Assembly (NCBI GenBank): GCA_900498135.1
Contig: LR026961.1
Coordinates: 1,304,520-1,368,519 of the forward strand
Source of the DNA: an uncultured Desulfatiglans sp.
Lineage (GTDB): Bacteria > Desulfobacterota > DSM-4660 > Desulfatiglandales > Desulfatiglandaceae
DNA: 64,000 bases
Reading direction: 5' to 3'
Shown: positions 1-64,000 of the stretch, piece by piece
Numbering within the stretch: the first letter of the stretch is position 1
Layout of the letters: the number at the start of each line of letters is the position of its first letter
Program-made: the position numbers and the translations under genes
The notes under the pieces: generated by a model
Told to the model about the DNA's origin: nothing
Database searches by the model: none
The model's input: only the letters and a program-made list of their open reading frames with translations

Positions 1-234
1 GTATTTTTCTTCGTATTTCCGCAAGTTGTCCTGGAGGGCGGCTGCAATCCGCTTCATATGCCCCGGACTGACGATGATGCGCGCGGTAACGGCGCCGGCC
101 GGCGGCGCAACCATCAGGAAATCCATAATGAATTCCTCGCGGCTGTGCCCGACGGCCATGTTGTTGGAATATACCCCTCCATAAAGACCCTGCGGGAAAT
201 TGATCTTGACTTCTTTCGGTGGCTGCGTCGCCAT
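1..234 (-). CDS. DUF3467 family protein (3' end beyond window)
   Basis: About 78 residues are visible and the gene runs off the left edge without a stop. Reading the minus strand, the protein contains GLYGGVYSNNMAVGHSREEF followed by an FLM block and an SPGHMKRIAAALQDNLRKYE helix. That pattern (YSN, HS.EEF.lDF, P.H.kR...L..N...YE) is typical of DUF3467, a small family of unknown function. Two adjacent ATG codons lie at 237 and 234; a GAGGAGG ribosome site sits 3 nt before the first and 6 nt before the second, so I chose 234. No function is proposed. Confidence 0.85.
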   Translation of the reverse strand, partial: MATQPPKEVKINFPQGLYGGVYSNNMAVGHSREEFIMDFLMVAPPAGAVTARIIVSPGHMKRIAAALQDNLRKYEEKY

Positions 235-508
235 CATAGACCTCCTCGCTCACTGATTCCTGGATAATGTTATCGCTTTCCCATCCGGAAAAACGTTGTC
301 GAGAAACACGCTCGGTCGATCCACCCTCTGGCTGTGCGGCGCCCTGTGAAACGCCGAGGCGGGATTGCCCGGGTCTATGACGACCGAAGGCCCCCGCATC
401 ACAGCCGGAAGCGGAGTCGCACGGACGGAGTCGCCCCGAGCCTGCCCCTTCGGTTGTAATTTCATCAGGAAACGAACCCTTGTCTGCATCATCTCAGGTT
501 CATCGCCA

Positions 509-1102
509 TCACGAAACGATTTCGGCCACCGCCCTGACGGGCGATGCCTCCGCGCCCACGATCCGGAGCGGGAAAAGATACAGGTTCATGGACCGGTTCA
601 GGACGGCATCGAGCCCTCGCATCGATTCCACAATCAGAATGTCCCTCTCCTGGAGGACGCGGTGGACATGAATATCCCCTACGCTCATGACGTCGAATCC
701 CGCAAGACGGATGCCCCGATCCGCGATCCACTGCATCTCGGCTCGGGTAAAGGGCGCCGCCGATCCCCGGCCCTGAATATCCGTCCCAGGATCCATCCCT
801 GTATGCACCAGCAGGATCGGCGCATCGATCTCCGTCCGTCCTATCTCCTCCCGCCGGATCGCCACAGCCCGACCTCGGAATGCCTCGAGGGGGTAGCCGT
901 CGAGGGTCTTCCCACCGGGTATGCTGTGCGAAGGGGCCTCGATATGGGTCCCGGCATGAAGACTCATACGGATGAAGTGAACCGTCCAGCCTTCTCCCGT
1001 CGATTCCGGCGCCTCCAGAACGCCTATCCGGGTCGCCGGATCCCCAGGGTAAACCGGCATGCCTTCTTCAATCTCGAGCGATAAATCGATAAGCGTCCTC
1101 AC
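509..1102 (-). CDS. cyclase / kynurenine formamidase-like metal-dependent hydrolase
   Basis: A protein of about 197 residues of the cyclase family (PF04199), which includes arylformamidases and isatin hydrolases, metal-dependent enzymes that hydrolyse amides or lactams. The family motif HxGTHxDxPxH appears at residues 49-59 as HAGTHIEAPSH, with glutamate in the usual aspartate position. The N-terminal DLSLEIEEGMPVYPGDP segment is also characteristic. An upstream ATG at 1126 is in frame, but the GTG at 1102 is preceded by AGGAGAAGG at a 4-nt spacing, so I prefer the GTG. The substrate cannot be read from sequence. It points the same way as the DUF3467 gene, 270 bp away. Confidence 0.88.
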   Translation of the reverse strand: MRTLIDLSLEIEEGMPVYPGDPATRIGVLEAPESTGEGWTVHFIRMSLHAGTHIEAPSHSIPGGKTLDGYPLEAFRGRAVAIRREEIGRTEIDAPILLVHTGMDPGTDIQGRGSAAPFTRAEMQWIADRGIRLAGFDVMSVGDIHVHRVLQERDILIVESMRGLDAVLNRSMNLYLFPLRIVGAEASPVRAVAEIVS

Positions 1103-1387
1103 CTGACCTTCTCCTGTCGCAGCCAACCGGCTGCCTGACCTTGCACGGCCCTCTGCCGGAATGCCGTTTCCTGGAACATAACACCTCAGAAGGAGGACTG
1201 CACTTGACCTCGCGTCCTGCTGCGTTTATAAAGTAAGGGCATTCTACGTTCATATGCGCCTCGCATCGCCTGCCGGATTCATCTCCATCAAACAGGCCTA
1301 TCGATGTCCAGCCTGAGCAGCGAGGGACAGCCGTTTTTTCAACCGCCGCTGCGCCTCGTCGCTAAAGCGTTGTCAGGAAAGGTATCC

Positions 1388-1807
1388 ATGTCATATCAGG
1401 TCGCACAAGAAGTTGTCGCCCATTGCCCCAGTTGCAAGATGGATCTCATGCATGTCATCGTCGCCCTCGACGGGCAGAGGATCGTGAGGGTCATCTGTCT
1501 GACGTGCCGCAAGGAGCATGCTTACCACCGCCCGCACGAAGGTGCAACCCCCGAATCACGGGTGAAAAAGCCCAAGGCACCGGTCCGAAAACGACCGGAT
1601 CCCAAATCGGTCAAGTGGCAGGAGCAATGGGCCGCTCATCCCGACGCCGTTCCCAAGCCCTATTCCATCCAGTCCGTTTTTTCCTCCGGGGAGGTATTGG
1701 AACACCCCGTCTTCGGCATCGGTTTCGTCACCCGCATCGTCGAACCCGGCAAGATGGAGGTCCTCTTCCGGGAAGGACCGAAGCGGCTGGCTTTCGATCG
1801 ACGGTAA
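1388..1807 (+). CDS. zinc-ribbon protein with a C-terminal HPxFGxG module, unknown function
   Basis: A 139-residue protein. Cysteines 13/16 (CPSC) and 37/40 (CLTC) form a likely zinc ribbon. A basic, Lys/Pro-rich linker follows. The C-terminal part, from about residue 110, carries EVLEHPVFGIGFVTRI and a short beta-rich end; the HPxFGxGxV signature resembles the small nucleic-acid or polymerase-binding modules seen at the ends of UvrD/PcrA helicases and in CarD-like proteins. That resemblance is inference. An in-frame upstream ATG exists at 1304, but the ATG at 1388 has AGGAAAGG 5 nt upstream and begins at the conserved region. Confidence 0.8.
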   Translation: MSYQVAQEVVAHCPSCKMDLMHVIVALDGQRIVRVICLTCRKEHAYHRPHEGATPESRVKKPKAPVRKRPDPKSVKWQEQWAAHPDAVPKPYSIQSVFSSGEVLEHPVFGIGFVTRIVEPGKMEVLFREGPKRLAFDRR

Positions 1808-1902
1808 AAGGATCGGTACCGCCCGGCGGAGGCTGCCTTCGCTCTCGACTCGCGGGTGCAGGGACGCAACATCCGGCCGGGCGGGCACAGAACCCGGATG
1901 GT

Positions 1903-1930
1903 TTGACTTCCCAATATAAACGTTTATATT
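1903..1930 (+). promoter_or_regulatory. sigma70-like promoter with overlapping 18-bp palindromic operator
   Basis: TTGACT at 1903-1908 and TATATT at 1925-1930 are separated by 16 nt. The perfect palindrome AATATAAACGTTTATATT (1913-1930) covers the spacer and the -10 box. A dimeric repressor binding there would block RNA polymerase. It would drive the radical SAM gene at 2111 with a leader of about 170 nt. Confidence 0.5.
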
Positions 1931-2110
1931 AAAAGAATTCGGATTAAACGATTCCGCACCTGCAAGATGGCAGGCGTAGGATCACTCACCCCGGCAGGTG
2001 GATGCAGCCTGTCCGTGCGGATCTGGCATCGAAGGCGGCATAGACTGAAGCCAAGGCCGTACCGTCATGGACTTCCGGCCGGCGGACTGGATTTTGAGGA
2101 GGACCATACG

Positions 2111-3007
2111 ATGGATTGCACAACCGAACAAGATGGGATGCACTATGAGGGGAGCTGTATCCGACCCCCCAGCGAAGCTTACAGCATTCTGCTGCAGGTG
2201 ACGACCGGATGCTCCCACAACAAGTGTACCTTTTGCGGCACTTATAAGGACAAACGTTTCAAGATCAAGGACGACGACATCATCCTGAGCGACATCCTGT
2301 TCGCCTCCAAGTACATGAAGCGGCAGGACAAGGTCTTCCTGATGGACGGCGATGCCTTGATCATTCCCCAGAAACGCCTCATGTGGATTCTGGACCGTAT
2401 CCGGGAGCATCTACCCTGGGTAAAACGGGTCGGCGCATACGGAAACGCCAAAAGCATCAAGATGAAATCCCTGGAAGAGCTGATCGCTTTGCGCGAAAAC
2501 GGCCTGGGGATCATTTATCTCGGTGTCGAAAGCGGCCATGACGAGATCCTCGAAAAGATCTGCAAGGGGACGACGGCGCAGAACCTGATCGACATGGGCA
2601 GGAAGGTCAAAGCGGCCGGGATGAAGCTTTCCGTCACGGTCCTGCTGGGTATCGCCGGCCGGGAGAAATCCCTGGAGCACGCCCGCGCTACGGGCAGATT
2701 ACTGAGCGCCATGGATCCCGATTACATCGGCGCCCTCACCGTCATGCTCATCCCCGGCACCGTTTTGTACGAAGAATACCGGCAGGGGCGCTTTGAACTC
2801 CTGGAGGAAAGTGAAACCCTCATGGAGCTGCGGGAAATGATCGCCGAGACGAATCTGACCCGGGGGCTTTTCTTCTCGAACCACGCCTCCAACTACCTGC
2901 CGGTACGTGCCCGACTGCCCCGCGGCAAACAGGAAGCCCTCGACACCATCGATGCGGCGTTGAAAGGAGACGTGGGCCTGCGGCCGGAGTGGATGCGGGC
3001 CTTGTGA
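2111..3007 (+). CDS. radical SAM protein
   Basis: A 298-residue radical SAM enzyme. The 4Fe-4S cysteines are C34, C39 and C42 in GCSHNKCTFCGTYKDKRF, a C-x4-C-x2-C spacing typical of a COG1032-like subgroup rather than the classical C-x3-C-x2-C. A GVESG motif further on matches the SAM-binding region of Elp3/MiaB-type barrels. The reaction is unknown. The ATG at 2111 follows GAGGAGG at 8 nt; the in-frame ATG at 1967 would add 48 low-complexity residues without a ribosome site. A promoter with an overlapping palindrome lies upstream, so expression is probably regulated. Confidence 0.9.
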   Translation: MDCTTEQDGMHYEGSCIRPPSEAYSILLQVTTGCSHNKCTFCGTYKDKRFKIKDDDIILSDILFASKYMKRQDKVFLMDGDALIIPQKRLMWILDRIREHLPWVKRVGAYGNAKSIKMKSLEELIALRENGLGIIYLGVESGHDEILEKICKGTTAQNLIDMGRKVKAAGMKLSVTVLLGIAGREKSLEHARATGRLLSAMDPDYIGALTVMLIPGTVLYEEYRQGRFELLEESETLMELREMIAETNLTRGLFFSNHASNYLPVRARLPRGKQEALDTIDAALKGDVGLRPEWMRAL

Positions 3008-3105
3008 TCCTCTTTACGGATCCGAAAACGGGTTGTTTTTTTTAGGCGAGAACCGTCAATCGGCCGAACCCGGCACCGCTCTTCCTTCTGTTCCGGCACC
3101 TTATC

Positions 3106-3142
3106 GCCCTCCGCACCCGAAGCGAGCCCGGATGCGGAGGGC
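3106..3142. terminator. hairpin between convergent genes
   Basis: GCCCTCCGCA (3106-3115) pairs with TGCGGAGGGC (3133-3142) in a 10-bp perfect stem. It lies between the converging radical SAM and ftsY genes. There is no U-run on either side, so it is either a weak terminator or an mRNA 3'-end stabiliser. Confidence 0.4.
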
Positions 3143-3156
3143 GCTTCATGAAGAGG

Positions 3157-4176
3157 CTATTCGAAGATGGCCTGCACGAATTCCCGGGGGACAAAAGACC
3201 TGAGATCATCCATCTTCTCCCCTATGCCGATCAATTTGATGGGTATGGCAAGCTCTTTCGATATGCCCACGACGATCCCGCCTTTCGCGGTGCCGTCGAG
3301 TTTGGTGAGGACGATGTGGGTCACGTTCACAGCCTCATTGAAAAGCTCCGCCTGCGAGATGGCGTTCTGCCCCGTCGTGGCGTCCAGAACCAGCCAGACC
3401 TCGTGAGGGGCACCGGGTAGTTTCTTGCCGATGACGCGGTTGATCTTCTGAAGTTCTTCCATCAGATTCGTCCGCGTGTGCAGCCGGCCCGCCGTATCGA
3501 TCAGCACCACATCCGCCTTCCGGCCGAGGGCCGCCGCCACACCGTCAAAGGCGACCGCCGAGGGATCGGCCCCTGTCTGCTGCTTGATCACAGGAACCCC
3601 GGCACGCTCCCCCCATATCGACAACTGCTCGACAGCAGCGGCCCGAAACGTATCGGCCGCCACCAGTATCACGCTCTTCCCTTCACTCCGGAAACGATGC
3701 GCCGCCTTGGCGATCGTCGTCGTCTTCCCCACCCCATTGACACCCACCACCATGATCACGAGCGGTTCTCCGGGCAGCGGGGCACTGCGCGGCCGGGGCG
3801 GAACCTCCAGGAAGGCCGAGATCATCTCCTTGAGGGCCTCTTTCAGCTTTTGGGGATCCTTGAGCTCCTTGCGGGCGACCTTCGCCTGCACCTCTTCGAT
3901 CAGTTCCTGGGTCGTCGCCACCCCGATATCGGAGGTGAACAGGATCTCCTCCAATTCCTCCAGGAGGTCTTGGGTGATCTCTTTCTTCCCGAGGAACAGG
4001 CGGTCGAGTCTCCCGGTAAATCCGTTGCGGGTCTTTGAGAGCCCTGCCCTGAGCCTTGAAAAAAAACCCTCTTGATCGGAGGGCGGAGACGGGTGGAGGG
4101 AGCTGTCCGGAATAACCTCCCCCCGGTCTACGGGGTGCTCTTTATCGTCTTGTTTCTTCGTAAAAAATTTAAACAT
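3157..4176 (-). CDS. ftsY: signal recognition particle receptor FtsY
   Basis: A 339-residue SRP GTPase, the receptor that docks Ffh-ribosome complexes at the membrane. A short charged N-terminal region (about 1-40) is followed by the four-helix N domain and the G domain. Visible motifs are the P-loop GVNGVGKTT (145-153), DTAGRLHT, TKLDGTAKGG, and the C-terminal GIGEKMDDLRSF typical of FtsY. The acidic A domain is short compared with E. coli, as in many deltaproteobacteria. It lies downstream of smc on the same strand, separated by repeat copy A, an arrangement (smc-ftsY) that is common in bacteria. Confidence 0.98.
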   Translation of the reverse strand: MFKFFTKKQDDKEHPVDRGEVIPDSSLHPSPPSDQEGFFSRLRAGLSKTRNGFTGRLDRLFLGKKEITQDLLEELEEILFTSDIGVATTQELIEEVQAKVARKELKDPQKLKEALKEMISAFLEVPPRPRSAPLPGEPLVIMVVGVNGVGKTTTIAKAAHRFRSEGKSVILVAADTFRAAAVEQLSIWGERAGVPVIKQQTGADPSAVAFDGVAAALGRKADVVLIDTAGRLHTRTNLMEELQKINRVIGKKLPGAPHEVWLVLDATTGQNAISQAELFNEAVNVTHIVLTKLDGTAKGGIVVGISKELAIPIKLIGIGEKMDDLRSFVPREFVQAIFE

Positions 4177-4319
4177 GGTCGTTTAAACCTCTGGCTTGCT
4201 CCTCAATCGCTTCCTGTCCTCCAATCGGCTCACGGACGGCAGCCGCTTTTTCGCCTCGCTCCGGTTGGACATTCCGGACGGCCCGGATGCTATCCGTAAA
4301 GGCTTATCATATACGCGAA

Positions 4320-4450
4320 TGTTTCCAATCAAACAACAGGGAAGTTTCTTCACACCCTTCGGATGCTTAGTCCCACCGCTCCGCGGCGGGTCCCGGTTGC
4401 TTCACACCCTTCGGGTGCTCAGTCCCAGCCTTTCCCTGGCGAGAACCAGG
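4320..4450 (+). repeat. dispersed foldback repeat, copy A (two 52-bp modules, decayed right arm)
   Basis: It starts with a relic of the terminal repeat (gtttccaatc). Two tandem copies of a module then start at 4348 (CTTCACACCC TTC GGATG) and 4400 (CTTCACACCC TTC GGGTG), exactly 52 bp apart. Each module has a CACCC/GGGTG hairpin, a GTCCC block and a second GC-rich hairpin. The second module's 3' half and the right arm found in other copies are eroded. It fills the ftsY-smc gap; no gene is seen there. Confidence 0.7.
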
Positions 4451-4533
4451 CAAGAAAATGCCTGCGGCCGGCCGACCGAGCAGCCTTGGAGATTGCCGGC
4501 GCCGCAGGAACGGGCCGACGGTGTCACCTCGAT

Positions 4534-7500
4534 TCAGTGCCGCCTCACCCTTTCCAGATCCACGGACACGAGCTTCGATATCCCGGCCTGCTCCATCGTA
4601 ACACCGAACAGGCGGTCGCTGATGGACATGCTTTTCCGGCTGTGCGTCACCATGATGATCTGCGAAGCGCGTTTGATCTCGAGCAGCAGGTGGTTGAAAC
4701 GGTCTACATTCTCCTCGTCCAGGGGTGCATCCACTTCGTCGAGAAGACAGAAGGGGCTGGGTTTGATCATGTAGATGGCAAAGAGCAGGGCCATCGCCAC
4801 CAGGGCCTTCTCTCCACCTGAAAGGAGCCCCATGTGGCTCAGCCGCTTCCCGGGCGGCTTCACCTCCACCAGTACGCCGCTATCGAGCGGACGCTCCTCG
4901 TCGGTGAGCTTCAATCCGGCCTCGCCGCCGTTGAAGAGGATGGGAAAAATCTCCTTCAGCTTGGCATCGACCTGGTCGAACGTCTCACGAAACCGCTCGA
5001 GAGAGGTCCGGTTGATCTTCCGGATGGCTGCCCGGAGGGAATCGATGGACTGGATCAGATCCTGCCGCTGTCCCTGGATGAAGTCGTACCGCTCCTTCAA
5101 GGCCTCATACTCTCTGATGGCCACGAGGTTCACCTCGCCAAGGGCCAGACGCCGCGCCTTTTTTTCCTTGATTTCGTTCTCCAGGTCGACCTTCGAAGCC
5201 GCCTCCTGGAGATGCTCCCTGAAAACGGCGGCCAGATCCAGATTGAAGTTCTCCTGCACCTTTTCCACGAGGGCCTGCATCTGCAGTCGGATTTCGGAAT
5301 GGGCCATCTGGAGGCGATTGATCCGTTCCCTGAGATCCTGTATCTCCCCCCTGATCCGCCCGGCGGCAGCCTCGCCGGCCTTCATTTCTTCTACGAACCC
5401 CTGAAACGCGCGCTCCTTCTCCTCCATCCACCCCTGCATCTCGCGCAGATCCGCGTAAGCCAATCCGAGTTCCCTGGCCACCGCCGCGCGTCTTTCTTCG
5501 GCTCCGGCCTTCTTTTCGAGGCCTTCGGCCAGATCCTCGTCGATACGCGCCAGGCGGCCGGCAGCCTCTTGCGCATAGGCATCCAGCCTCTCGATATCAC
5601 GCAGGATCCCCCTGCGCTCCTCCTGCAGGAGCCGATCGTCGCTTTCCGCCTGCGCGAAGGCCTCCTTCAACCGATCGATCTCCTCCGCAGCCGCCTCGAC
5701 CTCCGCTTTTTTCTCCTCGAAAGCCGCCTCCTCTCTGGCCTGACGGGCGGCGCACAGATCCAGGGCGGCCCTGACCTTTTCAAGTTCAGCCCGATGCCTG
5801 ATCAATTCCTTGTCCTTGCGCTCGAGGTCCTCGCTCACCCTTTCGGACATCCTCTGCAGCTGATCGACTTCCTGGCTCAGGCGGAAGACGGCCTTGTCGA
5901 GCTCGTTGAGCTCATCCCGCAGATCCCACCTCCGTTCGTCGAGGGTCTCGACCGCCATGCGCCGGTCCTCGACCTCCGTTTCGATCTGTTCAAGGCGCTC
6001 TTTCAGGTTCTCCGCACGGGCGCGCCCAGCATCGACCTGGTTCTTCAATTCCGTCACTTCCCGTTTACGTGCGAGCAGCCCCTGGGTAACCCGCGAAAAG
6101 CGCCCCCCGCTGATAACCCCCCGCTCATCCACCATGTCCCCTTCGACCGTCACGAAACAGCAATCCTTCCCGTTTGCCTTCCAGGCCTTGAGGGCGGTTT
6201 CAAGGTCATCCACCACCAGCGTCCGTCCCAGCAGGGTGCCAAAGAGCGGTGCATACTTCTCGGGACAGGAGATGAAACTCACAAGGGGGTGAGCGCCGGG
6301 ATATATCTTGCGCCCGTTCCCGTTCTCCCCGTTCAGGTCCTCGATCGGCACGAAGCTGCTTCGCCCCCGGTCCTCCTGCTTGAGATACTCGACCGCCTGA
6401 CGTCCATCCTCCTGCGTCGCGACGATCACGGACTGCAGGTTCTCCGCCAACACCGCCTCCACCGCTTGCTCATAGCGCGGCTGCACATCGATCATGTCAG
6501 CGACCAGGCCAAGGATCCTGCCCTCCTTGTGCGGAGCGAGATCCTGCGCCTTCATGATGTTGCGGACGCCTTTCTGGTACCCTTCGTAATTGTCGAGAAG
6601 CGTCTGAAGACTCCCAAGCCGGGTCTGGGAAACCGTCCATTCCTTTTCGGCCGCTTTGAACTCCGCCTCTACCCGTCTTCCAACCTGCTTGAGCTCATCC
6701 AACAGATCGGTCTCCCCGGCGATGGCATCCTCGAGTTCCCGCAGCCGCTCCGAAACAGCCTCACGGGCAAGCGCCCGCGTCTCGGAGGCCGTCATGACCT
6801 TTTCCATCTTCTGGTTCAGTTCGCCCTTTTCAGTCTCCAGCCGCGAGCGACGATCGACGATCTTCTCGATCGTCTTCTCCAGGTAGCCGGACTCCTGGCT
6901 GAGGCCCGCCCGCCGCTTGTCCCGCGACAGGATGTCCTCCCGGACCACCTCGAACTCGGCCTTGAGCGTCTGGAAGGCCTCCCGGCGCGACTTCACGTGC
7001 TCGCGTCGACGGGCGAGTTCCTGCTCCATCTCCCTTATAGCAAGGCGTTTTTCCTCCGCGCCACGTTCGAGGGCCTGGCGCTCGAGGGCCAATTCCCGAC
7101 AGCGCCGCTCGATGTCTTCCTTTTCCTGCAAAAGACGCTCGCCCATCTCTTGCTGCATCCGGATCTCGGATCCGAGGGTTTCCTGGAGCGATTCCTGACG
7201 GTGGACCGCTTCCTTCAAGGCTTCATAGTGCCGTCTGCGATCCCTGAGAGCGGTCTCGGCCTTCTGCCTCATCCCATCGAGCGCCGACAGATTCGCATCG
7301 GCCTGGGCAAGCGCGGCGGTCCGCTCGATCTCCTGCTCGACGAGGCCTTCGGAGGCCTGAAGCCGATCTTCCAATTGGCCCAGCATCTGCTGATAGGCGT
7401 TGCTTGCCAGGGTCAGTTCGAGCCGGGCGATCTCCTCCGAGATCTCCTTGTAGCGCCTCGCCTTGGCCGCCTGACGCTGGAGGGAGCGCATCTGCCGTTC

Positions 7501-8106
7501 CACCTCTCCAAGGACGTCCTCGACGCGCCGCAGGTTCTCCTCGGTGAGCTCTATCTTCTTCCCCGTCACCTCCGCCTGCCGACGGAATTTGGTGATCCCG
7601 GCGGCCTCTTCGAGCATTACCCGGGTCTCCTCCGGCCGCTGCTCCAGGATGTTGCCGATCCGGCCCTGACCGATAATGGAATAGGCCTTGTTGCCAAGGC
7701 CCGTGTCCATGAACAGCTCCTGAATGTCCTTCAACCGGCAGGCGGCGCCGTTGATGAGATACTCGCTCTCCCCGGATCGATAGAGCCGCCTGGTAACCGC
7801 GATCTCCGGGTCATGCCGGAAAGCGGGATGGGTCACCGCACCGTCCTCGTTATCGAAGAGCAGGGACACCTCCGCCATCCCGAAGGCCTTGTAATCCCCG
7901 GCGCCGTTGAAAATCACGTCCTCCATGCGCAGTCCCCGCAGCTGTTTGGGGCTCTGCTCCCCCATGCACCAGCGGATGGCGTCTATGATGTTGCTCTTTC
8001 CGCAGCCGTTCGGCCCCACCACCCCGCTGATCCCCTTCGGGAACGCGATGTCGACCCGGTCCATAAAGGATTTGAACCCGCGGATGGAGAGCTTCTTGAT
8101 ACGCAT
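4534..8106 (-). CDS. smc: chromosome partition protein SMC
   Basis: A 1190-residue condensin ATPase that compacts and helps segregate the chromosome with ScpAB, loaded by ParB at parS. The N-terminal head has Walker A GPNGCGKSN (31-39). Long coiled coils flank a hinge near residues 510-660. The C-terminal head has the ABC signature LLSGGEKALVAMALL and Walker B CLLDEVDAPLDEEN. Length is normal. The ATG at 8106 has AGGAGG 5 nt upstream and starts at MRIKKLSIRGFKSF; an ATG at 8151 would add 15 unrelated residues. A strong-looking promoter precedes it and a parS-like site lies about 225 bp upstream. Confidence 0.98.
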   Translation of the reverse strand: MRIKKLSIRGFKSFMDRVDIAFPKGISGVVGPNGCGKSNIIDAIRWCMGEQSPKQLRGLRMEDVIFNGAGDYKAFGMAEVSLLFDNEDGAVTHPAFRHDPEIAVTRRLYRSGESEYLINGAACRLKDIQELFMDTGLGNKAYSIIGQGRIGNILEQRPEETRVMLEEAAGITKFRRQAEVTGKKIELTEENLRRVEDVLGEVERQMRSLQRQAAKARRYKEISEEIARLELTLASNAYQQMLGQLEDRLQASEGLVEQEIERTAALAQADANLSALDGMRQKAETALRDRRRHYEALKEAVHRQESLQETLGSEIRMQQEMGERLLQEKEDIERRCRELALERQALERGAEEKRLAIREMEQELARRREHVKSRREAFQTLKAEFEVVREDILSRDKRRAGLSQESGYLEKTIEKIVDRRSRLETEKGELNQKMEKVMTASETRALAREAVSERLRELEDAIAGETDLLDELKQVGRRVEAEFKAAEKEWTVSQTRLGSLQTLLDNYEGYQKGVRNIMKAQDLAPHKEGRILGLVADMIDVQPRYEQAVEAVLAENLQSVIVATQEDGRQAVEYLKQEDRGRSSFVPIEDLNGENGNGRKIYPGAHPLVSFISCPEKYAPLFGTLLGRTLVVDDLETALKAWKANGKDCCFVTVEGDMVDERGVISGGRFSRVTQGLLARKREVTELKNQVDAGRARAENLKERLEQIETEVEDRRMAVETLDERRWDLRDELNELDKAVFRLSQEVDQLQRMSERVSEDLERKDKELIRHRAELEKVRAALDLCAARQAREEAAFEEKKAEVEAAAEEIDRLKEAFAQAESDDRLLQEERRGILRDIERLDAYAQEAAGRLARIDEDLAEGLEKKAGAEERRAAVARELGLAYADLREMQGWMEEKERAFQGFVEEMKAGEAAAGRIRGEIQDLRERINRLQMAHSEIRLQMQALVEKVQENFNLDLAAVFREHLQEAASKVDLENEIKEKKARRLALGEVNLVAIREYEALKERYDFIQGQRQDLIQSIDSLRAAIRKINRTSLERFRETFDQVDAKLKEIFPILFNGGEAGLKLTDEERPLDSGVLVEVKPPGKRLSHMGLLSGGEKALVAMALLFAIYMIKPSPFCLLDEVDAPLDEENVDRFNHLLLEIKRASQIIMVTHSRKSMSISDRLFGVTMEQAGISKLVSVDLERVRRH

Positions 8107-8179
8107 GTGCGCCTCCTGTAAGGCCGATCCTTCCTTCAGACGGAGCAGCACATCGGCAGAAAAAGGCTATCACTTGGAT

Positions 8180-8208
8180 TTTATAGCCTGTATGAGACCT
8201 TTTGTAAA
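8180..8208 (-). promoter_or_regulatory. promoter of smc
   Basis: On the minus strand TTTACA (8208-8203) and TATAAA (8185-8180) are separated by 17 nt, near the sigma70 optimum. The predicted start is roughly 65 nt before the smc start codon. Confidence 0.5.
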
Positions 8209-8329
8209 GAAGAAATACTATATCCTGTGGCATATGGTCCTTTAAAAGTCAATATGTTGTATTTTTATACCCCATTCGCTGAATGAATCGATTTGCCAAA
8301 GACCGCGGATTCATGCTATGAAGCGTGGA

Positions 8330-8345
8330 TGTTTCATGTGAAACA
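8330..8345. promoter_or_regulatory. parS-like ParB-binding site
   Basis: TGTTTCATGTGAAACA differs from the consensus parS palindrome TGTTTCACGTGAAACA by one central base. It sits between smc and the DUF6125-like gene. The window also encodes ParA and ParB (about 54-55.5 kb) with a second parS-like site, so this is a plausible ParB loading site that would also recruit SMC. Confidence 0.75.
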
Positions 8346-8445
8346 TCACCGCTTCACCGGTTCCACCCCGCTGCGAGGCCGGCAGGCGCTCTGCATCGAG
8401 GCCGCGGCCGAAGCAGCCGATTCCATACCACCAGGAGGGGAGACC

Positions 8446-9225
8446 ATGGCAGAGGACATCACGAGACCCGAAGATATGGGCAAGGAAGACCTGGCCCGGT
8501 TCGTGCTGGACATCTTCCACCGCATCGCGGTGCACCACACGCTCTGGCTCAGGGAAGTGGAGCACCAGATGGGCATGCCCAAGGCCCTCGGCGTCCTGGG
8601 GACGGCCTACGGCGAAACCTACGCAGTGCAAATGAAGCGGATGGCCAAACTGTTCAACTTCGAGCTGGTCGACGGCATACCCAAGCCCCTCCTGGAGCGC
8701 TCCCGGGAAGAGCTTCTCGAGGCGGCGGACGAGGTCTCCAAGAACTGGCTTGCCAATGACGGCATCTGGTTCCAGGCCGTCGAATTCGCCCATGGCATGA
8801 ACGATGCCAAGCGCTGCAACGATTCCTGCTGGACGCGCTATTCGCCCTTCGAGGCCTGGTCCATCCGCAGGTTGCTCCACCTTTCCGAGCGGCCGGGGCT
8901 CGAGGGATTGAAGACAGCCCTGCGTTTTCGCACCTACGCCCGCGTGAACGTGCAGACCATCATCAATGAAGGGACGGAAAGCTTCGTCTTCCAGATGAAT
9001 GACTGCCGCGTCCAGTCGGCGCGCAAACGCAAAGGGCTGGACGACTACCCGTGCACCTCGGTCGGTCTGGTCGAATACACCTATTTCGCGGAGGCGATCG
9101 ATCCCCGCATCGAGACCGAGTGCATCGGTTGTCCGCCAGGCCCCCATCCCGAGGAATGGTATTGCGCCTGGCGCTTCCGCCTGAAAGCGCCAGGCGAGTC
9201 CCATGCAGCTGGTGGGCATCCGTAG
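8446..9225 (+). CDS. DUF6125-like cysteine-rich cytosolic protein
   Basis: A 259-residue protein that I place in the DUF6125 family from recalled motifs, a group common in anaerobic deltaproteobacteria and without known function. The N-terminal two thirds are helical; the C-terminal third holds MNDCRVQSARKRKGLDD, a YPCTSVGLVEY segment and ECIGCPPGPHPEEWYCAWRF. The invariant cysteines in these motifs suggest a metal or cofactor site, but that is inference. ATG 8446 has AGGAGGGGAGACC directly upstream; the in-frame ATG at 8293 would place the parS-like site inside the coding region and add unrelated residues. Confidence 0.85.
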   Translation: MAEDITRPEDMGKEDLARFVLDIFHRIAVHHTLWLREVEHQMGMPKALGVLGTAYGETYAVQMKRMAKLFNFELVDGIPKPLLERSREELLEAADEVSKNWLANDGIWFQAVEFAHGMNDAKRCNDSCWTRYSPFEAWSIRRLLHLSERPGLEGLKTALRFRTYARVNVQTIINEGTESFVFQMNDCRVQSARKRKGLDDYPCTSVGLVEYTYFAEAIDPRIETECIGCPPGPHPEEWYCAWRFRLKAPGESHAAGGHP

Positions 9226-9423
9226 TCTGTCAGGGCGTCCGGACGGACCGTGAAGGCCGCACACGGCAACCTGGATGGGAACCGGGGGCCTTTCGAGGCG
9301 CAACAGACGGCTTTCTCCCGTATTCCTCCAAACATGCGGGGCCGTGTCCCGCTCCGGTCGCAAGTCCATCTTCGTCAGTGGAATCTCCCGGGGAAGGGGG
9401 CGGAGCAGGCCGACTGCATCAGC

Positions 9424-10791
9424 CTACCCGAACAGGGCATCGAAGAGTTCCTGGATCGACCTTACGCCGGTCAAATGCATGCCTTCCACCGCCTGAAGCC
9501 CCTCGAGATGGCTGCGGGACAGGCAGCAGCGGCTGAAACCGAGCTTCCGTGCTTCACGGATGCGCAGATCGGGGTGATTGACGCCGCGCACCTCTCCAGC
9601 GAGGCCCACCTCCCCGAAAAACACCCAATCCTGCGGCACCGGCCGGTCCAGAAAACTGGACATCAAGGCGGAAACGAGCCCAAGATCAGCCGCAGGTTCG
9701 TCGACCCGCAGGCCGCCGGCGATGTTGACGAAAATATCCTGCTCCGCCAGCTGCATCCCCAGGCGCTTTTCTAGGACCGCCACGAGCAGCGCGATGCGGT
9801 GCTGATCCATTCCCGAGGCCGTCCGCCGCGCCGTCCCAAACGAACTCGGCCCCACGAGCGCCTGAATCTCGACCAGCAGCGGACGCGTGCCCTCCAGACA
9901 CGGGAACACGACGGAGCCGGAGGTGTTTTCCGGCCGCTCCTCCAAAAAGATGCGCGACGGGTTTCCCACTTCGCAGAGGCCGGCGTCCTTCATCTCGAAG
10001 ACGCCGATCTCGTTGCAGGGTCCGTAACGGTTCTTCACAGCCCGCAGGATGCGGTAAAGATGCCCCCGGTCCCCCTCGAAATAGAGGACCGTGTCCACAA
10101 GGTGCTCCAGGACCTTCGGCCCGGCGATGGCCCCTTCCTTGGTGACGTGCCCGATCAGAAAGACCGGAATGCCCGCCCCCTTCGCCAGGTCCATCAGCCT
10201 CAGGGCCGCCTCACGCACCTGCCCTACGCTCCCGGGCGCCGCCCCCATGTCCTGTGAATATACGGTCTGGATCGAATCGACGGCGAGAAGCGCGGGTTTC
10301 AGCTCCTCCACCTGCTTCAGCAGCTCGTCTATGCACGTCCCGGTCAAGACGAAAAGCCGATCGGCCCGAATCCCGATCCGATCGGCCCTCAGCCCAATCT
10401 GCTGGGCCGATTCCTCCCCTGAAAAATAGAGGGCGGACCTCCCGCCCTCCGTCAGCTTTGCAAGAATCTGCAGGATCAGTGTCGACTTGCCGATCCCGGG
10501 CTCGCCTCCGATCAGGGTCACCGAACCCGGCACCACGCCTCCCCCGAGCGTCCGGTCGAACTCCGGGATCCCCGCTATGTAGCGCATCTCGCTCTCGAGG
10601 GATAGAGATGTGATCGGCTCCGGCCGCCCGATGGACGAACGGCGCCCGCCCCGACGGCCCTCGGCCTGGACCTCGGTTTCCTCCATGAAGCTGTTCCAGG
10701 ATCCGCAATCCGGACACCGTCCGAGCCACTTGGGCGCCTGGTAGCCGCAGCTCCCGCAAACAAACAGATGCCTCGTTTTTCCCGATCCCAT
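9424..10791 (-). CDS. radA: DNA repair protein RadA
   Basis: A 455-residue RecA-like branch-migration helicase. The N-terminal zinc finger uses C12/C15 and C26/C29 (CGSCG and CPDCGSWN). The RecA core has Walker A GGEPGIGKST, then the RadA-specific KNRYG motif (RAVKNRYGPCNEIG). The C-terminal Lon-like domain carries QDIFVNIAGGLRVDEPAADL and FFGEVGLAGEVRGV. Length is normal. RadA extends heteroduplex during recombination and, in naturally transformable bacteria, during DNA uptake; its next neighbour on the same strand is comEC. Confidence 0.98.
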   Translation of the reverse strand: MGSGKTRHLFVCGSCGYQAPKWLGRCPDCGSWNSFMEETEVQAEGRRGGRRSSIGRPEPITSLSLESEMRYIAGIPEFDRTLGGGVVPGSVTLIGGEPGIGKSTLILQILAKLTEGGRSALYFSGEESAQQIGLRADRIGIRADRLFVLTGTCIDELLKQVEELKPALLAVDSIQTVYSQDMGAAPGSVGQVREAALRLMDLAKGAGIPVFLIGHVTKEGAIAGPKVLEHLVDTVLYFEGDRGHLYRILRAVKNRYGPCNEIGVFEMKDAGLCEVGNPSRIFLEERPENTSGSVVFPCLEGTRPLLVEIQALVGPSSFGTARRTASGMDQHRIALLVAVLEKRLGMQLAEQDIFVNIAGGLRVDEPAADLGLVSALMSSFLDRPVPQDWVFFGEVGLAGEVRGVNHPDLRIREARKLGFSRCCLSRSHLEGLQAVEGMHLTGVRSIQELFDALFG

Positions 10792-11016
10792 AAAGCAACA
10801 TCCACCCTGAAATGGTTCGCATCTGCCCCTTTACGCCGACGGCCTAGAGCAGGGGTGGTCGGGGCCGGATCGACGTCAAAGAAAGGGCCTTTTCGAGAGG
10901 CTTTCAGCGTTCCGATGCCCGGCCGGCCCGTCCTGGACCCCGCCACAATCCTTTTTTGCTCACTCTGAAACGACCATCCAGCGCGGGCCCGTCTCTATCA
11001 CTCAACAAGTGTTTTC

Positions 11017-13482
11017 TTACAGCAGGCCCTCTCCGGAAGCCGATCTCAACTCCAACTCTCTCCCGTTATAGGTGCGCATCGAAAGCCTCCCCTCCCGAAC
11101 GGTGCAGACAACGGCCCCGTCCCAGTCGGTTCGAAACACCTCGCATCCTCTGGCAGAGTAACCCGCGAGGGTGCGGGAATCGGGAAAATCACCGCCGGCC
11201 CCGCACGAAATGACACATACCCGCGGACGCACCCGATCGAGAAAAACATCGGAGCTCGACGTGGCGCTTCCATGGTGCGGGGAGAGCAGGACATCGCTCC
11301 TGAGGGCCTCCCCGCAGCGGTTGGCAAGCAGCGCTTCGGCGGGTCTTTCGATGTCTCCCGGAAACAGGAAGGCGAAGCCCTGATAGGACAATTTCAAGAC
11401 GAGAGAGCGATTGTTGAAACCCAATCCCTCGGCTTCCGGCCCCATCCCGTCCTTTCCGGGCTGCAGGACCTCAACCCTCACTCCGTTGATCATCGTCGCG
11501 TCCGGTCCGGGCGGCGGCAGCCGGGGGAAGATGCGCTCCTCCTCGAGGGTCAGCACGAGGCGCCGGTAGAGGTCATTGTCTGCGGCATCTCCGTTGTACC
11601 AGAATTCCGACGGTGAGAAGGATGCCGCAATGAAGGGAAAGCCCCCCATGTGATCTGCCTCAGGGTGGCTCAGGACCAGGTAGTCCAATTGTCGAATCTT
11701 CGCCTGCCACAAGAAGGGCGCCACCACCATTCGCCCGACATCGAAGGTTCCTCCGCTGAAACCGCCCCCGTCGACGAGCATTTTCTTTCCCCCTGGAAAT
11801 TCGATCAGGGCCGCGTTGCCCTGCCCCACATCCAGGAAGGTGACGCGCATATTGTCGTTGAAGGATACCCGTTTGATCCAATAAATGGAATCGAACACAA
11901 TCAGCAAAGCGACCGACATCGCCAGCCACTTCGCCCAGAGACTTCGTCGAAAAAAATAAAGCGAGAACAGTCCCATGTAAAAAAGGGCGATCTCGAAGCC
12001 GTTCGGAGTAGGCAGCCAGACTCCTGCCCCAGGCAGGTCCGCCCAGAAGCGGACGAGCCACAGGACAACGGACTGGCCCCAGCCGGACATTTCGACCAGA
12101 ACCCCGGCTGCCCCCTCAGAAAACGGGAGCAAAAAGGCGCCGAACAACCCCAGCGGCAATACCCAGCACCCCAAGATGGGAACAGCCGAGAGATTGGCGG
12201 GAACCACCACCAACGGGAAGCGGTGGAAGTAATAAACCGTCAAAGGCAGCAAGAAGAGGGTGGCGCACAATGAAACCGCCGCGAGACCGGCAAAATATCC
12301 GAAGACGCGCCGAAAACTTCTCCCTTCCGAACCCTTTCCAGGCGCGTTGAGACCCAGCCTGTCCGTCAGAACGGGCATGAACCACAGCAGACCGGCGACC
12401 GCCCCGAAAGAGAGTTGAAAAGAGATGGAAAAGATGGCTTGGGGGTCCACGGCGAGGATCAACAACGCAGCCAACGCCAGGGTGGACCACCTGTCCCGCG
12501 ATCGGCCCCAGAGCCCGGCTCCCAGGAAAATCAAGACCATGAGGACGGCCCGTTGGGCCGACACCTGAAACCCGGCCATCCCGAGATAGACCAGGAGGGT
12601 GAGAGCCGTGACCGCCGCAGCCGGGACACCCACCGGCACACGCAGCGCCAGATGCGGAAAGTAGAGCAGCAAACGGCGCAGGCCGAAAAAGGTCAACCCA
12701 GCCAGCAAACCCATGTGCAGCCCGGAGACGGCGAGGATGTGCGCCAGGCCGCTGATATTGAAACGGTCCTGCGTTGTTTGATCCACAGCGCTCCGATCCC
12801 CCAGCAGAATCGCCTGAGAAAAGGCCGACCTCCGTTCGTCGAGCCGTTCGGTCAAGAGTCCCCGAAAACGTTCACGTCCTTCTTCGAAAAACGCCTGGAT
12901 TGCGGGCAGTTCTCCATGCCCAAGCGGCACCACCAGATAGCCGTTCGAAACCACCGCCCGGCAGCTGTACCCTTGGCAGGCCATTTGGCCTTCGTAGTCA
13001 TAGGCGCCGGGATTCGCAAAATTGCGGAAAACGCGAAGCCGCGCGGGCAACTGAACGCGTTCTCCTGCACGCAGGGGAACCCCATTGCCGTAAACAGAGA
13101 CGAGAACCTTCTCGTCGGCGCTCAGAGCGGTCCGACCAATGACCACCCGCTCAACGGCCAGCGCGAATCGCGCGCGCCCGTTTTCGACACGGACAGGATT
13201 CAAAACCGTCCCCACCAGCCCGAGCTGCGGCTCCTGGGGAGCCAGGATATCGAGGATCGGCAAAGGATGGTGGATACTCTCGACGAGGGCCGCTGCCGTT
13301 ACGATTCCAGGGAGCAGAAACAGGACGCGGCGGCCCCTGGGGAAAAGAAGGGTCAGAAGCACAAAAACAGCTGTGGCGGCGCCCAGGGCCGCCGCGGAAT
13401 ACCCGCCGGCGAAGTGAAACCGGTGCCCCAGCAGAATCCCGGCCACCCATGCACAAAGAACGGGAACAAGCGGCCGGTGCAT
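11017..13482 (-). CDS. comEC: ComEC/Rec2 family DNA-uptake channel protein
   Basis: An 821-residue polytopic membrane protein. It has an N-terminal hydrophobic and DUF4131-like region, the competence domain starting near GLAHILAVSGLHMGLLAG with many transmembrane helices, and a C-terminal metallo-beta-lactamase domain (VTFLDVGQGNAALIEF, LSHPEADHMGG, LSPHHGSATSS). In transformable species ComEC moves single-stranded DNA across the inner membrane, and the C-terminal domain is thought to act as a nuclease. Zinc-binding HxxxDH residues are intact. It starts 4 bp after the murA stop codon, so the two are co-transcribed. Confidence 0.96.
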   Translation of the reverse strand: MHRPLVPVLCAWVAGILLGHRFHFAGGYSAAALGAATAVFVLLTLLFPRGRRVLFLLPGIVTAAALVESIHHPLPILDILAPQEPQLGLVGTVLNPVRVENGRARFALAVERVVIGRTALSADEKVLVSVYGNGVPLRAGERVQLPARLRVFRNFANPGAYDYEGQMACQGYSCRAVVSNGYLVVPLGHGELPAIQAFFEEGRERFRGLLTERLDERRSAFSQAILLGDRSAVDQTTQDRFNISGLAHILAVSGLHMGLLAGLTFFGLRRLLLYFPHLALRVPVGVPAAAVTALTLLVYLGMAGFQVSAQRAVLMVLIFLGAGLWGRSRDRWSTLALAALLILAVDPQAIFSISFQLSFGAVAGLLWFMPVLTDRLGLNAPGKGSEGRSFRRVFGYFAGLAAVSLCATLFLLPLTVYYFHRFPLVVVPANLSAVPILGCWVLPLGLFGAFLLPFSEGAAGVLVEMSGWGQSVVLWLVRFWADLPGAGVWLPTPNGFEIALFYMGLFSLYFFRRSLWAKWLAMSVALLIVFDSIYWIKRVSFNDNMRVTFLDVGQGNAALIEFPGGKKMLVDGGGFSGGTFDVGRMVVAPFLWQAKIRQLDYLVLSHPEADHMGGFPFIAASFSPSEFWYNGDAADNDLYRRLVLTLEEERIFPRLPPPGPDATMINGVRVEVLQPGKDGMGPEAEGLGFNNRSLVLKLSYQGFAFLFPGDIERPAEALLANRCGEALRSDVLLSPHHGSATSSSDVFLDRVRPRVCVISCGAGGDFPDSRTLAGYSARGCEVFRTDWDGAVVCTVREGRLSMRTYNGRELELRSASGEGLL

Positions 13483-13486
13483 TGTT

Positions 13487-14743
13487 TCATTCTTTCTCGC
13501 GCCAGATCGCAGCGCCGAGGCCCTGAAACTTCACATCCAGCGCCTCGTAGCCCCGGTCGAGGTGATAGATCCGGCTGACCTCGGTCCGGCCGCCCTCGGC
13601 GGCCAGGCCCGCCAGCACCAGGCAGGCGCTCGCACGCAGGTCGGTTGCCATGACAGGGGCCGCTGAAAGCCGTTCCCTCCCCCTGACCAGCGCCTGGTTG
13701 CCGTTGATTTCGATGTCGGCGCCCATCCGCTTGAGCTCGCTCACATGGATGAAGCGGTTTTCGAAAATCGTCTCGCGAATCAGGCTCGACCCGCGGGCGA
13801 CGCACATCAAGGCCATGAACTGCGCCTGCAGATCCGTCGGAAAACCCGGGAAAGGCATTGTCTTGATATCCACCCCGCGGACCTCTTCGGAACCCTGCAC
13901 CCGGATGCAACCCGGCACGACCTCCACGCCGACCCCCGCGGCCTTGAGCTTTTCCATCAGGGCGCCCACGTGTTCCGGCCGGCAGCCGCAGATCGATACA
14001 TCCCCTCCCGTCATCGCCGCGGCAATCATGAAGGTCCCGGTCTCGATCCGGTCCGGAATGATGGTATGCTCGACGCCCTTCAGGCTCTCGACCCCTTCGA
14101 TTGTGATGATATCCCCGCCGTCGCCCTCGATCTGCGCCCCCATGGCACGCAGCAGATTCGCCAAATCTTTCACCTCGGGCTCGTTGGCGGCATTCCGCAG
14201 GACCGTTCGGCCTTCCGCCAATACAGCGGCCATCATGATGTTTTCGGTGCCGGTCACGGTGGGGATGTCGAAAAAGATATCGGCCCCTTTCAGCCGCCCG
14301 GCCGTGGCGTGGATATATCCTTGATCGAGATGCATATCCGCACCCATGGCCACCAGCGCCCGCAGATGCAGATTGACCGGCCGGGCACCGATGGCGCAGC
14401 CTCCGGGCAGAGAGATCCTTGCCTTCCCCTTTCTAGCCAGAAGCGGGCCAAGCAGCAGGATCGAGGCGCGCATCGTCCTGACCAAATCGTAGGGGGCCTC
14501 ATAGCCACTCAAATCCGAGGCGTCCACCCCCAGGAAATCCTCTCCCTCATCGAAGCGCACCCCCAGCTGCTCCATGATCCTGACGATCGTGGAAATATCC
14601 CGCAGCCGGGGGACATTTCGCAGCACATGCCGCCCACCCCCGAGCAGACAGCCCGCCATGATCGGGAGGGCGGCGTTTTTCGCCCCACTCACGGAAACCG
14701 CCCCTCGGAGGGGGCGGCCGCCTTCTATCACCATTTTTTCCAT
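13487..14743 (-). CDS. murA: UDP-N-acetylglucosamine 1-carboxyvinyltransferase MurA
   Basis: A 418-residue EPSP-synthase-fold enzyme that transfers enolpyruvate from PEP to UDP-GlcNAc, the first committed step of peptidoglycan synthesis. Visible motifs include [16 protein letters not shown] near the N-terminus, [15 protein letters not shown] with the catalytic cysteine (the fosfomycin target, so sensitivity would be expected), and [15 protein letters not shown] start at ATG 14743, 8 nt after GAGG, where homology begins; ATG 14896 would add 51 non-homologous residues. comEC follows 4 bp downstream. Confidence 0.98.
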
Positions 14744-15057
14744 TTTGGTTTCCTCATAGTTCATCACGGCCGGAGCCGGGTCTTGAGAGCAGCCTTCGAC
14801 CTGGAGCCAGGCGCCTGGCTTTGCAGCAGGGTCTTCGGACGGTCTGCACCCAAGCGTCTGAAGTCCAGGCTCTCCCCTATTCCGGACCCCGGTCATGTCC
14901 TCTTCTTGCCCAAGTCCTCCTGTCCGTGAGGGCGCATTCCTCCACCTTCAACCAGCCGGGCCTCCCGGGCCACTTCCTTGACCAGGCATGGCCGATCTAC
15001 GGTTTATAACAATTGTTTTTCCCGGTCAACAAAGATAGACTGACAGGGGGGTGAGAG
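14744..15057. other. murA / Mut7-C divergent intergenic region
   Basis: No gene or repeat copy is recognised in this stretch of about 310 bp. It must hold the promoter for murA (leftward). A candidate rightward promoter lies at its right end. Confidence 0.5.
15013..15041 (+). promoter_or_regulatory. candidate promoter for the Mut7-C gene
   Basis: TTGTTT (15013-15018) and TAGACT (15036-15041) are spaced by 17 nt. The predicted start would leave only about 10 nt before the ATG, including the G-rich ribosome site, so this is tentative. Confidence 0.3.
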
Positions 15058-15513
15058 ATGAGATTCGTCGCCGACTGTATGCTCGGCAGCCTGGCCAAGT
15101 GGCTGAGGGTGCTCGGTTTCGATACGATCTATCAAAGAAGTTACGGGCCGGGGTTCCCCGCCGGCTTCCCCATGGACGATCGGATCCTCCTCTCGAGGCG
15201 GCAGGCACGAGTCGCCTCCCATCCCGGGGCTGTGCTCATCCGGGCCGAACGTACCGGTCCCCAACTGATGGAGGTGCGTGAAAGCCTCGGAATCGATCCC
15301 CCGCCATCCCAGTGGTTCAGCCGTTGCATCCGGTGCAACGCCCCTCTAGAACCCGCTCCGGACAATCTCTCAGAAACGGTGCCTGACTATGTCCAGGCGA
15401 TTCACCATGGGGCCATCCGCTTTTGCCCCGTCTGCCGACGCTGTTTCTGGCCGGGGACCCACCGGGAACGGATGCTGGCGCAGCTTGCGGACTGGGGATT
15501 TCCCGCCGGCTGA
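15058..15513 (+). CDS. Mut7-C RNase domain protein
   Basis: A 151-residue protein of the Mut7-C family (PF01927), a PIN-fold RNase-like domain with a zinc ribbon. It opens with FVADCMLGSLAKWLRVLGFD, containing the acidic catalytic residue of the fold, followed by DDRILL. The C-terminal part has paired cysteines CIRCNAPL and CPVCRRCFWPGTH. These proteins are presumed ribonucleases whose RNA substrate is unknown. GGGGGGTGAG precedes the ATG. Confidence 0.92.
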   Translation: MRFVADCMLGSLAKWLRVLGFDTIYQRSYGPGFPAGFPMDDRILLSRRQARVASHPGAVLIRAERTGPQLMEVRESLGIDPPPSQWFSRCIRCNAPLEPAPDNLSETVPDYVQAIHHGAIRFCPVCRRCFWPGTHRERMLAQLADWGFPAG

Positions 15514-15530
15514 GCCGGACTCAATCCTGC

Positions 15531-15750
15531 CACCATGGTTTTTTGTCCCCTCCGACACCAACGGGTAGATCTGTTTCTGCGACGGCTCATCTGCCGCTTC
15601 CGCACAAACACTCGCTTTCCTCGATATGGGACAAACCGGAACACGCCCCGAAAAGGTGGCACTAAAGACGCGAAGCGTGTGAAGAAACCGGGACCCGCCG
15701 CGAAGCGGTGGGACTGACCACTCGAAGGGTGTGAAGAAAAACCCGTGTTT
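15531..15750 (-). repeat. dispersed foldback repeat, copy B (two 52-bp modules)
   Basis: Read on the minus strand, two tandem modules end at 15736 and 15684, again 52 bp apart: CTTCACACCC TTC GAGTG and CTTCACACGC TTC GCGTC. The body follows, with a GGAAGCGGC...GCCGTCGC hairpin. The outer stem has GTCCC(AT) on the left and GGGGAC followed by AAAAAACCAT on the right, where other copies have GGCCAAT and ATTGGCC. That paired change preserves base pairing. Terminal repeats are strongly diverged. Confidence 0.7.
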
Positions 15751-15845
15751 ACCGTTGGGGAGCCTGAGCTGGGTTTCGATGGCTTCCGGGTGGCTGCGAG
15801 CGGCATGATTCTCCCGGGCACAAGAGTCCCGGCGGAAAGATTCCC

Positions 15846-15873
15846 TTGAAAAGAGCGGTTTTTGTGCTACACT
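15846..15873 (+). promoter_or_regulatory. promoter of the first dodecin gene
   Basis: TTGAAA (15846-15851) and TACACT (15868-15873) are 16 nt apart, with an extended -10 TGC directly before the -10 box. It would give a leader of about 145 nt before the dodecin ATG. Confidence 0.45.
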
Positions 15874-16026
15874 GAATTCGGTTCTTTTTATCGCTGTTTC
15901 GTCTGCGCGGTCGGTGCACCAGACCGAGCCCGCATTGGAATCATCCTCAGTGGGAAAGGAGGTGGTCATCTTTCCAAGGTCTTCTGGTCGGCGCTAACCT
16001 TCACATCAGAGGAAAGGAGAAACGAA

Positions 16027-16239
16027 ATGGCTGGAAGCACTTACAAGATCATCCAATTGGTGGGGACGAGCGATGTGTCCTGGGAAGAAGCGGCCAAGAC
16101 CGCCATTGACACCGCCGGCACATCGCTGCGGGATCTTCGGGTCGCTGAAATAACCAGACTGGACGTTACGGTGGAAAACGGAAAAATCACATCCTATCGG
16201 GCAAAACTGAACGTTTCCTTCAAGTACACCAAGGAATAG
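16027..16239 (+). CDS. dodecin (flavin-binding storage protein) 1
   Basis: A 70-residue dodecin. These proteins form hollow dodecamers that bind flavins (or CoA in some bacteria) and buffer free flavin. The pattern YKIIQLVGTSDVSWEEAAKT, an LRDLRVAEITRLD strand and the closing KLNVSFKYTKE match the family closely. The ATG at 16027 follows GAGGAAAGGAG. A longer in-frame ORF from 15862 has no homology upstream of this ATG. A second, more divergent dodecin lies at 19964. Confidence 0.93.
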   Translation: MAGSTYKIIQLVGTSDVSWEEAAKTAIDTAGTSLRDLRVAEITRLDVTVENGKITSYRAKLNVSFKYTKE

Positions 16240-16494
16240 GCGGCTTTTGTTTGAGAATGCATATGGAATACCGGCGCGGTTCAGTCCAGAAACGATGATC
16301 CGGTCAAAATCGGAGAGCGATCAGCCGAAGGGGTGATCTTATCCGTCACCGCACAGGTCTTCTCCCTCTCCGACCGGAGAAAAAGGCTGGACAACTCGTT
16401 TCTGGACAGGAACCGGGCGGCCATGGTTCGACATGGGGAAATCTCCGCATCACCTGTTTGCCGATCCATTTCAACCCTTCACGAGAGAGCTTCC

Positions 16495-17118
16495 ATGTAT
16501 AGAACATTTAAAAAGCTGACGGTCCTAGATCAAATTGCTTCATCCGACAAGGTGCGTCGTCAGATTGTCGACACGGCGGCGAATCTTTATGCCAGGAAAG
16601 GGTTCGCTTCCACATCGATACAGGAAATCTCCGAGGCAGCGGGAGTAAGCCTGCCTGTCACGTACCATTACGTAAAAAACAAGTCGGAGATCATGCGCCT
16701 CATCATGGAAGACCTGCTCGAAGCCTTCCGTGAAAATTTGACCCGCGAGATTGAAGACATCCAGGACCCGGAAGAAAAACTGGCGATCGCTTTGGTCATT
16801 TACCATCGAATTCTGGACCGTGAAAAGGAAAAGGTGCTTCTTTTTTACCAGAAGTCCGCATCGCTGGATCGGGCATCGAAAACGCGCATCATGCAAATGG
16901 AGGTGGACATAAGCCGGATCTTCGCGGGCATTCTGGAGGATGGCATAGCGCAAGGCCTTTTCAGAAAGGTCGACGTTGATCTGATGGCTTACAACATCAT
17001 CATTATGGCCCACATGTGGGTTTTGAAACACTGGCATTTCAAAAACCGCTTGACCCTCGATCAGTACATCGATAATCAGGTGGCAACGGTTTTCCATGCA
17101 CTGGAATCGTCGCACTGA
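16495..17118 (+). CDS. TetR family transcriptional regulator
   Basis: A 207-residue regulator. The N-terminal helix-turn-helix reads IVDTAANLYARKGFASTSIQ then EISEAAGVSLPVTYHYVKNK (about residues 22-60), the standard TetR DNA-binding domain. The C-terminal ligand domain (LFYQKSASLDRAS...) resembles TetR_C regulators of fatty-acid or aromatic acyl-CoA metabolism, but the ligand is not identifiable. The ATG at 16495 has GAGAG upstream; a longer ORF from 16333 is unsupported. It stands alone after the dodecin gene and converges on rsmG. Confidence 0.93.
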   Translation: MYRTFKKLTVLDQIASSDKVRRQIVDTAANLYARKGFASTSIQEISEAAGVSLPVTYHYVKNKSEIMRLIMEDLLEAFRENLTREIEDIQDPEEKLAIALVIYHRILDREKEKVLLFYQKSASLDRASKTRIMQMEVDISRIFAGILEDGIAQGLFRKVDVDLMAYNIIIMAHMWVLKHWHFKNRLTLDQYIDNQVATVFHALESSH

Positions 17119-17230
17119 GGCCTTTTTCACCCAGCGCCTATTCGGAAGAACAAACGCTGCAGCCCCCGAAAGCGCCGGCCGGCTGGCCTCTGAACGGTGA
17201 AGCACCCGTTGGTGTGCGCCAGGTTGAAAT

Positions 17231-17935
17231 CTAATGACCTTCTCCTACAAGGTCGTCGGCGTCGCGTTTCGTCAAGACCAGGAGGTGGCGAAGCGTCGGT
17301 TTTCGAGGCAGGCGGTACGGGAGCACCTGCTCCAAACGGATTGAAAAAATTTGCAATTGCGGATTAATGCCCTTTACCACAGCCGTCAGGTCCTCTCCTG
17401 CAAAAAGCAGCATTCGGCCGTGACGGGCGAGATAGGGTGCCCCCAACCGCAAGGCCTGCGGGGGAGGCGCTACCGCCCGTGCCGTGACGCATGAGTAGCC
17501 GCCGGCACCGCATTTTGACCAGTATTCCCCTGCCCTGCCCCTGAACACTTCGATCCCCTCGAGCCGCATCACCCGGATGACATGCCGCAGAAACGTGACC
17601 CGCCGCGCATTGGCTTCCAGCAGATGGACCATCACGGCCGGCTGACAGATCTTGATGGGAATGGCCGGAAATCCCGCACCCGAACCGATATCCAGCAGAT
17701 TTCCTCCTGCGGGGAGAATCGATCCGGCCATCAGGGAATCCAGGAGCAATTCACGGACCACTTCTTCGCGGGAGCGCAGGCCGGTCAGATTCATCCGTCG
17801 ATTCCACTCCCAAAGCTCGGCGAGATAGACCCCCAAGAGGCCGAGGGCCCGATCGCCCAAGGGACAGCGGAGGCCCTCGGCCCACTCCGTGACCATTCGT
17901 CTCTCTTCGGACGTCAGCTGCTCAGACAATGACAC
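17231..17935 (-). CDS. rsmG: 16S rRNA (guanine-527-N7)-methyltransferase RsmG
   Basis: A 234-residue SAM-dependent methyltransferase (GidB) that modifies G527 of 16S rRNA; loss gives low-level streptomycin resistance in other species. The N-terminal helical part ends in LWEWNRRMNLTGLRSREEVV. SAM motif I is LLDIGSGAGFPAIPIKI, and SCVTARAVAPP marks motif IV. Its start overlaps the stop of the upstream LOG-family gene by 14 nt, indicating translational coupling. rsmG is often found near origins. Confidence 0.96.
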   Translation of the reverse strand: MSLSEQLTSEERRMVTEWAEGLRCPLGDRALGLLGVYLAELWEWNRRMNLTGLRSREEVVRELLLDSLMAGSILPAGGNLLDIGSGAGFPAIPIKICQPAVMVHLLEANARRVTFLRHVIRVMRLEGIEVFRGRAGEYWSKCGAGGYSCVTARAVAPPPQALRLGAPYLARHGRMLLFAGEDLTAVVKGINPQLQIFSIRLEQVLPYRLPRKPTLRHLLVLTKRDADDLVGEGH

Positions 17936-18575
17936 GCCTTTTGATGATCCCCACGGCCTCCTCGGGCGTATCCACGACCCGGAAAATGTCGAGGTCGGAG
18001 GGCGAAATGGTCTTACCCTTGAGCATGGTGTCTCTGATCCAGTCCACCAGACCTCCCCAGAATTTCGAGTCGATCATGATTACAGGGAAGGAACGGATCC
18101 GTTCCGTCTGGATCAGCGTCAGGGCCTCGAAGAGTTCGTCGAGGGTCCCGAAACCTCCCGGCATGATAATGTAAGCGACGGCGTATTTGACGAACATCAC
18201 CTTGCGAATGAAAAAGTATTTGAAATTCAATCTGATGTTTGAATATGGGTTCGCCTGCTGCTCGTTCGGGAGTTCGATGTGCAGGCCGACGGATTTGCCG
18301 CCCCCATCGGCCGCCCCCTTGTTGGCCGCCTCCATGATCCCCGGGCCTCCGCCGGAGATGACGTTGAATCCGTTTTCAACCAGCAGCCGGGCGGTCTTCA
18401 CGGTCATCTTATAAGCCTGGCTCTGGGGCTTGGAGCGGGCGGAGCCGAAGATGGTGACCGCCGGATGCACCTCCGGCAGGACATCGAAGCCATCGACAAA
18501 TTCGGCAATGATGTTGAACATGCGCCATGTGTCCTTGATGGTGATATCATCCACCAAGAATTGTCTTTCACTCAT
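17922..18575 (-). CDS. LOG family (TIGR00730) nucleoside-monophosphate phosphoribohydrolase-like protein
   Basis: A 217-residue Rossmann-fold protein. GGGPGIMEAANKGA (75-88) and PGGFGTLDELFE (139-150) are the two signature motifs of LOG proteins, which cleave ribose 5-phosphate from cytokinin nucleotides or other nucleoside monophosphates; many were formerly mislabelled lysine decarboxylases. The longer N-terminal extension (VDDITIKDTWRMFNIIAEFV) places it in the larger bacterial subgroup. The start at ATG 18575 has GGAAG upstream. It overlaps rsmG by 14 nt. Confidence 0.92.
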   Translation of the reverse strand: MSERQFLVDDITIKDTWRMFNIIAEFVDGFDVLPEVHPAVTIFGSARSKPQSQAYKMTVKTARLLVENGFNVISGGGPGIMEAANKGAADGGGKSVGLHIELPNEQQANPYSNIRLNFKYFFIRKVMFVKYAVAYIIMPGGFGTLDELFEALTLIQTERIRSFPVIMIDSKFWGGLVDWIRDTMLKGKTISPSDLDIFRVVDTPEEAVGIIKRRVIV

Positions 18576-18928
18576 GGGAAGGCTTCCTTTCTGGCATGGT
18601 CGAGCTTCGGGACCCCGGCTCGACCGTGGACGATCAGCGGCACCTCCGGCTTTCCACAACCGGGCTCCGGGGGCCGACCCACACGCTCCGGCTTCCTTTC
18701 AAGGCAGAACACAAAAATTCATTGATTTTTAGAATTTAATTGTTTAGCTTTCTGACCGAATCGGCTAGTATGGTAGTTTTTGGTTATAATGGTGTCAAGC
18801 ACTTGTCACGGTCGATACGCATCAAACCGTCTTCTTAACCGCCTTACGAGCGGCACGCATCGAACCTTATTCAATGCTCCGGTGGCAGGGATCTGCGCAC
18901 CGCGAATCATGGGGTCTTCCCGTCATCG
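18576..18928. other. divergent intergenic region (LOG gene / aminotransferase)
   Basis: About 350 bp without a gene. An AT-rich stretch (18720-18790) contains a perfect TATAAT at 18785-18790, but no good -35 box at the right distance, so no promoter is called. No repeat copy is present. Confidence 0.4.
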
Positions 18929-19921
18929 ATGATGAAACTTCCAGAGATCACCAGAACCGATTTCCTCGACCGTCTCGGCACCCGGGAAAAACCCTGGCGC
19001 CATAACTATCTGACGATGTACTCGACCCAATGGGGGGGATTCACGACGGATCCCGATCTGATGCTGATCCCTGTCGACGACCACCTTGTCCACCGGGGCG
19101 ACGGGGTCTTCGATGTCATGCGCTGCGTCGACGGCAAGATCTACCAGATGGAGGAGCATCTCAAGCGCCTGAACCGTTCGGCCCGCGCCATTTCTCTGTC
19201 CCCGCCCGAAGTCTATGCCGATATTAGAGAACTGATCCGGTTTCTCGTACGGAAAGGCGGTCTGAAGGACTGCCTGATCCGCCTCGTGCTGTCTCGTGGC
19301 CCGGGAAGCTTCACGGCCAACCCATTCGATTGTCCTGAAAGCCAGCTCTACGTCAACGTGATCCGGTTCAAGGGCCTGCCAGAAACCTACTACCGGGAAG
19401 GCATCTCCATCATTACAAGCCGCATCCCCATCAAGAAATCGTTTTTTGCCACCATCAAATCCTGTGACTATCTGCCCAATGTCCTGATGAAGATGGAGGC
19501 GATCGAGGCAGGCTGCGGGTATTCCGTCGGCTTGGATGAAAAAGGGTTTCTCGCCGAGGGTTCGACGGAAAACCTTGGCATCATCACCGTGGAAGGGGTT
19601 CTGAAATTCCCCGGACTGGACACGACGCTTTCGGGCATTACCGAGCAGCGTGTTTTCGAGCTGGCCCGGCAGCTGGTGCAGGAGGGACACCTCAAAGACG
19701 CCGTCTTCGGTGAGATACCCCCCGATGAGGCCTATCAGGCCCGGGAGGTTTTCCTCACTGGGACCTCTCTCGACATCCTGCCGGTTGTTCGCTTCGACAG
19801 CCGCACCATCGGTGACGGAACCCCCGGTCCGGGCTATGCCCGATTGCATAGACTTCTTCGAGAGGATATGAGAAACAACGAACGGCTGCTCACGCCCGTC
19901 AACTGGGAAGACGCCCAATAA
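18929..19921 (+). CDS. class IV PLP-dependent aminotransferase
   Basis: A 330-residue fold-type IV enzyme, the group of branched-chain amino acid aminotransferase and aminodeoxychorismate lyase. Motifs: HRGDGVFDVMRCVDGKIYQM with the conserved RGDGVFD, the PLP lysine in ATIKSCDYLPNVLM (K177), and EGSTENLGII. The length fits BCAT-like members. Its location just upstream of a VorB-type 2-oxoacid oxidoreductase suggests interconversion of an amino acid and its 2-oxoacid, but this is inference. Two ATGs lie at the start (MMK); either is possible. Confidence 0.92.
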   Translation: MMKLPEITRTDFLDRLGTREKPWRHNYLTMYSTQWGGFTTDPDLMLIPVDDHLVHRGDGVFDVMRCVDGKIYQMEEHLKRLNRSARAISLSPPEVYADIRELIRFLVRKGGLKDCLIRLVLSRGPGSFTANPFDCPESQLYVNVIRFKGLPETYYREGISIITSRIPIKKSFFATIKSCDYLPNVLMKMEAIEAGCGYSVGLDEKGFLAEGSTENLGIITVEGVLKFPGLDTTLSGITEQRVFELARQLVQEGHLKDAVFGEIPPDEAYQAREVFLTGTSLDILPVVRFDSRTIGDGTPGPGYARLHRLLREDMRNNERLLTPVNWEDAQ

Positions 19922-19963
19922 AAGCTACGAAGAGGATTCGATTTGGAAACAGGAGAGGTAGAC

Positions 19964-20170
19964 ATGGAACGTGTTGCAAGGGTAACGGAGATCATCGCAG
20001 CGTCACCCCACAGTTTCGATGAAGCCATCCGGGTCGGTTTCGAAAGGGCGAACCGCACTCTGCGGGGAATCACCGGGTTGCGTGTCATCGAGCAGCGTGT
20101 CTCCGTAGAAGAAGGACAAATCAAAGAGTTTCGCGTGCGTCTGGAGGTCATTTTCGTCCTCGAAACGTAA
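19964..20170 (+). CDS. dodecin family protein 2
   Basis: A 68-residue dodecin-like protein: TEIIAASPHSFDEAIRVGFE, RTLRGITGLRVIEQRV and a closing RVRLEVIFVLET. It is more divergent than the dodecin at 16027 (FDEAI in place of WEEAA, and an altered C-terminal strand). The ATG at 19964 follows GGAGAGGTAGAC; an in-frame ATG at 19943 is possible. It lies 42 bp after the aminotransferase and before the oxidoreductase genes, so it may be co-transcribed with flavin/TPP redox enzymes. Confidence 0.88.
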   Translation: MERVARVTEIIAASPHSFDEAIRVGFERANRTLRGITGLRVIEQRVSVEEGQIKEFRVRLEVIFVLET

Positions 20171-20261
20171 TGGGTTTAAATCCGGAACCAATCCTGTCGA
20201 ACCGAGTGTCCCCGATCCGCAATAGAAGGCTCGGAAACTACGTAGAAAGACATGCTGAATC

Positions 20262-20465
20262 ATGGCCTTGATCAAATTTAGAGAAGAACGCTGCAAAGGG
20301 TGTGGACTCTGCGTACTGGCCTGTCCCAAAGGGCTCCTCAGTATCAGCTCCTCCATCAATCTGTCGGGTTATCCCACCGCTCACATCAGCGATATGGAGG
20401 CATGCACCGGTTGTAAACTATGCGCTGAGATGTGCCCCGATGTGGTGATCACGGTATACAAGTGA
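20262..20465 (+). CDS. 2[4Fe-4S] ferredoxin subunit of a 2-oxoacid:ferredoxin oxidoreductase
   Basis: A 67-residue dicluster ferredoxin. The two CxxCxxCxxxC(P) motifs use C11/14/17/21 and C48/51/54/58. It is the delta (KorD/VorD-type) electron-transfer subunit, passing electrons from the TPP site to free ferredoxin. It precedes the alpha, beta and gamma genes, the usual order of four-subunit enzymes, but is separated from alpha by an unusually long gap of 468 bp. Confidence 0.92.
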   Translation: MALIKFREERCKGCGLCVLACPKGLLSISSSINLSGYPTAHISDMEACTGCKLCAEMCPDVVITVYK

Positions 20466-20933
20466 TGTCTCTTCGTAAAAACGTTTAGGATGGTGCCTCC
20501 TGTCCGGTGCTGAATCGGTTTTCAGACGTCGGAACCTGTGTTCTGCGCAGCATTTCAGACATCCGGTACGCCTGCGGGAACATGGATTGAATATCGAGGG
20601 TTTGTCATCTTCAAGAACGGGCTTTCTATTCGCCGCCCATGCGCGGCTTGCCACGCCAACCCTGCTTGGGAAATCCTGAAGATTCAGGCGGCAAACAGCG
20701 GTAAAGAGCTTTCAATAGAGAACGTTGCCCTCCCTGGAGGCCGGTGGAACCATCCGCTCCACCGGAGGATTCCTGAAGGCAAAGCAGGACGATTTCGAGC
20801 CCGAAGGCATTCACAGCCCTCGATCATTGGCATCGGGCCAAAACCGTCGTCTTCAGGTAAAAGATGAAGCAGTTCGAGATTCCCATCGCTCCCTTCCTTT
20901 TGTGGAAACGATGGCATTGAGGAGAAAAACGGT
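20466..20933. other. unexplained 468-bp gap inside the oxidoreductase cluster
   Basis: Genes of this enzyme are normally a few bases apart. Here no convincing gene is present: the one ORF of about 109 codons on the + strand has no recognisable motif or ribosome site. A small GGTGGA...TCCACC inverted repeat occurs near 20742-20763. No copy of the foldback repeat is present. Confidence 0.5.
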
Positions 20934-21992
20934 TTGGAGACTTTGTTCGTAAAAGGCAATGAAGCCATCGCCATGGGCGCCATCGAGGCCGGATGCCGGT
21001 TTTATTTCGGCTATCCCATCACTCCGCAAAACGACATCCCGGAGTATATGTCGAAACATCTGCCGGCGATCGGGGGCATCTTCATACAGGCCGAAAGCGA
21101 GATAGCGTCCATCAACATGCTCCTGGGCGCAAGCGCCACCGGAGCACGGGCGATGACCTCCTCTTCGAGCCCGGGCATTTCCCTGAAGCAGGAAGGCATT
21201 TCCTACCTGTGCGGCAGCCAGATACCGGGCGTTATCGTCAACATGAGCCGCAGCGGACCCGGCCTCGGGGGGATCTCACCGTCGCAGGGTGATTATTTCC
21301 AGGCCACCAGAGGCGGCGGACACGGGGATTACCGGACGATCGTCCTGGCCCCCTCATCCGTCCAGGAGGCCTATGATCTCACGATGCGCGCCTTCGACCT
21401 CGCCGACAAATACCGGAATCCGGTTGTGATCCTGGGCGACGCATTGCTGGGGCAGATCAAAGAACCCTTGAAAACACGCCTCTACAGAGGAACCCCCTCC
21501 GAGAAGGATTGGATCCTTACGGGCGCTTCGGGGCGGCCCCGCCGGATCCTCAAATCTCTCTACCTCTCAGAAGGCGAACTCACGGACCACAACTGGTTCC
21601 TTTACCGCAAGTATCAGCAGATGAAGCGCGAGATCCGCTTTGAAACCCAGAATTTAGACGATGCGAAGCTGGTTGTCGTCGCATTCGGCTCACTGGCTCG
21701 CATCGTGAAGAGCGCTGTGGGCATGGCCCGTGAAAAAGGCATGCTGATCGGCCTCCTGCGACCGATCACCCTTTACCCCTTTCCCTATGCTGCGCTCGAA
21801 AAGATCTCCCGGAAGATCAGAAATTTCATGGCGGTGGAACTGAGTACCGGCCAAATGGTCGAAGATGTCAAACTGGCCGTCGGACACAAGAAAAACCAGG
21901 TGGATTTCTATGGCAGACCGCCCGGCTCCATCCCGTCGCCGGACGAAATCTTTCATGAAATCGCCAAAGTCTACAAAAAGAGGATCGCATAA
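20934..21992 (+). CDS. vorB: 2-oxoacid:ferredoxin oxidoreductase alpha subunit (VorB-type)
   Basis: A 352-residue pyrimidine-binding (alpha) subunit. KGNEAIAMGAIEAGCRFYFG, the YPITPQNDIPEYM motif and TSSSSPGISLKQEGISYL are characteristic of VorB-type 3-methyl-2-oxobutanoate or related oxidoreductases, which oxidatively decarboxylate branched 2-oxoacids to acyl-CoA and reduce ferredoxin. The start is TTG at 20934 with GAGGAG 9 nt upstream; no ATG is available before the conserved region. The true substrate (2-oxoglutarate, pyruvate or branched acids) cannot be fixed from sequence. Confidence 0.92.
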   Translation: METLFVKGNEAIAMGAIEAGCRFYFGYPITPQNDIPEYMSKHLPAIGGIFIQAESEIASINMLLGASATGARAMTSSSSPGISLKQEGISYLCGSQIPGVIVNMSRSGPGLGGISPSQGDYFQATRGGGHGDYRTIVLAPSSVQEAYDLTMRAFDLADKYRNPVVILGDALLGQIKEPLKTRLYRGTPSEKDWILTGASGRPRRILKSLYLSEGELTDHNWFLYRKYQQMKREIRFETQNLDDAKLVVVAFGSLARIVKSAVGMAREKGMLIGLLRPITLYPFPYAALEKISRKIRNFMAVELSTGQMVEDVKLAVGHKKNQVDFYGRPPGSIPSPDEIFHEIAKVYKKRIA

Positions 21993-22733
21993 ATGGAGCA
22001 GGTTTTTTCAAGACCCCAAAGCCTCATTGACGTGCCGTTCCACTTCTGCCCGGGCTGTCACCATGGCATCATCCACCGCCTGACGGCCGAATGCATCGAT
22101 CGGTATGCCTTGCAGCAAACGTCCATCGCAGTGGCCTCTGTCGGCTGCTCGGTCTTTCTGTATGATTATCTGGACATCGATGTGCTCGAGGCCCCGCACG
22201 GACGCGCAGCAGCAGTCGCGACCGGTGTCAAGCGGGCCCGGCCCGACCGCTTCGTCTTCACCTATCAGGGGGACGGGGATCTCGCCGCTATCGGGACCGC
22301 CGAAATCATCCACGCCGCCAACCGCGGAGAACACATCACGGTCATCTTCGTCAACAATACGGTCTTCGGAATGACCGGCGGCCAAATGGCTCCGACCACG
22401 ATGCCCGGGCAGGAAACCACGACGACACCGTTTGGAAGAGATCCGGCCGTAAACGGTTTCCCCATCCGGATGGCGGAACTTTTGGGCGGACTGACCGGCA
22501 CGACCTTCGTCGCCCGAGGGGCGGTCGACACCCCTAAGAACCTCGTGAAGACCCGCAAGTACCTGCAGCGCGCCTTCGAGGTTCAGACCACCGGCGAAGG
22601 GTTCGGTTTCGTGGAGATCCTTTCCGCCTGTCCAACGAACTGGAAAATGTCGCCGGAGCGCGCCAACAAGCGGGTCAAGGAAGAGATGATCCCCTATTTC
22701 CCGCTGGGCATCTTCAAGGGGGGTGAAGCATAA
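21993..22733 (+). CDS. 2-oxoacid:ferredoxin oxidoreductase beta (TPP-binding) subunit
   Basis: A 246-residue TPP-binding subunit. [13 protein letters not shown] opens the protein, and the TPP/Mg motif is [13 protein letters not shown] followed by [12 protein letters not shown]. It starts directly after the alpha stop codon, and the downstream gamma gene overlaps its stop by one base. Together with alpha, gamma and the ferredoxin it forms the catalytic core. Confidence 0.95.
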
Positions 22734-23287
22734 TGTATTTTGACACGATCATAGCGGGTTTCGGGGGCCAGGGCGTTCTGCTCATGGGCAACATCCTCGC
22801 CTATGCCGCCATGGGCGAAAAGAAGAGGGTGACCTATATGCCGGTCTATGGCGTCGAGATGCGTGGAGGAACCGCCAACTGCACCGTCGTCGTCTCGGAC
22901 CAGCAGATCGGTTCGCCCATTATCCAGCGGCCGGTTTCAGCCATTGTCATGAACCGTCCTTCCCTTGACAAATTCGGACCCCGCGTTCGCAAAGGCGGAA
23001 CGCTGATAGTCAATGCCTCTCTGATCCCTGAAGAAGCGGTGCACTTCCGAGGGGTGGACTGTCTCCTGGTCCCCAGCCGAGAGCTAGCCTTGGAGCTGGG
23101 GAACGAACGTCTGGCCAACATGGTCGTGCTTGGCGCGGCTGTTCGCCGCACCGGTGTCGTCCGGGTCCGCTCGCTCAAGAAGGCCCTTTATGGTGCGCTT
23201 GACCGGCGTTACCACAACATGATAGAGTCGAACAGCAAGGCCTTGGAGCTGGGAGCCCGTTTCGCTGCAGACAATGGGCATCCGTAA
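22733..23287 (+). CDS. 2-oxoacid:ferredoxin oxidoreductase gamma subunit
   Basis: A 184-residue gamma subunit (PF01558). GFGGQGVLLMGNILAYAAM and YGVEMRGGTANCTVVVSD are the family signatures; the glycine-rich loop binds near CoA. It starts within the beta stop codon region (TAATG), so translation is coupled. It completes the delta-alpha-beta-gamma set. Confidence 0.95.
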   Translation: MYFDTIIAGFGGQGVLLMGNILAYAAMGEKKRVTYMPVYGVEMRGGTANCTVVVSDQQIGSPIIQRPVSAIVMNRPSLDKFGPRVRKGGTLIVNASLIPEEAVHFRGVDCLLVPSRELALELGNERLANMVVLGAAVRRTGVVRVRSLKKALYGALDRRYHNMIESNSKALELGARFAADNGHP

Positions 23288-23332
23288 TGAAGCCCCTTTT
23301 CCCTCAACCACAAGGAAAGGAAGGTCGGCGTT

Positions 23333-24037
23333 ATGGACGAGGATCGGAACCGCGATGAGGCACGGGATACCTACCAGGACTTCCTGAGCGATATCAACGA
23401 GCAGTTCGCCAGGCAAAGCCAGGAAAAGGATTTCATGGACAGCATCCCCGGCGAGCCTGGTGAAGGTGCGGATTACGAGGTCGACGTCGGTCAGCGCGTG
23501 CGCGCCGTAAGGCAGAAGCGGGGGCTCACGCTCGAGGATGTCTCCAGGCGAACCGATCTGGACGTAGGTCTGCTTGCCTCCATTGAAGACGGTACCGTAG
23601 CCCCGCCTCTGGGCACCGTGATCAAACTGGCCAAGGCCCTCGAAATGAAGATGGGCTACTTCATATCCGGCCAGGAAAACCGCCCCTTCACCATCGTGCA
23701 CCATCAGGACCGGAAGGTGGTGTCCCGCTACGATTCCACTAAAGGCAAAAGGTATGGATATGAATACATCTCGCTCGCCCCGCACAAGGTCGACCGCCAC
23801 ATGGAGCCCTTCATCGTAGTGCTGGCGCCCGCCGAGACCGAAGAAGAACGTTCGAGCCACGACGGGCAGGAATTCATCTATGTCCTTGAAGGCGCCATGG
23901 CGGTTCATCTGGAAGACCAACGATACGTGCTCGAAACCGGCGATGCCATCTACTATGATTCGACCGTTCCCCACCTGGTGAAGTGCCACGGTGACAAACC
24001 GGCGAAGATTCTCGCCGTTCTTTATACCGAACGCTGA
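23333..24037 (+). CDS. XRE-family regulator with C-terminal cupin domain
   Basis: A 234-residue regulator. An XRE helix-turn-helix (VRAVRQKRGLTLEDVSRRTD, about residues 57-76, then IEDGTVAPPLGTVIKLAKAL) is followed by a cupin: SSHDGQEFIYVLEGAMAVHL and GDAIYYDSTVPHLVKC. Such proteins sense small molecules and often control amino-acid or 2-oxoacid metabolism. Lying 45 bp after the gamma subunit gene, it may regulate the oxidoreductase operon, but no operator was identified. Confidence 0.93.
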   Translation: MDEDRNRDEARDTYQDFLSDINEQFARQSQEKDFMDSIPGEPGEGADYEVDVGQRVRAVRQKRGLTLEDVSRRTDLDVGLLASIEDGTVAPPLGTVIKLAKALEMKMGYFISGQENRPFTIVHHQDRKVVSRYDSTKGKRYGYEYISLAPHKVDRHMEPFIVVLAPAETEEERSSHDGQEFIYVLEGAMAVHLEDQRYVLETGDAIYYDSTVPHLVKCHGDKPAKILAVLYTER

Positions 24038-24047
24038 GGCGCACGCT

Positions 24048-24476
24048 GTGATCGCTTTCGATCTCAAGTGTTCTAGAGACCATGTCTTCGAAGGCTGGTT
24101 CGACAGCATCGAGGCCTTCGAAGATCAGAACGCCAGGCGTTTGATCACCTGCCCGTTTTGCGAGGATTCCAACATTCGAAGAATCATATCTCCTGTGTCC
24201 ATCAAGAAGGCCTCTCCCGCACCCCCCCACGATGCATCCCAACCGGTCGACTACCATGCACTCGCAATGGCGGTCTTGCGATCCATTCACGATACCTTTG
24301 ACGACGTAGGAACGCAGTTCGCCGGAGAGGCCCTCAAGATTCACTACGGCGTTTCGGAAAAACGGAACATCCGCGGTTCGGCTACGGACGAAGAGGAAAG
24401 GATGCTCAAAGAGGAGGGCGTCGAATTCTTCAAATTCCCCGTCCCCAGATTCCCCGAAGACAAGAAGACCAATTGA
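24048..24476 (+). CDS. DUF1178 family protein
   Basis: A 142-residue protein. The start IAFDLKCSRDHVFEGWF, with a CPFC pair at C35/C38 and a further cysteine at C8, is typical of DUF1178, a zinc-ribbon-like family of unknown function. The C-terminal part contains GEALKIHYGVSEKRNIRGSA, also conserved. The GTG start at 24048 follows GAGG by 8 nt and lies 10 bp after the cupin regulator, so both genes are probably in one transcript. An in-frame ATG at 23991 would overlap the regulator. Confidence 0.88.
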   Translation: MIAFDLKCSRDHVFEGWFDSIEAFEDQNARRLITCPFCEDSNIRRIISPVSIKKASPAPPHDASQPVDYHALAMAVLRSIHDTFDDVGTQFAGEALKIHYGVSEKRNIRGSATDEEERMLKEEGVEFFKFPVPRFPEDKKTN

Positions 24477-24623
24477 TTTTCTTCATGCAGCGGTCCTTTG
24501 AAACCAGGTTCGACCCTGGCGAATCCCATCGGAACGGGTTTCTCCTTTGCCCCCCTCATCGCTTGGAACCTGAATGGCTGCAGGCTGCCCAGCGGCCCTC
24601 CGGAAATGATTCCTCGGCACAAC

Positions 24624-24818
24624 CCGGTTTGCAATCCGGGAATGAGGATTTTCCTCCACACGCGGCGCGTGCTCAGTCCCGCCCTTGCAGGGCGGGTCCC
24701 AGTTTGGCCAATATCAAGGAAATCAACCGTTTGTGCGGAGGCGACCTAGTGGTCGCCGCACAAACAAACGGGCAGATTGACGCCAAGATTGGCCAAAAAG
24801 ACCATTTCCCCGCAGACC
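24624..24818 (+). repeat. dispersed foldback repeat, copy C1 (one 52-bp module)
   Basis: The left end (ccggtttgcaatccgggaatg) is a diverged terminal repeat. One module follows: CACACGC GGC GCGTGCTCAGTCCC, then a GCCC/GGGC hairpin. The body GGCCAATATCAAGGAAATCA and the perfect hairpin GCGGCGACCA-type stem (GGAGGCGACC TAGT GGTCGCCGC) come next. The right arm ATTGGCCAAAAAGACCATTT ends in a degenerate terminus. A fragment of a further terminus (TCCGGAAATGATTCCTCGG, near 24600) lies just to the left. Copy C2 abuts it on the right. Confidence 0.8.
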
Positions 24819-24964
24819 CCAGTTTCCATCCGGAAATGAGGATTTTTGGCCAATATCAAGGAAATCAAGCGTTTGCGCGGAGGCGACCTCTGGGTCGCCG
24901 CACAAGCAAACGTGCAGATTGACGCCAAGATTGGCCAAAAAGACCATTTCCGGATGGAAACTGG
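24819..24964 (+). repeat. dispersed foldback repeat, copy C2 (no module, perfect 20-bp terminal inverted repeats)
   Basis: The termini CCAGTTTCCATCCGGAAATG (24819-24838) and CATTTCCGGATGGAAACTGG (24945-24964) are perfect inverted repeats. The two internal halves also pair: TTTTTGGCCAAT with ATTGGCCAAAAA, GCGTTTGCG with CAAGCAAACG, and GGAGGCGACC with GGGTCGCCGC around a 3-nt loop. The 146-bp element is one long imperfect palindrome with no coding capacity. Its right end directly abuts the stop codon of the flavodoxin-like gene. Confidence 0.88.
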
Positions 24965-25429
24965 CTAGTAGATGGCTGCGTCACAGCCGGCCGCCACCGT
25001 TTGCCCCAACTCACGGCACGCCGTCAGGTCCTGTTCCGTCAATTCTCCGCGGGCGATGACCGCTTCATAGATTTTCTTGAGTGGATAACCGATGCAGATC
25101 CGCTCAATCGCCGCAAGAGCGCCTCGCCCATCGTTTCCGGCGCTGACAAAGACCGCATAGGGTTTCTTGAAAACCTTTCTTTCGCCTCTGGCGGATTCGT
25201 AGGTTCTATCGAAGAAATCTTTGAGCGCCCCCGCCATGTACCCGAAATACTCCGGTGATCCGAGGACCAATCCGTCGCAGTCAACCAGATCCGCAAGCGT
25301 TGCCTGGAAGGCCTCTTTCAGAATCACGCGGACGCCCTCCACCTCCCCAGCACCAGCCGCAACGGCTTCCGCCATCTTGCGCGTGTTGCCTCCCTGGGAG
25401 TGATAAACCACCAGGATTGAACAGACCAT
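24965..25429 (-). CDS. flavodoxin-like NAD(P)H-dependent reductase
   Basis: A 154-residue flavodoxin-fold protein. SILVVYHSQGGNTRKMAEAV is the FMN-phosphate loop, and GLVLGSPEYFGYMAGALKDF the second FMN-binding loop. It resembles the NAD(P)H-dependent FMN reductase / multimeric flavodoxin (WrbA-like) group of anaerobes, but the partner is unknown. The stop codon TAG is at the exact junction with repeat copy C2. It diverges from purH. Confidence 0.9.
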   Translation of the reverse strand: MVCSILVVYHSQGGNTRKMAEAVAAGAGEVEGVRVILKEAFQATLADLVDCDGLVLGSPEYFGYMAGALKDFFDRTYESARGERKVFKKPYAVFVSAGNDGRGALAAIERICIGYPLKKIYEAVIARGELTEQDLTACRELGQTVAAGCDAAIY

Positions 25430-25579
25430 AAAGACGCTCCCCCTTGCACCCGCCCGCGGATCGCCCCCCCCGGTCTCCAGAGCAGCCCCTGTTCACCGTT
25501 CCTTGCGAGGCATCGCCTCCGTCTCTTCGCCTGGAAACGGAAGCCCCTTTTCTTCGTCCGTGCTGAATCGATCAGGCGG

Positions 25580-25608
25580 TTGCCAAAAATGCCGTTTTGG
25601 ATTATACA
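25580..25608 (+). promoter_or_regulatory. promoter upstream of the purH-type gene
   Basis: TTGCCA (25580-25585) and TATACA (25603-25608) are separated by 17 nt. A leader of about 200 nt would follow before the gene at 25817. No known riboswitch was recognised in the leader. Confidence 0.45.
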
Positions 25609-25816
25609 GGGTGCTCGCCCCGACTGAGCCTCAGGGCCCGAGGCGAAACGATCATAAAGGGCAGGCTTGTTTCAATGAAAACCCGCGCCTTTCCAGGGCG
25701 ACCCTTTCCGGCTGCGCTTCGAACCGGCCGGCCTAAACGCCGGACTTTCCTCACGCCGCAGCAGCCGTTGAAGATCCTCACCGCGCCTGGATCATATCCA
25801 CATCAGGAGGCAGACC

Positions 25817-26413
25817 ATGGCTAAAATCGAGCGTGCAATCATCAGCGTGACAGACAAAACCGGTGTCGTCCAATTTGCATCGGCTCTAGCCCCTTTGGGG
25901 GTCCAGATCCTGTCTACCGGTGGGACAGCCCGAACCCTGCGTGACGGTGGCCTCACCGTTACGGACATCTCGCAGTACACCGGATTTCCGGAAATGCTGG
26001 ACGGAAGGGTCAAGACCCTGCATCCCAAGGTCCACGGCGGACTGCTCGGGTTGAGAGACAACCGCGAACACAGGGACATGATGTCGCGCCACGGCATTCA
26101 GACCATCGACATGCTCGTGGTCAATCTTTATCAGTTCGAAAAAACGGTCGCCGATCCTCAGGTCACCCTGGAGCAGGCCATAGAAAATATCGACATCGGG
26201 GGACCGGCCATGCTGCGCTCTGCAGCGAAAAATTTCCGGGATGTCACGGTGCTCGTCGATCCAGCGGATTACCGCCGGGTCCTGGATGAAATGACGGCAT
26301 CGGGTGGAGAGACCACCCTGAAAACACGTTTCGAACTGGCCAAAAAGGTTTTCGCGCTGACTCATCGCTATGACGGCGCAATCTCGCAGTATCTGGGCAG
26401 CGTCGAGTTATAG
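25817..26413 (+). CDS. purH: stand-alone IMP cyclohydrolase (PurH N-terminal domain)
   Basis: A 198-residue protein matching only the IMP cyclohydrolase (MGS-like) half of PurH, which closes FAICAR to IMP at the end of purine synthesis. [41 protein letters not shown] and [16 protein letters not shown] are all present. The C-terminal AICAR transformylase domain, which brings normal PurH to over 500 residues, is absent: the stop is followed by a clear terminator. The formyltransferase must then be encoded elsewhere. Confidence 0.95.
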
Positions 26414-26466
26414 GGGATCGGTTCGATCATCGGAGCCAGCGCTTGCAACGCGTGGAATCTTTTCCC

Positions 26467-26504
26467 GGCAGGGCATGTTCTTGTGGACATGCCTGCCCTT
26501 TTTC
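26467..26504 (+). terminator. intrinsic terminator after purH
   Basis: GGCAGGGCATGT and ACATGCCTGCC form a stem with one bulged G and a short loop, followed by CTTTTT. It lies about 55 bp after the purH stop. Confidence 0.8.
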
Positions 26505-26696
26505 TCGCAGTAGACCGCCTGGAAGGTTTGGCAACTCCCGGACCCGTCCAGCCCTGCCTCTTTCGGCCAACAGGCATAGATGCATTGAAGGTCACAGAAA
26601 AACATGTTCAAGACAGGCTCAACCGTGTTTTTTTACCCAAGTCTCGGGATCGATCCAACCCCCCGAGGCCCTTGACGCACTGACAAGGGGTTCGCC

Positions 26697-27038
26697 ATGA
26701 GCCGATTCATGCAGATCGAGATCCGTATCAAACAGGTTTATGAGGCCGGCTTCGCTTCAGATTTTCCCCGTATCGCAGATTTTTTGAGGCTTGCCGGCTA
26801 CGGTGAGGTCCTGGAAGCCGAGCCGTCGTTCTACGCCCTGGTCGACCGCCTGGAGATGCTTGCGCGGGACCCGCATGTCCCGGAGCAGATGAAGCCTGCC
26901 CTGAAGCGTCTTCTGCCCGTTATGCTCGACCTGCGCAATAAGGCCCGGGAAACGCTTCTCCAGCGGGAGTTGGATGCACTTGATCGACTGCTCTATCAAC
27001 TGGAAGACGCCTTCGAAGATCTCGAAAGCCAGCTGTAA
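26697..27038 (+). CDS. conserved hypothetical helical protein
   Basis: A 113-residue protein, mostly helical by composition, rich in Leu, Arg and Glu. The end (ELDALDRLLYQLEDAFEDLE) could form a coiled coil. No known family is recognised. AAGGGG lies 6 nt before the ATG, and the codon use matches its neighbours, so it is probably a real gene. It converges on nfnB. Confidence 0.65.
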   Translation: MSRFMQIEIRIKQVYEAGFASDFPRIADFLRLAGYGEVLEAEPSFYALVDRLEMLARDPHVPEQMKPALKRLLPVMLDLRNKARETLLQRELDALDRLLYQLEDAFEDLESQL

Positions 27039-27078
27039 TTTGCAGGGCCCCCACATCGCAGCCTTTCATCAAACGGAA

Positions 27079-27117
27079 GCCGGCGGGGCACCAGATGTGC
27101 TGCGGTACCCCGCCGGC
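27079..27117. terminator. hairpin between convergent genes
   Basis: GCCGGCGGGG (27079-27088) pairs with CCCCGCCGGC (27108-27117), a perfect 10-bp GC stem around 19 nt. No U-run follows on either strand. The rest of the 310-bp gap (27039-27347) holds nothing else recognised. Confidence 0.4.
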
Positions 27118-27347
27118 TCGCCGATCTCAGCGGGCTCAAGCCCTGTTGTCTCCTCGGTGCAGAACGATCCGCTGCACACGCGCATTTTCAACCCCGGAGG
27201 GATCTTTTTCCCGTCCCCCGCAGACCGGACACCACCCCTGCAAAGCCTGCAGACCGGCCTCGGGAACGGATCGGAAGAGTCATGCCCGGTGCACCCCGCA
27301 TGCCGATAAAACAGTGCGGCGGCGACATCCCCGGATGAGGAGGTCCG

Positions 27348-28760
27348 CTACCAGCCCCAGGTCAGATATTTGTGGATCGAATCGGACGCCATCCGCCCGG
27401 CGCCCATGGCCAGGATAACGGTGGCCTGCCCGGTGACGATATCGCCTCCGGCCCACACGCCCTTCTTGGTCGTCTTTCCCGTTTCGGGGTCAGCGATGAT
27501 GTAGCCCCACTTCGTCAACTGCAGCCCTTCCGTGCTCCGCGTCAGCAGCGGGTTCGCACCGGCTCCGACCGAAATGACCGCCAGGTCGCAGTCCAGCGTG
27601 AACTTGGACCCCTCGATCGGCACGGGGCGGCGGCGTCCCGAGGCATCTGGTTCGCCCAGTTCCATCTTGAGGCATTCCATGGCCTTGACGCGTCCGTTTT
27701 CATCCCCGACAAAGCGAGTCGGCGCCGTCAGCAGGTGGAATTCGATCCCTTCCTCCTCGGCATGATGGATCTCGGCCTTTCTGGCAGGCATCTCGTCCCG
27801 TGAACGCCGGTACACGATCCTCACCCGGTCCGCCCCGAGCCGCATGGCCGTTCGGGCCGAGTCCATGGCCACGTTACCGGCGCCCAGCACGACCACATCC
27901 TTCCCGCGCACGATCGGCGTGTCGTACTCGGGGAAGAGATAGGCCTTCATCAGGTTGGCCCGTGTGAGGTACTCATTGGCCGAATAGATACCGATCAGGT
28001 TTTCGCCCGGGATCTTGAGGAAACTCGGCAGTCCTGCCCCGACGCCGATATAGACGGCATCGAATCCCTCTTCGAACAGTTCGTCAACGGAGACCGTACG
28101 CCCGACCACCGAGTTGCAATGCAGCTTTGCGCCGAGCCGCTCGAGAAAATTGACTTCCGAATACACGATCTCTTTGGGGAGCCGGAACTCGGGGATCCCG
28201 TAGACGAGCACGCCTCCCGGTTTGTGGAAGGCTTCGAAGATCGTCACGTCGTGGCCTTTCAGGATCAGGTCGCCGGCGACGGTCAGACCCGAAGGTCCGG
28301 ATCCTACGACAGCCACGCGCTTCCCGGTCGGCTCGGCCTTGGGTGGCAGGTCGCCCTTTCCGTTCGCCCTTTCCCAATCGGCCACGAAGCGCTCCAGGTT
28401 GCCGATCGCCACGGGCTCGCCTTTTTTCCCGAGGATGCACTGGCCTTCGCACTGGATCTCCTGGGGGCACACACGGCCGCAGACCGCCGGCAGGGCGTTC
28501 CGCTCCCATATCTTACGGGCGGCCTTGGTAAAATCGCCCTCCTTGACATGTTTGATGAAGGCCGGAATCTCGATCGACACGGGACAGCCGTTCATGCAGG
28601 CCGGATTCTTGCATTGCAGGCATCGCTCGGCCTCCTTCATCGCCATCTCCGCCGTGTATCCTCTCGGAACCTCTTCAAAGTTCCTTCGCCGCACCTCTGC
28701 GGACTGCTCCGGCATGGGCTGTCTGGGCACTTTTTCCTTCTTTTCCGTCGTTTCCGCCAT
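27348..28760 (-). CDS. nfnB: NADPH-dependent glutamate synthase small-subunit-like protein (NfnB-type)
   Basis: A 470-residue flavoprotein. Cysteine motifs at the N-terminus (CLQCKNPACMNGCPV, CGRVCPQEIQCEGQC) bind two 4Fe-4S clusters. FAD/NADPH Rossmann motifs follow (VAVVGSGPSGLTVAGDLILK, VVVLGAGNVAMDSARTAMRL). It is annotated in many genomes as GltA or glutamate synthase, but pairing with the adjacent FAD/NAD subunit indicates the large subunit of NADH-dependent reduced ferredoxin:NADP oxidoreductase, which bifurcates electrons. ATG 28760 sits 5 nt after GGAGG. Confidence 0.92.
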   Translation of the reverse strand: MAETTEKKEKVPRQPMPEQSAEVRRRNFEEVPRGYTAEMAMKEAERCLQCKNPACMNGCPVSIEIPAFIKHVKEGDFTKAARKIWERNALPAVCGRVCPQEIQCEGQCILGKKGEPVAIGNLERFVADWERANGKGDLPPKAEPTGKRVAVVGSGPSGLTVAGDLILKGHDVTIFEAFHKPGGVLVYGIPEFRLPKEIVYSEVNFLERLGAKLHCNSVVGRTVSVDELFEEGFDAVYIGVGAGLPSFLKIPGENLIGIYSANEYLTRANLMKAYLFPEYDTPIVRGKDVVVLGAGNVAMDSARTAMRLGADRVRIVYRRSRDEMPARKAEIHHAEEEGIEFHLLTAPTRFVGDENGRVKAMECLKMELGEPDASGRRRPVPIEGSKFTLDCDLAVISVGAGANPLLTRSTEGLQLTKWGYIIADPETGKTTKKGVWAGGDIVTGQATVILAMGAGRMASDSIHKYLTWGW

Positions 28761-28826
28761 CATATCCTCCATTCTATCTTAACCCCTGTCAGGGACTTAT
28801 ACTTCGTCGTTCACCGGAGAGGCCTT

Positions 28827-29663
28827 TCAACCCGCCTGGCACTTGCAGGCATACTGCTGCATCGCCACAGCCTCGTCTTCCTTGTAGGCATTCAGGCGCT
28901 GCGACAACTCGTCGAAATCGACCTTGTGGCCGTCGAACTCAGGACCGTCGACACAAGCGAATCGGGTCTCGCCCCCGATGGTCACCCGGCAGCAGCCGCA
29001 CATCCCCGTGCCGTCGACCATAATGGCGTTCAGGCTGACGAGAGTCTTGACCTTGTACTGTTCCGTCACCTTGCAGACGAACTTCATCATGGGAACCGGG
29101 CCGATACCAACCACCAGCTTGACGTCCTCCTTTTCGAGAATCTCCTTCAGGACATCCGTCACAAACCCATGATGACCGTAGCTGCCGTCATCCGTACACA
29201 CATGCAGCTCGTTCGAGGCCGCCTTCATCTTGTCTTCCAAGATCAGGAGGTCTTTCGTACGCGCGCCGATGATCGCGATGACACGGTTGCCTATCTCCTT
29301 CAATCCGCGTGTAATGGGGTGCAGGACGGCCACACCGGTTCCACCACCCACGCACACCACGGTCCCGAGCTTTTCGAGATGGGTCGCTTGACCGAGCGGC
29401 CCGATGACATCCTGAAAACGCTCGCCCACCTGCAGCGACTTGAACAGCGTGGTGGATTTGCCCACCACCTGATAAATAATCGTGATGGTGCCCTTTTTCG
29501 GGTCCGTATCGGCCATGGTCAGAGGGATACGCTCTCCGGTCTCATTGGCCTTCAGAATGACAAATTGTCCCGGCTTGGCCTTTCTGGCGATCGCGGGCGC
29601 ACTGATCTCGTTCAGAACGACTGTCCCGCCGGCCATTTCCTGCCGTTTCAAGATTTCGAACAT
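28827..29663 (-). CDS. nfnA: sulfide/dihydroorotate dehydrogenase-like FAD/NAD-binding protein (NfnA-type)
   Basis: A 278-residue FNR-like subunit. The FAD motif region is GERIPLTMADTD, the NAD site GTVVCVGGGTGVAVLHPITR, and the C-terminal 2Fe-2S ligands lie in DGTGMCGCCRVTIGGE plus a downstream cysteine. It is the small subunit of Nfn, receiving electrons from NADH. The gene is directly upstream of nfnB on the same strand. GGAGG lies 6 nt before the ATG. Confidence 0.93.
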   Translation of the reverse strand: MFEILKRQEMAGGTVVLNEISAPAIARKAKPGQFVILKANETGERIPLTMADTDPKKGTITIIYQVVGKSTTLFKSLQVGERFQDVIGPLGQATHLEKLGTVVCVGGGTGVAVLHPITRGLKEIGNRVIAIIGARTKDLLILEDKMKAASNELHVCTDDGSYGHHGFVTDVLKEILEKEDVKLVVGIGPVPMMKFVCKVTEQYKVKTLVSLNAIMVDGTGMCGCCRVTIGGETRFACVDGPEFDGHKVDFDELSQRLNAYKEDEAVAMQQYACKCQAG

Positions 29664-29704
29664 CTTGCACCTCCATAGAATTTAGAGTGAAATTCACCGA
29701 ATGC

Positions 29705-29733
29705 GGTTTAGCATACTGCCCCTGACCTGTCAA
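29705..29733 (-). promoter_or_regulatory. candidate promoter of nfnAB
   Basis: On the minus strand a perfect TTGACA (29733-29728) is followed after 17 nt by TAAACC (29710-29705), only a partial -10 match. It lies about 40 bp before the nfnA start. Confidence 0.35.
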
Positions 29734-29912
29734 AAGAAAACATTCACAAGCAGTGATCCCCCGTCTTGTGCTGAAAAAATTCTCCGCAAAGCGCCCGCAC
29801 ATGTGGCCTCACGCCCGCGGAGCCGGAATCGATGCCTGCAGGTGTTCCAGGGCGCGATCTGTTGACGCGGGCGCACCCTGCAAGCCAGAGATGAATGACC
29901 GCCTTCTCTCGA

Positions 29913-30737
29913 TCAGCGCCAGATGATCGAGGGGGCTTTGCGCTTCGGGATCCTATGGTACGTGTATTTGGGATACCCGAGCATCATGACCCCGTAGGGA
30001 AGGTGTGCTTCCGGCAGATCGAGCGACTGCAACAGCGGCGGCGATAGGTTGGCGGCCGTATTGATGTAACCGGCCCAACACGCCCCGAGCCCATGGGAAG
30101 GGGCTGCCAGCTCGAGATAGGTCAGTGCGATGGTGCAGGCGGTGGCCGCAAGCCGTGCGTCCTTCGCCGCATACGCCACCACCAGGCATGGGGCGTGCCG
30201 GGCGATCGGATCCCGGCCGGATTCCCACTGTAAAACGGTCCGCGCCATATGGAACGTTTCAGCCAGGGGCGATGCGGCCGCGATCAATGACCTCATCCAA
30301 TCGACAACCAGGCCTGCAATCGGTTGGATCCGTTCCTCCCCGGAAACCACCAGCCAGCTGACGGGCTGCATATTGTGCGCGGACGGGGCATGCGCCGCAA
30401 GCGCGATCAGATCCTCCACCAGCCCCGGCTCGACCGGGCGCTCCCTGAAGACCCGGATGGAACGTCGACCCTGCAGAAGGGTCGAGACGGCATTCCGAGA
30501 AAGCGGCCAGTCCTTCCCCATGGGCGGACAGAGATCCGGGGGCACCTTTCGATGGGAAAAGGCCCCATGGGGGCAGACCGCGACGCAATGCCCGCAGGCG
30601 ATACAGAGCTCTTCGGCATCGGGCGCCGGCCGAGGCGGTGAGCCGTCCTTCGGGAAATGGACGATCTTCATAGGGCACACCTCAGCACAGATGCCGTCCC
30701 TCCTGCACGTCTGAGAATCCACCGAAAATAAAGGCAT
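29913..30737 (-). CDS. nitroreductase with N-terminal ferredoxin domain
   Basis: A 274-residue fusion. Residues 1-60 are ferredoxin-like: C11, C17 and C21 in CRRDGICAEVCP (the position usually held by a second cysteine is not one) and the complete CIACGHCVAVCP (C45-C55). The FMN nitroreductase domain begins at LLQGRRSIRVF and contains AAHAPSAHNMQPVSWLVV. It probably uses ferredoxin-derived electrons to reduce an unknown substrate. It is on the same strand as nfnAB but separated by 175 bp. Confidence 0.93.
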   Translation of the reverse strand: MPLFSVDSQTCRRDGICAEVCPMKIVHFPKDGSPPRPAPDAEELCIACGHCVAVCPHGAFSHRKVPPDLCPPMGKDWPLSRNAVSTLLQGRRSIRVFRERPVEPGLVEDLIALAAHAPSAHNMQPVSWLVVSGEERIQPIAGLVVDWMRSLIAAASPLAETFHMARTVLQWESGRDPIARHAPCLVVAYAAKDARLAATACTIALTYLELAAPSHGLGACWAGYINTAANLSPPLLQSLDLPEAHLPYGVMMLGYPKYTYHRIPKRKAPSIIWR

Positions 30738-31163
30738 ATGGACTTTCTCCTCCCTGTCGTATCGAGTGTAGAAAAAACCCGTTCAGTCATGGTGGGCCGG
30801 CCGAGGCCGAAAGATCACGAGCCACTCCCCCGGCGGGGCGTCGCCCATCTCCAAACCCCGCGCAAACATAGGGCAAGCGCACCCGCCTGTCAAGGAAACG
30901 ACGGCTATTTTATGCTTGAAATTCTCTAACCTTATCTCTTATTCTGTTCATTTATTCGGTAACTGTCCAGAGACGCTCTCTCAGGCACCGTCGACCCTGT
31001 GACCCTGCATCGAGCCGGCGGAAGGATAGGCTTGACGGCATCTGTCGAGCAGGACCCCCGGTTCGGCCCGCAGCCGAGGCCCCTGTCCACGCGAGGCGCG
31101 AAGCATGCGGGGGTCGATCCGACCTTGCCCGTCTGGACGTAAAAACAGCCCAAGGAGGCAACC
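30738..31163. other. intergenic region (nitroreductase / cooC)
   Basis: About 425 bp without a gene, separating divergent genes. An AT-rich stretch at 30905-30960 contains TTGAAA (30916-30921) and TATTCT (30940-30945) with 18-nt spacing, a weak candidate promoter for cooC. Confidence 0.35.
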
Positions 31164-31928
31164 ATGAAACTTGCCGTCAGTGGAAAAGGCGGGGTGGGAA
31201 AAACCACCTTCGCCGCGTTTCTGATTCGTGCTCTGGCCGATCAAGGCAAACGGGTCCTGGCTATCGATGCAGACCCGGACGCGAACCTCGCCCAGGCACT
31301 GGGTGTCAAGAACAGCGAAGACATCGTCCCCATATCCAACATGAAAGAATTGATCGAAGAGCGGACCGAGGCCAAGGTCGGCACGATGGGCTCCTTCTTC
31401 AAGCTGAACCCCAAGGTGGACGACCTTCCGGAAAGGCTCTCCGTAGAGGTCGACGGGGTCAAAGTCATGGTCATGGGCGGAGTCAAAAAGGGCGGCGCGG
31501 GCTGCATCTGCCCCGAGAGCACGCTCTTGAAGAACCTGGTGCGCCACATCGTTCTCTCGCGCGACGAGGCGGTCGTTCTCGACATGGAGGCCGGCCTGGA
31601 GCACTTGGGACGGGGTACCGCGATGTCGGTCGACCGGCTGATCGTCGTCGTGGAGCCGGGCCGGCGCAGCATCGAAACGGCCCATCAGATACGTACCCTT
31701 GCAGCGGATGTCGGGATCAAGAAACTGAGTTTCGTCGGCAACAAAATCCGCTCCCCCGAGGATCGGGAATTCCTGCTGATGCAGATGCCCGATTTCGACT
31801 TTCTTGGCTTCATCCCTTACGGAAAAGGAATCATCGAGGCGGATCTCGAAGGAAGACCGCCTTACGAAAAGGACAGCGAAACCATGACCCTCGTCAAGGA
31901 CATGCTGAAAAAGCTGCAGAAGAACTGA
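31164..31928 (+). CDS. cooC: CooC-type P-loop ATPase for CO dehydrogenase maturation
   Basis: A 254-residue MinD-like ATPase. The deviant Walker A is KGGVGKTT near residue 9, with the switch region IDADPDANLAQALG. GAGCICPESTLLK carries the CxC pair of CooC that binds nickel or zinc at the dimer interface. DMEAGLEHLGRGTA is also typical. CooC helps insert nickel into the C-cluster of anaerobic CO dehydrogenase; it is usually next to cooS or acs genes, but none is present here. Confidence 0.92.
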   Translation: MKLAVSGKGGVGKTTFAAFLIRALADQGKRVLAIDADPDANLAQALGVKNSEDIVPISNMKELIEERTEAKVGTMGSFFKLNPKVDDLPERLSVEVDGVKVMVMGGVKKGGAGCICPESTLLKNLVRHIVLSRDEAVVLDMEAGLEHLGRGTAMSVDRLIVVVEPGRRSIETAHQIRTLAADVGIKKLSFVGNKIRSPEDREFLLMQMPDFDFLGFIPYGKGIIEADLEGRPPYEKDSETMTLVKDMLKKLQKN

Positions 31929-31938
31929 GTGGATCCGG

Positions 31939-31964
31939 GGCGCCTGCCTTTACAGGCAGACGCC
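31939..31964 (+). terminator. hairpin after cooC
   Basis: GGCGCCTGCCT and AGGCAGACGCC form a stem with one mismatch around a 4-nt loop, 10 bp after the cooC stop. No U-run follows. Confidence 0.45.
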
Positions 31965-31999
31965 TTCGAGAGAGGTGCGCGGAACCGGTTCGGATCGGT

Positions 32000-32032
32000 G
32001 AAGGGTGAAGAAAAGACCATTTCCGGATGGAC
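32000..32032 (+). repeat. fragment of the dispersed foldback repeat
   Basis: GAAGGGTGAAGAAAAGACCA and the adjacent TTTCCGGATGG match parts of the module and of the right terminus of the intact copies. It lies in the leader of serC, 27 bp before its start codon. Confidence 0.6.
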
Positions 32033-32058
32033 CATATTCTTTTACAAGGAGAAAAAAC

Positions 32059-33141
32059 ATGACGAAACGCATCCATAATTTCAACGCCGGCCCGGCGGCC
32101 CTTCCCCTGCCGGTCCTCGAGGAAATGCAGGAGGAACTGCTGGACTTCAAAGGATCAGGCATGTCGATCCTGGAGGTCAGCCACCGCAGCAAAGGGTTCG
32201 ACGAGGTCATCAACGACGCTGTGGCGAGAACAAGACGGCTTCTCAATCTCGGGGATGATTTCGACATCGTTTTCATCCAGGGGGGCGCAAGTCTTCAGTT
32301 CTGCATGATCCCCATGAACCTGACCGTTGACGGCCAGTCGATCGACTACATCAACACCGGGACCTGGTCCACCAAGGCTATCAAGGAGGCCAAGACGCTG
32401 AAGAAACAGGTCCATGTGATCGCCTCCTCGGAGGACAGAGATTTCTGCTACATCCCGAAGGCCTTCGACATAGACGAGGGAGCCGCCTACCTGCATTTCA
32501 CCTCCAACAACACCATCAAGGGGACCCAGTGGGCGCAATTCCCGAACCCTCGCACCGTCCCCCTCGTATGCGACATGTCCTCGGATTTCATGAGCCGTCC
32601 GTTCGACCCCCGTCCCTTCGGCCTCATCTATGCCGGCGCCCAGAAGAATATCGGCCCGGCCGGGACAGCGCTGGCGATCATCCGCAAAGACATGCTCGAG
32701 CGCGTCCCTGCCGATCTCCCGGCGATGCTGAAATACACGACGTTCACAGAGAAGAACTCCATGTACAACACGCCGGCCTGCGTCGTGATCTATGTCATCG
32801 ACCTCGTTCTCAAATGGCTGGAAGACACCGTCGGGGGGCTTGCCAACATGGAGCTCCTCAACCGGGAAAAGGGGAAGACGATCTACGATCTGCTCGACCG
32901 GTCCGATTTCTACCGCGGCACGGCTGACAAGGACAGCCGTTCCCTTATGAACGTCACGTTCCGTCTGCCCAGCGAAGAGCTCGAAAAGCGCTTCATCGCC
33001 GATGCGCAGACGGCCGGCCTGGGAGGGCTCAAGGGGCACCGCTCCGTTGGCGGCTGCCGCGCTTCCATTTACAATGCCACCGGTCTGGATGCCGTCAAGG
33101 CCCTGGTGGAATTCATGCGGGAATTCGAGCGCAAGGCATAG
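32059..33141 (+). CDS. serC: phosphoserine aminotransferase
   Basis: A 360-residue PLP enzyme that converts 3-phosphohydroxypyruvate to phosphoserine in serine synthesis (and acts in pyridoxal phosphate synthesis in some bacteria). NFNAGPAALPLPVLEEMQEE opens the protein, and the PLP lysine lies in GLIYAGAQKNIGPAGTAL. GGLKGHRSVGGCRASIYNA is the C-terminal signature. The ATG at 32059 follows AAGGAG; an in-frame ATG at 32005 lies inside the repeat fragment. Confidence 0.97.
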   Translation: MTKRIHNFNAGPAALPLPVLEEMQEELLDFKGSGMSILEVSHRSKGFDEVINDAVARTRRLLNLGDDFDIVFIQGGASLQFCMIPMNLTVDGQSIDYINTGTWSTKAIKEAKTLKKQVHVIASSEDRDFCYIPKAFDIDEGAAYLHFTSNNTIKGTQWAQFPNPRTVPLVCDMSSDFMSRPFDPRPFGLIYAGAQKNIGPAGTALAIIRKDMLERVPADLPAMLKYTTFTEKNSMYNTPACVVIYVIDLVLKWLEDTVGGLANMELLNREKGKTIYDLLDRSDFYRGTADKDSRSLMNVTFRLPSEELEKRFIADAQTAGLGGLKGHRSVGGCRASIYNATGLDAVKALVEFMREFERKA

Positions 33142-33245
33142 CCGTTCGCACCTGCTTCGACCTTCGGTACGGGAAGGGACGCCGCTGAAAGGCCCTTCCC
33201 GCCGGGAGCGATATGGACCGAGCACGCTGCATTCAGGGGGAACCA

Positions 33246-34637
33246 TTGGCAAGGACACGAATCAAAGACATATTGTCCGGCGGAATGACCGGGACCCGCT
33301 ATAAGATCTGCGGTTGGGTCCGGACCAGGAGGGATTCGAAGGGCGGTTTCTCGTTCATCGAGCTGAATGACGGATCCTGCATGGAAAATATCCAGCTCAT
33401 CGCCGATGCGCAGACGGCCGATTACGAAGGTACGGTGCTGAGACTCCAGCCCGGTTGCTCTCTCGAAGTCGAGGGTCTGCTCCAGGCCTCTCCGGGGAAA
33501 GGACAGCGGGTCGAACTGAAGGTCGAGGCCCTGCATGTCTTCGGCTGGGCAGATCCGGAACACTATCCCCTGCAGAAAAAGCGCCATTCCTTCGAATTCC
33601 TGCGAACCATCGCCCACCTGCGGCCGCGTACCAACACCTTCGGGGCCGTGGCACGGGTCCGCAACGCCGTCAGCCATGCCATCCACACCTTTTTCCAGGA
33701 GCGGGGCTTCCTGTATATCCACACGCCTATCATCACCGGCAGCGACTGCGAAGGGGCCGGTGATCTTTTTCACATCACCACCTTCGACCTCGGCGCCGTT
33801 CCCATCGAGGAGGGCCGGGTGGATTTCTCGGACGACTTTTTCGGTCAGCCTGCCAACCTGACGGTGAGCGGCCAACTGGAAGCGGAGATCTATGCCCTGG
33901 CCCTGGGAGACGTCTATACCTTCGGCCCCACCTTTCGCGCGGAAAATTCCAACACTTCCCGCCATCTGGCCGAATTCTGGATGGTCGAGCCCGAGATGGC
34001 CTTTTGTGATCTCGAAGGCGACATGGACCTTGCCGTCGAGTTCCTCCGGTATCTCTTCGGCCACGTTCTGGATCATTGCCGGGGCGATCTCGAGTTTTTC
34101 AACCGCTTCATCGATCAGAGCGTCATCGGCACCCTCGAAACCCTCGCCGCCCAGGATTTCGAGCGGCTATCCTACACCGAGGCGATCGAGATCCTATCGA
34201 AGAGCGGTGAGGAATTTGAATTTCCCGTCGCGTGGGGGACGGACCTCCAATCGGAACACGAGCGCTATCTTTGCGAGAAAACGTTCAAGAAACCGGTCAT
34301 CCTCACCGATTACCCGAAAACGATCAAACCGTTCTACATGAAGCTGAACCCAGACGGAAAAACCGTCCGGGCCATGGATGTCCTCGTTCCCAAGATCGGC
34401 GAGATCATCGGCGGCAGTCAGCGCGAGGACGACTACGACACCCTCCTTCAGCGAATCGAAGAAAGCGGCCTTCACGTCGATGACTACTGGTGGTACCTGG
34501 ATCTGCGCCGCTTCGGCAGCGCCCCCCACGCCGGCTTCGGTCTCGGACTGGAGAGGCTGGTCCAGTTTATCACCGGGATGGGCAATATCCGCGACGTCAT
34601 CCCCTTCCCCAGGACCCCGGGCAACCTCAATTTCTGA
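33246..34637 (+). CDS. asnS: asparaginyl-tRNA synthetase
   Basis: A class II synthetase of about 463 residues charging tRNA-Asn. The N-terminal OB fold has [20 protein letters not shown]. The catalytic domain has [20 protein letters not shown] (motif 2) and [15 protein letters not shown] (motif 3). I prefer the TTG at 33246 because AGGGGG lies 5 nt upstream and homology begins there; an ATG at 33213 would add 11 residues and is also possible. A dedicated AsnRS means direct asparagine charging. Confidence 0.96.
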
Positions 34638-34777
34638 GCAATGGCCGGCCCGCCCCGCCACCTGAGGCTTGGGACCCCCAGCCCCGGCGCCGCCGGGCGG
34701 GTCCCGGTCTCCTTAAACCTTGCGGGTCATCAGTTCCCCTTCATGTCCATCCGGAAAAGAAGGTTCCCTCGCGAAAG

Positions 34778-34975
34778 AGTTTCCAAGCCGGAAATGAGGT
34801 TTTTTCTGCACGCCCCCTGGGTGCTCGGTCCCGCCGCTTCGCCCGGGGTCCCAGTTTGGGCAAGATCACAGAAACCAAGCGCTTGCGTGGAGGCGCACGG
34901 ATCGTGCGCCGCACAAGCAGCCGTGCAGATCGACGCCAAGATTGGGCAGAAAGACCCTTTCCGGTCGGAAACCCG
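34778..34975 (+). repeat. dispersed foldback repeat, copy D (one 52-bp module)
   Basis: The left terminus AGTTTCCAAGCCGGAAATG is followed by one module (CACGCCCCCTGGGTGCTCGG) and the GGAGGCGCAC GGATC GTGCGCCGC hairpin. Compared with copy C, two stem base pairs (AC/GT against CA/TG) changed together. The right arm ATTGGGCAGAAAGACCCTTT continues into CCGGTCGGAAACCCG, which ends directly before the porin stop codon. A degenerate module-like sequence lies at 34665-34715. Confidence 0.8.
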
Positions 34976-36397
34976 CTAGAAGTCGAAGATCAAGTCGACC
35001 TGCAGCCGGTCTTCGTGCATACGCTCCTTGTTCTTGTTGAACGTGATGTCGCTCGGATCCCAATCCTTGACCGGGTCGGTGTAAAAATACGCCATATCGA
35101 AGCGGACATGATTCAAGGGGCGGAACATCAGTTTGACCTTGTGACCTTCTCGGTTCGCCCCATAAAAATCCTGATCGTTCATGGACCCTATCAGCGCGTT
35201 CCGCTCGATCCGCGCATATTTGTAAGCAACCGCCCACTCTCCCTTCTTCTTGGCTTTGCCCACCTGGAAACCCGCATAGTAGGCGGTATCCTCGTCACCG
35301 GGAACCCGGTCCGCCACATTGACGATGTAGTCCCCCAAAAGCTGAACCGGCAGGGATTTCACCGTGAAATCGACGGTCGTGTAGGCCTCCCACAGGTTGA
35401 AGTCATAGGCATACTGGAGCATTCCCTTGTCGTCCAGCACGAAGGTATTGCCACCGCCGCCCGCATAATCCGCGGTGTGCAGGTATTTGGAATTCTGGAG
35501 GTTGGACCAGTCGTAATAGCTGCCCGCCATGGTCCATTTAACGGCACCCGCCTCATACACATAGCCGGCCTGATAGATATAGAGCATCGCATCGTCGCTC
35601 TCGTTCTTGACCTCGTTCACCACCATCTGCCCGAACTGAACGAACGGGGTGAACTGCCTGAGGCCCGTATACTGATAACGTTCATAGAATCCCTCCGGGT
35701 TCACGTCCGGGTCCCACATGATGTCCGTGTGCAGAAAGGTGTTCTTGAACTTTCCGCCCGTCAGCTCGAGGCCCGGCAGCCATTTGGGCTCGTAAGTGGC
35801 ATACGCCCGATGGAGGTAGATCCCCTTGTCATTGAAGTCGTCGGTGAAACTCTGGTTGGTCGTCGTCGCCTCCCGGTTTGCATCCTGGTTGGTGCAGATC
35901 ATGAAGTGCGTCGAAACCTCTTCGGTGATATCCCCGTCGAAAAACAGGCGCGCCCTCAGACGAAACCGGTCGCGATTCGGCAGATCCTTCACGGAGCCGT
36001 CCGGCTGGGTCTCGCCCCGGCCGTAGATGCCTTCGTAGCGGAGACGCAGATCCCCGGAAACCTTCATGGTCCTAATCCATCGCGGGATAGAGTCTTTCCA
36101 GCTGCTTTCCCGCTTTTCGACCTCGGTCGCCACGGCCTCTTGAACCTCCGCCTTGCGGGTCTCTTCGACCCGTGTCTGCGTCTCTTCGACGCGCGTAATC
36201 GCCCCGCGCTGATTTTCGACCTCCCGCCGCAGCCGCTCGATTTCCTGCTGCTGCTGTTCTATCAGCCTGGTCAAGGCGTCGAGGCGCTCGAGCAGCTCCT
36301 CCTGGCCCACCTCACCGGCCGCGCCAGCATGCGTCCCCATCCATCCGACGAAAAGCAGCGCGGTCGATACCACGAAAAAACCCCATCGTCTTGCCAT
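34976..36397 (-). CDS. putative outer-membrane porin
   Basis: A 473-residue protein. A signal peptide is visible (RWGFFVVSTALLFVGWMGTH, cleavage near AGA-AG). A coiled-coil segment follows at about residues 30-85 (LLERLDALTRLIEQQQQEIE, then two RVEET repeats). The rest is a beta-barrel with many alternating aromatic strands, ending in a C-terminal phenylalanine (LIFDF), the outer-membrane insertion signal. It matches the putative porin family (PF16930). The coiled coil likely forms a periplasmic stalk. The substrate is unknown. ATG 36397 sits 9 nt after GGAGG. Confidence 0.9.
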   Translation of the reverse strand: MARRWGFFVVSTALLFVGWMGTHAGAAGEVGQEELLERLDALTRLIEQQQQEIERLRREVENQRGAITRVEETQTRVEETRKAEVQEAVATEVEKRESSWKDSIPRWIRTMKVSGDLRLRYEGIYGRGETQPDGSVKDLPNRDRFRLRARLFFDGDITEEVSTHFMICTNQDANREATTTNQSFTDDFNDKGIYLHRAYATYEPKWLPGLELTGGKFKNTFLHTDIMWDPDVNPEGFYERYQYTGLRQFTPFVQFGQMVVNEVKNESDDAMLYIYQAGYVYEAGAVKWTMAGSYYDWSNLQNSKYLHTADYAGGGGNTFVLDDKGMLQYAYDFNLWEAYTTVDFTVKSLPVQLLGDYIVNVADRVPGDEDTAYYAGFQVGKAKKKGEWAVAYKYARIERNALIGSMNDQDFYGANREGHKVKLMFRPLNHVRFDMAYFYTDPVKDWDPSDITFNKNKERMHEDRLQVDLIFDF

Positions 36398-36495
36398 CGA
36401 TACCATCCTCCCTCTTGCATTTTTTCAGCCCCCATGAACCGGTTCCCCTGCAGAAACGCAGCCATGCGGGCTCGCCCTGTCATATGTTCCGCACA

Positions 36496-36524
36496 CCTAA
36501 AACGGGTGAAAGCCCTTTTGTCAA
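36496..36524 (-). promoter_or_regulatory. candidate promoter of the porin gene
   Basis: On the minus strand TTGACA (36524-36519) is followed after 17 nt by TTTAGG (36501-36496), a partial -10 match. It would give a leader of about 95 nt. Confidence 0.35.
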
Positions 36525-36692
36525 CCTTTTCCTCCAAAGCAAAGGAGATGCCACATCTGTGCCGGGGATGAAAAGAGGTCTAAGGGGTTTGAATCCAAAT
36601 CGAAAGCGGTGTATAGAGGAGGAAAGGGACAGGCCGAGACGGCACTGCCGATGTTGACCTTTTTTACAGGGTGTAAAAGGGGAGCATATCCG

Positions 36693-37304
36693 ATGAATTC
36701 TTATAAATCGATGATGAGAGAAAACCTGCAACAGGCATTCCAGCGGCCGGCTGCGGATCTTGCCGCCTCTATGGCTGCGCGGGTGGAAAACGACGGGTCG
36801 CTTTCTTTCGAGGCGTTCGGGGAACCCTGCCGGGTGACGCGGCAGGACATCACCCTCGGCGGGCGGGAACCTGAAGACCCCAGGGATCTCCTCATCTCCC
36901 TTTACGCGCTCCACGCCCCGAATGAGGCGCCATCGATCCACCCGCTGCGCGCCTTCAAAGATCTTCCAGGCAGCATGCCTTATCAGCAGGCCTTCCGGAC
37001 CCACACCGAAATGATCCTTTTGCCTTTTGTTTCCGCCATCCAAAAACGTCAAATGGAAATCACCGCCCGTTTCGACGGGGAGGCCTGCACCGGAACGGGA
37101 GGCGATTTCGCCTTCCTGCTGCGGCCACTGCCCAAGATCTTGCTTGGCTATATCTTTTACTTGCAGGACGAGGACTTTCCGGCATCTGCCACCTGTCTTT
37201 TTTCATCCAACGCGACAGCGTTCATGCCGTTGGACGGGTTGGCGGATGTGGCGGAATACACATCGAGGGGGATCCTGGGCCTCGTGCGGGCGAGTACTCT
37301 ATAG
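36693..37304 (+). CDS. DUF3786 domain-containing protein
   Basis: A 203-residue protein with the conserved block FKDLPGSMPYQQAF, a GGDFAFLLRPLPKILLGYIF segment, and ATCLFSSNATAFMPLDGLAD, then VAEYTSRGIL. These match DUF3786, a family found mainly in anaerobes; in some members it is fused to iron-sulfur or corrinoid-related domains. Function is unknown. ATG 36693 follows GGGGAG by 8 nt. Confidence 0.88.
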   Translation: MNSYKSMMRENLQQAFQRPAADLAASMAARVENDGSLSFEAFGEPCRVTRQDITLGGREPEDPRDLLISLYALHAPNEAPSIHPLRAFKDLPGSMPYQQAFRTHTEMILLPFVSAIQKRQMEITARFDGEACTGTGGDFAFLLRPLPKILLGYIFYLQDEDFPASATCLFSSNATAFMPLDGLADVAEYTSRGILGLVRASTL

Positions 37305-37351
37305 CGCATCGAAACACCAGGAGAAAACCACCGAAAAACGCGGATCAGTCC

Positions 37352-38101
37352 ATGATCGTCTCGACAGTCCAACCCTACTTCGCCCCTCACGCGGCTTTCT
37401 TCGCCAAGGCCGTCCGTTCAGACGTCATGGTGCTCATGGATGACGTTCAATTCCCGCAACGAAGCACCTGGCTCACGCGCAACCGCTTCAAGAACGACCA
37501 AGGCGTGGTCTGGCTCTCGGTGCCGGTTTGGAAGAAGGGGCTGGGTCTGCAGAAAATCCGCGAGGTGCGTCTCTGCAACGAAGGGAGGTGGCGCGCCAAG
37601 CACCTGGCGACCCTGCGGGCGGCCTACGGCCGGGCGCCTTATTTCGAGGAGCACCAAGCGTTTCTGGAGGGATTATACGGAAAAAATCATGTATTCCTTT
37701 TAGACATGAACCTCGAACTGCTGCGCTATCTTGCGCAATGCCTGGAAATCGACACCCGCATGCCCCTGCTTTCTGAGCTGAACATCGATGCCGGAGAACC
37801 GCATCTTTCGGTAGCCGTGGCCCAGGCCCTGGGCGCCACCGCCTTCCTTGCCCAGGGAGGCGCCCTCAAATATCTGGATCATTCACTCTTCGAGGAAGCA
37901 GGCATCGGACTGGCGTCGATTCGCATCAGGCCTCCCGTGTACCCGCAGCTTTGGGGCCCCTTCCTGTCCAACCTCTCCGTCCTCGATTTGCTTTTCGACT
38001 GCGGACCTGCAGCGGCGCGGGTCATCCGAATGCCCGCCGGAGGCAGGGGCACCGGCCGGCAATCGGCTTGCCCAAGCTTACAGCCATCTGGAAACGAATA
38101 A
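37352..38101 (+). CDS. WbqC family protein
   Basis: A 249-residue protein of the WbqC-like family (PF08889). The start VSTVQPYFAPHAAFFAKAVR, MDDVQFPQRSTWLTRNRFK and LSVPVWKKGLG are the family hallmarks. Some members lie in O-antigen or modified-sugar gene clusters and are thought to be transferases; the reaction is not established. No surface-sugar genes are nearby. It ends 20 bp before the convergent phosphofructokinase gene. Confidence 0.9.
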   Translation: MIVSTVQPYFAPHAAFFAKAVRSDVMVLMDDVQFPQRSTWLTRNRFKNDQGVVWLSVPVWKKGLGLQKIREVRLCNEGRWRAKHLATLRAAYGRAPYFEEHQAFLEGLYGKNHVFLLDMNLELLRYLAQCLEIDTRMPLLSELNIDAGEPHLSVAVAQALGATAFLAQGGALKYLDHSLFEEAGIGLASIRIRPPVYPQLWGPFLSNLSVLDLLFDCGPAAARVIRMPAGGRGTGRQSACPSLQPSGNE

Positions 38102-38121
38102 CCCCAGGGAGAAGGAGCATG

Positions 38122-39438
38122 TCACACCCTTCCGATGCGCTGCCCGGTCGATTCGAGCACGCTGCTCCAGAAGCGACCCCTGGGATCGATCTGTTTGGTC
38201 CGGGAAACGGCCAGAGGGATGGGCACGTGGGTATATTCCCCGTTCCAGTAGCCGACAACCATGTTGGTGCGGCCCGTCATGCCGGCGTGGACGGCATTGT
38301 GCCCCAGGAGCAGGCAGAAAACGGAGTCATGGGCATTTGCGGGCGTACTCCGGATGGTGTAGCTTGGATCGATGTATTTCAGGGTGACTTCCATCCCTGC
38401 TTCCGCAAAATAGGCAAGAGTCTTTTCCTTGAGGAAAAGACCGATATCGCCGAGCCGCCGGTTGCCGGAGGCATCCCTCTCACCGGTCCCCCCCACGAGG
38501 TCCTGCCCCGCGCCTTCCGCAACCACGATAACGGCGTGCTGCCGCCGGACCAGGCGCTCTTGCAACGCCTTCAGGAAAACGTCCAGGCTGAACGGCGCTT
38601 CCGGAACCAGGCAAAAGTTCACCTCACTGTTCGCGAGGGTCGCGTTGGCGGCGATGAACCCGGCATCCCGGCCCATCAGCCGGACCAGACCGATCCCGTT
38701 CCGGGCACCGAGCGCCTCGACATGGGCCGCGTAGATGGCGCGTCGCGATTCGGAGACAGCGGTCTCGAAGCCGAAGGATTGGTCCACGTAGGCAATGTCA
38801 TTGTCGATGGTCTTCGGGATAGCGACGATGCTGATCTTCAGACGACGGCGGGCTATCTCCTCCGAAAAGGCCCTCGCCGCCCTGAGGGTGCCGTCCCCGC
38901 CGATGGTGAAGAGGATCCCGATGTTCATCCGCTCGAGCGTGTCCACCATCTCGGAGATGTCCTGCGGCCCGCGCGAGGTCCCGAGGATCGTGCCGCCGCT
39001 CTGCTGGATTTCGGCGACCGTTCGCGGCGTCAACTCCATCGGTGTGTGGCGGTATCGAGGGTTCAGGCCTTCGAAACCGTACCGGAAGCCGAAGACCCCC
39101 TGCACGCCGTAGTGATGGAACAGGCTGAGGACCGTAGCGCGGATGACATCGTTCAGCCCGGGGCAAATACCTCCACAGGTCACGATCCCGCACTTCAGTT
39201 TCGAAGGATCGAAATAGATCTCCCGGCGAGGTCCCGCCATTTCAAAACAAGGGGGATCGTTCAGCATGCCGGAGCGGCAGTCGTACTCCTTCAGGTTGGA
39301 ATGAAACAGGATCCGTTCGTTGTCTTCTACGAACTGGATCTCCTTCATAGGAGAGGGGATGCGGCAGGGTCCGAGCGTTTCTATGCCCAGATCCAGACTA
39401 TCCGGGACTTCCACCGTCGCCTTGTTTTTCGTCGTCAT
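38122..39438 (-). CDS. 6-phosphofructokinase (ATP-type nucleotide loop, PPi-like clade)
   Basis: A 438-residue phosphofructokinase, longer than E. coli PfkA (320), with an extra N-terminal region. Motifs: CGGICPGLNDVIRA, LGTSRGPQDISEMVDTLERM, FTIGGDGTLRAARAF, the substrate lysine and base in PKTIDNDI, and MGRDAGFIAANATLA. The glycine after GGD (GGDGT) is the residue that allows ATP; PPi enzymes have aspartate there. The PKTIDND lysine is typical of the PPi-like clade. It is probably ATP-dependent, but this needs assay. It is transcribed with the HcyBio gene 48 bp upstream. Confidence 0.9.
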   Translation of the reverse strand: MTTKNKATVEVPDSLDLGIETLGPCRIPSPMKEIQFVEDNERILFHSNLKEYDCRSGMLNDPPCFEMAGPRREIYFDPSKLKCGIVTCGGICPGLNDVIRATVLSLFHHYGVQGVFGFRYGFEGLNPRYRHTPMELTPRTVAEIQQSGGTILGTSRGPQDISEMVDTLERMNIGILFTIGGDGTLRAARAFSEEIARRRLKISIVAIPKTIDNDIAYVDQSFGFETAVSESRRAIYAAHVEALGARNGIGLVRLMGRDAGFIAANATLANSEVNFCLVPEAPFSLDVFLKALQERLVRRQHAVIVVAEGAGQDLVGGTGERDASGNRRLGDIGLFLKEKTLAYFAEAGMEVTLKYIDPSYTIRSTPANAHDSVFCLLLGHNAVHAGMTGRTNMVVGYWNGEYTHVPIPLAVSRTKQIDPRGRFWSSVLESTGQRIGRV

Positions 39439-39486
39439 CTTCGGGACCTGTTCTGCTCGTTCGAAACGGGCCCGTGCCGCCCTTCC

Positions 39487-40662
39487 TCAAAGAGAGGGAC
39501 CGGGCAGGCCGGTCACCGGCTCCGTAAGCAGGAACTCTCCGCCCTCGATCCAAGCCTTCAGGCTCTGAGCCACTTCGCGCGCACGGACATAGGACGATAG
39601 CGGAACCGTGTGGATATCGATGCCGTTGAAACGGATGGAGCCGCTCTTCAACTCGGCGTAGCTGACCTGCCCGAGGCTCTTCGATTCGCCTTTCGGGTAA
39701 TCGACCCCATAATCGATGATCTGGGTGAAAATCTCGTCATCCGAAACGCCGCAGTACCGTGCGATCTCCTCGTTCAGGATCGGAATGGGAACGCCTAGTC
39801 CAACCGCTAGAGAGCATCCATAGCCGAGGATACTCACCCCGACCACCCAACGGGGATTCATCGCCTTCATGTCTCCCATGACCATCAAGGTCCCTGCAGG
39901 GGTCAAGGGGGTTCCGTTCGAATGCCTCTTCGCGTTCGGATTGTGCTGGGTTCCCGGCCCGACGATATAGCCCTGGGCCCCGCCCAGAAAAATGCGGGTC
40001 CCGAGCCCCATCGTCTGGTACAGCGGGTCGTTGAAGAGGGGGCTCACCTGTCCCGCCGTGGCGTAGTTGGCATTGCCGGCGTTGGGCTTGAGGACCCCCA
40101 TGTAGGTGTAAATGGTTTTTCCGCTCAGATTGACAGCGCAGTTGTAGTTCTGATAGGCGTTTCTCGGGTTCAGCAGGACCGCGTAAGGCAGATCCTCCAG
40201 GCTCACCCGCTTTTTGACCTCCCGATTGGGATAGCAGTCGGTCCCATAGGCCGTTACAACCAGGTTCACCTTCCTTCCCGCGATGAGGTCCTGGATGACA
40301 TGGCCGCCCCCGTACTTGAATTGCCCTGGATGCACACGGTTCAGCGGGTCGTCCTGGACCGGCTCCGTGGCTCCGATGAAGATGTCGACCGCCGCCAGTC
40401 CTGCATAGGCCGGCACGTCGTTCAGCCAAACCTGCGATGCCTTGATGGCCGGCTTGGTATGGCCAAAATTGATCATGGCGCCTGAGGAACACATGGCGGA
40501 AAAGGTCCCGGTCGTCACCACATCCACTTCCCGCGCCGCCTTCTGCACCCCTTCGCTTTTCACAATCTCGGTCATCTCGTCGGCCGTGACGACGACAACC
40601 TGACCCTTCCTGATCTTTTCGTTGATCTCCTGAATGGTTCTCGTAAACCCTTTGGCCGCCAT
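39487..40662 (-). CDS. HcyBio family L-aspartate-semialdehyde sulfurtransferase-like protein
   Basis: A 391-residue protein of the homocysteine biosynthesis family (PF01837). The conserved cysteine segment TTGTFSAMCSSGAMINFG is present, along with YGTDCYPNREVKKRVSLEDL and GAQGYIVGPGTQHNPNAKRH. In methanogens and sulfate reducers these proteins, often with a ferredoxin partner, convert aspartate semialdehyde directly to homocysteine using sulfide-derived sulfur. No partner is adjacent here. ATG 40662 has AGGGGGAGG upstream; ATG 40710 would add 16 residues. Confidence 0.9.
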   Translation of the reverse strand: MAAKGFTRTIQEINEKIRKGQVVVVTADEMTEIVKSEGVQKAAREVDVVTTGTFSAMCSSGAMINFGHTKPAIKASQVWLNDVPAYAGLAAVDIFIGATEPVQDDPLNRVHPGQFKYGGGHVIQDLIAGRKVNLVVTAYGTDCYPNREVKKRVSLEDLPYAVLLNPRNAYQNYNCAVNLSGKTIYTYMGVLKPNAGNANYATAGQVSPLFNDPLYQTMGLGTRIFLGGAQGYIVGPGTQHNPNAKRHSNGTPLTPAGTLMVMGDMKAMNPRWVVGVSILGYGCSLAVGLGVPIPILNEEIARYCGVSDDEIFTQIIDYGVDYPKGESKSLGQVSYAELKSGSIRFNGIDIHTVPLSSYVRAREVAQSLKAWIEGGEFLLTEPVTGLPGPSL

Positions 40663-41088
40663 ATCCCTCAACCTCCCCCTGGTCTCCGTCCCGGAAATAA
40701 GACCCTTCAATCACCCAGACGGCGAACGGACAAATCCTTTCCCTGCGCTTCGGCCGAACCGCCGCCTGCTTTCAAGGAGCCGCCCCGACCGTGGCGCCGC
40801 CCCGCAACGATCCCACAGGGAAGCGACTCGAGACTGGCGGGAGCGAAAACCGGGACCGGCCGCTCAGGTCTCAAAACGCCAAGGCGTCCAACGCCCGTCT
40901 CCGGATGGACACCGCTCAAACGGGTGAAGTTGGTATCATAGGGGGTATCTTTTTCCCGTTCAAGCAAAAGTTGTATCCAAGTCGATGCTCAGGATCTTTC
41001 TCTTGACGAGGGGCCTCCGGTCCGAGCATTCTGTATGTGGGCGCACATCGGCCTTCGACTGGCGCCGACATCATCTCCGGAGGTTCTC
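40663..41088. other. divergent intergenic region (HcyBio / M16C protease)
   Basis: About 425 bp holding the promoters for two divergent genes. No convincing -35/-10 pair, repeat copy or RNA gene was found. Confidence 0.4.
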
Positions 41089-44007
41089 ATGTCCCCTGAA
41101 TATGGCTTCGAACTCATCCATGAACGTGATATCCACGAGATTAAAACCCATGGGCGAATGTATGAACATACCCGGACCGGGGCCAAGCTTCTCTACCTTC
41201 TGAACGAGGACGAGAACAAGGTCTTCGGCATCACCTTCCGCACCCCCCCTGCCGACAGCACAGGCCTGCCCCACATCCTGGAGCATTCAGTCCTCTGCGG
41301 CTCTCGGAAGTATCCGCTGAAAGAGCCATTCGTGGAACTCCTGAAGGGTTCCCTGCAGACCTTCCTAAACGCCTTCACCTATCCCGACAGGACGTGCTAC
41401 CCCGTTGCCAGCCAGAATCGGCGGGATTTTCTGAACCTGATCGATGTCTACCTCGATGCCGTACTCCATCCGAGGCTTACAGAAACGACTTTCAAGCAGG
41501 AAGGGTGGCATTTCGAGCTTGAGGAACCGGGTGCACCCCTGCAGTTCAAGGGTGTTGTTTTCAACGAGATGAAAGGCGCCTACAGCTCTCCGGACAATCT
41601 GCTGGGAACCTACACCCTGCAGGAACTCTTTCCCGGCAATCCTTACGCCTTCGATGCCGGCGGGGATCCGCGGGTGATTCCCCGCCTGACTTACGAGCAG
41701 TTTCTGGCCTTCCACCGTCGTTATTACCACCCTTCCAACGCGCGCATCTTCGTGTACGGAGACATGGCCCCCGAAGAGGTGATGCCCATGCTGCAAGGAT
41801 ACCTCGAAGACTTCGACCGTCTTCCGGTCGACTCGGCCATCCCGCTGCAACAGCCTTTTTCAGAGCCGAGACAACTCGTCCGCCCGATCCTGGCGGGAAA
41901 GGAGCCGGATGCCGCCTCCAAGGGCATGGTGACAATCAACTGGCTCCTCGGGGAAACCACCCAGAAGGAGCGTAATTTCGCCCTGCGCATCCTCGAGTAC
42001 ATTTTGCTCGGGATGCCCGGGTCCCCGCTGCGAAGGGCTTTGATCGAATCGTCTCTCGGCGAAGACCTTGCGGGGGAGGGCCTTGGAACCGAACTCCGTC
42101 AGATCTATTTCGCGACAGGCCTGAAGGGAATCGACCCCGATCACGCCAGTCGTCTGGAAGCGCTGGTGCTGGACACCCTGAAGGGTTTGGCCCGGGGAGG
42201 GATCGACCCGTTGATGACGGAAGCGGCCCTCAACACGATCGAGTTCCGTCTCCGTGAAAACAACAGCGGCCACTACCCCCGCGGCCTGCTGCTCATGCTG
42301 CGGTCCCTGACCACCTGGCTGTATGACGGGGATCCCTTTTCACTCCTCGCCTTCGAGGAGCCTTTGGAAACCGTCAAATCGATGGCCAAGGGAAAAAAGG
42401 CATATTTCGAGGACCTGCTGACCGAACAATTTATCGACAATCCGCACCGGGTGACCTTGACCCTCAAACCCGACCCGGAGCTGGGCGAACGAAGGGAAAA
42501 AGCCGAAGCGGCCGAGCTCGAACGGTTTCAGCAAGGACTGGATCAACGCCAACTTCAGGAACTGGCCGACCAATCGAAGGACCTCAAGATCGAGCAGGCC
42601 CGGCCGGACCCTCCAGAGCATCTGGCCGCCATTCCCCGGCTCCGCCTCCAGGATCTCGATACGCAGAACAAGCTCATCCCCGCCACGTCCCAGACCATCG
42701 ACGGCGTCCCGTTGCTCTGCCACGAACTGCCTACGAACGGCATCATTTACCTCGATCTCGGGTTCGATCTTCACGCGCTTCCGCCCGATTCGCTTCCTTT
42801 GGTCCCGCTTTTCAGCCGTGCGCTGCTGGAAATGGGAACCAGGAAGGAAGACTTCGCCGCCCTCTCGCGCCGGATCAGCGCACGGACCGGGGGCATCCGG
42901 CCGGAGCGCTTCCTCTCCGCGAAGAAAGACCGCCGGGAAGCCGCGGCCCGCCTCTTTCTGCGCGCCAAGGCCCTTCCGCACCAGATCCCGGAACTCGTCG
43001 CCATCCTCAAAGACATCCTGTTGGAATCGGCGCTCGAAAACCAGGAACGGTTCCGTCAGATGACCTTCGAGGAAAAGGCCCGGGCCGAGCATCACCTGAT
43101 CCCCGCCGGCCACCAGGCGGTCGCTCTTCGCCTCAAAGCCCATTTCAGCGAGGCTCATCGAGCGGCTGAAAGCATGGGCGGCATCGGATATATCCTGTTT
43201 CTGCGTGCCCTGGCACGTGATGTCCAGGCTGATTGGCCGAAAGTCCTCGAACGGCTGGAAAGAATCCGGCAGACGCTGATCAGCCGCCGGCTCCTTCAGC
43301 TCAATCTGACGGCTGAGGCAGGGTTGCTGGAGCAGGCGAAGGCCTCTCTCGAAGCATTGACGGCGGACATCCCCGACAGGGCCGTGGAGGAAGCCCCATG
43401 GAACTGGGAACGCCTTCCGTCGGCTGAAGGAATGACCGTGCCCTCTCAGGTCAACTACGTCGGCAAGGGTACGGATCTGTTCCAAACAGGCTACCGTTTC
43501 CACGGCTCCGCGCTGGTCATCGCCCGGTACCTGCGCAATGCCTGGCTCTGGAACCAGGTGAGGGTCCTCGGGGGTGCGTATGGGGCGTTTTGCAGCCTCG
43601 AGCGCTTTTCAGGCTCGCTGACCTTCGTGTCCTACAGGGACCCCAATATCGTCCCGACGCTGAAAGCCTTCGACGCAACTGCCGATTTCCTGAGAAACAG
43701 CGCGCTTGCCGATGACGAACGCGAGAAGGCGATCATCGGGACCATCGGGGAACTGGACAGCCACCTGCTCCCGGACGCGAAGGGATTCGTATCCCTGCTC
43801 CGAACGCTGACCGGAGATACCGACGCGTCGCGTCAACAGATGCGGGAGGAAATCCTGGGCACAGAGCAGCGGCATTTCCGGGAATTCGGTGACATCCTGG
43901 AGGCTCTTCACGATTCGCCTTACATCAAGGTCCTGGGGGCTCGGGAGGCCGTCGAAAAGGTCCGTTCCGAACTCCCCGCAAACCTCGATATCATCCAGAT
44001 CCTCTGA
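41089..44007 (+). CDS. M16C family zinc metalloprotease (presequence protease-like)
   Basis: A 972-residue insulinase-type peptidase. The inverted zinc motif HILEH (62-66) lies in STGLPHILEHSVLCGSRKYP. The downstream glutamate is in the LLGTYTLQELFP region, and the second half (ALLEMGTRKEDFAALSRRI...) is the catalytically inactive partner domain. Length and order match the M16C group (PreP/Cym1), which degrades free peptides. GGAGG lies 5 nt before the ATG. No cleavable signal peptide is seen, so it is probably cytosolic. Confidence 0.95.
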   Translation: MSPEYGFELIHERDIHEIKTHGRMYEHTRTGAKLLYLLNEDENKVFGITFRTPPADSTGLPHILEHSVLCGSRKYPLKEPFVELLKGSLQTFLNAFTYPDRTCYPVASQNRRDFLNLIDVYLDAVLHPRLTETTFKQEGWHFELEEPGAPLQFKGVVFNEMKGAYSSPDNLLGTYTLQELFPGNPYAFDAGGDPRVIPRLTYEQFLAFHRRYYHPSNARIFVYGDMAPEEVMPMLQGYLEDFDRLPVDSAIPLQQPFSEPRQLVRPILAGKEPDAASKGMVTINWLLGETTQKERNFALRILEYILLGMPGSPLRRALIESSLGEDLAGEGLGTELRQIYFATGLKGIDPDHASRLEALVLDTLKGLARGGIDPLMTEAALNTIEFRLRENNSGHYPRGLLLMLRSLTTWLYDGDPFSLLAFEEPLETVKSMAKGKKAYFEDLLTEQFIDNPHRVTLTLKPDPELGERREKAEAAELERFQQGLDQRQLQELADQSKDLKIEQARPDPPEHLAAIPRLRLQDLDTQNKLIPATSQTIDGVPLLCHELPTNGIIYLDLGFDLHALPPDSLPLVPLFSRALLEMGTRKEDFAALSRRISARTGGIRPERFLSAKKDRREAAARLFLRAKALPHQIPELVAILKDILLESALENQERFRQMTFEEKARAEHHLIPAGHQAVALRLKAHFSEAHRAAESMGGIGYILFLRALARDVQADWPKVLERLERIRQTLISRRLLQLNLTAEAGLLEQAKASLEALTADIPDRAVEEAPWNWERLPSAEGMTVPSQVNYVGKGTDLFQTGYRFHGSALVIARYLRNAWLWNQVRVLGGAYGAFCSLERFSGSLTFVSYRDPNIVPTLKAFDATADFLRNSALADDEREKAIIGTIGELDSHLLPDAKGFVSLLRTLTGDTDASRQQMREEILGTEQRHFREFGDILEALHDSPYIKVLGAREAVEKVRSELPANLDIIQIL

Positions 44008-44057
44008 ACCCCCGCGCAGGAGGTGGTCGTTCGTGTGCGCAGCGCTTTTTTGCCGGA

Positions 44058-45335
44058 TCACTGCCGCGCCAAGGTTTCCCTGGTGAACAGGCTTGCCAAA
44101 AAGGCGATCACGCCGCAGGCAAAAAGCATCAGAAATGCCTGACGGTAAGCGCCAAGGGTGAAAGCCCCTTCCACCCCCCGGCCCCCTTTTTCGAGGACGT
44201 ATCCAAGAAGCGGCTGAAACACCGCTCCGCCGGCAAAGGGAAAAAGATTCACCAGGCCTGTAGCCGTTCCGGCCATCTGGACAGGAAAAAGCTCTTTTGT
44301 CGTGATGAAACCGATCACCACGACGGCGCTCGAAAAAACGCCGAGCCCGAGGCATACGGCATAAAGGCCGAGGGTCGGGATCGAGGCGGTGGCGAAGGCG
44401 AGCACGGCGGTCAGTGCCACCAGGATGGTGCTCGACAGGATGAGTACCGGCTTGCGGCCCTTGAAGATTCGATTGGATGCGTAGCTCAGCAGTGGACTGC
44501 CCACGATCATGCCGATGGCGAGCATCGAGAGGATGCGGCCGGCCTCCCCCTTGCTCATCCCGTAGACCTGAATGAGATAAGGCCCGCCCCAGAGCCCGCC
44601 GAAGGAAAAAAAGACCGCGCAATCGAAAAAGAACCAGACCGCCACCGGCCAGAAAAAGGGTTCCTTGACGACCTTCGCGACCCCCTGCATCAGACCGATC
44701 GCCTCCGGTTTCACTTTAGGGGCCCCCATCGGAGACTCGAAGCCCATGTCCTGGGGCTTGTCGCGGACGAAGAACCAGACCAGAACCGCCAGGACGAGGG
44801 TCAGGACACCGACGGCCACAAAGGACATCCGCCAACCGATGAGATTGCTGACCCAGGCCAGCGGGGCGGCCGCGATCAGCGAGCCTAACCCTCCCATCGC
44901 CATCAGGATCCCGGTCATCGTGGCGAATTCCTTCGTCTCGAACCATTCGGCCAGTACTTTCATGGTCGGAACGAACAGCATGGCTATGCCGAGCCCGACC
45001 AGTGTGCGCCCTATAATCGCGAGAAAGACGGAGGGGGCGAAACCGAGGATGAACGAGCCTACGATAGCGACCAGGAAAAAAAGCGTGATGGTGTTTCGCG
45101 GCCCCCATGAATCGGAAAGGAGCCCCGCAGGCAGCTGCATCAAGGCATAGGGATAGAAATAGGCGGCACCCAGAAGTCCTGTCAGGGCTCCGCCTGCCTT
45201 CAGATCGCGCATCATGTCAACCGCCACGACAGCCGGGCAGAGCCGATGAAAATAGACCAGTACATAGCCGAATGCCAGAATCCAGAAGATCAACCAACGG
45301 TACCTCAGGGCCCTTCCCAATGCGTCCGACACCAT
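44058..45335 (-). CDS. major facilitator superfamily transporter
   Basis: A 425-residue transporter with about 12 transmembrane segments in two six-helix halves and a central cytoplasmic loop (RDKPQDMGFESPMGAP). The MFS motif between helices 2 and 3 appears as GLLSDSWGPRNT. It resembles the anion:cation symporter/oxalate-formate type MFS found in anaerobes, but the substrate is not identifiable. It converges on the protease gene. Confidence 0.92.
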   Translation of the reverse strand: MVSDALGRALRYRWLIFWILAFGYVLVYFHRLCPAVVAVDMMRDLKAGGALTGLLGAAYFYPYALMQLPAGLLSDSWGPRNTITLFFLVAIVGSFILGFAPSVFLAIIGRTLVGLGIAMLFVPTMKVLAEWFETKEFATMTGILMAMGGLGSLIAAAPLAWVSNLIGWRMSFVAVGVLTLVLAVLVWFFVRDKPQDMGFESPMGAPKVKPEAIGLMQGVAKVVKEPFFWPVAVWFFFDCAVFFSFGGLWGGPYLIQVYGMSKGEAGRILSMLAIGMIVGSPLLSYASNRIFKGRKPVLILSSTILVALTAVLAFATASIPTLGLYAVCLGLGVFSSAVVVIGFITTKELFPVQMAGTATGLVNLFPFAGGAVFQPLLGYVLEKGGRGVEGAFTLGAYRQAFLMLFACGVIAFLASLFTRETLARQ

Positions 45336-45731
45336 CCCATCTCCTCCTTGGAAACGATTTGGGGTTTACGATACGAGTCCTGCCCAGGAACGAAACGTCC
45401 GGAATGAACGACTTCAAGCCCAGAGGCGGCTTATCTTGCGGATGCGGGTTGCTTCACAGACCTGTTTACTGGCATAATATGGCTCCAGATGAGTGTCCAT
45501 CCGGAAGCACCTGTCTCATCTACAGTTTTTCACCAGAGGAATGGTTCTCGATGGAGGATCGACTCACAAAACCACCTAGGAACCGGTGCAGCAAAAACCT
45601 CTTTCTAATACCGGGCAAATGCTGTATACCGCATAACTATACCTTATTTTTACCCATATGGGGAGATGAATTTCCCAAAGCCTGCCATCGTGCATCCGGG
45701 TCATACCGACATCATAAGGGGGTCATAGATC
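45336..45731. other. divergent intergenic region (MFS / RACo)
   Basis: About 395 bp without a gene. TTGCTT (45449-45454) and CATAAT (45473-45478) with 18-nt spacing form a weak candidate promoter for the RACo-like gene, leaving a leader of about 245 nt. A short match to the repeat terminus (gtccatccggaa, near 45493) is too small to call a copy. Confidence 0.35.
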
Positions 45732-47630
45732 ATGACTGACTTTACCATAACATTTCAGCCCGACAATATCTCCATCAAGGTGGAAGAAGGCACGACGATC
45801 GCGAAAGCGGCCCAGGACGCCGGGGTCTTTATCAACAACCTGTGCGGCGGTGAGGGGGTCTGCGGGCAATGCCGCGTCCAGGTCACCGGCGGCAAGATCG
45901 ATACGGATGATCAAAGCAGGGCCTTTTTTTCAAAGGAGGAACTCGCCAAGGGGTACACCCTCGCTTGTCAAACGGAAGTGCACGATGACCTCGACGTGCT
46001 GGTGCCTCCCGAATCCCGGATCGAGGGTGCGCAGATCATGACGGGAGAAAGCGACCGGTCTTCCGCCACGGGCGCTGCGGGATCCGAAGAGCGGCCTTCG
46101 GGGCCCTTGGTCCGCAAGGTCTACGTGGAGCTTCCGGAGCCCACCCTGGAAGACAACATGGCCGATGTCGAACGGCTTTTCCGCGGGATACGCAAGATCC
46201 TCGGCTGGCACCAATACGAAATCACTCTTCCGTGTCTCCGAAAATTGTCTGAAAAACTGCGTCAGAATGACTGGAAGGTGACCGTGAGCCTGGCGCGGGA
46301 GATCGAACGCTACCGCATCATCGACATCGAGCACGGAGATACCAGCATGGAGCCCTGTTACGGCCTGGCGGTGGATGTCGGCACCACCACTGTGGTCGCA
46401 CAGTTGCTCGATCTCGGCAAGCAGCAGGTCCTCGATGTGGACGGCACCCACAATATGCAGGCATCCTACGGCGAGGACGTGATCTCGCGCATGATCTTCG
46501 CCTGCGGAAAAGGCGGGCTGGATCCCCTGCATGCCGCCGTCATCCGCAATATCAACCAGTTGATCCGCAACCTGACCAGCCGCAACGGGATCGCGCCCGA
46601 AGCCATCCGGGCCATCGTGGCCGCTGGGAACACGACAATGAGCCACTTTCTGCTCGGACTGACCCCCTGCTCCATCCGGCTGGAACCCTATGTCCCTACG
46701 GCCTATATCTACCCACAGATCTCGGCCCGGGAGGTCGGCCTCAACACCCATGAAAACGCCATTCTCGAGACCATCCCGAGTGTAGCTTCCTACGTTGGCG
46801 GTGATATCGTAGCAGGTGTGCTCGCCTCCGGCATAGCGGACAGCGAGGCGGTCCGGGGTTTGATCGACATCGGAACCAACGGGGAGATCGCCATCGGGAA
46901 CAAGGATTGGCTGGTCTGCTGCTCGGCATCGGCCGGCCCCGCCTTCGAGGGGGGCGGCACCCGTTGCGGCATGCGCGCCACTAAAGGCGCCATCGAAAAG
47001 GTCCAGATACTGGATGGCGCGGTTCAATATCAAACGATTGGAAACTCCGCCCCCCGCGGAATCTGCGGCTCGGGGTTGATCGACATCATCTACGAATTGG
47101 TGAAGAACCGGATTATCACCCCGGATGGGAAATTTCATCGGAAGCTGTCCGACCCACGGCTGACATTCGTGGACGATATCCCGCAGTACACCATCGCCGA
47201 GCGGGATGAAACCGAGACCGGGGACATCCTCGTGATCACCGAATCGGACATCGACAATCTGATGAAATCGAAAGGCGCTGTCTTCGCCGCGATCAAGGCG
47301 CTCATGGACTATATCGGGATGCCCTTCGACCAGCTCGAGAGCCTTTACGTCGCCGGGGGGTTCGGGAGCTTCTTGAACATCCCCAAGGCGGTCGCGATCG
47401 GTCTCCTGCCGGATATCGACCGGGAGAAGATCCAGTTCATCGGAAACAGCTCCCTGACCGGCGCTCGGATGTGTTTGTTGTCCGAAGCCGCAATGGAAAA
47501 ATCCATGACCATCTCCCGATCCATGACCAATATCGAGCTTTCGAACTATCAGCCGTTCATGGACGAATACATTGCCTCTCTCTTTCTGCCACACACGGAT
47601 CGGAGGCTTTTTCCGAGTGTCGACTATTGA
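45732..47630 (+). CDS. RACo-like reductive activator of corrinoid proteins (2Fe-2S + ASKHA)
   Basis: A 632-residue protein. The N-terminal ferredoxin has C38, C44, C47 and C79 (NLCGGEGVCGQCRVQ, LACQTE). A linker leads to the ASKHA-fold DUF4445 domain starting near residue 210 (LAVDVGTTTVVAQLLDLG), with AAGNTTMSHFLLGLTPCSIR, DIGTNGEIAIG and YVAGGFGSFLNIPKAVAIG. Such proteins use ATP to reduce the cobalt of corrinoid proteins (for example in the acetyl-CoA pathway or methyltransferase systems) from Co(II) to Co(I). The corrinoid protein partner is not in the window. Confidence 0.94.
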   Translation: MTDFTITFQPDNISIKVEEGTTIAKAAQDAGVFINNLCGGEGVCGQCRVQVTGGKIDTDDQSRAFFSKEELAKGYTLACQTEVHDDLDVLVPPESRIEGAQIMTGESDRSSATGAAGSEERPSGPLVRKVYVELPEPTLEDNMADVERLFRGIRKILGWHQYEITLPCLRKLSEKLRQNDWKVTVSLAREIERYRIIDIEHGDTSMEPCYGLAVDVGTTTVVAQLLDLGKQQVLDVDGTHNMQASYGEDVISRMIFACGKGGLDPLHAAVIRNINQLIRNLTSRNGIAPEAIRAIVAAGNTTMSHFLLGLTPCSIRLEPYVPTAYIYPQISAREVGLNTHENAILETIPSVASYVGGDIVAGVLASGIADSEAVRGLIDIGTNGEIAIGNKDWLVCCSASAGPAFEGGGTRCGMRATKGAIEKVQILDGAVQYQTIGNSAPRGICGSGLIDIIYELVKNRIITPDGKFHRKLSDPRLTFVDDIPQYTIAERDETETGDILVITESDIDNLMKSKGAVFAAIKALMDYIGMPFDQLESLYVAGGFGSFLNIPKAVAIGLLPDIDREKIQFIGNSSLTGARMCLLSEAAMEKSMTISRSMTNIELSNYQPFMDEYIASLFLPHTDRRLFPSVDY

Positions 47631-47789
47631 AATCACCGCCGTGGACGGATCATCAACCTTTCCTTCGTTTCCATACGGAATGCCTGTCCCCTGCCGGACC
47701 GGTCCTCCGTCCAGAAACGAAGAATTCTCTTCATTTAAGACGACTGGTCATGTCCGTCCCCTCGGGACGGCGCAGGGAGGGTCTGATTC

Positions 47790-48758
47790 TTGGTTCAAAA
47801 AGGCCTCCGGGTCGACGGCCACACTGACTGGCCGTATTACATGATGAGGGAAGGCTGCGGCCTTCCGTTCGCCTGTCTCTCCGAAGGCGCTTTCACAGTC
47901 CAGCGGGCCGCCGAAGGGGGTGTCCGCCTCTTCGGTACCGCGCTTTATTGCGAGGATGCATTCAACGGCCCAGGCTCAGCCGGGATGCATCTGGACCATC
48001 TCCTCGCCTTGACGCTCGAAAGGCTGCAGGGATTGAGCATCCTCAAAGCCCGCGAAGATCTCGAGGCCCTTCGAACGGCCGAAGGCGTGCTGGGAACGTT
48101 TCTTATTCTGGAAAACGCCGACGCCCTTGCCGATGATCCGGCCCGCCTGACTCGTCTCCGGGACAACGGCGTGCTTCTGGTCGGATTGACGCACGCCGGA
48201 TCGAACCGCCTGGCCCAAGGAAACGGCATCGAAACCGCCTCAGGGTTGACGGGTGTCGGACGCGGGGTTCTCGACGAGATCAAAAGCCTGGGCCTCGCCG
48301 TAGATGTCGCGCATTTGCATCCGCGTTGCTTCTGGGAGCTCGTCGGGTCTTTCGATGGACCGTTGGTCGACTCCCATACAGGCATCCGGGACCTCTGCCC
48401 TCTCAGAAGAAATCTCGATCTGGACCAGGCCCGGGAGATCATGATCCGGGGCGGTGTGGTCGGGGTGACCTTCAACCCGGAAATGCTCACCGCCTCACGA
48501 CCCTGTGGATTGGAAGACATCTTCAGGCATGTGGATCTGCTGGTCCAGACCTTCGGCCCCAACGGTGTCGCCCTGGGATCCGATTTTTTCGGTTTTGACA
48601 ATCTCTGCCAAGGGATGGAACATATCGGTCAGGTGGGCCGCCTGGCCCGGATGATGGCCTCCCATGGCTACACTGCCACAGAGGTTGAACAGATCATGGG
48701 CGGGAATTGGGTGCGTTTCCTGGGGGAACTCCTCAGCCGGCGCGAAGCCTGCGCCTGA
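47790..48758 (+). CDS. membrane dipeptidase (M19) family protein
   Basis: A 322-residue amidohydrolase of the renal dipeptidase family. Metal ligands are suggested by DGHTDWP, the TFLILENAD glutamate, DVAHLHPRCFWEL, PLVDSHTG and GSDFFGFD. The start is TTG at 47790 with GGGAGG 9 nt upstream. It is 160 bp after the RACo gene and 22 bp before dus, so it may be the first gene of the dipeptidase-dus-ispH-glycosyltransferase set. The physiological dipeptide is unknown. Confidence 0.9.
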   Translation: MVQKGLRVDGHTDWPYYMMREGCGLPFACLSEGAFTVQRAAEGGVRLFGTALYCEDAFNGPGSAGMHLDHLLALTLERLQGLSILKAREDLEALRTAEGVLGTFLILENADALADDPARLTRLRDNGVLLVGLTHAGSNRLAQGNGIETASGLTGVGRGVLDEIKSLGLAVDVAHLHPRCFWELVGSFDGPLVDSHTGIRDLCPLRRNLDLDQAREIMIRGGVVGVTFNPEMLTASRPCGLEDIFRHVDLLVQTFGPNGVALGSDFFGFDNLCQGMEHIGQVGRLARMMASHGYTATEVEQIMGGNWVRFLGELLSRREACA

Positions 48759-48780
48759 CGGAGATCTTGGACAACCGGAT

Positions 48781-49830
48781 ATGACTTCAGCGCCACAGAC
48801 CGATTTGCAGCAGGCACAAGGACTGCAGCGGACAGGCATCGTGAAAGGGCTCCGAGTAGGGTCCCTCTTGCTTGAGTCCTGCATCGTCATGGCCCCCCTC
48901 GCCGGCATCAGCGACCTCGCCTTCCGTATCCTCGCCCGGCGCCACGGCGCGGCGATGGTGACATCGGAGATGGTAAGCGCCCATGGGCTGATCCAGGGGC
49001 AAAAAAAGACCTTCTCCTACATGAGGACCCTCGATGAAGAAGCTCCTCTGGCCGTTCAGATCTTCGGGGCCGACCCTGCCGTTATGGAAGAAGCCGCCCG
49101 GATCGCGGTCGGATCAGGAGCGACCGTCCTGGATATCAACGCCGGCTGCCCGGTCCGGAAGGTCGTCAGGACCGGAGCGGGGGGAGCGCTGCTGAAGGAA
49201 CCTGCGCTCTTCGAACGGATTCTTGCGCGTATTCGGCGGTGCTGCCCGGTGCCGCTCACGGTGAAGATGCGTACAGGTTGGTCGCACCGCTCCCGTGAAG
49301 TGCTCGACCTTGCCCGCATCGCCGAGGGATGCGGCGTCGACGCCGTGACGGTGCACGGTCGATCAGTGTCGCAAGGCTTTTGCGGGAATGCGGATTGGGA
49401 TATCATCGGAGAAGTCAAGGCCTGCCTTCACATCCCGGTCATCGGCAACGGAGACATCACGGAGCCGATTCACGCCATCGCCATGATGGAGAAAACCGGC
49501 TGCGACGGGGTCATGATCGGACGCGCGGCTATTGGAAACCCATGGATCTTCGGACAGGTGCGCGCACTCGGCGCCGGACTCGCCGCGACCGCTCCGGGCC
49601 TCGATGAGCGCCGGGAGGCGATTTTGACGCACTTTGAACTCCTCAGCAAACTTGAAGGCGGCACCCGCGCGGCCCGCCGCATGAGAGGGCTGCTTCTCTG
49701 GTATACAAAAAGCCTGCCGTTCAGCAGCCGCTTCCGGGGCGCCATCACCTCCATCACGGATACCTCGAGCCTGATGGACGCCCTGGACCTCTTCCTGGAC
49801 AAGCTGACGGCGGCAGGAGCGGCGCATTGA
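48781..49830 (+). CDS. dusB: tRNA-dihydrouridine synthase (DusB-like)
   Basis: A 349-residue FMN enzyme that reduces uridines in the tRNA D-loop. MAPLAGISDLAFRILARRHG, DINAGCPVRKVVRTGAGGAL (with the catalytic cysteine), KMRTGW and GCDGVMIGRAAIGNPWIFGQ are the Dus signatures. The start at ATG 48781 has no strong ribosome site; translation may be coupled to the dipeptidase. Its TGA overlaps the ispH TTG by three bases. Confidence 0.94.
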   Translation: MTSAPQTDLQQAQGLQRTGIVKGLRVGSLLLESCIVMAPLAGISDLAFRILARRHGAAMVTSEMVSAHGLIQGQKKTFSYMRTLDEEAPLAVQIFGADPAVMEEAARIAVGSGATVLDINAGCPVRKVVRTGAGGALLKEPALFERILARIRRCCPVPLTVKMRTGWSHRSREVLDLARIAEGCGVDAVTVHGRSVSQGFCGNADWDIIGEVKACLHIPVIGNGDITEPIHAIAMMEKTGCDGVMIGRAAIGNPWIFGQVRALGAGLAATAPGLDERREAILTHFELLSKLEGGTRAARRMRGLLLWYTKSLPFSSRFRGAITSITDTSSLMDALDLFLDKLTAAGAAH

Positions 49831-51563
49831 AGGTCAAGCTTGCCAGAACAGCGGGGTTCTGCATGGGCGTCAGGCGCGCCATGGAGCTCGTCCTGACCGC
49901 AGCCAATCAGAAGGACGACCGGCCGCTTTACACCTACGGACCCCTGATCCACAACACGCAGGTTCTCGATCTGTTGAAAACCAAGTCCGTCACCGTTTTA
50001 AAAGACCTCGGGGGTCTCAGCGGCGGACGGATCGTCATCCGGGCCCACGGGATCCCGCCCGCAGAACGGGCAAAACTCAAAGAGACCGGGATGGAGATCC
50101 TGGACGCCACCTGCCCGAAGGTGGCGCGGGTTCAAAGTCTTATCCGCCTTCATACCCGCAAGGGGCATGAATGCATCATCGTCGGTGATTCGGACCACGC
50201 CGAAGTCATCGGCTTGATGGGCTACAGCGTCACGCCTCCTTGGGTCATTCAGGAGGCCTCCCAGGTTGCCGAGCTTCCCGACCTCCAAAAACCTTTCGTC
50301 GTCGCGCAGACCACTCAGAACGACGCGGTTTTCGGTGATGTGGTGGACGCCCTGAAAGCGAAGTTTCCGAATCTGCTCGTCTTCGACACGATCTGCAACG
50401 CGACCCACCTCCGCCAGAAGGAGGTGCGCTCCTTCAAAGACCAGGTGGATGCCATGGTCGTCGTCGGCGGGTATCACAGCGGGAACACCCAGCGGCTCGC
50501 CGAGGTGGCCCGTGAATCAGGCCTGAAGACCTTTCATGTGGAAACCGAAAAAGACCTCGATCTCAAGGCGCTCGAACCGATGAGCTGCATCGGCGTCACC
50601 GCAGGCGCTTCAACCCCTAACTGGATGATCCAGAACGTCGTGCGGACTATCGAGAGGGTGCGCGGGCAAGGCGAGTCCAGCCTCCTGAATGGGTGCCGCA
50701 AGGTCTTCGAATCCCTCGTCCTCGCCAGCGGCCTCGTTGCCGGCGGGGCGTTTTGCTTCGCTTACGCGGCAGGTTTCCTGGCGGGTCCACCCCTGGAGAT
50801 CGTTTTCCCATTCATCGCCATGCTGTACCTCTATGCCGTGCACGGACTGAATCGCATCGTCGACAAGGGTGCCGGCGTCTATAACGATCCAGAGGGGGCC
50901 GAGTTCTTGACCACCCACCGAGGTGTGCTCCTGGGCGGCGGGATCGCTGCCGCTGCCGCCGCGCTCCTGCTGGCCCTCACACGGGGCCTCCCGACGTTTC
51001 TGGCCCTGGCGGCGTTTATCGTCGTCGGCCTCATCTACAGCCTGCCCATCTTTCCCGACCGGCTTCGGAGCAGGCGGACCTATTTCCGGATCAAGGACAT
51101 CCCCGGTTCGCGCAGCCTAGCCGACGCCTTCGCACGGGTGGCGGTGATCAACGTCCTGCCGCTTTTTTCGACCGATCCTGGCCCATACTCGGCGGTTGCA
51201 GTGTCCATGGTCTTCGTCCTGCTGCTGAGCTACGGCAGGTCCGGGCTCTTCGATCTGCTTCATCTGCAGGGAGACCTGATCGTCGGGAAGGAAACCTTGC
51301 CCCTGACCATCGGTCAAAAGCAGGCAACCCTCCTGCTGCGGGTCGACCTCGGCTTCCTGGGTGTTTTTCTTGTGGTCAGTGGCTTCGCCGGCTGGGCGGG
51401 TCCCTTCGCCTTCTGGATGCTGATCCCCGTCGGCGGAATGATTTTGTGCCTCGCAGCTTTCGAAAAACGCTGGATCCGCTCGGCTCTGATCATGGAGGCC
51501 CTGGTCGAAAGCAACTTCTTTCTTGCCGGGATCATCGCCTTCTGCGCCTATCTTTTCCGATGA
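49827..51563 (+). CDS. ispH: IspH (HMBPP reductase) fused to a UbiA-like membrane prenyltransferase
   Basis: A 578-residue two-domain protein. Residues 1-280 are IspH, the 4Fe-4S enzyme that makes IPP and DMAPP in the MEP pathway: cluster cysteines C12, C96, C190; H42, H74, H124; E126; SGN at 218-220. Residues 290-578 are hydrophobic, with 7-9 probable transmembrane helices and UbiA motifs: a degenerate first motif LNRIVDK (341-347) and DLLHLQGDLIVGKETLPLTIG (476-496, the DxxxxxGD type). IspH is normally 300-310 residues. The fusion would channel prenyl diphosphates at the membrane. The start is TTG, overlapping the dus stop. Confidence 0.93.
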   Translation: MKVKLARTAGFCMGVRRAMELVLTAANQKDDRPLYTYGPLIHNTQVLDLLKTKSVTVLKDLGGLSGGRIVIRAHGIPPAERAKLKETGMEILDATCPKVARVQSLIRLHTRKGHECIIVGDSDHAEVIGLMGYSVTPPWVIQEASQVAELPDLQKPFVVAQTTQNDAVFGDVVDALKAKFPNLLVFDTICNATHLRQKEVRSFKDQVDAMVVVGGYHSGNTQRLAEVARESGLKTFHVETEKDLDLKALEPMSCIGVTAGASTPNWMIQNVVRTIERVRGQGESSLLNGCRKVFESLVLASGLVAGGAFCFAYAAGFLAGPPLEIVFPFIAMLYLYAVHGLNRIVDKGAGVYNDPEGAEFLTTHRGVLLGGGIAAAAAALLLALTRGLPTFLALAAFIVVGLIYSLPIFPDRLRSRRTYFRIKDIPGSRSLADAFARVAVINVLPLFSTDPGPYSAVAVSMVFVLLLSYGRSGLFDLLHLQGDLIVGKETLPLTIGQKQATLLLRVDLGFLGVFLVVSGFAGWAGPFAFWMLIPVGGMILCLAAFEKRWIRSALIMEALVESNFFLAGIIAFCAYLFR

Positions 51564-52408
51564 TCGTCCTGAGTGTCATCATCCCTACCTACAACCGGGC
51601 GGCGGTCCTGGAGCGGGCTGTTGCATCGGTGCTCGGCCAGAAAACCGATCACCCCGTTGAACTGCTCGTTGTGGACGACGGGTCATCGGACGAAACCCCG
51701 AAACGTCTCGCGCCTTTCAGGCATCGCCTGACGCTCCTCACCCACCATCGGAACCGCGGCGTTTCAGCGGCACGCAACACAGGCATTCGATCTGCCAGAG
51801 GATCCTACATCGCATTCCTCGATTCCGACGATTGCTGGCTCCCGCAAAAACTGGCCGTCCAAGCGACCTTCATGCTGCAAAGACCTTCAGAGCTCATCAG
51901 CCAGACGGATGAGATCTGGATCAGAAACGGACGCCGCGTCAATCCGAAAAAAAAGCATTTGAAGCCGGACGGGGATATCTTCAAACCTTCCCTCGAGCGC
52001 TGCCTGGTAAGTCCATCTGCTGTTATGGTGAAACGGACATTGTTCGAACAGGTGGGATTTTTCGATGAAGGATTGCCGGCCTGCGAGGACTATGATCTCT
52101 GGCTCCGAATCAGTGCCCGCTGCCCGGTTCATTTCATACCGCAGAAGTTGACCGTGCGTTACGGCGGCCATCCCGACCAACTCTCTGCCCGCTTTCGCGG
52201 CATGGACCGCTTCCGCATCGTGGCCCTCGCCAAGATCCTGCGAAGCGGGGTCCTCGATCCCGGCCGGAAGGCGGAGGCATGGACGGAAATGGCCAGAAAA
52301 TGCACGATCTACGGCAATGGATGCCTCCGCCGCGGGAAACGGGTCGAGGGGATCTTCTATTTGAACCTGCCGAAGGCTATGGCCGATGCAGCGGATATCC
52401 CCCGTTAG
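51560..52408 (+). CDS. family 2 glycosyltransferase
   Basis: A 282-residue GT-A fold transferase. SVIIPTYNRAAVLERAVASV, then VVDDGSSDETPKRL, the ARNTGIRSARGSYIAFLDSD segment with its DxD-type metal site, and ACEDYDLWLRISARCPV are present. It has no transmembrane segment. Its ATG overlaps the ispH-ubiA stop (ATGA), so it is translationally coupled to a predicted prenyl-lipid enzyme. A role in glycosylating a polyprenyl carrier is possible but is inference. Confidence 0.94.
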   Translation: MIVLSVIIPTYNRAAVLERAVASVLGQKTDHPVELLVVDDGSSDETPKRLAPFRHRLTLLTHHRNRGVSAARNTGIRSARGSYIAFLDSDDCWLPQKLAVQATFMLQRPSELISQTDEIWIRNGRRVNPKKKHLKPDGDIFKPSLERCLVSPSAVMVKRTLFEQVGFFDEGLPACEDYDLWLRISARCPVHFIPQKLTVRYGGHPDQLSARFRGMDRFRIVALAKILRSGVLDPGRKAEAWTEMARKCTIYGNGCLRRGKRVEGIFYLNLPKAMADAADIPR

Positions 52409-52525
52409 GGGGCTGCCAGAGGCCCCATGCCTGTCTACCTGCGGCGCGGACCCAGAGCCGCCCCGCACATGAAACGGCGGGCTATGGGTAGGCGCGGGCC
52501 TGCAGCCGCTTCATTCAATGCGTCA

Positions 52526-52714
52526 TCAAAGGGGCTCGAGAATGATCTTGTGATCGACGAGGGAAAGGGTTTTGACACGCGCTTTCAAGACGCGCTCCTC
52601 CCCGAAGAGATTGACGATCCGCACCCCCTCCGGCTTCTCTTCCAACAAATCGACGCTTTCGAGCACCAGGTTCTCCCGGCCTGACTCGAACAGGTATGCC
52701 TTGGATTCACACAT
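52526..52714 (-). CDS. CooT family nickel-binding-like small protein
   Basis: A 62-residue protein. The opening MCESKAYLFESG (with Met-Cys at the start, which in CooT provides the metal ligand), DVDLLEEKPEGVRIVNLFGE and the ending LVDHKIILEPL match the CooT-type family (PF10133). CooT participates in nickel delivery to CO dehydrogenase. It overlaps the 3' end of the DUF3842 gene upstream by 8 nt. Confidence 0.85.
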   Translation of the reverse strand: MCESKAYLFESGRENLVLESVDLLEEKPEGVRIVNLFGEERVLKARVKTLSLVDHKIILEPL

Positions 52715-53123
52715 CTGCCTGCACCTCCCGTATCATCTCCACGACCTTCAGGACCAGATGAGGAAGAGGATCTCCTGATACGCCGACCACCTTGACGGGT
52801 TCCTGGGTCAAAGGAATCAGTATCTTCCTGGCGCTGCATGAACCGACAGCCGCCGCTATGGCGGCAGTCACCTCACCCATCATGGCGTCTGTAATCAGAA
52901 TGCCCAACGGCCCTGCTATGATGTCAGCCTTTCGGCTGCTTGAGACAATCGCGTTTTCGCCCGTTCCTCCCCGATTGGCACCTGCTTTCATCATTCTGGA
53001 TGTAGCGATCGAATTGGTGCCCAGGGCGAGGATCTCCAGCGCATCCCCCAAATTCTCCCGTATGCCCTTGATGATGGCGGCACCGATTCCGCCTCCTTGC
53101 CCATCGATGACCATGATCTTCAT
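52707..53123 (-). CDS. DUF3842 family protein
   Basis: A 138-residue protein. MKIMVIDGQGGGIGAAIIKG is a glycine-rich, nucleotide-binding-like N-terminus, and NRGGTGENAIVSSSRKADII and GPLGILITDAMMGEVTAAIA are conserved in DUF3842. Function is unknown. Overlap with the CooT-like gene suggests the two act together, perhaps in metal handling (inference). It diverges from plsY. Confidence 0.9.
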   Translation of the reverse strand: MKIMVIDGQGGGIGAAIIKGIRENLGDALEILALGTNSIATSRMMKAGANRGGTGENAIVSSSRKADIIAGPLGILITDAMMGEVTAAIAAAVGSCSARKILIPLTQEPVKVVGVSGDPLPHLVLKVVEMIREVQADV

Positions 53124-53160
53124 GGCGCAACCTTTCCTGAGGAAAATGGCGTGGAACGCA

Positions 53161-53190
53161 TTGACAATAACCTGAGTTACCCTGTATTAC
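53161..53190 (+). promoter_or_regulatory. promoter of plsY
   Basis: A perfect TTGACA (53161-53166) and TATTAC (53185-53190) are separated by 18 nt. The predicted start is about 105 nt before the plsY ATG. Confidence 0.5.
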
Positions 53191-53300
53191 AATCTGACGT
53201 GATTTACAAGGGGGAAGGCTTGGTCTGAATGCGGTTTTTTCCGTCTGTACTGCGGCAAACACCCGAACCTGCCCTTCAACCTCGGAGGGGATCAAAATTC

Positions 53301-53918
53301 ATGGGCGACCTGTGGCTCCTCGGTATCGGCGCTTTTCTTCTCGGTTCCATTCCATTCGGCCGTTTAGTCGGTTACTTCGCCGGTCATATCGATGTGCGGA
53401 AGGCAGGCAGCGGGAACATCGGCGCAACCAACGTCGCCCGTCAATTGGGAATTGGATGGGGGCTCTTGACGCTTGTCCTCGATATGCTCAAAGGGTTTCT
53501 TCCCGTGGCCGCGGCACAGCGGCTGGTTTCGGGCGATGCGGCGGTGTATGCCGGCATCACGGTTGGGCTGGCAGCCCTTCTAGGGCATCAGTTTTCCGTA
53601 TTTCAACGGTTCGCCGGGGGCAAAGGCGTAGCAACCGCCCTTGGGGTCTTTCTGGCCCTTTCTCCGTTTGCCTGCTTGACAGGCCTCGGAATCTTCGTGC
53701 TTCTGGTCCTGAAATGGAGATACATCTCGCTCGGCTCTCTGGCTGCCACCGCTTCCGTACCTATCACCCTTCATCTGCAGCATTTTCACCTCTCGGTCGT
53801 GCTCGGAGCCGTCATTGGCGCAGCTTTGATCTTCTTTAGACATCGCCAGAACATCTTGAGGCTGATTCGCGGCCGTGAGCCGAAATGGGGGCAAAAGATC
53901 TCAGGCGAACTGCTGTAG
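53301..53918 (+). CDS. plsY: glycerol-3-phosphate acyltransferase PlsY
   Basis: A 205-residue integral membrane protein with about five transmembrane helices. It transfers an acyl group from acyl-phosphate to glycerol 3-phosphate, the first step of phospholipid synthesis. The three PlsY motifs are visible: LLGSIPFGRLVG, KAGSGNIGATNVAR and FAGGKGVATALG. The ATG at 53301 has GAGGGG upstream. Its 3' end overlaps the convergent parB gene by 18 bp. Confidence 0.96.
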   Translation: MGDLWLLGIGAFLLGSIPFGRLVGYFAGHIDVRKAGSGNIGATNVARQLGIGWGLLTLVLDMLKGFLPVAAAQRLVSGDAAVYAGITVGLAALLGHQFSVFQRFAGGKGVATALGVFLALSPFACLTGLGIFVLLVLKWRYISLGSLAATASVPITLHLQHFHLSVVLGAVIGAALIFFRHRQNILRLIRGREPKWGQKISGELL

Positions 53919-54737
53919 CAGACGGTCAAGTTCCTCATCGGAGTGGAAATGGATCACGATCCGCCCCTTTTTCCCCCGCCTCCTGATCTCGACCTGCGTA
54001 CCGAGGGAGCGCTTCAGATCATCCGACAAGGCACTCAGGTAAGGATCGCGAATGCCCAAGGCCGGGCGCTTCTTTCCAGTCTTCGCCATGTCTTCGAGCT
54101 GCCGGACGGAAAGACCCTTCTGGATCGCTCGATCTCTCAGCGCAAGCTGGCGTGCGGGGTCTTTGATCCCGGCCAGGACCCGGGCATGCCCCATCGAAAG
54201 TGAGCCGTCGATGACATCCCTCTGAATGGACTGCGGCAGGTTGAGAAGCCGTAGCAGGTTCGTGATCGAGGTCCTATCCTTCCCCAGCCGCTTGGCCAGA
54301 GCTTCCTGGGTAAGCCCGGTCTCTTCGAGCAGGCGTTTGCAGGCCAGGGCCTCTTCAATGGCATTCAGATCCTTGCGGTGGATGTTTTCGATCAAGGCGA
54401 GCTGCAGGGCCTCGGCCCCGCTGACGTCCCGAATGACAACCGGCACCCGGTCGAGCCCAGCCCGTTGCGCCGCCCGCCATCGTCTCTCGCCGGCAATCAA
54501 TTGATAACCCTGATCCGTTTTTGTCACCAGCAGAGGGGTCAAGATCCCATTTTCGCGCACGGATTCGGCCATAGACTGGAGTTCCGGTTCGGAAAATGCC
54601 TGGCGTGGCTGATAGGGGCTCGGCTCGATAGCGGCAATCGGGCACAGAAAAAAGTGCTGCCCTCGGCCGCCTTCGAGGTTCTCGGCCTCCGGTATGAGGG
54701 CCGCCAATCCCTTACCGAGCGCCTTTCTTTTTACCAT
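53901..54737 (-). CDS. parB: chromosome-partitioning protein ParB
   Basis: A 278-residue ParB/Spo0J CTPase. The N-terminus has the KALGKGLAALIPE start, then PYQPRQAF, the GERRWRAAQRAGL CTP-binding motif and ALIENIHRKDLNAIEEALA. A helix-turn-helix (LTQEALAKRLGKDRTSITNL) reads parS. The C-terminus dimerises. It overlaps the 3' end of parA by 26 nt. ParB spreads from parS and loads SMC, which is encoded in the same window. Confidence 0.97.
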   Translation of the reverse strand: MVKRKALGKGLAALIPEAENLEGGRGQHFFLCPIAAIEPSPYQPRQAFSEPELQSMAESVRENGILTPLLVTKTDQGYQLIAGERRWRAAQRAGLDRVPVVIRDVSGAEALQLALIENIHRKDLNAIEEALACKRLLEETGLTQEALAKRLGKDRTSITNLLRLLNLPQSIQRDVIDGSLSMGHARVLAGIKDPARQLALRDRAIQKGLSVRQLEDMAKTGKKRPALGIRDPYLSALSDDLKRSLGTQVEIRRRGKKGRIVIHFHSDEELDRLLQQFA

Positions 54738-55506
54738 TGTCGCCGATTCCTTTCTGGATCAGTTCCTTTGCAAGTTCGAGATAGCTCTGGGCCCCTTTAC
54801 ATCGAATATCATACAGGAGAATAGGCTTGCCGTGGCTCGGGGCCTCACTCAAACGGACATTGCGGGGAATCACGGTCTGCAGGACGCTCGCCCCGAAATG
54901 GTCTCTGACCTCCCCAGCGACCTGCTGGGAAAGGTTATTCCGCTGATCGTACATGGTCAACAAGATCCCGGCGATCGCAAGGGTGGGATTCAGCGTCTGT
55001 TTCACGGCCCGTATGGTGTGCAGAAGCTGGGAAAGTCCTTCGAGGGCATAATATTCGCACTGCAACGGGACCAGCACCGCGTCGGCTGCGGTCAAGGCAT
55101 TGACGGTCAGATACCCCAGTGACGGCGGGCAGTCGAGAAAGATATAATCGAAATCGCCACGGACCAGGGAAAGCCTCTCCCGCAGGCGGTATTCCTTATC
55201 GGGCATCGCAGCGATCTCGACCTCCACGCCGATGAGAAGGCTGGTGGCTGCCACCAGATGGAGCTTCGGCATTCCGGTGGCCTTGACGACATCCTCCGTA
55301 CTCCCCGCCTCCGTGAGGAGATCGTAAAGCCCCTTTTCCATCTGCCTTCTGTCCAATCCCAGTCCGGTGGTGGCGTTCCCCTGCGGATCGCAGTCGATCA
55401 GGAGGCACGTTTTGTCGACTGCAGCCAGGGACGCGGAAAGGTTGACGGCCGTGGTCGTCTTTCCTACCCCGCCCTTCTGGTTGACAATGGCGATGACCAC
55501 TCCCAT
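54712..55506 (-). CDS. parA: chromosome-partitioning ATPase ParA (Soj)
   Basis: A 264-residue MinD/ParA ATPase. The deviant Walker A is NQKGGVGKTTTAVNLSASLA near the N-terminus. LIDCDPQGNATTGLG and FLDCPPSLGYLTVNAL follow (switch and Walker B). Length matches chromosomal Soj-type ParA without an extra N-terminal HTH. It moves origins together with ParB, and a parS-like palindrome lies 138 bp upstream. Confidence 0.97.
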   Translation of the reverse strand: MGVVIAIVNQKGGVGKTTTAVNLSASLAAVDKTCLLIDCDPQGNATTGLGLDRRQMEKGLYDLLTEAGSTEDVVKATGMPKLHLVAATSLLIGVEVEIAAMPDKEYRLRERLSLVRGDFDYIFLDCPPSLGYLTVNALTAADAVLVPLQCEYYALEGLSQLLHTIRAVKQTLNPTLAIAGILLTMYDQRNNLSQQVAGEVRDHFGASVLQTVIPRNVRLSEAPSHGKPILLYDIRCKGAQSYLELAKELIQKGIGDNGKKKGAR

Positions 55507-55643
55507 GTCTGCCTGCCTTTCTGCATAGCATCACTCCATTCCGGCCTTGTCCAAACACAGGTAAACAGGTGAGTGTTTCATGGCCGGCTTCGAGGCCTTA
55601 TGGTTTGATAACACAAACCGATTTCGTTGAAAAGGCCAAAGCC

Positions 55644-55659
55644 GGTTTCACGTGAAACT
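55644..55659. promoter_or_regulatory. parS-like ParB-binding site next to parAB
   Basis: GGTTTCACGTGAAACT contains the full 14-bp palindromic core GTTTCACGTGAAAC of consensus parS, with only the outermost pair changed. It lies between parA and hypE. Confidence 0.85.
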
Positions 55660-55738
55660 ACCGCCTCCCGCGTCGTTTACACCAAAATGGAACGGGGTGG
55701 CAAGCGGCGGAAAACCGTGTTTGCCCCGGGCTTGCTTC

Positions 55739-55768
55739 TTGACACGCAGCATGGGTGGCGCGTATGGT
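55739..55768 (+). promoter_or_regulatory. candidate promoter of hypE
   Basis: TTGACA (55739-55744) and TATGGT (55763-55768) are 18 nt apart, about 250 bp before the hypE start. The region between is partly AT-rich and holds no recognised gene. Confidence 0.45.
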
Positions 55769-56023
55769 ACACCATTCTCGGAAGGAGATCTTATCACCGA
55801 TCTTCAACCAGGTTGCACGCTCTGTATTGAAAGCCGGGATGCCGAATTATTTATTTTAATATCAAATAGTTACTGCGATCAACCCAAATGTGGAAGAATT
55901 CCCCCAACCAGTAAACCGTTTGAACGCCGCCCCCCGCAGGACGGATACGTATTCGAAGCGGCATGCACCCCCAGACCGGCTCTCACCATCGCCGGCGCCC
56001 CCTCTATCGCGACGGAGAAACGC

Positions 56024-57037
56024 ATGGGATCGAACCATCATATTCTGCTCGACCACGGAAGCGGCGGAGAGGCATCGCAACGCTTTGTCCAGGAATTCGT
56101 CCTGAAATTTCTGTCCAACCCTTTTCTGGAAAAAATGGATGACAGCGCGGAACTGATCATCGAAGGCGAAAGATGGGCATTTACGACCGACTCCTACGTG
56201 GTCGATCCGATCTTTTTCCCGGGGGGGGATATCGGCTCATTATCGGTCAACGGAACCGTCAATGACCTTTCTATGCAAGGGGCCCGGCCGCTTTTTCTCA
56301 CGCTGGCTTTCATCCTCGAGGAAGGTCTTCCTATGGACCAGCTTTCGGCAATCCTCGAAAGCATCGCAAGGACGGCCGACCTCGCGGAAGTCAAGATCGT
56401 CGCCGGCGACACAAAGGTGGTGCCCAGGGGTCATGCTGACAAGATCTTTATCAACACCGCCGGTCTAGGCCTGATTCCCCCAGACATCCACGTCGGCGTG
56501 GAAAACGCCCGACCCGGAGACTATGTCCTCGTAAGCGGTTCGATCGGGGATCACGGGCTCACCATCCTGATGCAGCGCGAAGGGCTTCGCCTCCAAACAC
56601 CGCTCAGAAGCGATTCCGCTCCCCTCAACAAGCTGGTGGAGGCCATCTCTCCGCTCGGCCCAAAACTCCATGTACTGCGCGATCCGACCCGCGGCGGTGT
56701 CGCGACGGCCCTGAATGAGATCGCACAGCGCTCTGCTGCCGGTATCCGGCTGCACGAGGACGCACTCCCTTTTAAATCGGGTGTCCTTTCAGCCGCGGAA
56801 ATCCTGGGGATCGATCCGCTCTATGCCGCAAACGAAGGAATCGCCCTTGTCATAGCGGCACCCGATGCCGCCGATGCCGCCCTTGCATCCCTCCGCCTGC
56901 TTCCCGAAGGCCGCGACGCCCGTTTGATCGGGGAGGTGACGGATGAATTGCCCGGCAAGGTTCTCCTGCAGACCCGGGTTGGAGGCACTCGTATCCTACC
57001 TATGCTGAGCGGCCAACAACTCCCTCGCATCTGCTGA
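56024..57037 (+). CDS. hypE: hydrogenase maturation protein HypE
   Basis: A 337-residue AIR-synthase-like enzyme that dehydrates a thiocarboxamide on its C-terminal cysteine to form the cyanide ligands of [NiFe]-hydrogenase. LLDHGSGGEASQRFVQEF, VNGTVNDLSMQGARPLF, IVAGDTKVVPRGH and RDPTRGGVATALNEIA are family motifs, and the protein ends in the required PRIC. ATG 56024 follows GGAG; an in-frame ORF from 55652 is longer but unsupported. No other hyp or hydrogenase gene is present. It overlaps the convergent ddl gene by 42 bp. Confidence 0.97.
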   Translation: MGSNHHILLDHGSGGEASQRFVQEFVLKFLSNPFLEKMDDSAELIIEGERWAFTTDSYVVDPIFFPGGDIGSLSVNGTVNDLSMQGARPLFLTLAFILEEGLPMDQLSAILESIARTADLAEVKIVAGDTKVVPRGHADKIFINTAGLGLIPPDIHVGVENARPGDYVLVSGSIGDHGLTILMQREGLRLQTPLRSDSAPLNKLVEAISPLGPKLHVLRDPTRGGVATALNEIAQRSAAGIRLHEDALPFKSGVLSAAEILGIDPLYAANEGIALVIAAPDAADAALASLRLLPEGRDARLIGEVTDELPGKVLLQTRVGGTRILPMLSGQQLPRIC

Positions 57038-57982
57038 TTCAAGGGCAATCCGCACAAGTCTGTCCAGCAAATCGCTCAAATTCAATCCGGCTGCCCGGGC
57101 CGCTAAAGGAAAAAGACTTCTTTGGGTCATGCCTGGCAGGGTGTTTGTTTCGAGAACAAAGAAGTCATCTCCCTGCAGGATCATATCGGTCCGGCTCCAC
57201 ACGCCGCAGTGAAGCGCCCGATGTGCTGTTTTCGCCGCAAGACAAAGCCGTTCGGCTGTGCTGTCCGGAAGAGCGGCCGGACAGATTTCTGAGGCGCCGC
57301 CGGGTGAGTATTTTGCGGCATAGTCGAAAAATCCGGCACCGGACCTCGAGACGATCTCGATCAACGGCAGCGTCTCGAGCGATCGGCCTCCGATTACGCA
57401 GCACGTGATCTCGCGCCCGTCCAGGAAGACCTCCGCCATGATCTCCTCTCCATGCTCGAAGGCCAGCTCAATCCCCTTCAGGACTTCTTTTTCGTCTCGG
57501 CACAATGACATCCCGATGCTCGACCCTTCCTCGACGGGTTTCACAACCAGGGGCAGCCCAAGCTTCTCGATAAGCTCCCCGACATGGACTGGTCTGTCTT
57601 TCGAGAGAACGCTGTATGGCGCAACTTTCAATCCCGCCCGGCAATACACATCTTTGGAAATCTGTTTATTCATCGAAACGGCGCTGCCTAAAACGCCTGA
57701 TCCCACCATGGGAATACCGAGGATCTCCACAAGCCCCTGCATGCAACCGTCTTCTCCCCTCTTCCCGTGTAACACACTGAACACAACATCAAAATTATCG
57801 GGGCTCCCGACCAGGGTTCGCAAATTCCGAGCCGGGTCGATTCTTTCGACGGCATATTTATCCCTGTCAAACGCCTCATACACCGCATCACCGCTTGCCA
57901 TCGACACTTCCCGCTCCCTTGACCAACCGCCAGCCAGTAAGGCCACTCGAATCTTTTGCATATTCTTAGGCTTAGCCCCCAT
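56996..57982 (-). CDS. ddl: D-alanine--D-alanine ligase
   Basis: A 328-residue ATP-grasp enzyme making the D-Ala-D-Ala dipeptide for peptidoglycan. VALLAGGWSREREVSMASGD, VFSVLHGKRGEDGCMQGLVE, LPLVVKPVEEGSSIGMSLC and LETNTLPGMTQRSLFPLAA are the expected motifs. AGAGGG lies 5 nt before the ATG at 57982; an internal ATG at 57961 is also possible. The 3' ends of ddl and hypE overlap on opposite strands. Confidence 0.97.
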   Translation of the reverse strand: MGAKPKNMQKIRVALLAGGWSREREVSMASGDAVYEAFDRDKYAVERIDPARNLRTLVGSPDNFDVVFSVLHGKRGEDGCMQGLVEILGIPMVGSGVLGSAVSMNKQISKDVYCRAGLKVAPYSVLSKDRPVHVGELIEKLGLPLVVKPVEEGSSIGMSLCRDEKEVLKGIELAFEHGEEIMAEVFLDGREITCCVIGGRSLETLPLIEIVSRSGAGFFDYAAKYSPGGASEICPAALPDSTAERLCLAAKTAHRALHCGVWSRTDMILQGDDFFVLETNTLPGMTQRSLFPLAARAAGLNLSDLLDRLVRIALESADARELLAAQHR

Positions 57983-58118
57983 TCACACCCTCTGTGCTCC
58001 AGTCCACGAAATGGACCTCAAATAAAGAATAACCGCCTCTAGCCTGCAATCCGCATGCACCCGCCAATCGTCCTGCAATAACAAGTCTCAATCCGGAAGT
58101 GATTTTCCGGTAGGACCC

Positions 58119-58262
58119 AGTTTCCAAGCCGGAAATGGTCTTTTTGGTCAATCTCGGCGTCAATCTGCACGTTTGCTTGTGCGGCGACCACCAGGTCACC
58201 TCCGTGCAAACGCTTGATTTCCTTTCTATTGGCCAAAAATCCTCATTTCCGGCTTGGAAATT
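58119..58262 (-). repeat. dispersed foldback repeat, copy E (no module)
   Basis: A short form like C2. The termini AGTTTCCAAGCCGGAAATG (58119-58137) and CATTTCCGGCTTGGAAATT (58244-58262) are inverted repeats with one mismatch. The interior has the GGTCAATCTCGGCGTCAATC arm and the GGAGGTGACC TGGT GGTCGCCGC hairpin on the minus strand. The termini carry AAGCC where C2 has CATCC, changed on both sides together. A further terminus fragment lies at 58091-58110. Confidence 0.8.
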
Positions 58263-59211
58263 AACTACGACAGCCTTTCCGATATCGAGGCAGAAAGACC
58301 TGAAAGACCTTCTCCACCCCCCGGCATCCATCCTTGCGCGCTGGCAGATCCGTCAAGCCAGCCGGAATGATCAGACGCCGCTCACGTCCTGCCGCACAAT
58401 CCTCCCGCCACGAGCAGCCTGCTCATCAGAGCCATCTCTCCCCTATGGGCCCGTTTTCAAACGGGAAGAACACATTTTCCTCACTACCTTCGCATACTCG
58501 GCCCCGCCCCGCACGGGTCGGCTCCGCTTCAGTCCCTGCCAAGAAAATCCATCGCTTCTGCATAGGCCAGGGTTAGCCCGGAACACAAGCAGAAGCGCGG
58601 GTCGACGCAACGATCGCAAAAAGGAACCTTTTCCGACGAATTTTGAATATAACATTCCATACACAAAGTGCGGAAAAATTTTAGAATAACTTTCCATTTT
58701 CATTTCAACCTATTAATGAAAGGCCTGCTCGCCCCCGGTCCATGGATGCCGCGTGTTCGACCCCCTTGCCTCCAAGGTCAGCACCACCAACCTCACCGCT
58801 ACCGTCTTCATGACGGGGGAACCCTTCCTATCGGTCAAATCCTGCCCTCAAAAGGAGGCCCGCGTGTCTAGAGCCGACGTGAGCCAGGATTCTCTTTCAG
58901 CTTTTTGGAGACCAAGCACCCATTTTCCCAGATCCTTGGACATGCGTCCAGAATTGCGAACCGTAAAAAAAGAAATTCGAAGAAAAGCAAAGAAAACCAA
59001 AGAAAAATGAAGTTCTAAAATGTGAAAAATTGGATCAACAAACCTGAACAATACGCTAACGAATTGATTTTACATAATTATCACAAAACCAGATTTCCCC
59101 TTCTGAACCGGCCAGTTACCACGTTTGCCGGAAATTCTTCTATAGAAAAGGGAGGGTTACTTTTTGTTCAAAACAGTAGATATCATAAATCCTCTCCGGC
59201 TCCGACATCCT

Positions 59212-59240
59212 TTGACAGGCGGGCCGGTTTCTTCTAGAAC
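59212..59240 (+). promoter_or_regulatory. promoter of dnaA
   Basis: A perfect TTGACA (59212-59217) and TAGAAC (59235-59240) are separated by 17 nt. The predicted start is about 70 nt before the dnaA ATG. Confidence 0.5.
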
Positions 59241-59317
59241 TGTCCCCACGCTTTCGATTGTCATCGTTATCTCACCTCTTGAATATTCCAAAACATTTTA
59301 CTTTCCGGGAGTAGCGC

Positions 59318-60670
59318 ATGAAGTCCACTTGGGAGGAGGTCAAGAATCTGCTCAAATCTGAACTTCCAAATAACCATTTTACCCTCTGGATCAATCCGCT
59401 TACTTGTTTGAACCACCATGCCACGCAACTGGTCCTTGGTTGCCCAAACAAGTTTTCCCGAAAATGGGTGAGCGAAAATTATCTTCCGCTCATACAGAAG
59501 AAGTTTCATGAAATCGGGGGAGCAATACCTGAGATCCAGCTTCGCGTGCAACCAGCCGGAACCTGCTCAACTCCCGGAAAAACCGAAGACGAACCCCTGC
59601 AACTCCCATTGCCAGCTATCGGGCTTCCCACCGGTCCAAAGCCACTCAATCGTCTGGGTGATTTTACCTTTGATTCTTTCGTAGTCGGTCCCTGTAACGA
59701 GTTTGCTTACTCCGCTTCGAAAGCCATGTCCTTGAACGAGCGCTGGGATTACCACTCCCTTCTGATGCTGGCTAATACCGGCCTGGGTAAAACGCACCTC
59801 GCCAAGGCGGTCGGATGTCAGCTCCTCCGAGGGAATCCGGGTCTGCGCGTCAACTATGTCACTGCCGAAGACTTCACGAACGAGATGGTTGTGGCATTGA
59901 AAAACAATCAGATCGATCAATTCAAACAGAAATATCGCCGCAGCTGTGATGTTTTACTGCTCGAAGAGATTCATTTTCTTGGTGGAAAGGAGAAAACTCA
60001 GGCGGAATTGGGTCACACCTTGGATGCTCTTGCAAACGACAAAAAGAAAATCATCTTCACCAGCGCCATGCCCCCTAAAGATATCCCCAGCATGTCGAAA
60101 GAGCTGTCCTCGCGCCTGACCTCAGGGCTTGTCACGACCATCGGACGCCCCGATTTCGAAACGCGCACAAGAATTCTCACCAGAAAAGCCGACCAACATC
60201 GCCTCAACCTTGACAGAGAAATCATAAATATGTTGGCAGATGCGTTGAAAAGGGACATACGGCAGATGGAAAGCGCCCTTAAGTGTATTAGGGCAAGATC
60301 AGAATTGCTCAATGTCAAGATTGACCGGCAACTTGTTCGCGATATTCTTTCATCACTGGTTACAATAAACCGATCCTTGACTTCTCAAGATATAGAACAG
60401 ATGGTATGTCAGTATTATAAAATAGACTCTGAAATGTTGCAGTCTAAATCGCGGAAAAAGGTTTTTGCATTTCCACGAAATGTTTATGCGTATCTCTGTA
60501 GGAAATTTACTGATGAAACCCTTGAATGTATTTCAAAACGGATCAACCGCAGCCACTCCACAGTCCTTTACGCTTCGGAGCTGATAGAGAAAAAAATGAA
60601 AACCGATAACGCCATTCGAAAGCAGATTGGCTTTATCAGCGAAAGACTCGAAGAGCTTATTAAATCGTGA
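59318..60670 (+). CDS. dnaA: chromosomal replication initiator DnaA with divergent Walker B
   Basis: A 450-residue DnaA. Domain I is about 1-70, a linker follows, and the AAA+ domain starts near 113. Walker A is ANTGLGKTHL (152-161). Walker B reads DVLLLEEIHF (211-220), where DnaA usually has DDIQF, so both acidic residues are glutamate. SSRLTSGL holds the sensor/arginine-finger region. The C-terminal helix-turn-helix has INRSHSTVLYA, the DnaA-box-binding signature. Spacing and length are normal. It lies in an AT-richer stretch. dnaN does not follow. Confidence 0.95.
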   Translation: MKSTWEEVKNLLKSELPNNHFTLWINPLTCLNHHATQLVLGCPNKFSRKWVSENYLPLIQKKFHEIGGAIPEIQLRVQPAGTCSTPGKTEDEPLQLPLPAIGLPTGPKPLNRLGDFTFDSFVVGPCNEFAYSASKAMSLNERWDYHSLLMLANTGLGKTHLAKAVGCQLLRGNPGLRVNYVTAEDFTNEMVVALKNNQIDQFKQKYRRSCDVLLLEEIHFLGGKEKTQAELGHTLDALANDKKKIIFTSAMPPKDIPSMSKELSSRLTSGLVTTIGRPDFETRTRILTRKADQHRLNLDREIINMLADALKRDIRQMESALKCIRARSELLNVKIDRQLVRDILSSLVTINRSLTSQDIEQMVCQYYKIDSEMLQSKSRKKVFAFPRNVYAYLCRKFTDETLECISKRINRSHSTVLYASELIEKKMKTDNAIRKQIGFISERLEELIKS

Positions 60671-60948
60671 ACCGTTCAGCCGTTATTAAATATTCCTTGG
60701 CGCTCCTCACAGGTGCATTGTCTTTTGCTTTGCTGTACCTACTTACCCTATCTGTTATCTCCATTTGGTATGGCATCGTACAAATAAATCGATCGGGATA
60801 CTGGCTGCCAATAGTTGCCGGAATAGTGGGTATATTCATCTTTACAGCACTGTTGTCCGCCCTTTTCTTCCGTTTCATCAATAAGTTTCGCACATCACGG
60901 GCCGCTTCGCCCTTTTCTTCCGATCCGTTTTCTACCGAGCGGAATTGA
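60667..60948 (+). CDS. small two-helix membrane protein coupled to dnaA
   Basis: A 93-residue protein starting at GTG within the dnaA stop region (GTGA overlap). Two transmembrane segments are visible: about residues 8-33 (YSLALLTGALSFALLYLLTL) and 46-68 (LPIVAGIVGIFIFTALLSAL). A short basic and serine-rich tail follows. No family is recognised. Overlap with dnaA suggests translational coupling, so it may connect replication initiation with the membrane, but this is speculative. Confidence 0.65.
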   Translation: MNRSAVIKYSLALLTGALSFALLYLLTLSVISIWYGIVQINRSGYWLPIVAGIVGIFIFTALLSALFFRFINKFRTSRAASPFSSDPFSTERN

Positions 60949-60954
60949 TCACCC

Positions 60955-61137
60955 TTAAATGAATTCTTCTTCGTAAAACTTTCTTAAAGACTCTTCATCT
61001 TTAGGAGATAAATTAAATCTCATGGACGCCTCCTGGATCAACTTGGCCAAAGATCTCCCAGGTTCGGTCTTGAGAACTTCCGAAATCCATTTCACTGCTT
61101 GCCTTACATCTTCCCCTTTCAATTGAATGGTAGACAT
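60955..61137 (-). CDS. small conserved hypothetical protein
   Basis: A 60-residue, charged, mostly helical protein. GGGGGGAAGAAC precedes the ATG at 61137, a good ribosome site. The segments DVRQAVKWISEVLKTEP and LIQEASMRFNLSPKDEESLR look like two helices. No family is recognised. It converges on the small membrane protein gene. Confidence 0.6.
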   Translation of the reverse strand: MSTIQLKGEDVRQAVKWISEVLKTEPGRSLAKLIQEASMRFNLSPKDEESLRKFYEEEFI

Positions 61138-61293
61138 GTTCTTCCCCCCGATATCCAATAAAAATGTTTAGAGACTGGCGATATCTTCGAAATCTGCCTT
61201 TTTTGCGGACGAGCTTAACGCGTCCCTGATCCCATAGCACTCAAGATTTACAGCAACAGGGACAAATAAGCGTCTTTTCGGGCAAGGATCCAT

Positions 61294-62112
61294 TTACATT
61301 CGTAAGGATACATCTCCAGCAAAAACAGGCTCTTCTGTTCCATTTGAACGCTGAATCAACAGAGCCCCATCTTTTCTCAAGCCTGTAACAGTGCATTCGA
61401 ACTCAACGCCATCCCCAATTACAAGCACCCGCTTACCCAAAAGGATGAAGCGGCTAAGCCAGGCCTCTTCTATAGGGCGCCGCTTTCCACATTCCAGAAA
61501 CGAAAATTGACGTTCGAATCCCTGCAGAATCTCTCCAAGCAGATCTTCACGCTTTATACATTCGCGCACTTCGCGGCTGACACTGGTCACCGGGTAGGGC
61601 ATTTCTTTGTCCTTCTGCGGATTCCAGTTCACATTGAGGCCGAGCCCCGAAACGATGTACCGTGTCAAACTTCCGTCAAAGCGCGCCTCGGTGAGAATCC
61701 CGCCGACCTTCTTGCCCTCGAGGAAGATATCGTTGGGCCATTTGATCATGCCCGCCAAACCCGACACTGTCTCGAGGGCATAGCACACCGCCAATCCCAA
61801 ACAGGCAGTAACCCAAAACAGATCCTCTGCGCGAAAAGAGCTTCTGAGAAGAAGCGAAAAAATGAGGTTCTCGCACTTCGCCGCCTCCCAAACCCGGCCC
61901 CTCCGGCCGCGCCCCTCAGTCTGATATTCCGCCCAGACCAAGGTTCCATGGGGGGCATTCTCCTCTCCCATTTGCTTGGCCACCGCCTGTGTCGACGGCA
62001 CGCTCTCAAGCCAATGAAATTGTTTGTACAGGTTCGAGCGGCGAAGCTTTTCAAGCACCGCTCCGGCATCCAGCAGACTTTCAGATCCGATCTGGTTTTC
62101 CTGCACCTTCAA
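61294..62112 (-). CDS. birA: biotin--[acetyl-CoA-carboxylase] ligase
   Basis: A 272-residue class I biotin protein ligase without the N-terminal DNA-binding domain of E. coli BirA, so it is not expected to act as a repressor. EGRGRRGRVWEAA is the biotinyl-AMP loop, and IKWPNDIFLEGKKVGGILTE the catalytic lysine region. The C-terminal SH3-like cap is present (FECTVTGLRKDGALLIQ). Its start overlaps the gpsA stop by 4 nt. Confidence 0.96.
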   Translation of the reverse strand: MKVQENQIGSESLLDAGAVLEKLRRSNLYKQFHWLESVPSTQAVAKQMGEENAPHGTLVWAEYQTEGRGRRGRVWEAAKCENLIFSLLLRSSFRAEDLFWVTACLGLAVCYALETVSGLAGMIKWPNDIFLEGKKVGGILTEARFDGSLTRYIVSGLGLNVNWNPQKDKEMPYPVTSVSREVRECIKREDLLGEILQGFERQFSFLECGKRRPIEEAWLSRFILLGKRVLVIGDGVEFECTVTGLRKDGALLIQRSNGTEEPVFAGDVSLRM

Positions 62113-63125
62113 TGCTCGAGCTCCACCTTGAGCTGCCGACTCATCAGCTCACGTACAGCCGAGTGCGGATCCTTGTCCTCGTAAAGGATCTCGTAGACCT
62201 GAGCCGTAATCGGCATTTCCACGTTCATTTTTTCCGCAAGAGTATGCGCCGAACGCGCGGTCTTGACTCCCTCCGCCACCATCTGCATCCCAGCAGTGAT
62301 CTCTGCGATCTTCCGCCCGTGCCCTATTTCCAGCCCAACTGTCCGGTTTCTGCTTAAATCCCCGGTGCACGTCAACACCAGATCACCAATCCCGGCAAGG
62401 CCTGCAAAGGTATGGGGATTCGCGCCCAGTCTGACTCCCAGCCTTGTCATCTCAGCCAAGCCCCGGGTGATCAACGCCGCTCTGGCATTATGACCGAAAT
62501 GCAATCCGTCGGCCGCACCGGCCGCTATTGCAATGACGTTCTTGAGGGCCCCTCCCAGTTGCACGCCGATGAGGTCGGCCGTGCCATAAACGCGCAACCA
62601 TTCTGTATTGAAGAGAGACTGCAGTTTTTGTGCGCAATCCAATTGACGGGCGCCGATCGTAACCGCTGTCGGCAAGTGGCGTGCCACCTCTTTCGCAAAA
62701 CTTGGACCTGCGAGACAAGCGAATCGATCCCGCCATTCTGCTCCCAACACCTCTTCGGCGACCTCGGACATCAGCATCTGGGTCTCGTTCTCGATTCCCT
62801 TCGTGGCGGCGATCAATATCGCATCAGAGGCGAGATGCTCCTTCAGCCGGTAGAGGACTTCCCGAAAAACGTGGGAAGGAACCACAAGAAGCACAATCTT
62901 CATATCTCTCACCGATTCCGCCAGGGAACGAACCGGCTCGAGCCGTTCCGACAACGTGATATCGGGTAAAAAAACGCGATTGACACGATCGACACGGATG
63001 TGCTGACAGACCTCCTCTTCCCTCACCCACAACTTTACATCCAATCCCTTTTCCGCCAACAAGTTCGCGAGCGCCGTTCCCCAGCTTCCAGCACCAATCA
63101 CAGCAACTTTGGAGATATTAGACAT
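62109..63125 (-). CDS. gpsA: NAD(P)-dependent glycerol-3-phosphate dehydrogenase
   Basis: A 338-residue enzyme that makes glycerol 3-phosphate, the substrate of PlsY, from dihydroxyacetone phosphate. VIGAGSWGTALANLLAEKG is the nucleotide loop. ATKGIENETQMLMSEVAEEV, LAGPSFAKEVARHLPTAVTI and the catalytic lysine region GGALKNVIAIAAGAADGLHF follow. GLAGIGDLVLTCTGDLSRNR is also conserved. Its stop overlaps the birA start. Confidence 0.97.
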   Translation of the reverse strand: MSNISKVAVIGAGSWGTALANLLAEKGLDVKLWVREEEVCQHIRVDRVNRVFLPDITLSERLEPVRSLAESVRDMKIVLLVVPSHVFREVLYRLKEHLASDAILIAATKGIENETQMLMSEVAEEVLGAEWRDRFACLAGPSFAKEVARHLPTAVTIGARQLDCAQKLQSLFNTEWLRVYGTADLIGVQLGGALKNVIAIAAGAADGLHFGHNARAALITRGLAEMTRLGVRLGANPHTFAGLAGIGDLVLTCTGDLSRNRTVGLEIGHGRKIAEITAGMQMVAEGVKTARSAHTLAEKMNVEMPITAQVYEILYEDKDPHSAVRELMSRQLKVELEH

Positions 63126-63187
63126 CCCGGCAAGCCCCTCCCATTCTTCATTTCAAGCAGCTAAAAAAGCCGTTAGACAATCCATCT

Positions 63188-63372
63188 AGCTTCCATCCGG
63201 AAATGGTCTTTTGGGCCAATCTCGGCCTCGTTCCTCACCTTTGCCCTCGAGATCCTCGCACCAGGACCTTTTACTTTCCAGGCCATACGCCAAAACGGCT
63301 ACCCGCCCGACAGCGATGGGACTGCGCACCCGAAGGGTGTGAAGAAAAATCCTCACTTCCGGATGGAAACTG
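63188..63372 (-). repeat. dispersed foldback repeat, copy F (one 52-bp module)
   Basis: The termini AGCTTCCATCCGGAAATG (63188-63205) and CACTTCCGGATGGAAACT (63354-63371) are inverted repeats with two mismatches. On the minus strand the module CTTCACACCC TTC GGGTGCGCAGTCCC and a TCGCTGTCGGG hairpin follow the terminus. The central hairpin is altered (CGAGGATCTCG). It ends exactly at the gyrA stop codon. Confidence 0.8.
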
Positions 63373-64000
63373 TTAATCCTCCATTACCTTGGCAACCCCT
63401 GCAACCTTCTCATCCTCAGCCAAATCAATAAGCTTGACACCTTGGGTATTCCTACCGATAGTCGAAATGTCAGCGACGCGGAGCCGAATGATTTTTCCTT
63501 GTACTGTCATAAGCATCAACTGGTCCTGATCGCTCACCTGATAGGCAAAGACCACTAACCCGTTTCTTTCTGTGGTCTTAATGGTCAAAATACCTTTGCC
63601 ACCTCGGTTCTGACGACGGTATTCCTCTGTTCTCGTTCTCTTCCCGTACCCATTTTCTGTCACGGTCAAGATCGTTGCGCCTTCGTCCAGAGCATCCATC
63701 CCGACCACTCGATCTTCGGGATCCATGCGGATGCCCGTGACCCCGGCGGCAATCCGCCCCATCGGCCGCAGCTCCTCCTCCGAGAAGCGGATCGATTTCC
63801 CGAACTGGGTGGTCAAAAAGATATCCTGATTTCCAGTCGTCAAACGCACACCGATCAGCTCATCCTCCTCCCTGATCTTCAATCCAACAATACCGCCTGT
63901 CCGCGGCCGGCTGTAGGCCGTCAAATCGGTCTTCTTCACAAACCCCTGGCGCGTCGCCATTACCACATATTTTCCCTGTTCAAAATCCCGGACGGGCAGG
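63373..64000 (-). CDS. gyrA: DNA gyrase subunit A (C-terminal part; 5' end beyond window)
   Basis: About 209 C-terminal residues are visible, open at the right edge. The segments belong to the beta-pinwheel of GyrA, which wraps DNA: VVMATRQGFVKKTDLTAYSR, GIVGLKIREEDELIGVRLTT, GKSIRFSEEELRPMGRIAAG, RRQNRGGKGILTIKTTERNG and TIGRNTQGVKLIDLAEDEKV. The GyrA-box (QRRGGKG-like) is present as QNRGGKG, supporting gyrase over topoisomerase IV. The stop codon directly abuts repeat copy F. Confidence 0.96.
   Translation of the reverse strand, partial: LPVRDFEQGKYVVMATRQGFVKKTDLTAYSRPRTGGIVGLKIREEDELIGVRLTTGNQDIFLTTQFGKSIRFSEEELRPMGRIAAGVTGIRMDPEDRVVGMDALDEGATILTVTENGYGKRTRTEEYRRQNRGGKGILTIKTTERNGLVVFAYQVSDQDQLMLMTVQGKIIRLRVADISTIGRNTQGVKLIDLAEDEKVAGVAKVMED

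Follow-up and report, generated by a model that had tools for sequence, protein, structure and literature searches.

The window analysed here, a 64-kb stretch (G000:C1:1304520-1368519) of the 4.8-Mb single-contig genome G000, contains members of an apparently undescribed family of MITEs. Its movement very probably depends on an enzyme acting in trans, namely the DDE transposase encoded by an insertion sequence (IS) of the ISNCY family that resides in the same genome. This partnership is supported by the agreement of end sequence, duplication length and target rule between the MITE and the IS. MITEs with a resident IS partner are already known. The original prediction had offered, as one of several possibilities, a MITE-like element moved by an enzyme encoded elsewhere. 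This part of it is upheld, since the elements have target duplications and empty sites and G000 carries an ISNCY transposase whose IS has the same ends.

The prediction centred on the copy C2, a palindrome of 146 bp with identical 20-bp ends at 24819-24964. Both sequence and fold agree with that description, as the ends are perfect and the minimum free energy is -86.6 kcal/mol (z = -12.45 against shuffles). A search of the 64-kb window with the terminal repeat gave seven matches where 0.03 were expected. A search for copies elsewhere in the genome had been proposed as a check, and they are present: G000 carries 442 terminal repeats when one mismatch is allowed and 289 right arms when three are allowed, with zero matches to the reversed-pattern control of each. 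The size of the family in G000 is estimated at about 250-290 copies. At least about 40 full-length copies have 95-97% identity to C2, in a scoring that covered no more than 40 candidates.

The mobile unit is larger than the palindrome. When copies are aligned with their flanks, homology extends 35-36 bp past the left border first assigned to C2. The standard element is 176 bp, and other sizes of 227/228 bp and above are found. It is bounded by 17-bp terminal inverted repeats, GTTTCCATCCGGAAATG on the left and CATTTCCGGATGGAAAC on the right. From left to right, the 176-bp element consists of GTTTCCATCCGGAAATG, which opens a 36-bp unit completed by ATTTCGCGGTAGAACTCA, then an inner repeat copy (GTTTCCAATCCGGAAATGAGG), foldback arms with a central GGCGACC hairpin and finally CATTTCCGGATGGAAAC. 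An additional hairpin module is present in the 227/228-bp class, and the larger forms contain tandem units. The element is classed as a MITE by its short length (176 bp), the absence of a conserved ORF and the 17-bp terminal inverted repeats. The 146-bp palindrome is not the mobile unit, which measures at least 176 bp and includes a 36-bp left unit missing from C2. Nor are the 20-bp ends those of the element; the terminal repeat proper is the 17 bp of GTTTCCATCCGGAAATG, and in the outer CCA/TGG the TGG is the start of a TGGCTA target duplication. The outer 36-bp unit is found in every element that bears target duplications. A 140-bp core was considered as an independent mobile unit and rejected, as no duplication of its own was found.

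One element (L055:200-310, corresponding to L077 3965-4308) has three head-to-tail 36-bp units (GTTTCCAATCCGGAAATGATTTCCCGGTAGAACTCA) at its left end, and the 344-bp element as a whole has its own 6-bp duplication. The triple unit looks like an array of transposase-binding sites.

C2 lies within a complete composite insertion of 370 bp on the + strand (24592-24961), the ends of which match GTTTCCATCCGGAAATG and CATTTCCGGATGGAAAC and which also holds the copy termed C1. At the same intergenic site the sister genome G001 contains a single 228-bp element with one foldback unit and a perfect TGGCTA duplication. Because G001 holds one element at that site, C1 and C2 are, on this alignment, parts of a single old insertion that has expanded in tandem internally. 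Alignment with G001 also places the target duplications of the composite. The left duplication, at 24586-24591, has decayed to TGCCCA (TGGCTA in G001), and the right duplication, at 24962-24967, is still TGGCTA. The outer left-end unit of 35-36 bp with the left terminal repeat (24592-24626, + strand) is that seen in all elements with intact duplications. Next on the same strand comes the first foldback unit (24627-24811), which has the additional hairpin module typical of 227/228-bp elements (compare the 227-bp element L080:16178-16404). The second foldback unit, at 24822-24961 (+ strand), is the C2 palindrome, recognised by its fold and comprising 140 bp of element sequence; the tandem expansion is absent in G001. 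C2 is thus an internal tandem unit of 24592-24961 and not a separate mobile copy, and its identical 20-bp ends are in part a junction effect. The CTA of the right duplication is the stop codon (TAG, - strand) of a flavodoxin-like gene at 24965-25429 (- strand, Pfam).

The list of copies first drawn up for the window stands for four clear insertions and has been revised for the rest: 15595-15743 is a decayed copy (83% over its best stretch), 4345-4398 is a remnant of the hairpin module only, as judged by sequence comparison, and the entries at 24624 and 24819 are not two copies. All six insertions in the window are intergenic, as had been claimed, with respect to genes predicted by a simple hexamer gene caller. 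The copy at 34743-34972 (+ strand) is an older one, identified by genome comparison with G001, in which a 139-bp piece has been lost between direct GGGTCCC repeats. The region missing from G001 (window 34.71-34.85 kb) was considered as an empty site and rejected, since it is this deletion between the direct repeats. In the copy at 58085-58260 (- strand; 94% similar to the reference over its best stretch) the core is inverted relative to the 36-bp outer unit, which suggests an inversion between the inner repeats. The copy at 63189-63370 has both terminal repeats over 182 bp and a diverged interior. Pfam places a dnaA gene at 59318-60670. A second DnaA-like ORF of 454 aa, judged by eye, lies about 9 kb beyond dnaA and past the end of the window (L073:6087-7451; G000:C1:1374606-1375970).

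The exact target duplications are of the type TAnnTA, with a length of 6 bp at 19 sites and 7 bp at seven. The chance of an exact 6-bp duplication at any one site is 1/4096. Position 2 is A in 25 of the 29 listed 6-mers and position 5 is T in 24 of them, both strands being listed. Exact duplications survive in no more than about one third of the elements. Within a 20-kb stretch of approximately 95% identity, three G000 insertions are absent from the sister species G001, which has a single copy of each target. These empty sites are GAACTT for an insertion of 176 bp, GATTTA (GATTCA in G001) for one of 227 bp and CTAGATA for one of 228 bp, and they therefore demonstrate transposition.

At 10 of 41 stop-facing ends the target duplication contains the stop codon of the neighbouring gene, against 7% expected from motif-matched intergenic sites. 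Three of these ends are in the window (24962-24967, 34973-34979 and 63371-63376) and seven are in L073-L087. A TAnnTA target overlaps with TAA/TAG, and the gene stays intact because the target is duplicated. The stop codons inside duplications may thus reflect survivorship.

The autonomous partner was found by a Pfam DDE_Tnp_1 search of G000, which returned 20 loci. Three of these (L115, L118 and L119) are copies of a 1.7-kb IS with GTTTCCATCCGGAAA-type repeats at both ends, and so supply the transposase with the same terminal repeats that had been named earlier as a check. The transposase of 455 aa belongs to the ISNCY family by its score against the NCBIfam profile NF033593 (445.8 bits versus a cut-off of 325), the MITE itself being non-coding. 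Its ORF is uninterrupted in two of the three copies. D146, D358 and E409 are invariant columns of alignment A1, and are the putative catalytic residues by position and motif. MITE and IS have 15-16 bp of identical sequence at their ends, and their right ends agree at 82-88% over 25-28 bp. Their interiors are unrelated. Since its interior is not derived from the IS, the MITE is not a simple deletion derivative of it. IS copy L118 has an exact TAAATA duplication on both sides. No matching target duplication was found at L115 or L119, the latter having TAGGTA/TACCTA. Related IS in MAGs of Desulfobacterales, Deltaproteobacteria and Gammaproteobacteria (L139-L141, L154) have GTGTCCATCCAGAAATG-like ends and duplications of TAATTA, TAGTTG or TAGCTA.

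Pairs of terminal repeats more than 1 kb apart gave nothing useful in 20 stretches each of G000 and related genomes. A 2.5-kb candidate between inward repeats (L073:5907-8415) was rejected as a transposon, as it consists of ordinary host genes between two old copies. A common left flank, ...CATAACA, is found at different places beside IS copy L115 (L115:380-410) and three MITE copies (L053, L031 and L045). For L115 and L053 it extends to about 22 bp, GACAAGAGCCCGTTTCATAACA. The elements may have used a common target or recombined with one another, or the flank may belong to another repeat.

By analogy with MITEAba12 and ISAba12 (PMC6382973), catalysis would take place in trans. The ISNCY transposase would recognise the terminal repeat common to IS and MITE and would then excise or copy the MITE. 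Joining of the MITE to a staggered cut at TAnnTA would duplicate 6 (sometimes 7) bp. After insertion, recombination between the internal repeats could lead to the gain, loss or inversion of units, and the tandem C1 and C2 copy in the window would be a product of this process.

A different DDE transposase, extinct or missed, could instead move the MITE, in which case the ISNCY element would share its ends by common descent only. Such an enzyme would fit the unrelated interior of the MITE and also the distribution of the two partners. With C2 as the query, matches were found in 26 of 61 genomes; a cross-genus consensus query raised matches in 52 of the 85 genomes of the order, so that the presence in relatives for which a search had been suggested is established. 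Identity to this consensus is 94-95% in genomes from two different families. In G016, a member of the same family as G000, the locus matches a record of 'Desulfobacterales bacterium isolate NIOZ-UU19' with 100% identity over 3616 nt, which makes the organism of the window a relative within that family. Of 61 genomes, most of them fragmented, just 7 yielded the ISNCY transposase, and it was not found in G001, a 110-contig draft, despite the many MITEs there. MITEs commonly outlive or outnumber their partner, and 52/85 for the MITE versus 7/61 for the transposase is this usual pattern, subject to the fragmentation of the genomes. Against another enzyme, the resident IS agrees with the MITE at its two ends and in its TAnnTA duplication, and none of the other DDE_Tnp_1 loci among the 20 found in G000 has a matching pair of terminal repeats around the transposase gene. 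A mover other than the resident ISNCY transposase is therefore considered unlikely.

The foldback core is conserved in a different manner across the order than within a genome. Covariation was assessed in an alignment of 18 copies, comprising one copy from each of 16 relatives and two from G000. Across genera, 96.5% of cells are paired and 17 of 46 pairs have changed on both sides, a number as high as that occurring in 0 of 500 shuffles, while slid controls gave 0-5. In each of the 18 copies the fold is better on the C2 strand than on the complementary one, but the sequences are related, and the wobble excess is small (17 versus 8) when only pairs found on both strands are used. These features, together with the approximately one quarter of stop-facing ends that have the stop codon of the gene inside the duplication, are what dispersed structured RNAs or RNA regulators (e.g. 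3′-end stabilisers or terminators) kept for their fold might display. Inside G000, however, 320 cells are broken versus 23 re-paired. In these decaying copies G.T mismatches are about as common as A.C mismatches (39:39 in young copies and 50:58 in old ones), whereas an RNA function should cause G.T to exceed A.C on the sense strand. As pairs break freely and G.T equals A.C, it is not for an RNA fold that copies are retained once inserted. There is no match to Rfam above the gathering score in the 64-kb window, and no site resembling a terminator or promoter; the target duplications, together with the empty sites, show a transposon instead. A catalogued Rfam family would have told against an undescribed element, and the best sub-threshold match, to CRISPR-DR18 at 24822-24850 (- strand), reached 22.6 bits against a gathering score of 50 (E 0.18) and was judged to be due to chance. 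Retention of the copies as structured RNAs is accordingly very unlikely.

For the family as a MITE, these data are read most simply if palindromy is important in source copies, whereas copies that have inserted undergo neutral decay. It is tentatively suggested, as a possibility with clearly less than even prospects, that the core serves the element itself during its life cycle. Because the core covaries across the order while inserted copies decay freely, selection would then act on the active (source) copies. The folded core could bring both ends together for the transposase. Alternatively, one strand of the core could act as an RNA or single-stranded substrate.

The least credible explanation is a REP/REPIN-like family, which a RAYT (Y1 tyrosine) transposase acting on single-stranded hairpins would have spread. 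The repeats are palindromic and intergenic and G000 does encode Y1 transposases, including a 285-aa RAYT-like gene (L182, G000:C1:3263777-3264112). However, the elements are bounded by terminal inverted repeats and by target duplications of exactly 6-7 bp, neither of which Y1 transposition is expected to produce, and their unit is 176-370 bp and not the 20-40 bp of a REP. Near the six Y1 loci there is a single old remnant (69%), beside L182 and on one flank only, which is roughly the density expectation. The sole full-length RAYT-like gene is thus not flanked by the element, and this part of the original prediction is abandoned.

Among known systems, MITEAba12 with ISAba12 is an IS-derived bacterial MITE with duplications on 40% of its copies (PMC6382973). 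The present family is likewise small and non-coding, shares its terminal repeats with a co-resident IS and has duplications of the length made by the IS on a minority of copies (about a third). It differs in its partner, which is of the ISNCY family and makes 6-bp TAnnTA duplications in place of the 9 bp of ISAba12, and in its foldback, which has -77 to -87 kcal/mol in the G000 and G001 cores compared with about -24 to -27. Composite and tandem forms and an order-wide distribution also set it apart from MITEAba12. By description, QMITE2 of Coxiella burnetii (PMC10969869, a review) is of similar size, with long terminal repeats, a predicted strong stem-loop and comparable duplications of 7-9 bp; its host and partner are different. 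REPINs and the GTAG- and CGTC-REPs resemble the family as many intergenic palindromes with dimers and tandem groups, but they are 20-40 bp units tied to RAYT genes (PMC3116915, PMC3733652), unlike the present elements with their long terminal repeats, target duplications and DDE partner. Within the ISNCY family an ISDol1 subgroup has been named (PMC8147514). ISNCY is absent from a 2024 review of prokaryotic MITEs, and a literature search, with ISfinder and subscription papers outside its scope, found no description of the present MITE family.

A probable enzyme can now be named for a very abundant repeat family of uncultured Desulfobacterales relatives, and defined ends and a target rule are available for it. 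Hundreds of copies per genome, dozens of genomes and the empty sites of a sister species form a data set unusually well suited to asking why source copies of a MITE retain the foldback core and inserted ones do not. The element also breaks short-read assemblies of the group, in which contigs end inside it. Related elements (L092, L093 and L101) are located at contig ends of the draft genomes G022 and G033, as expected of assembly-breaking repeats.
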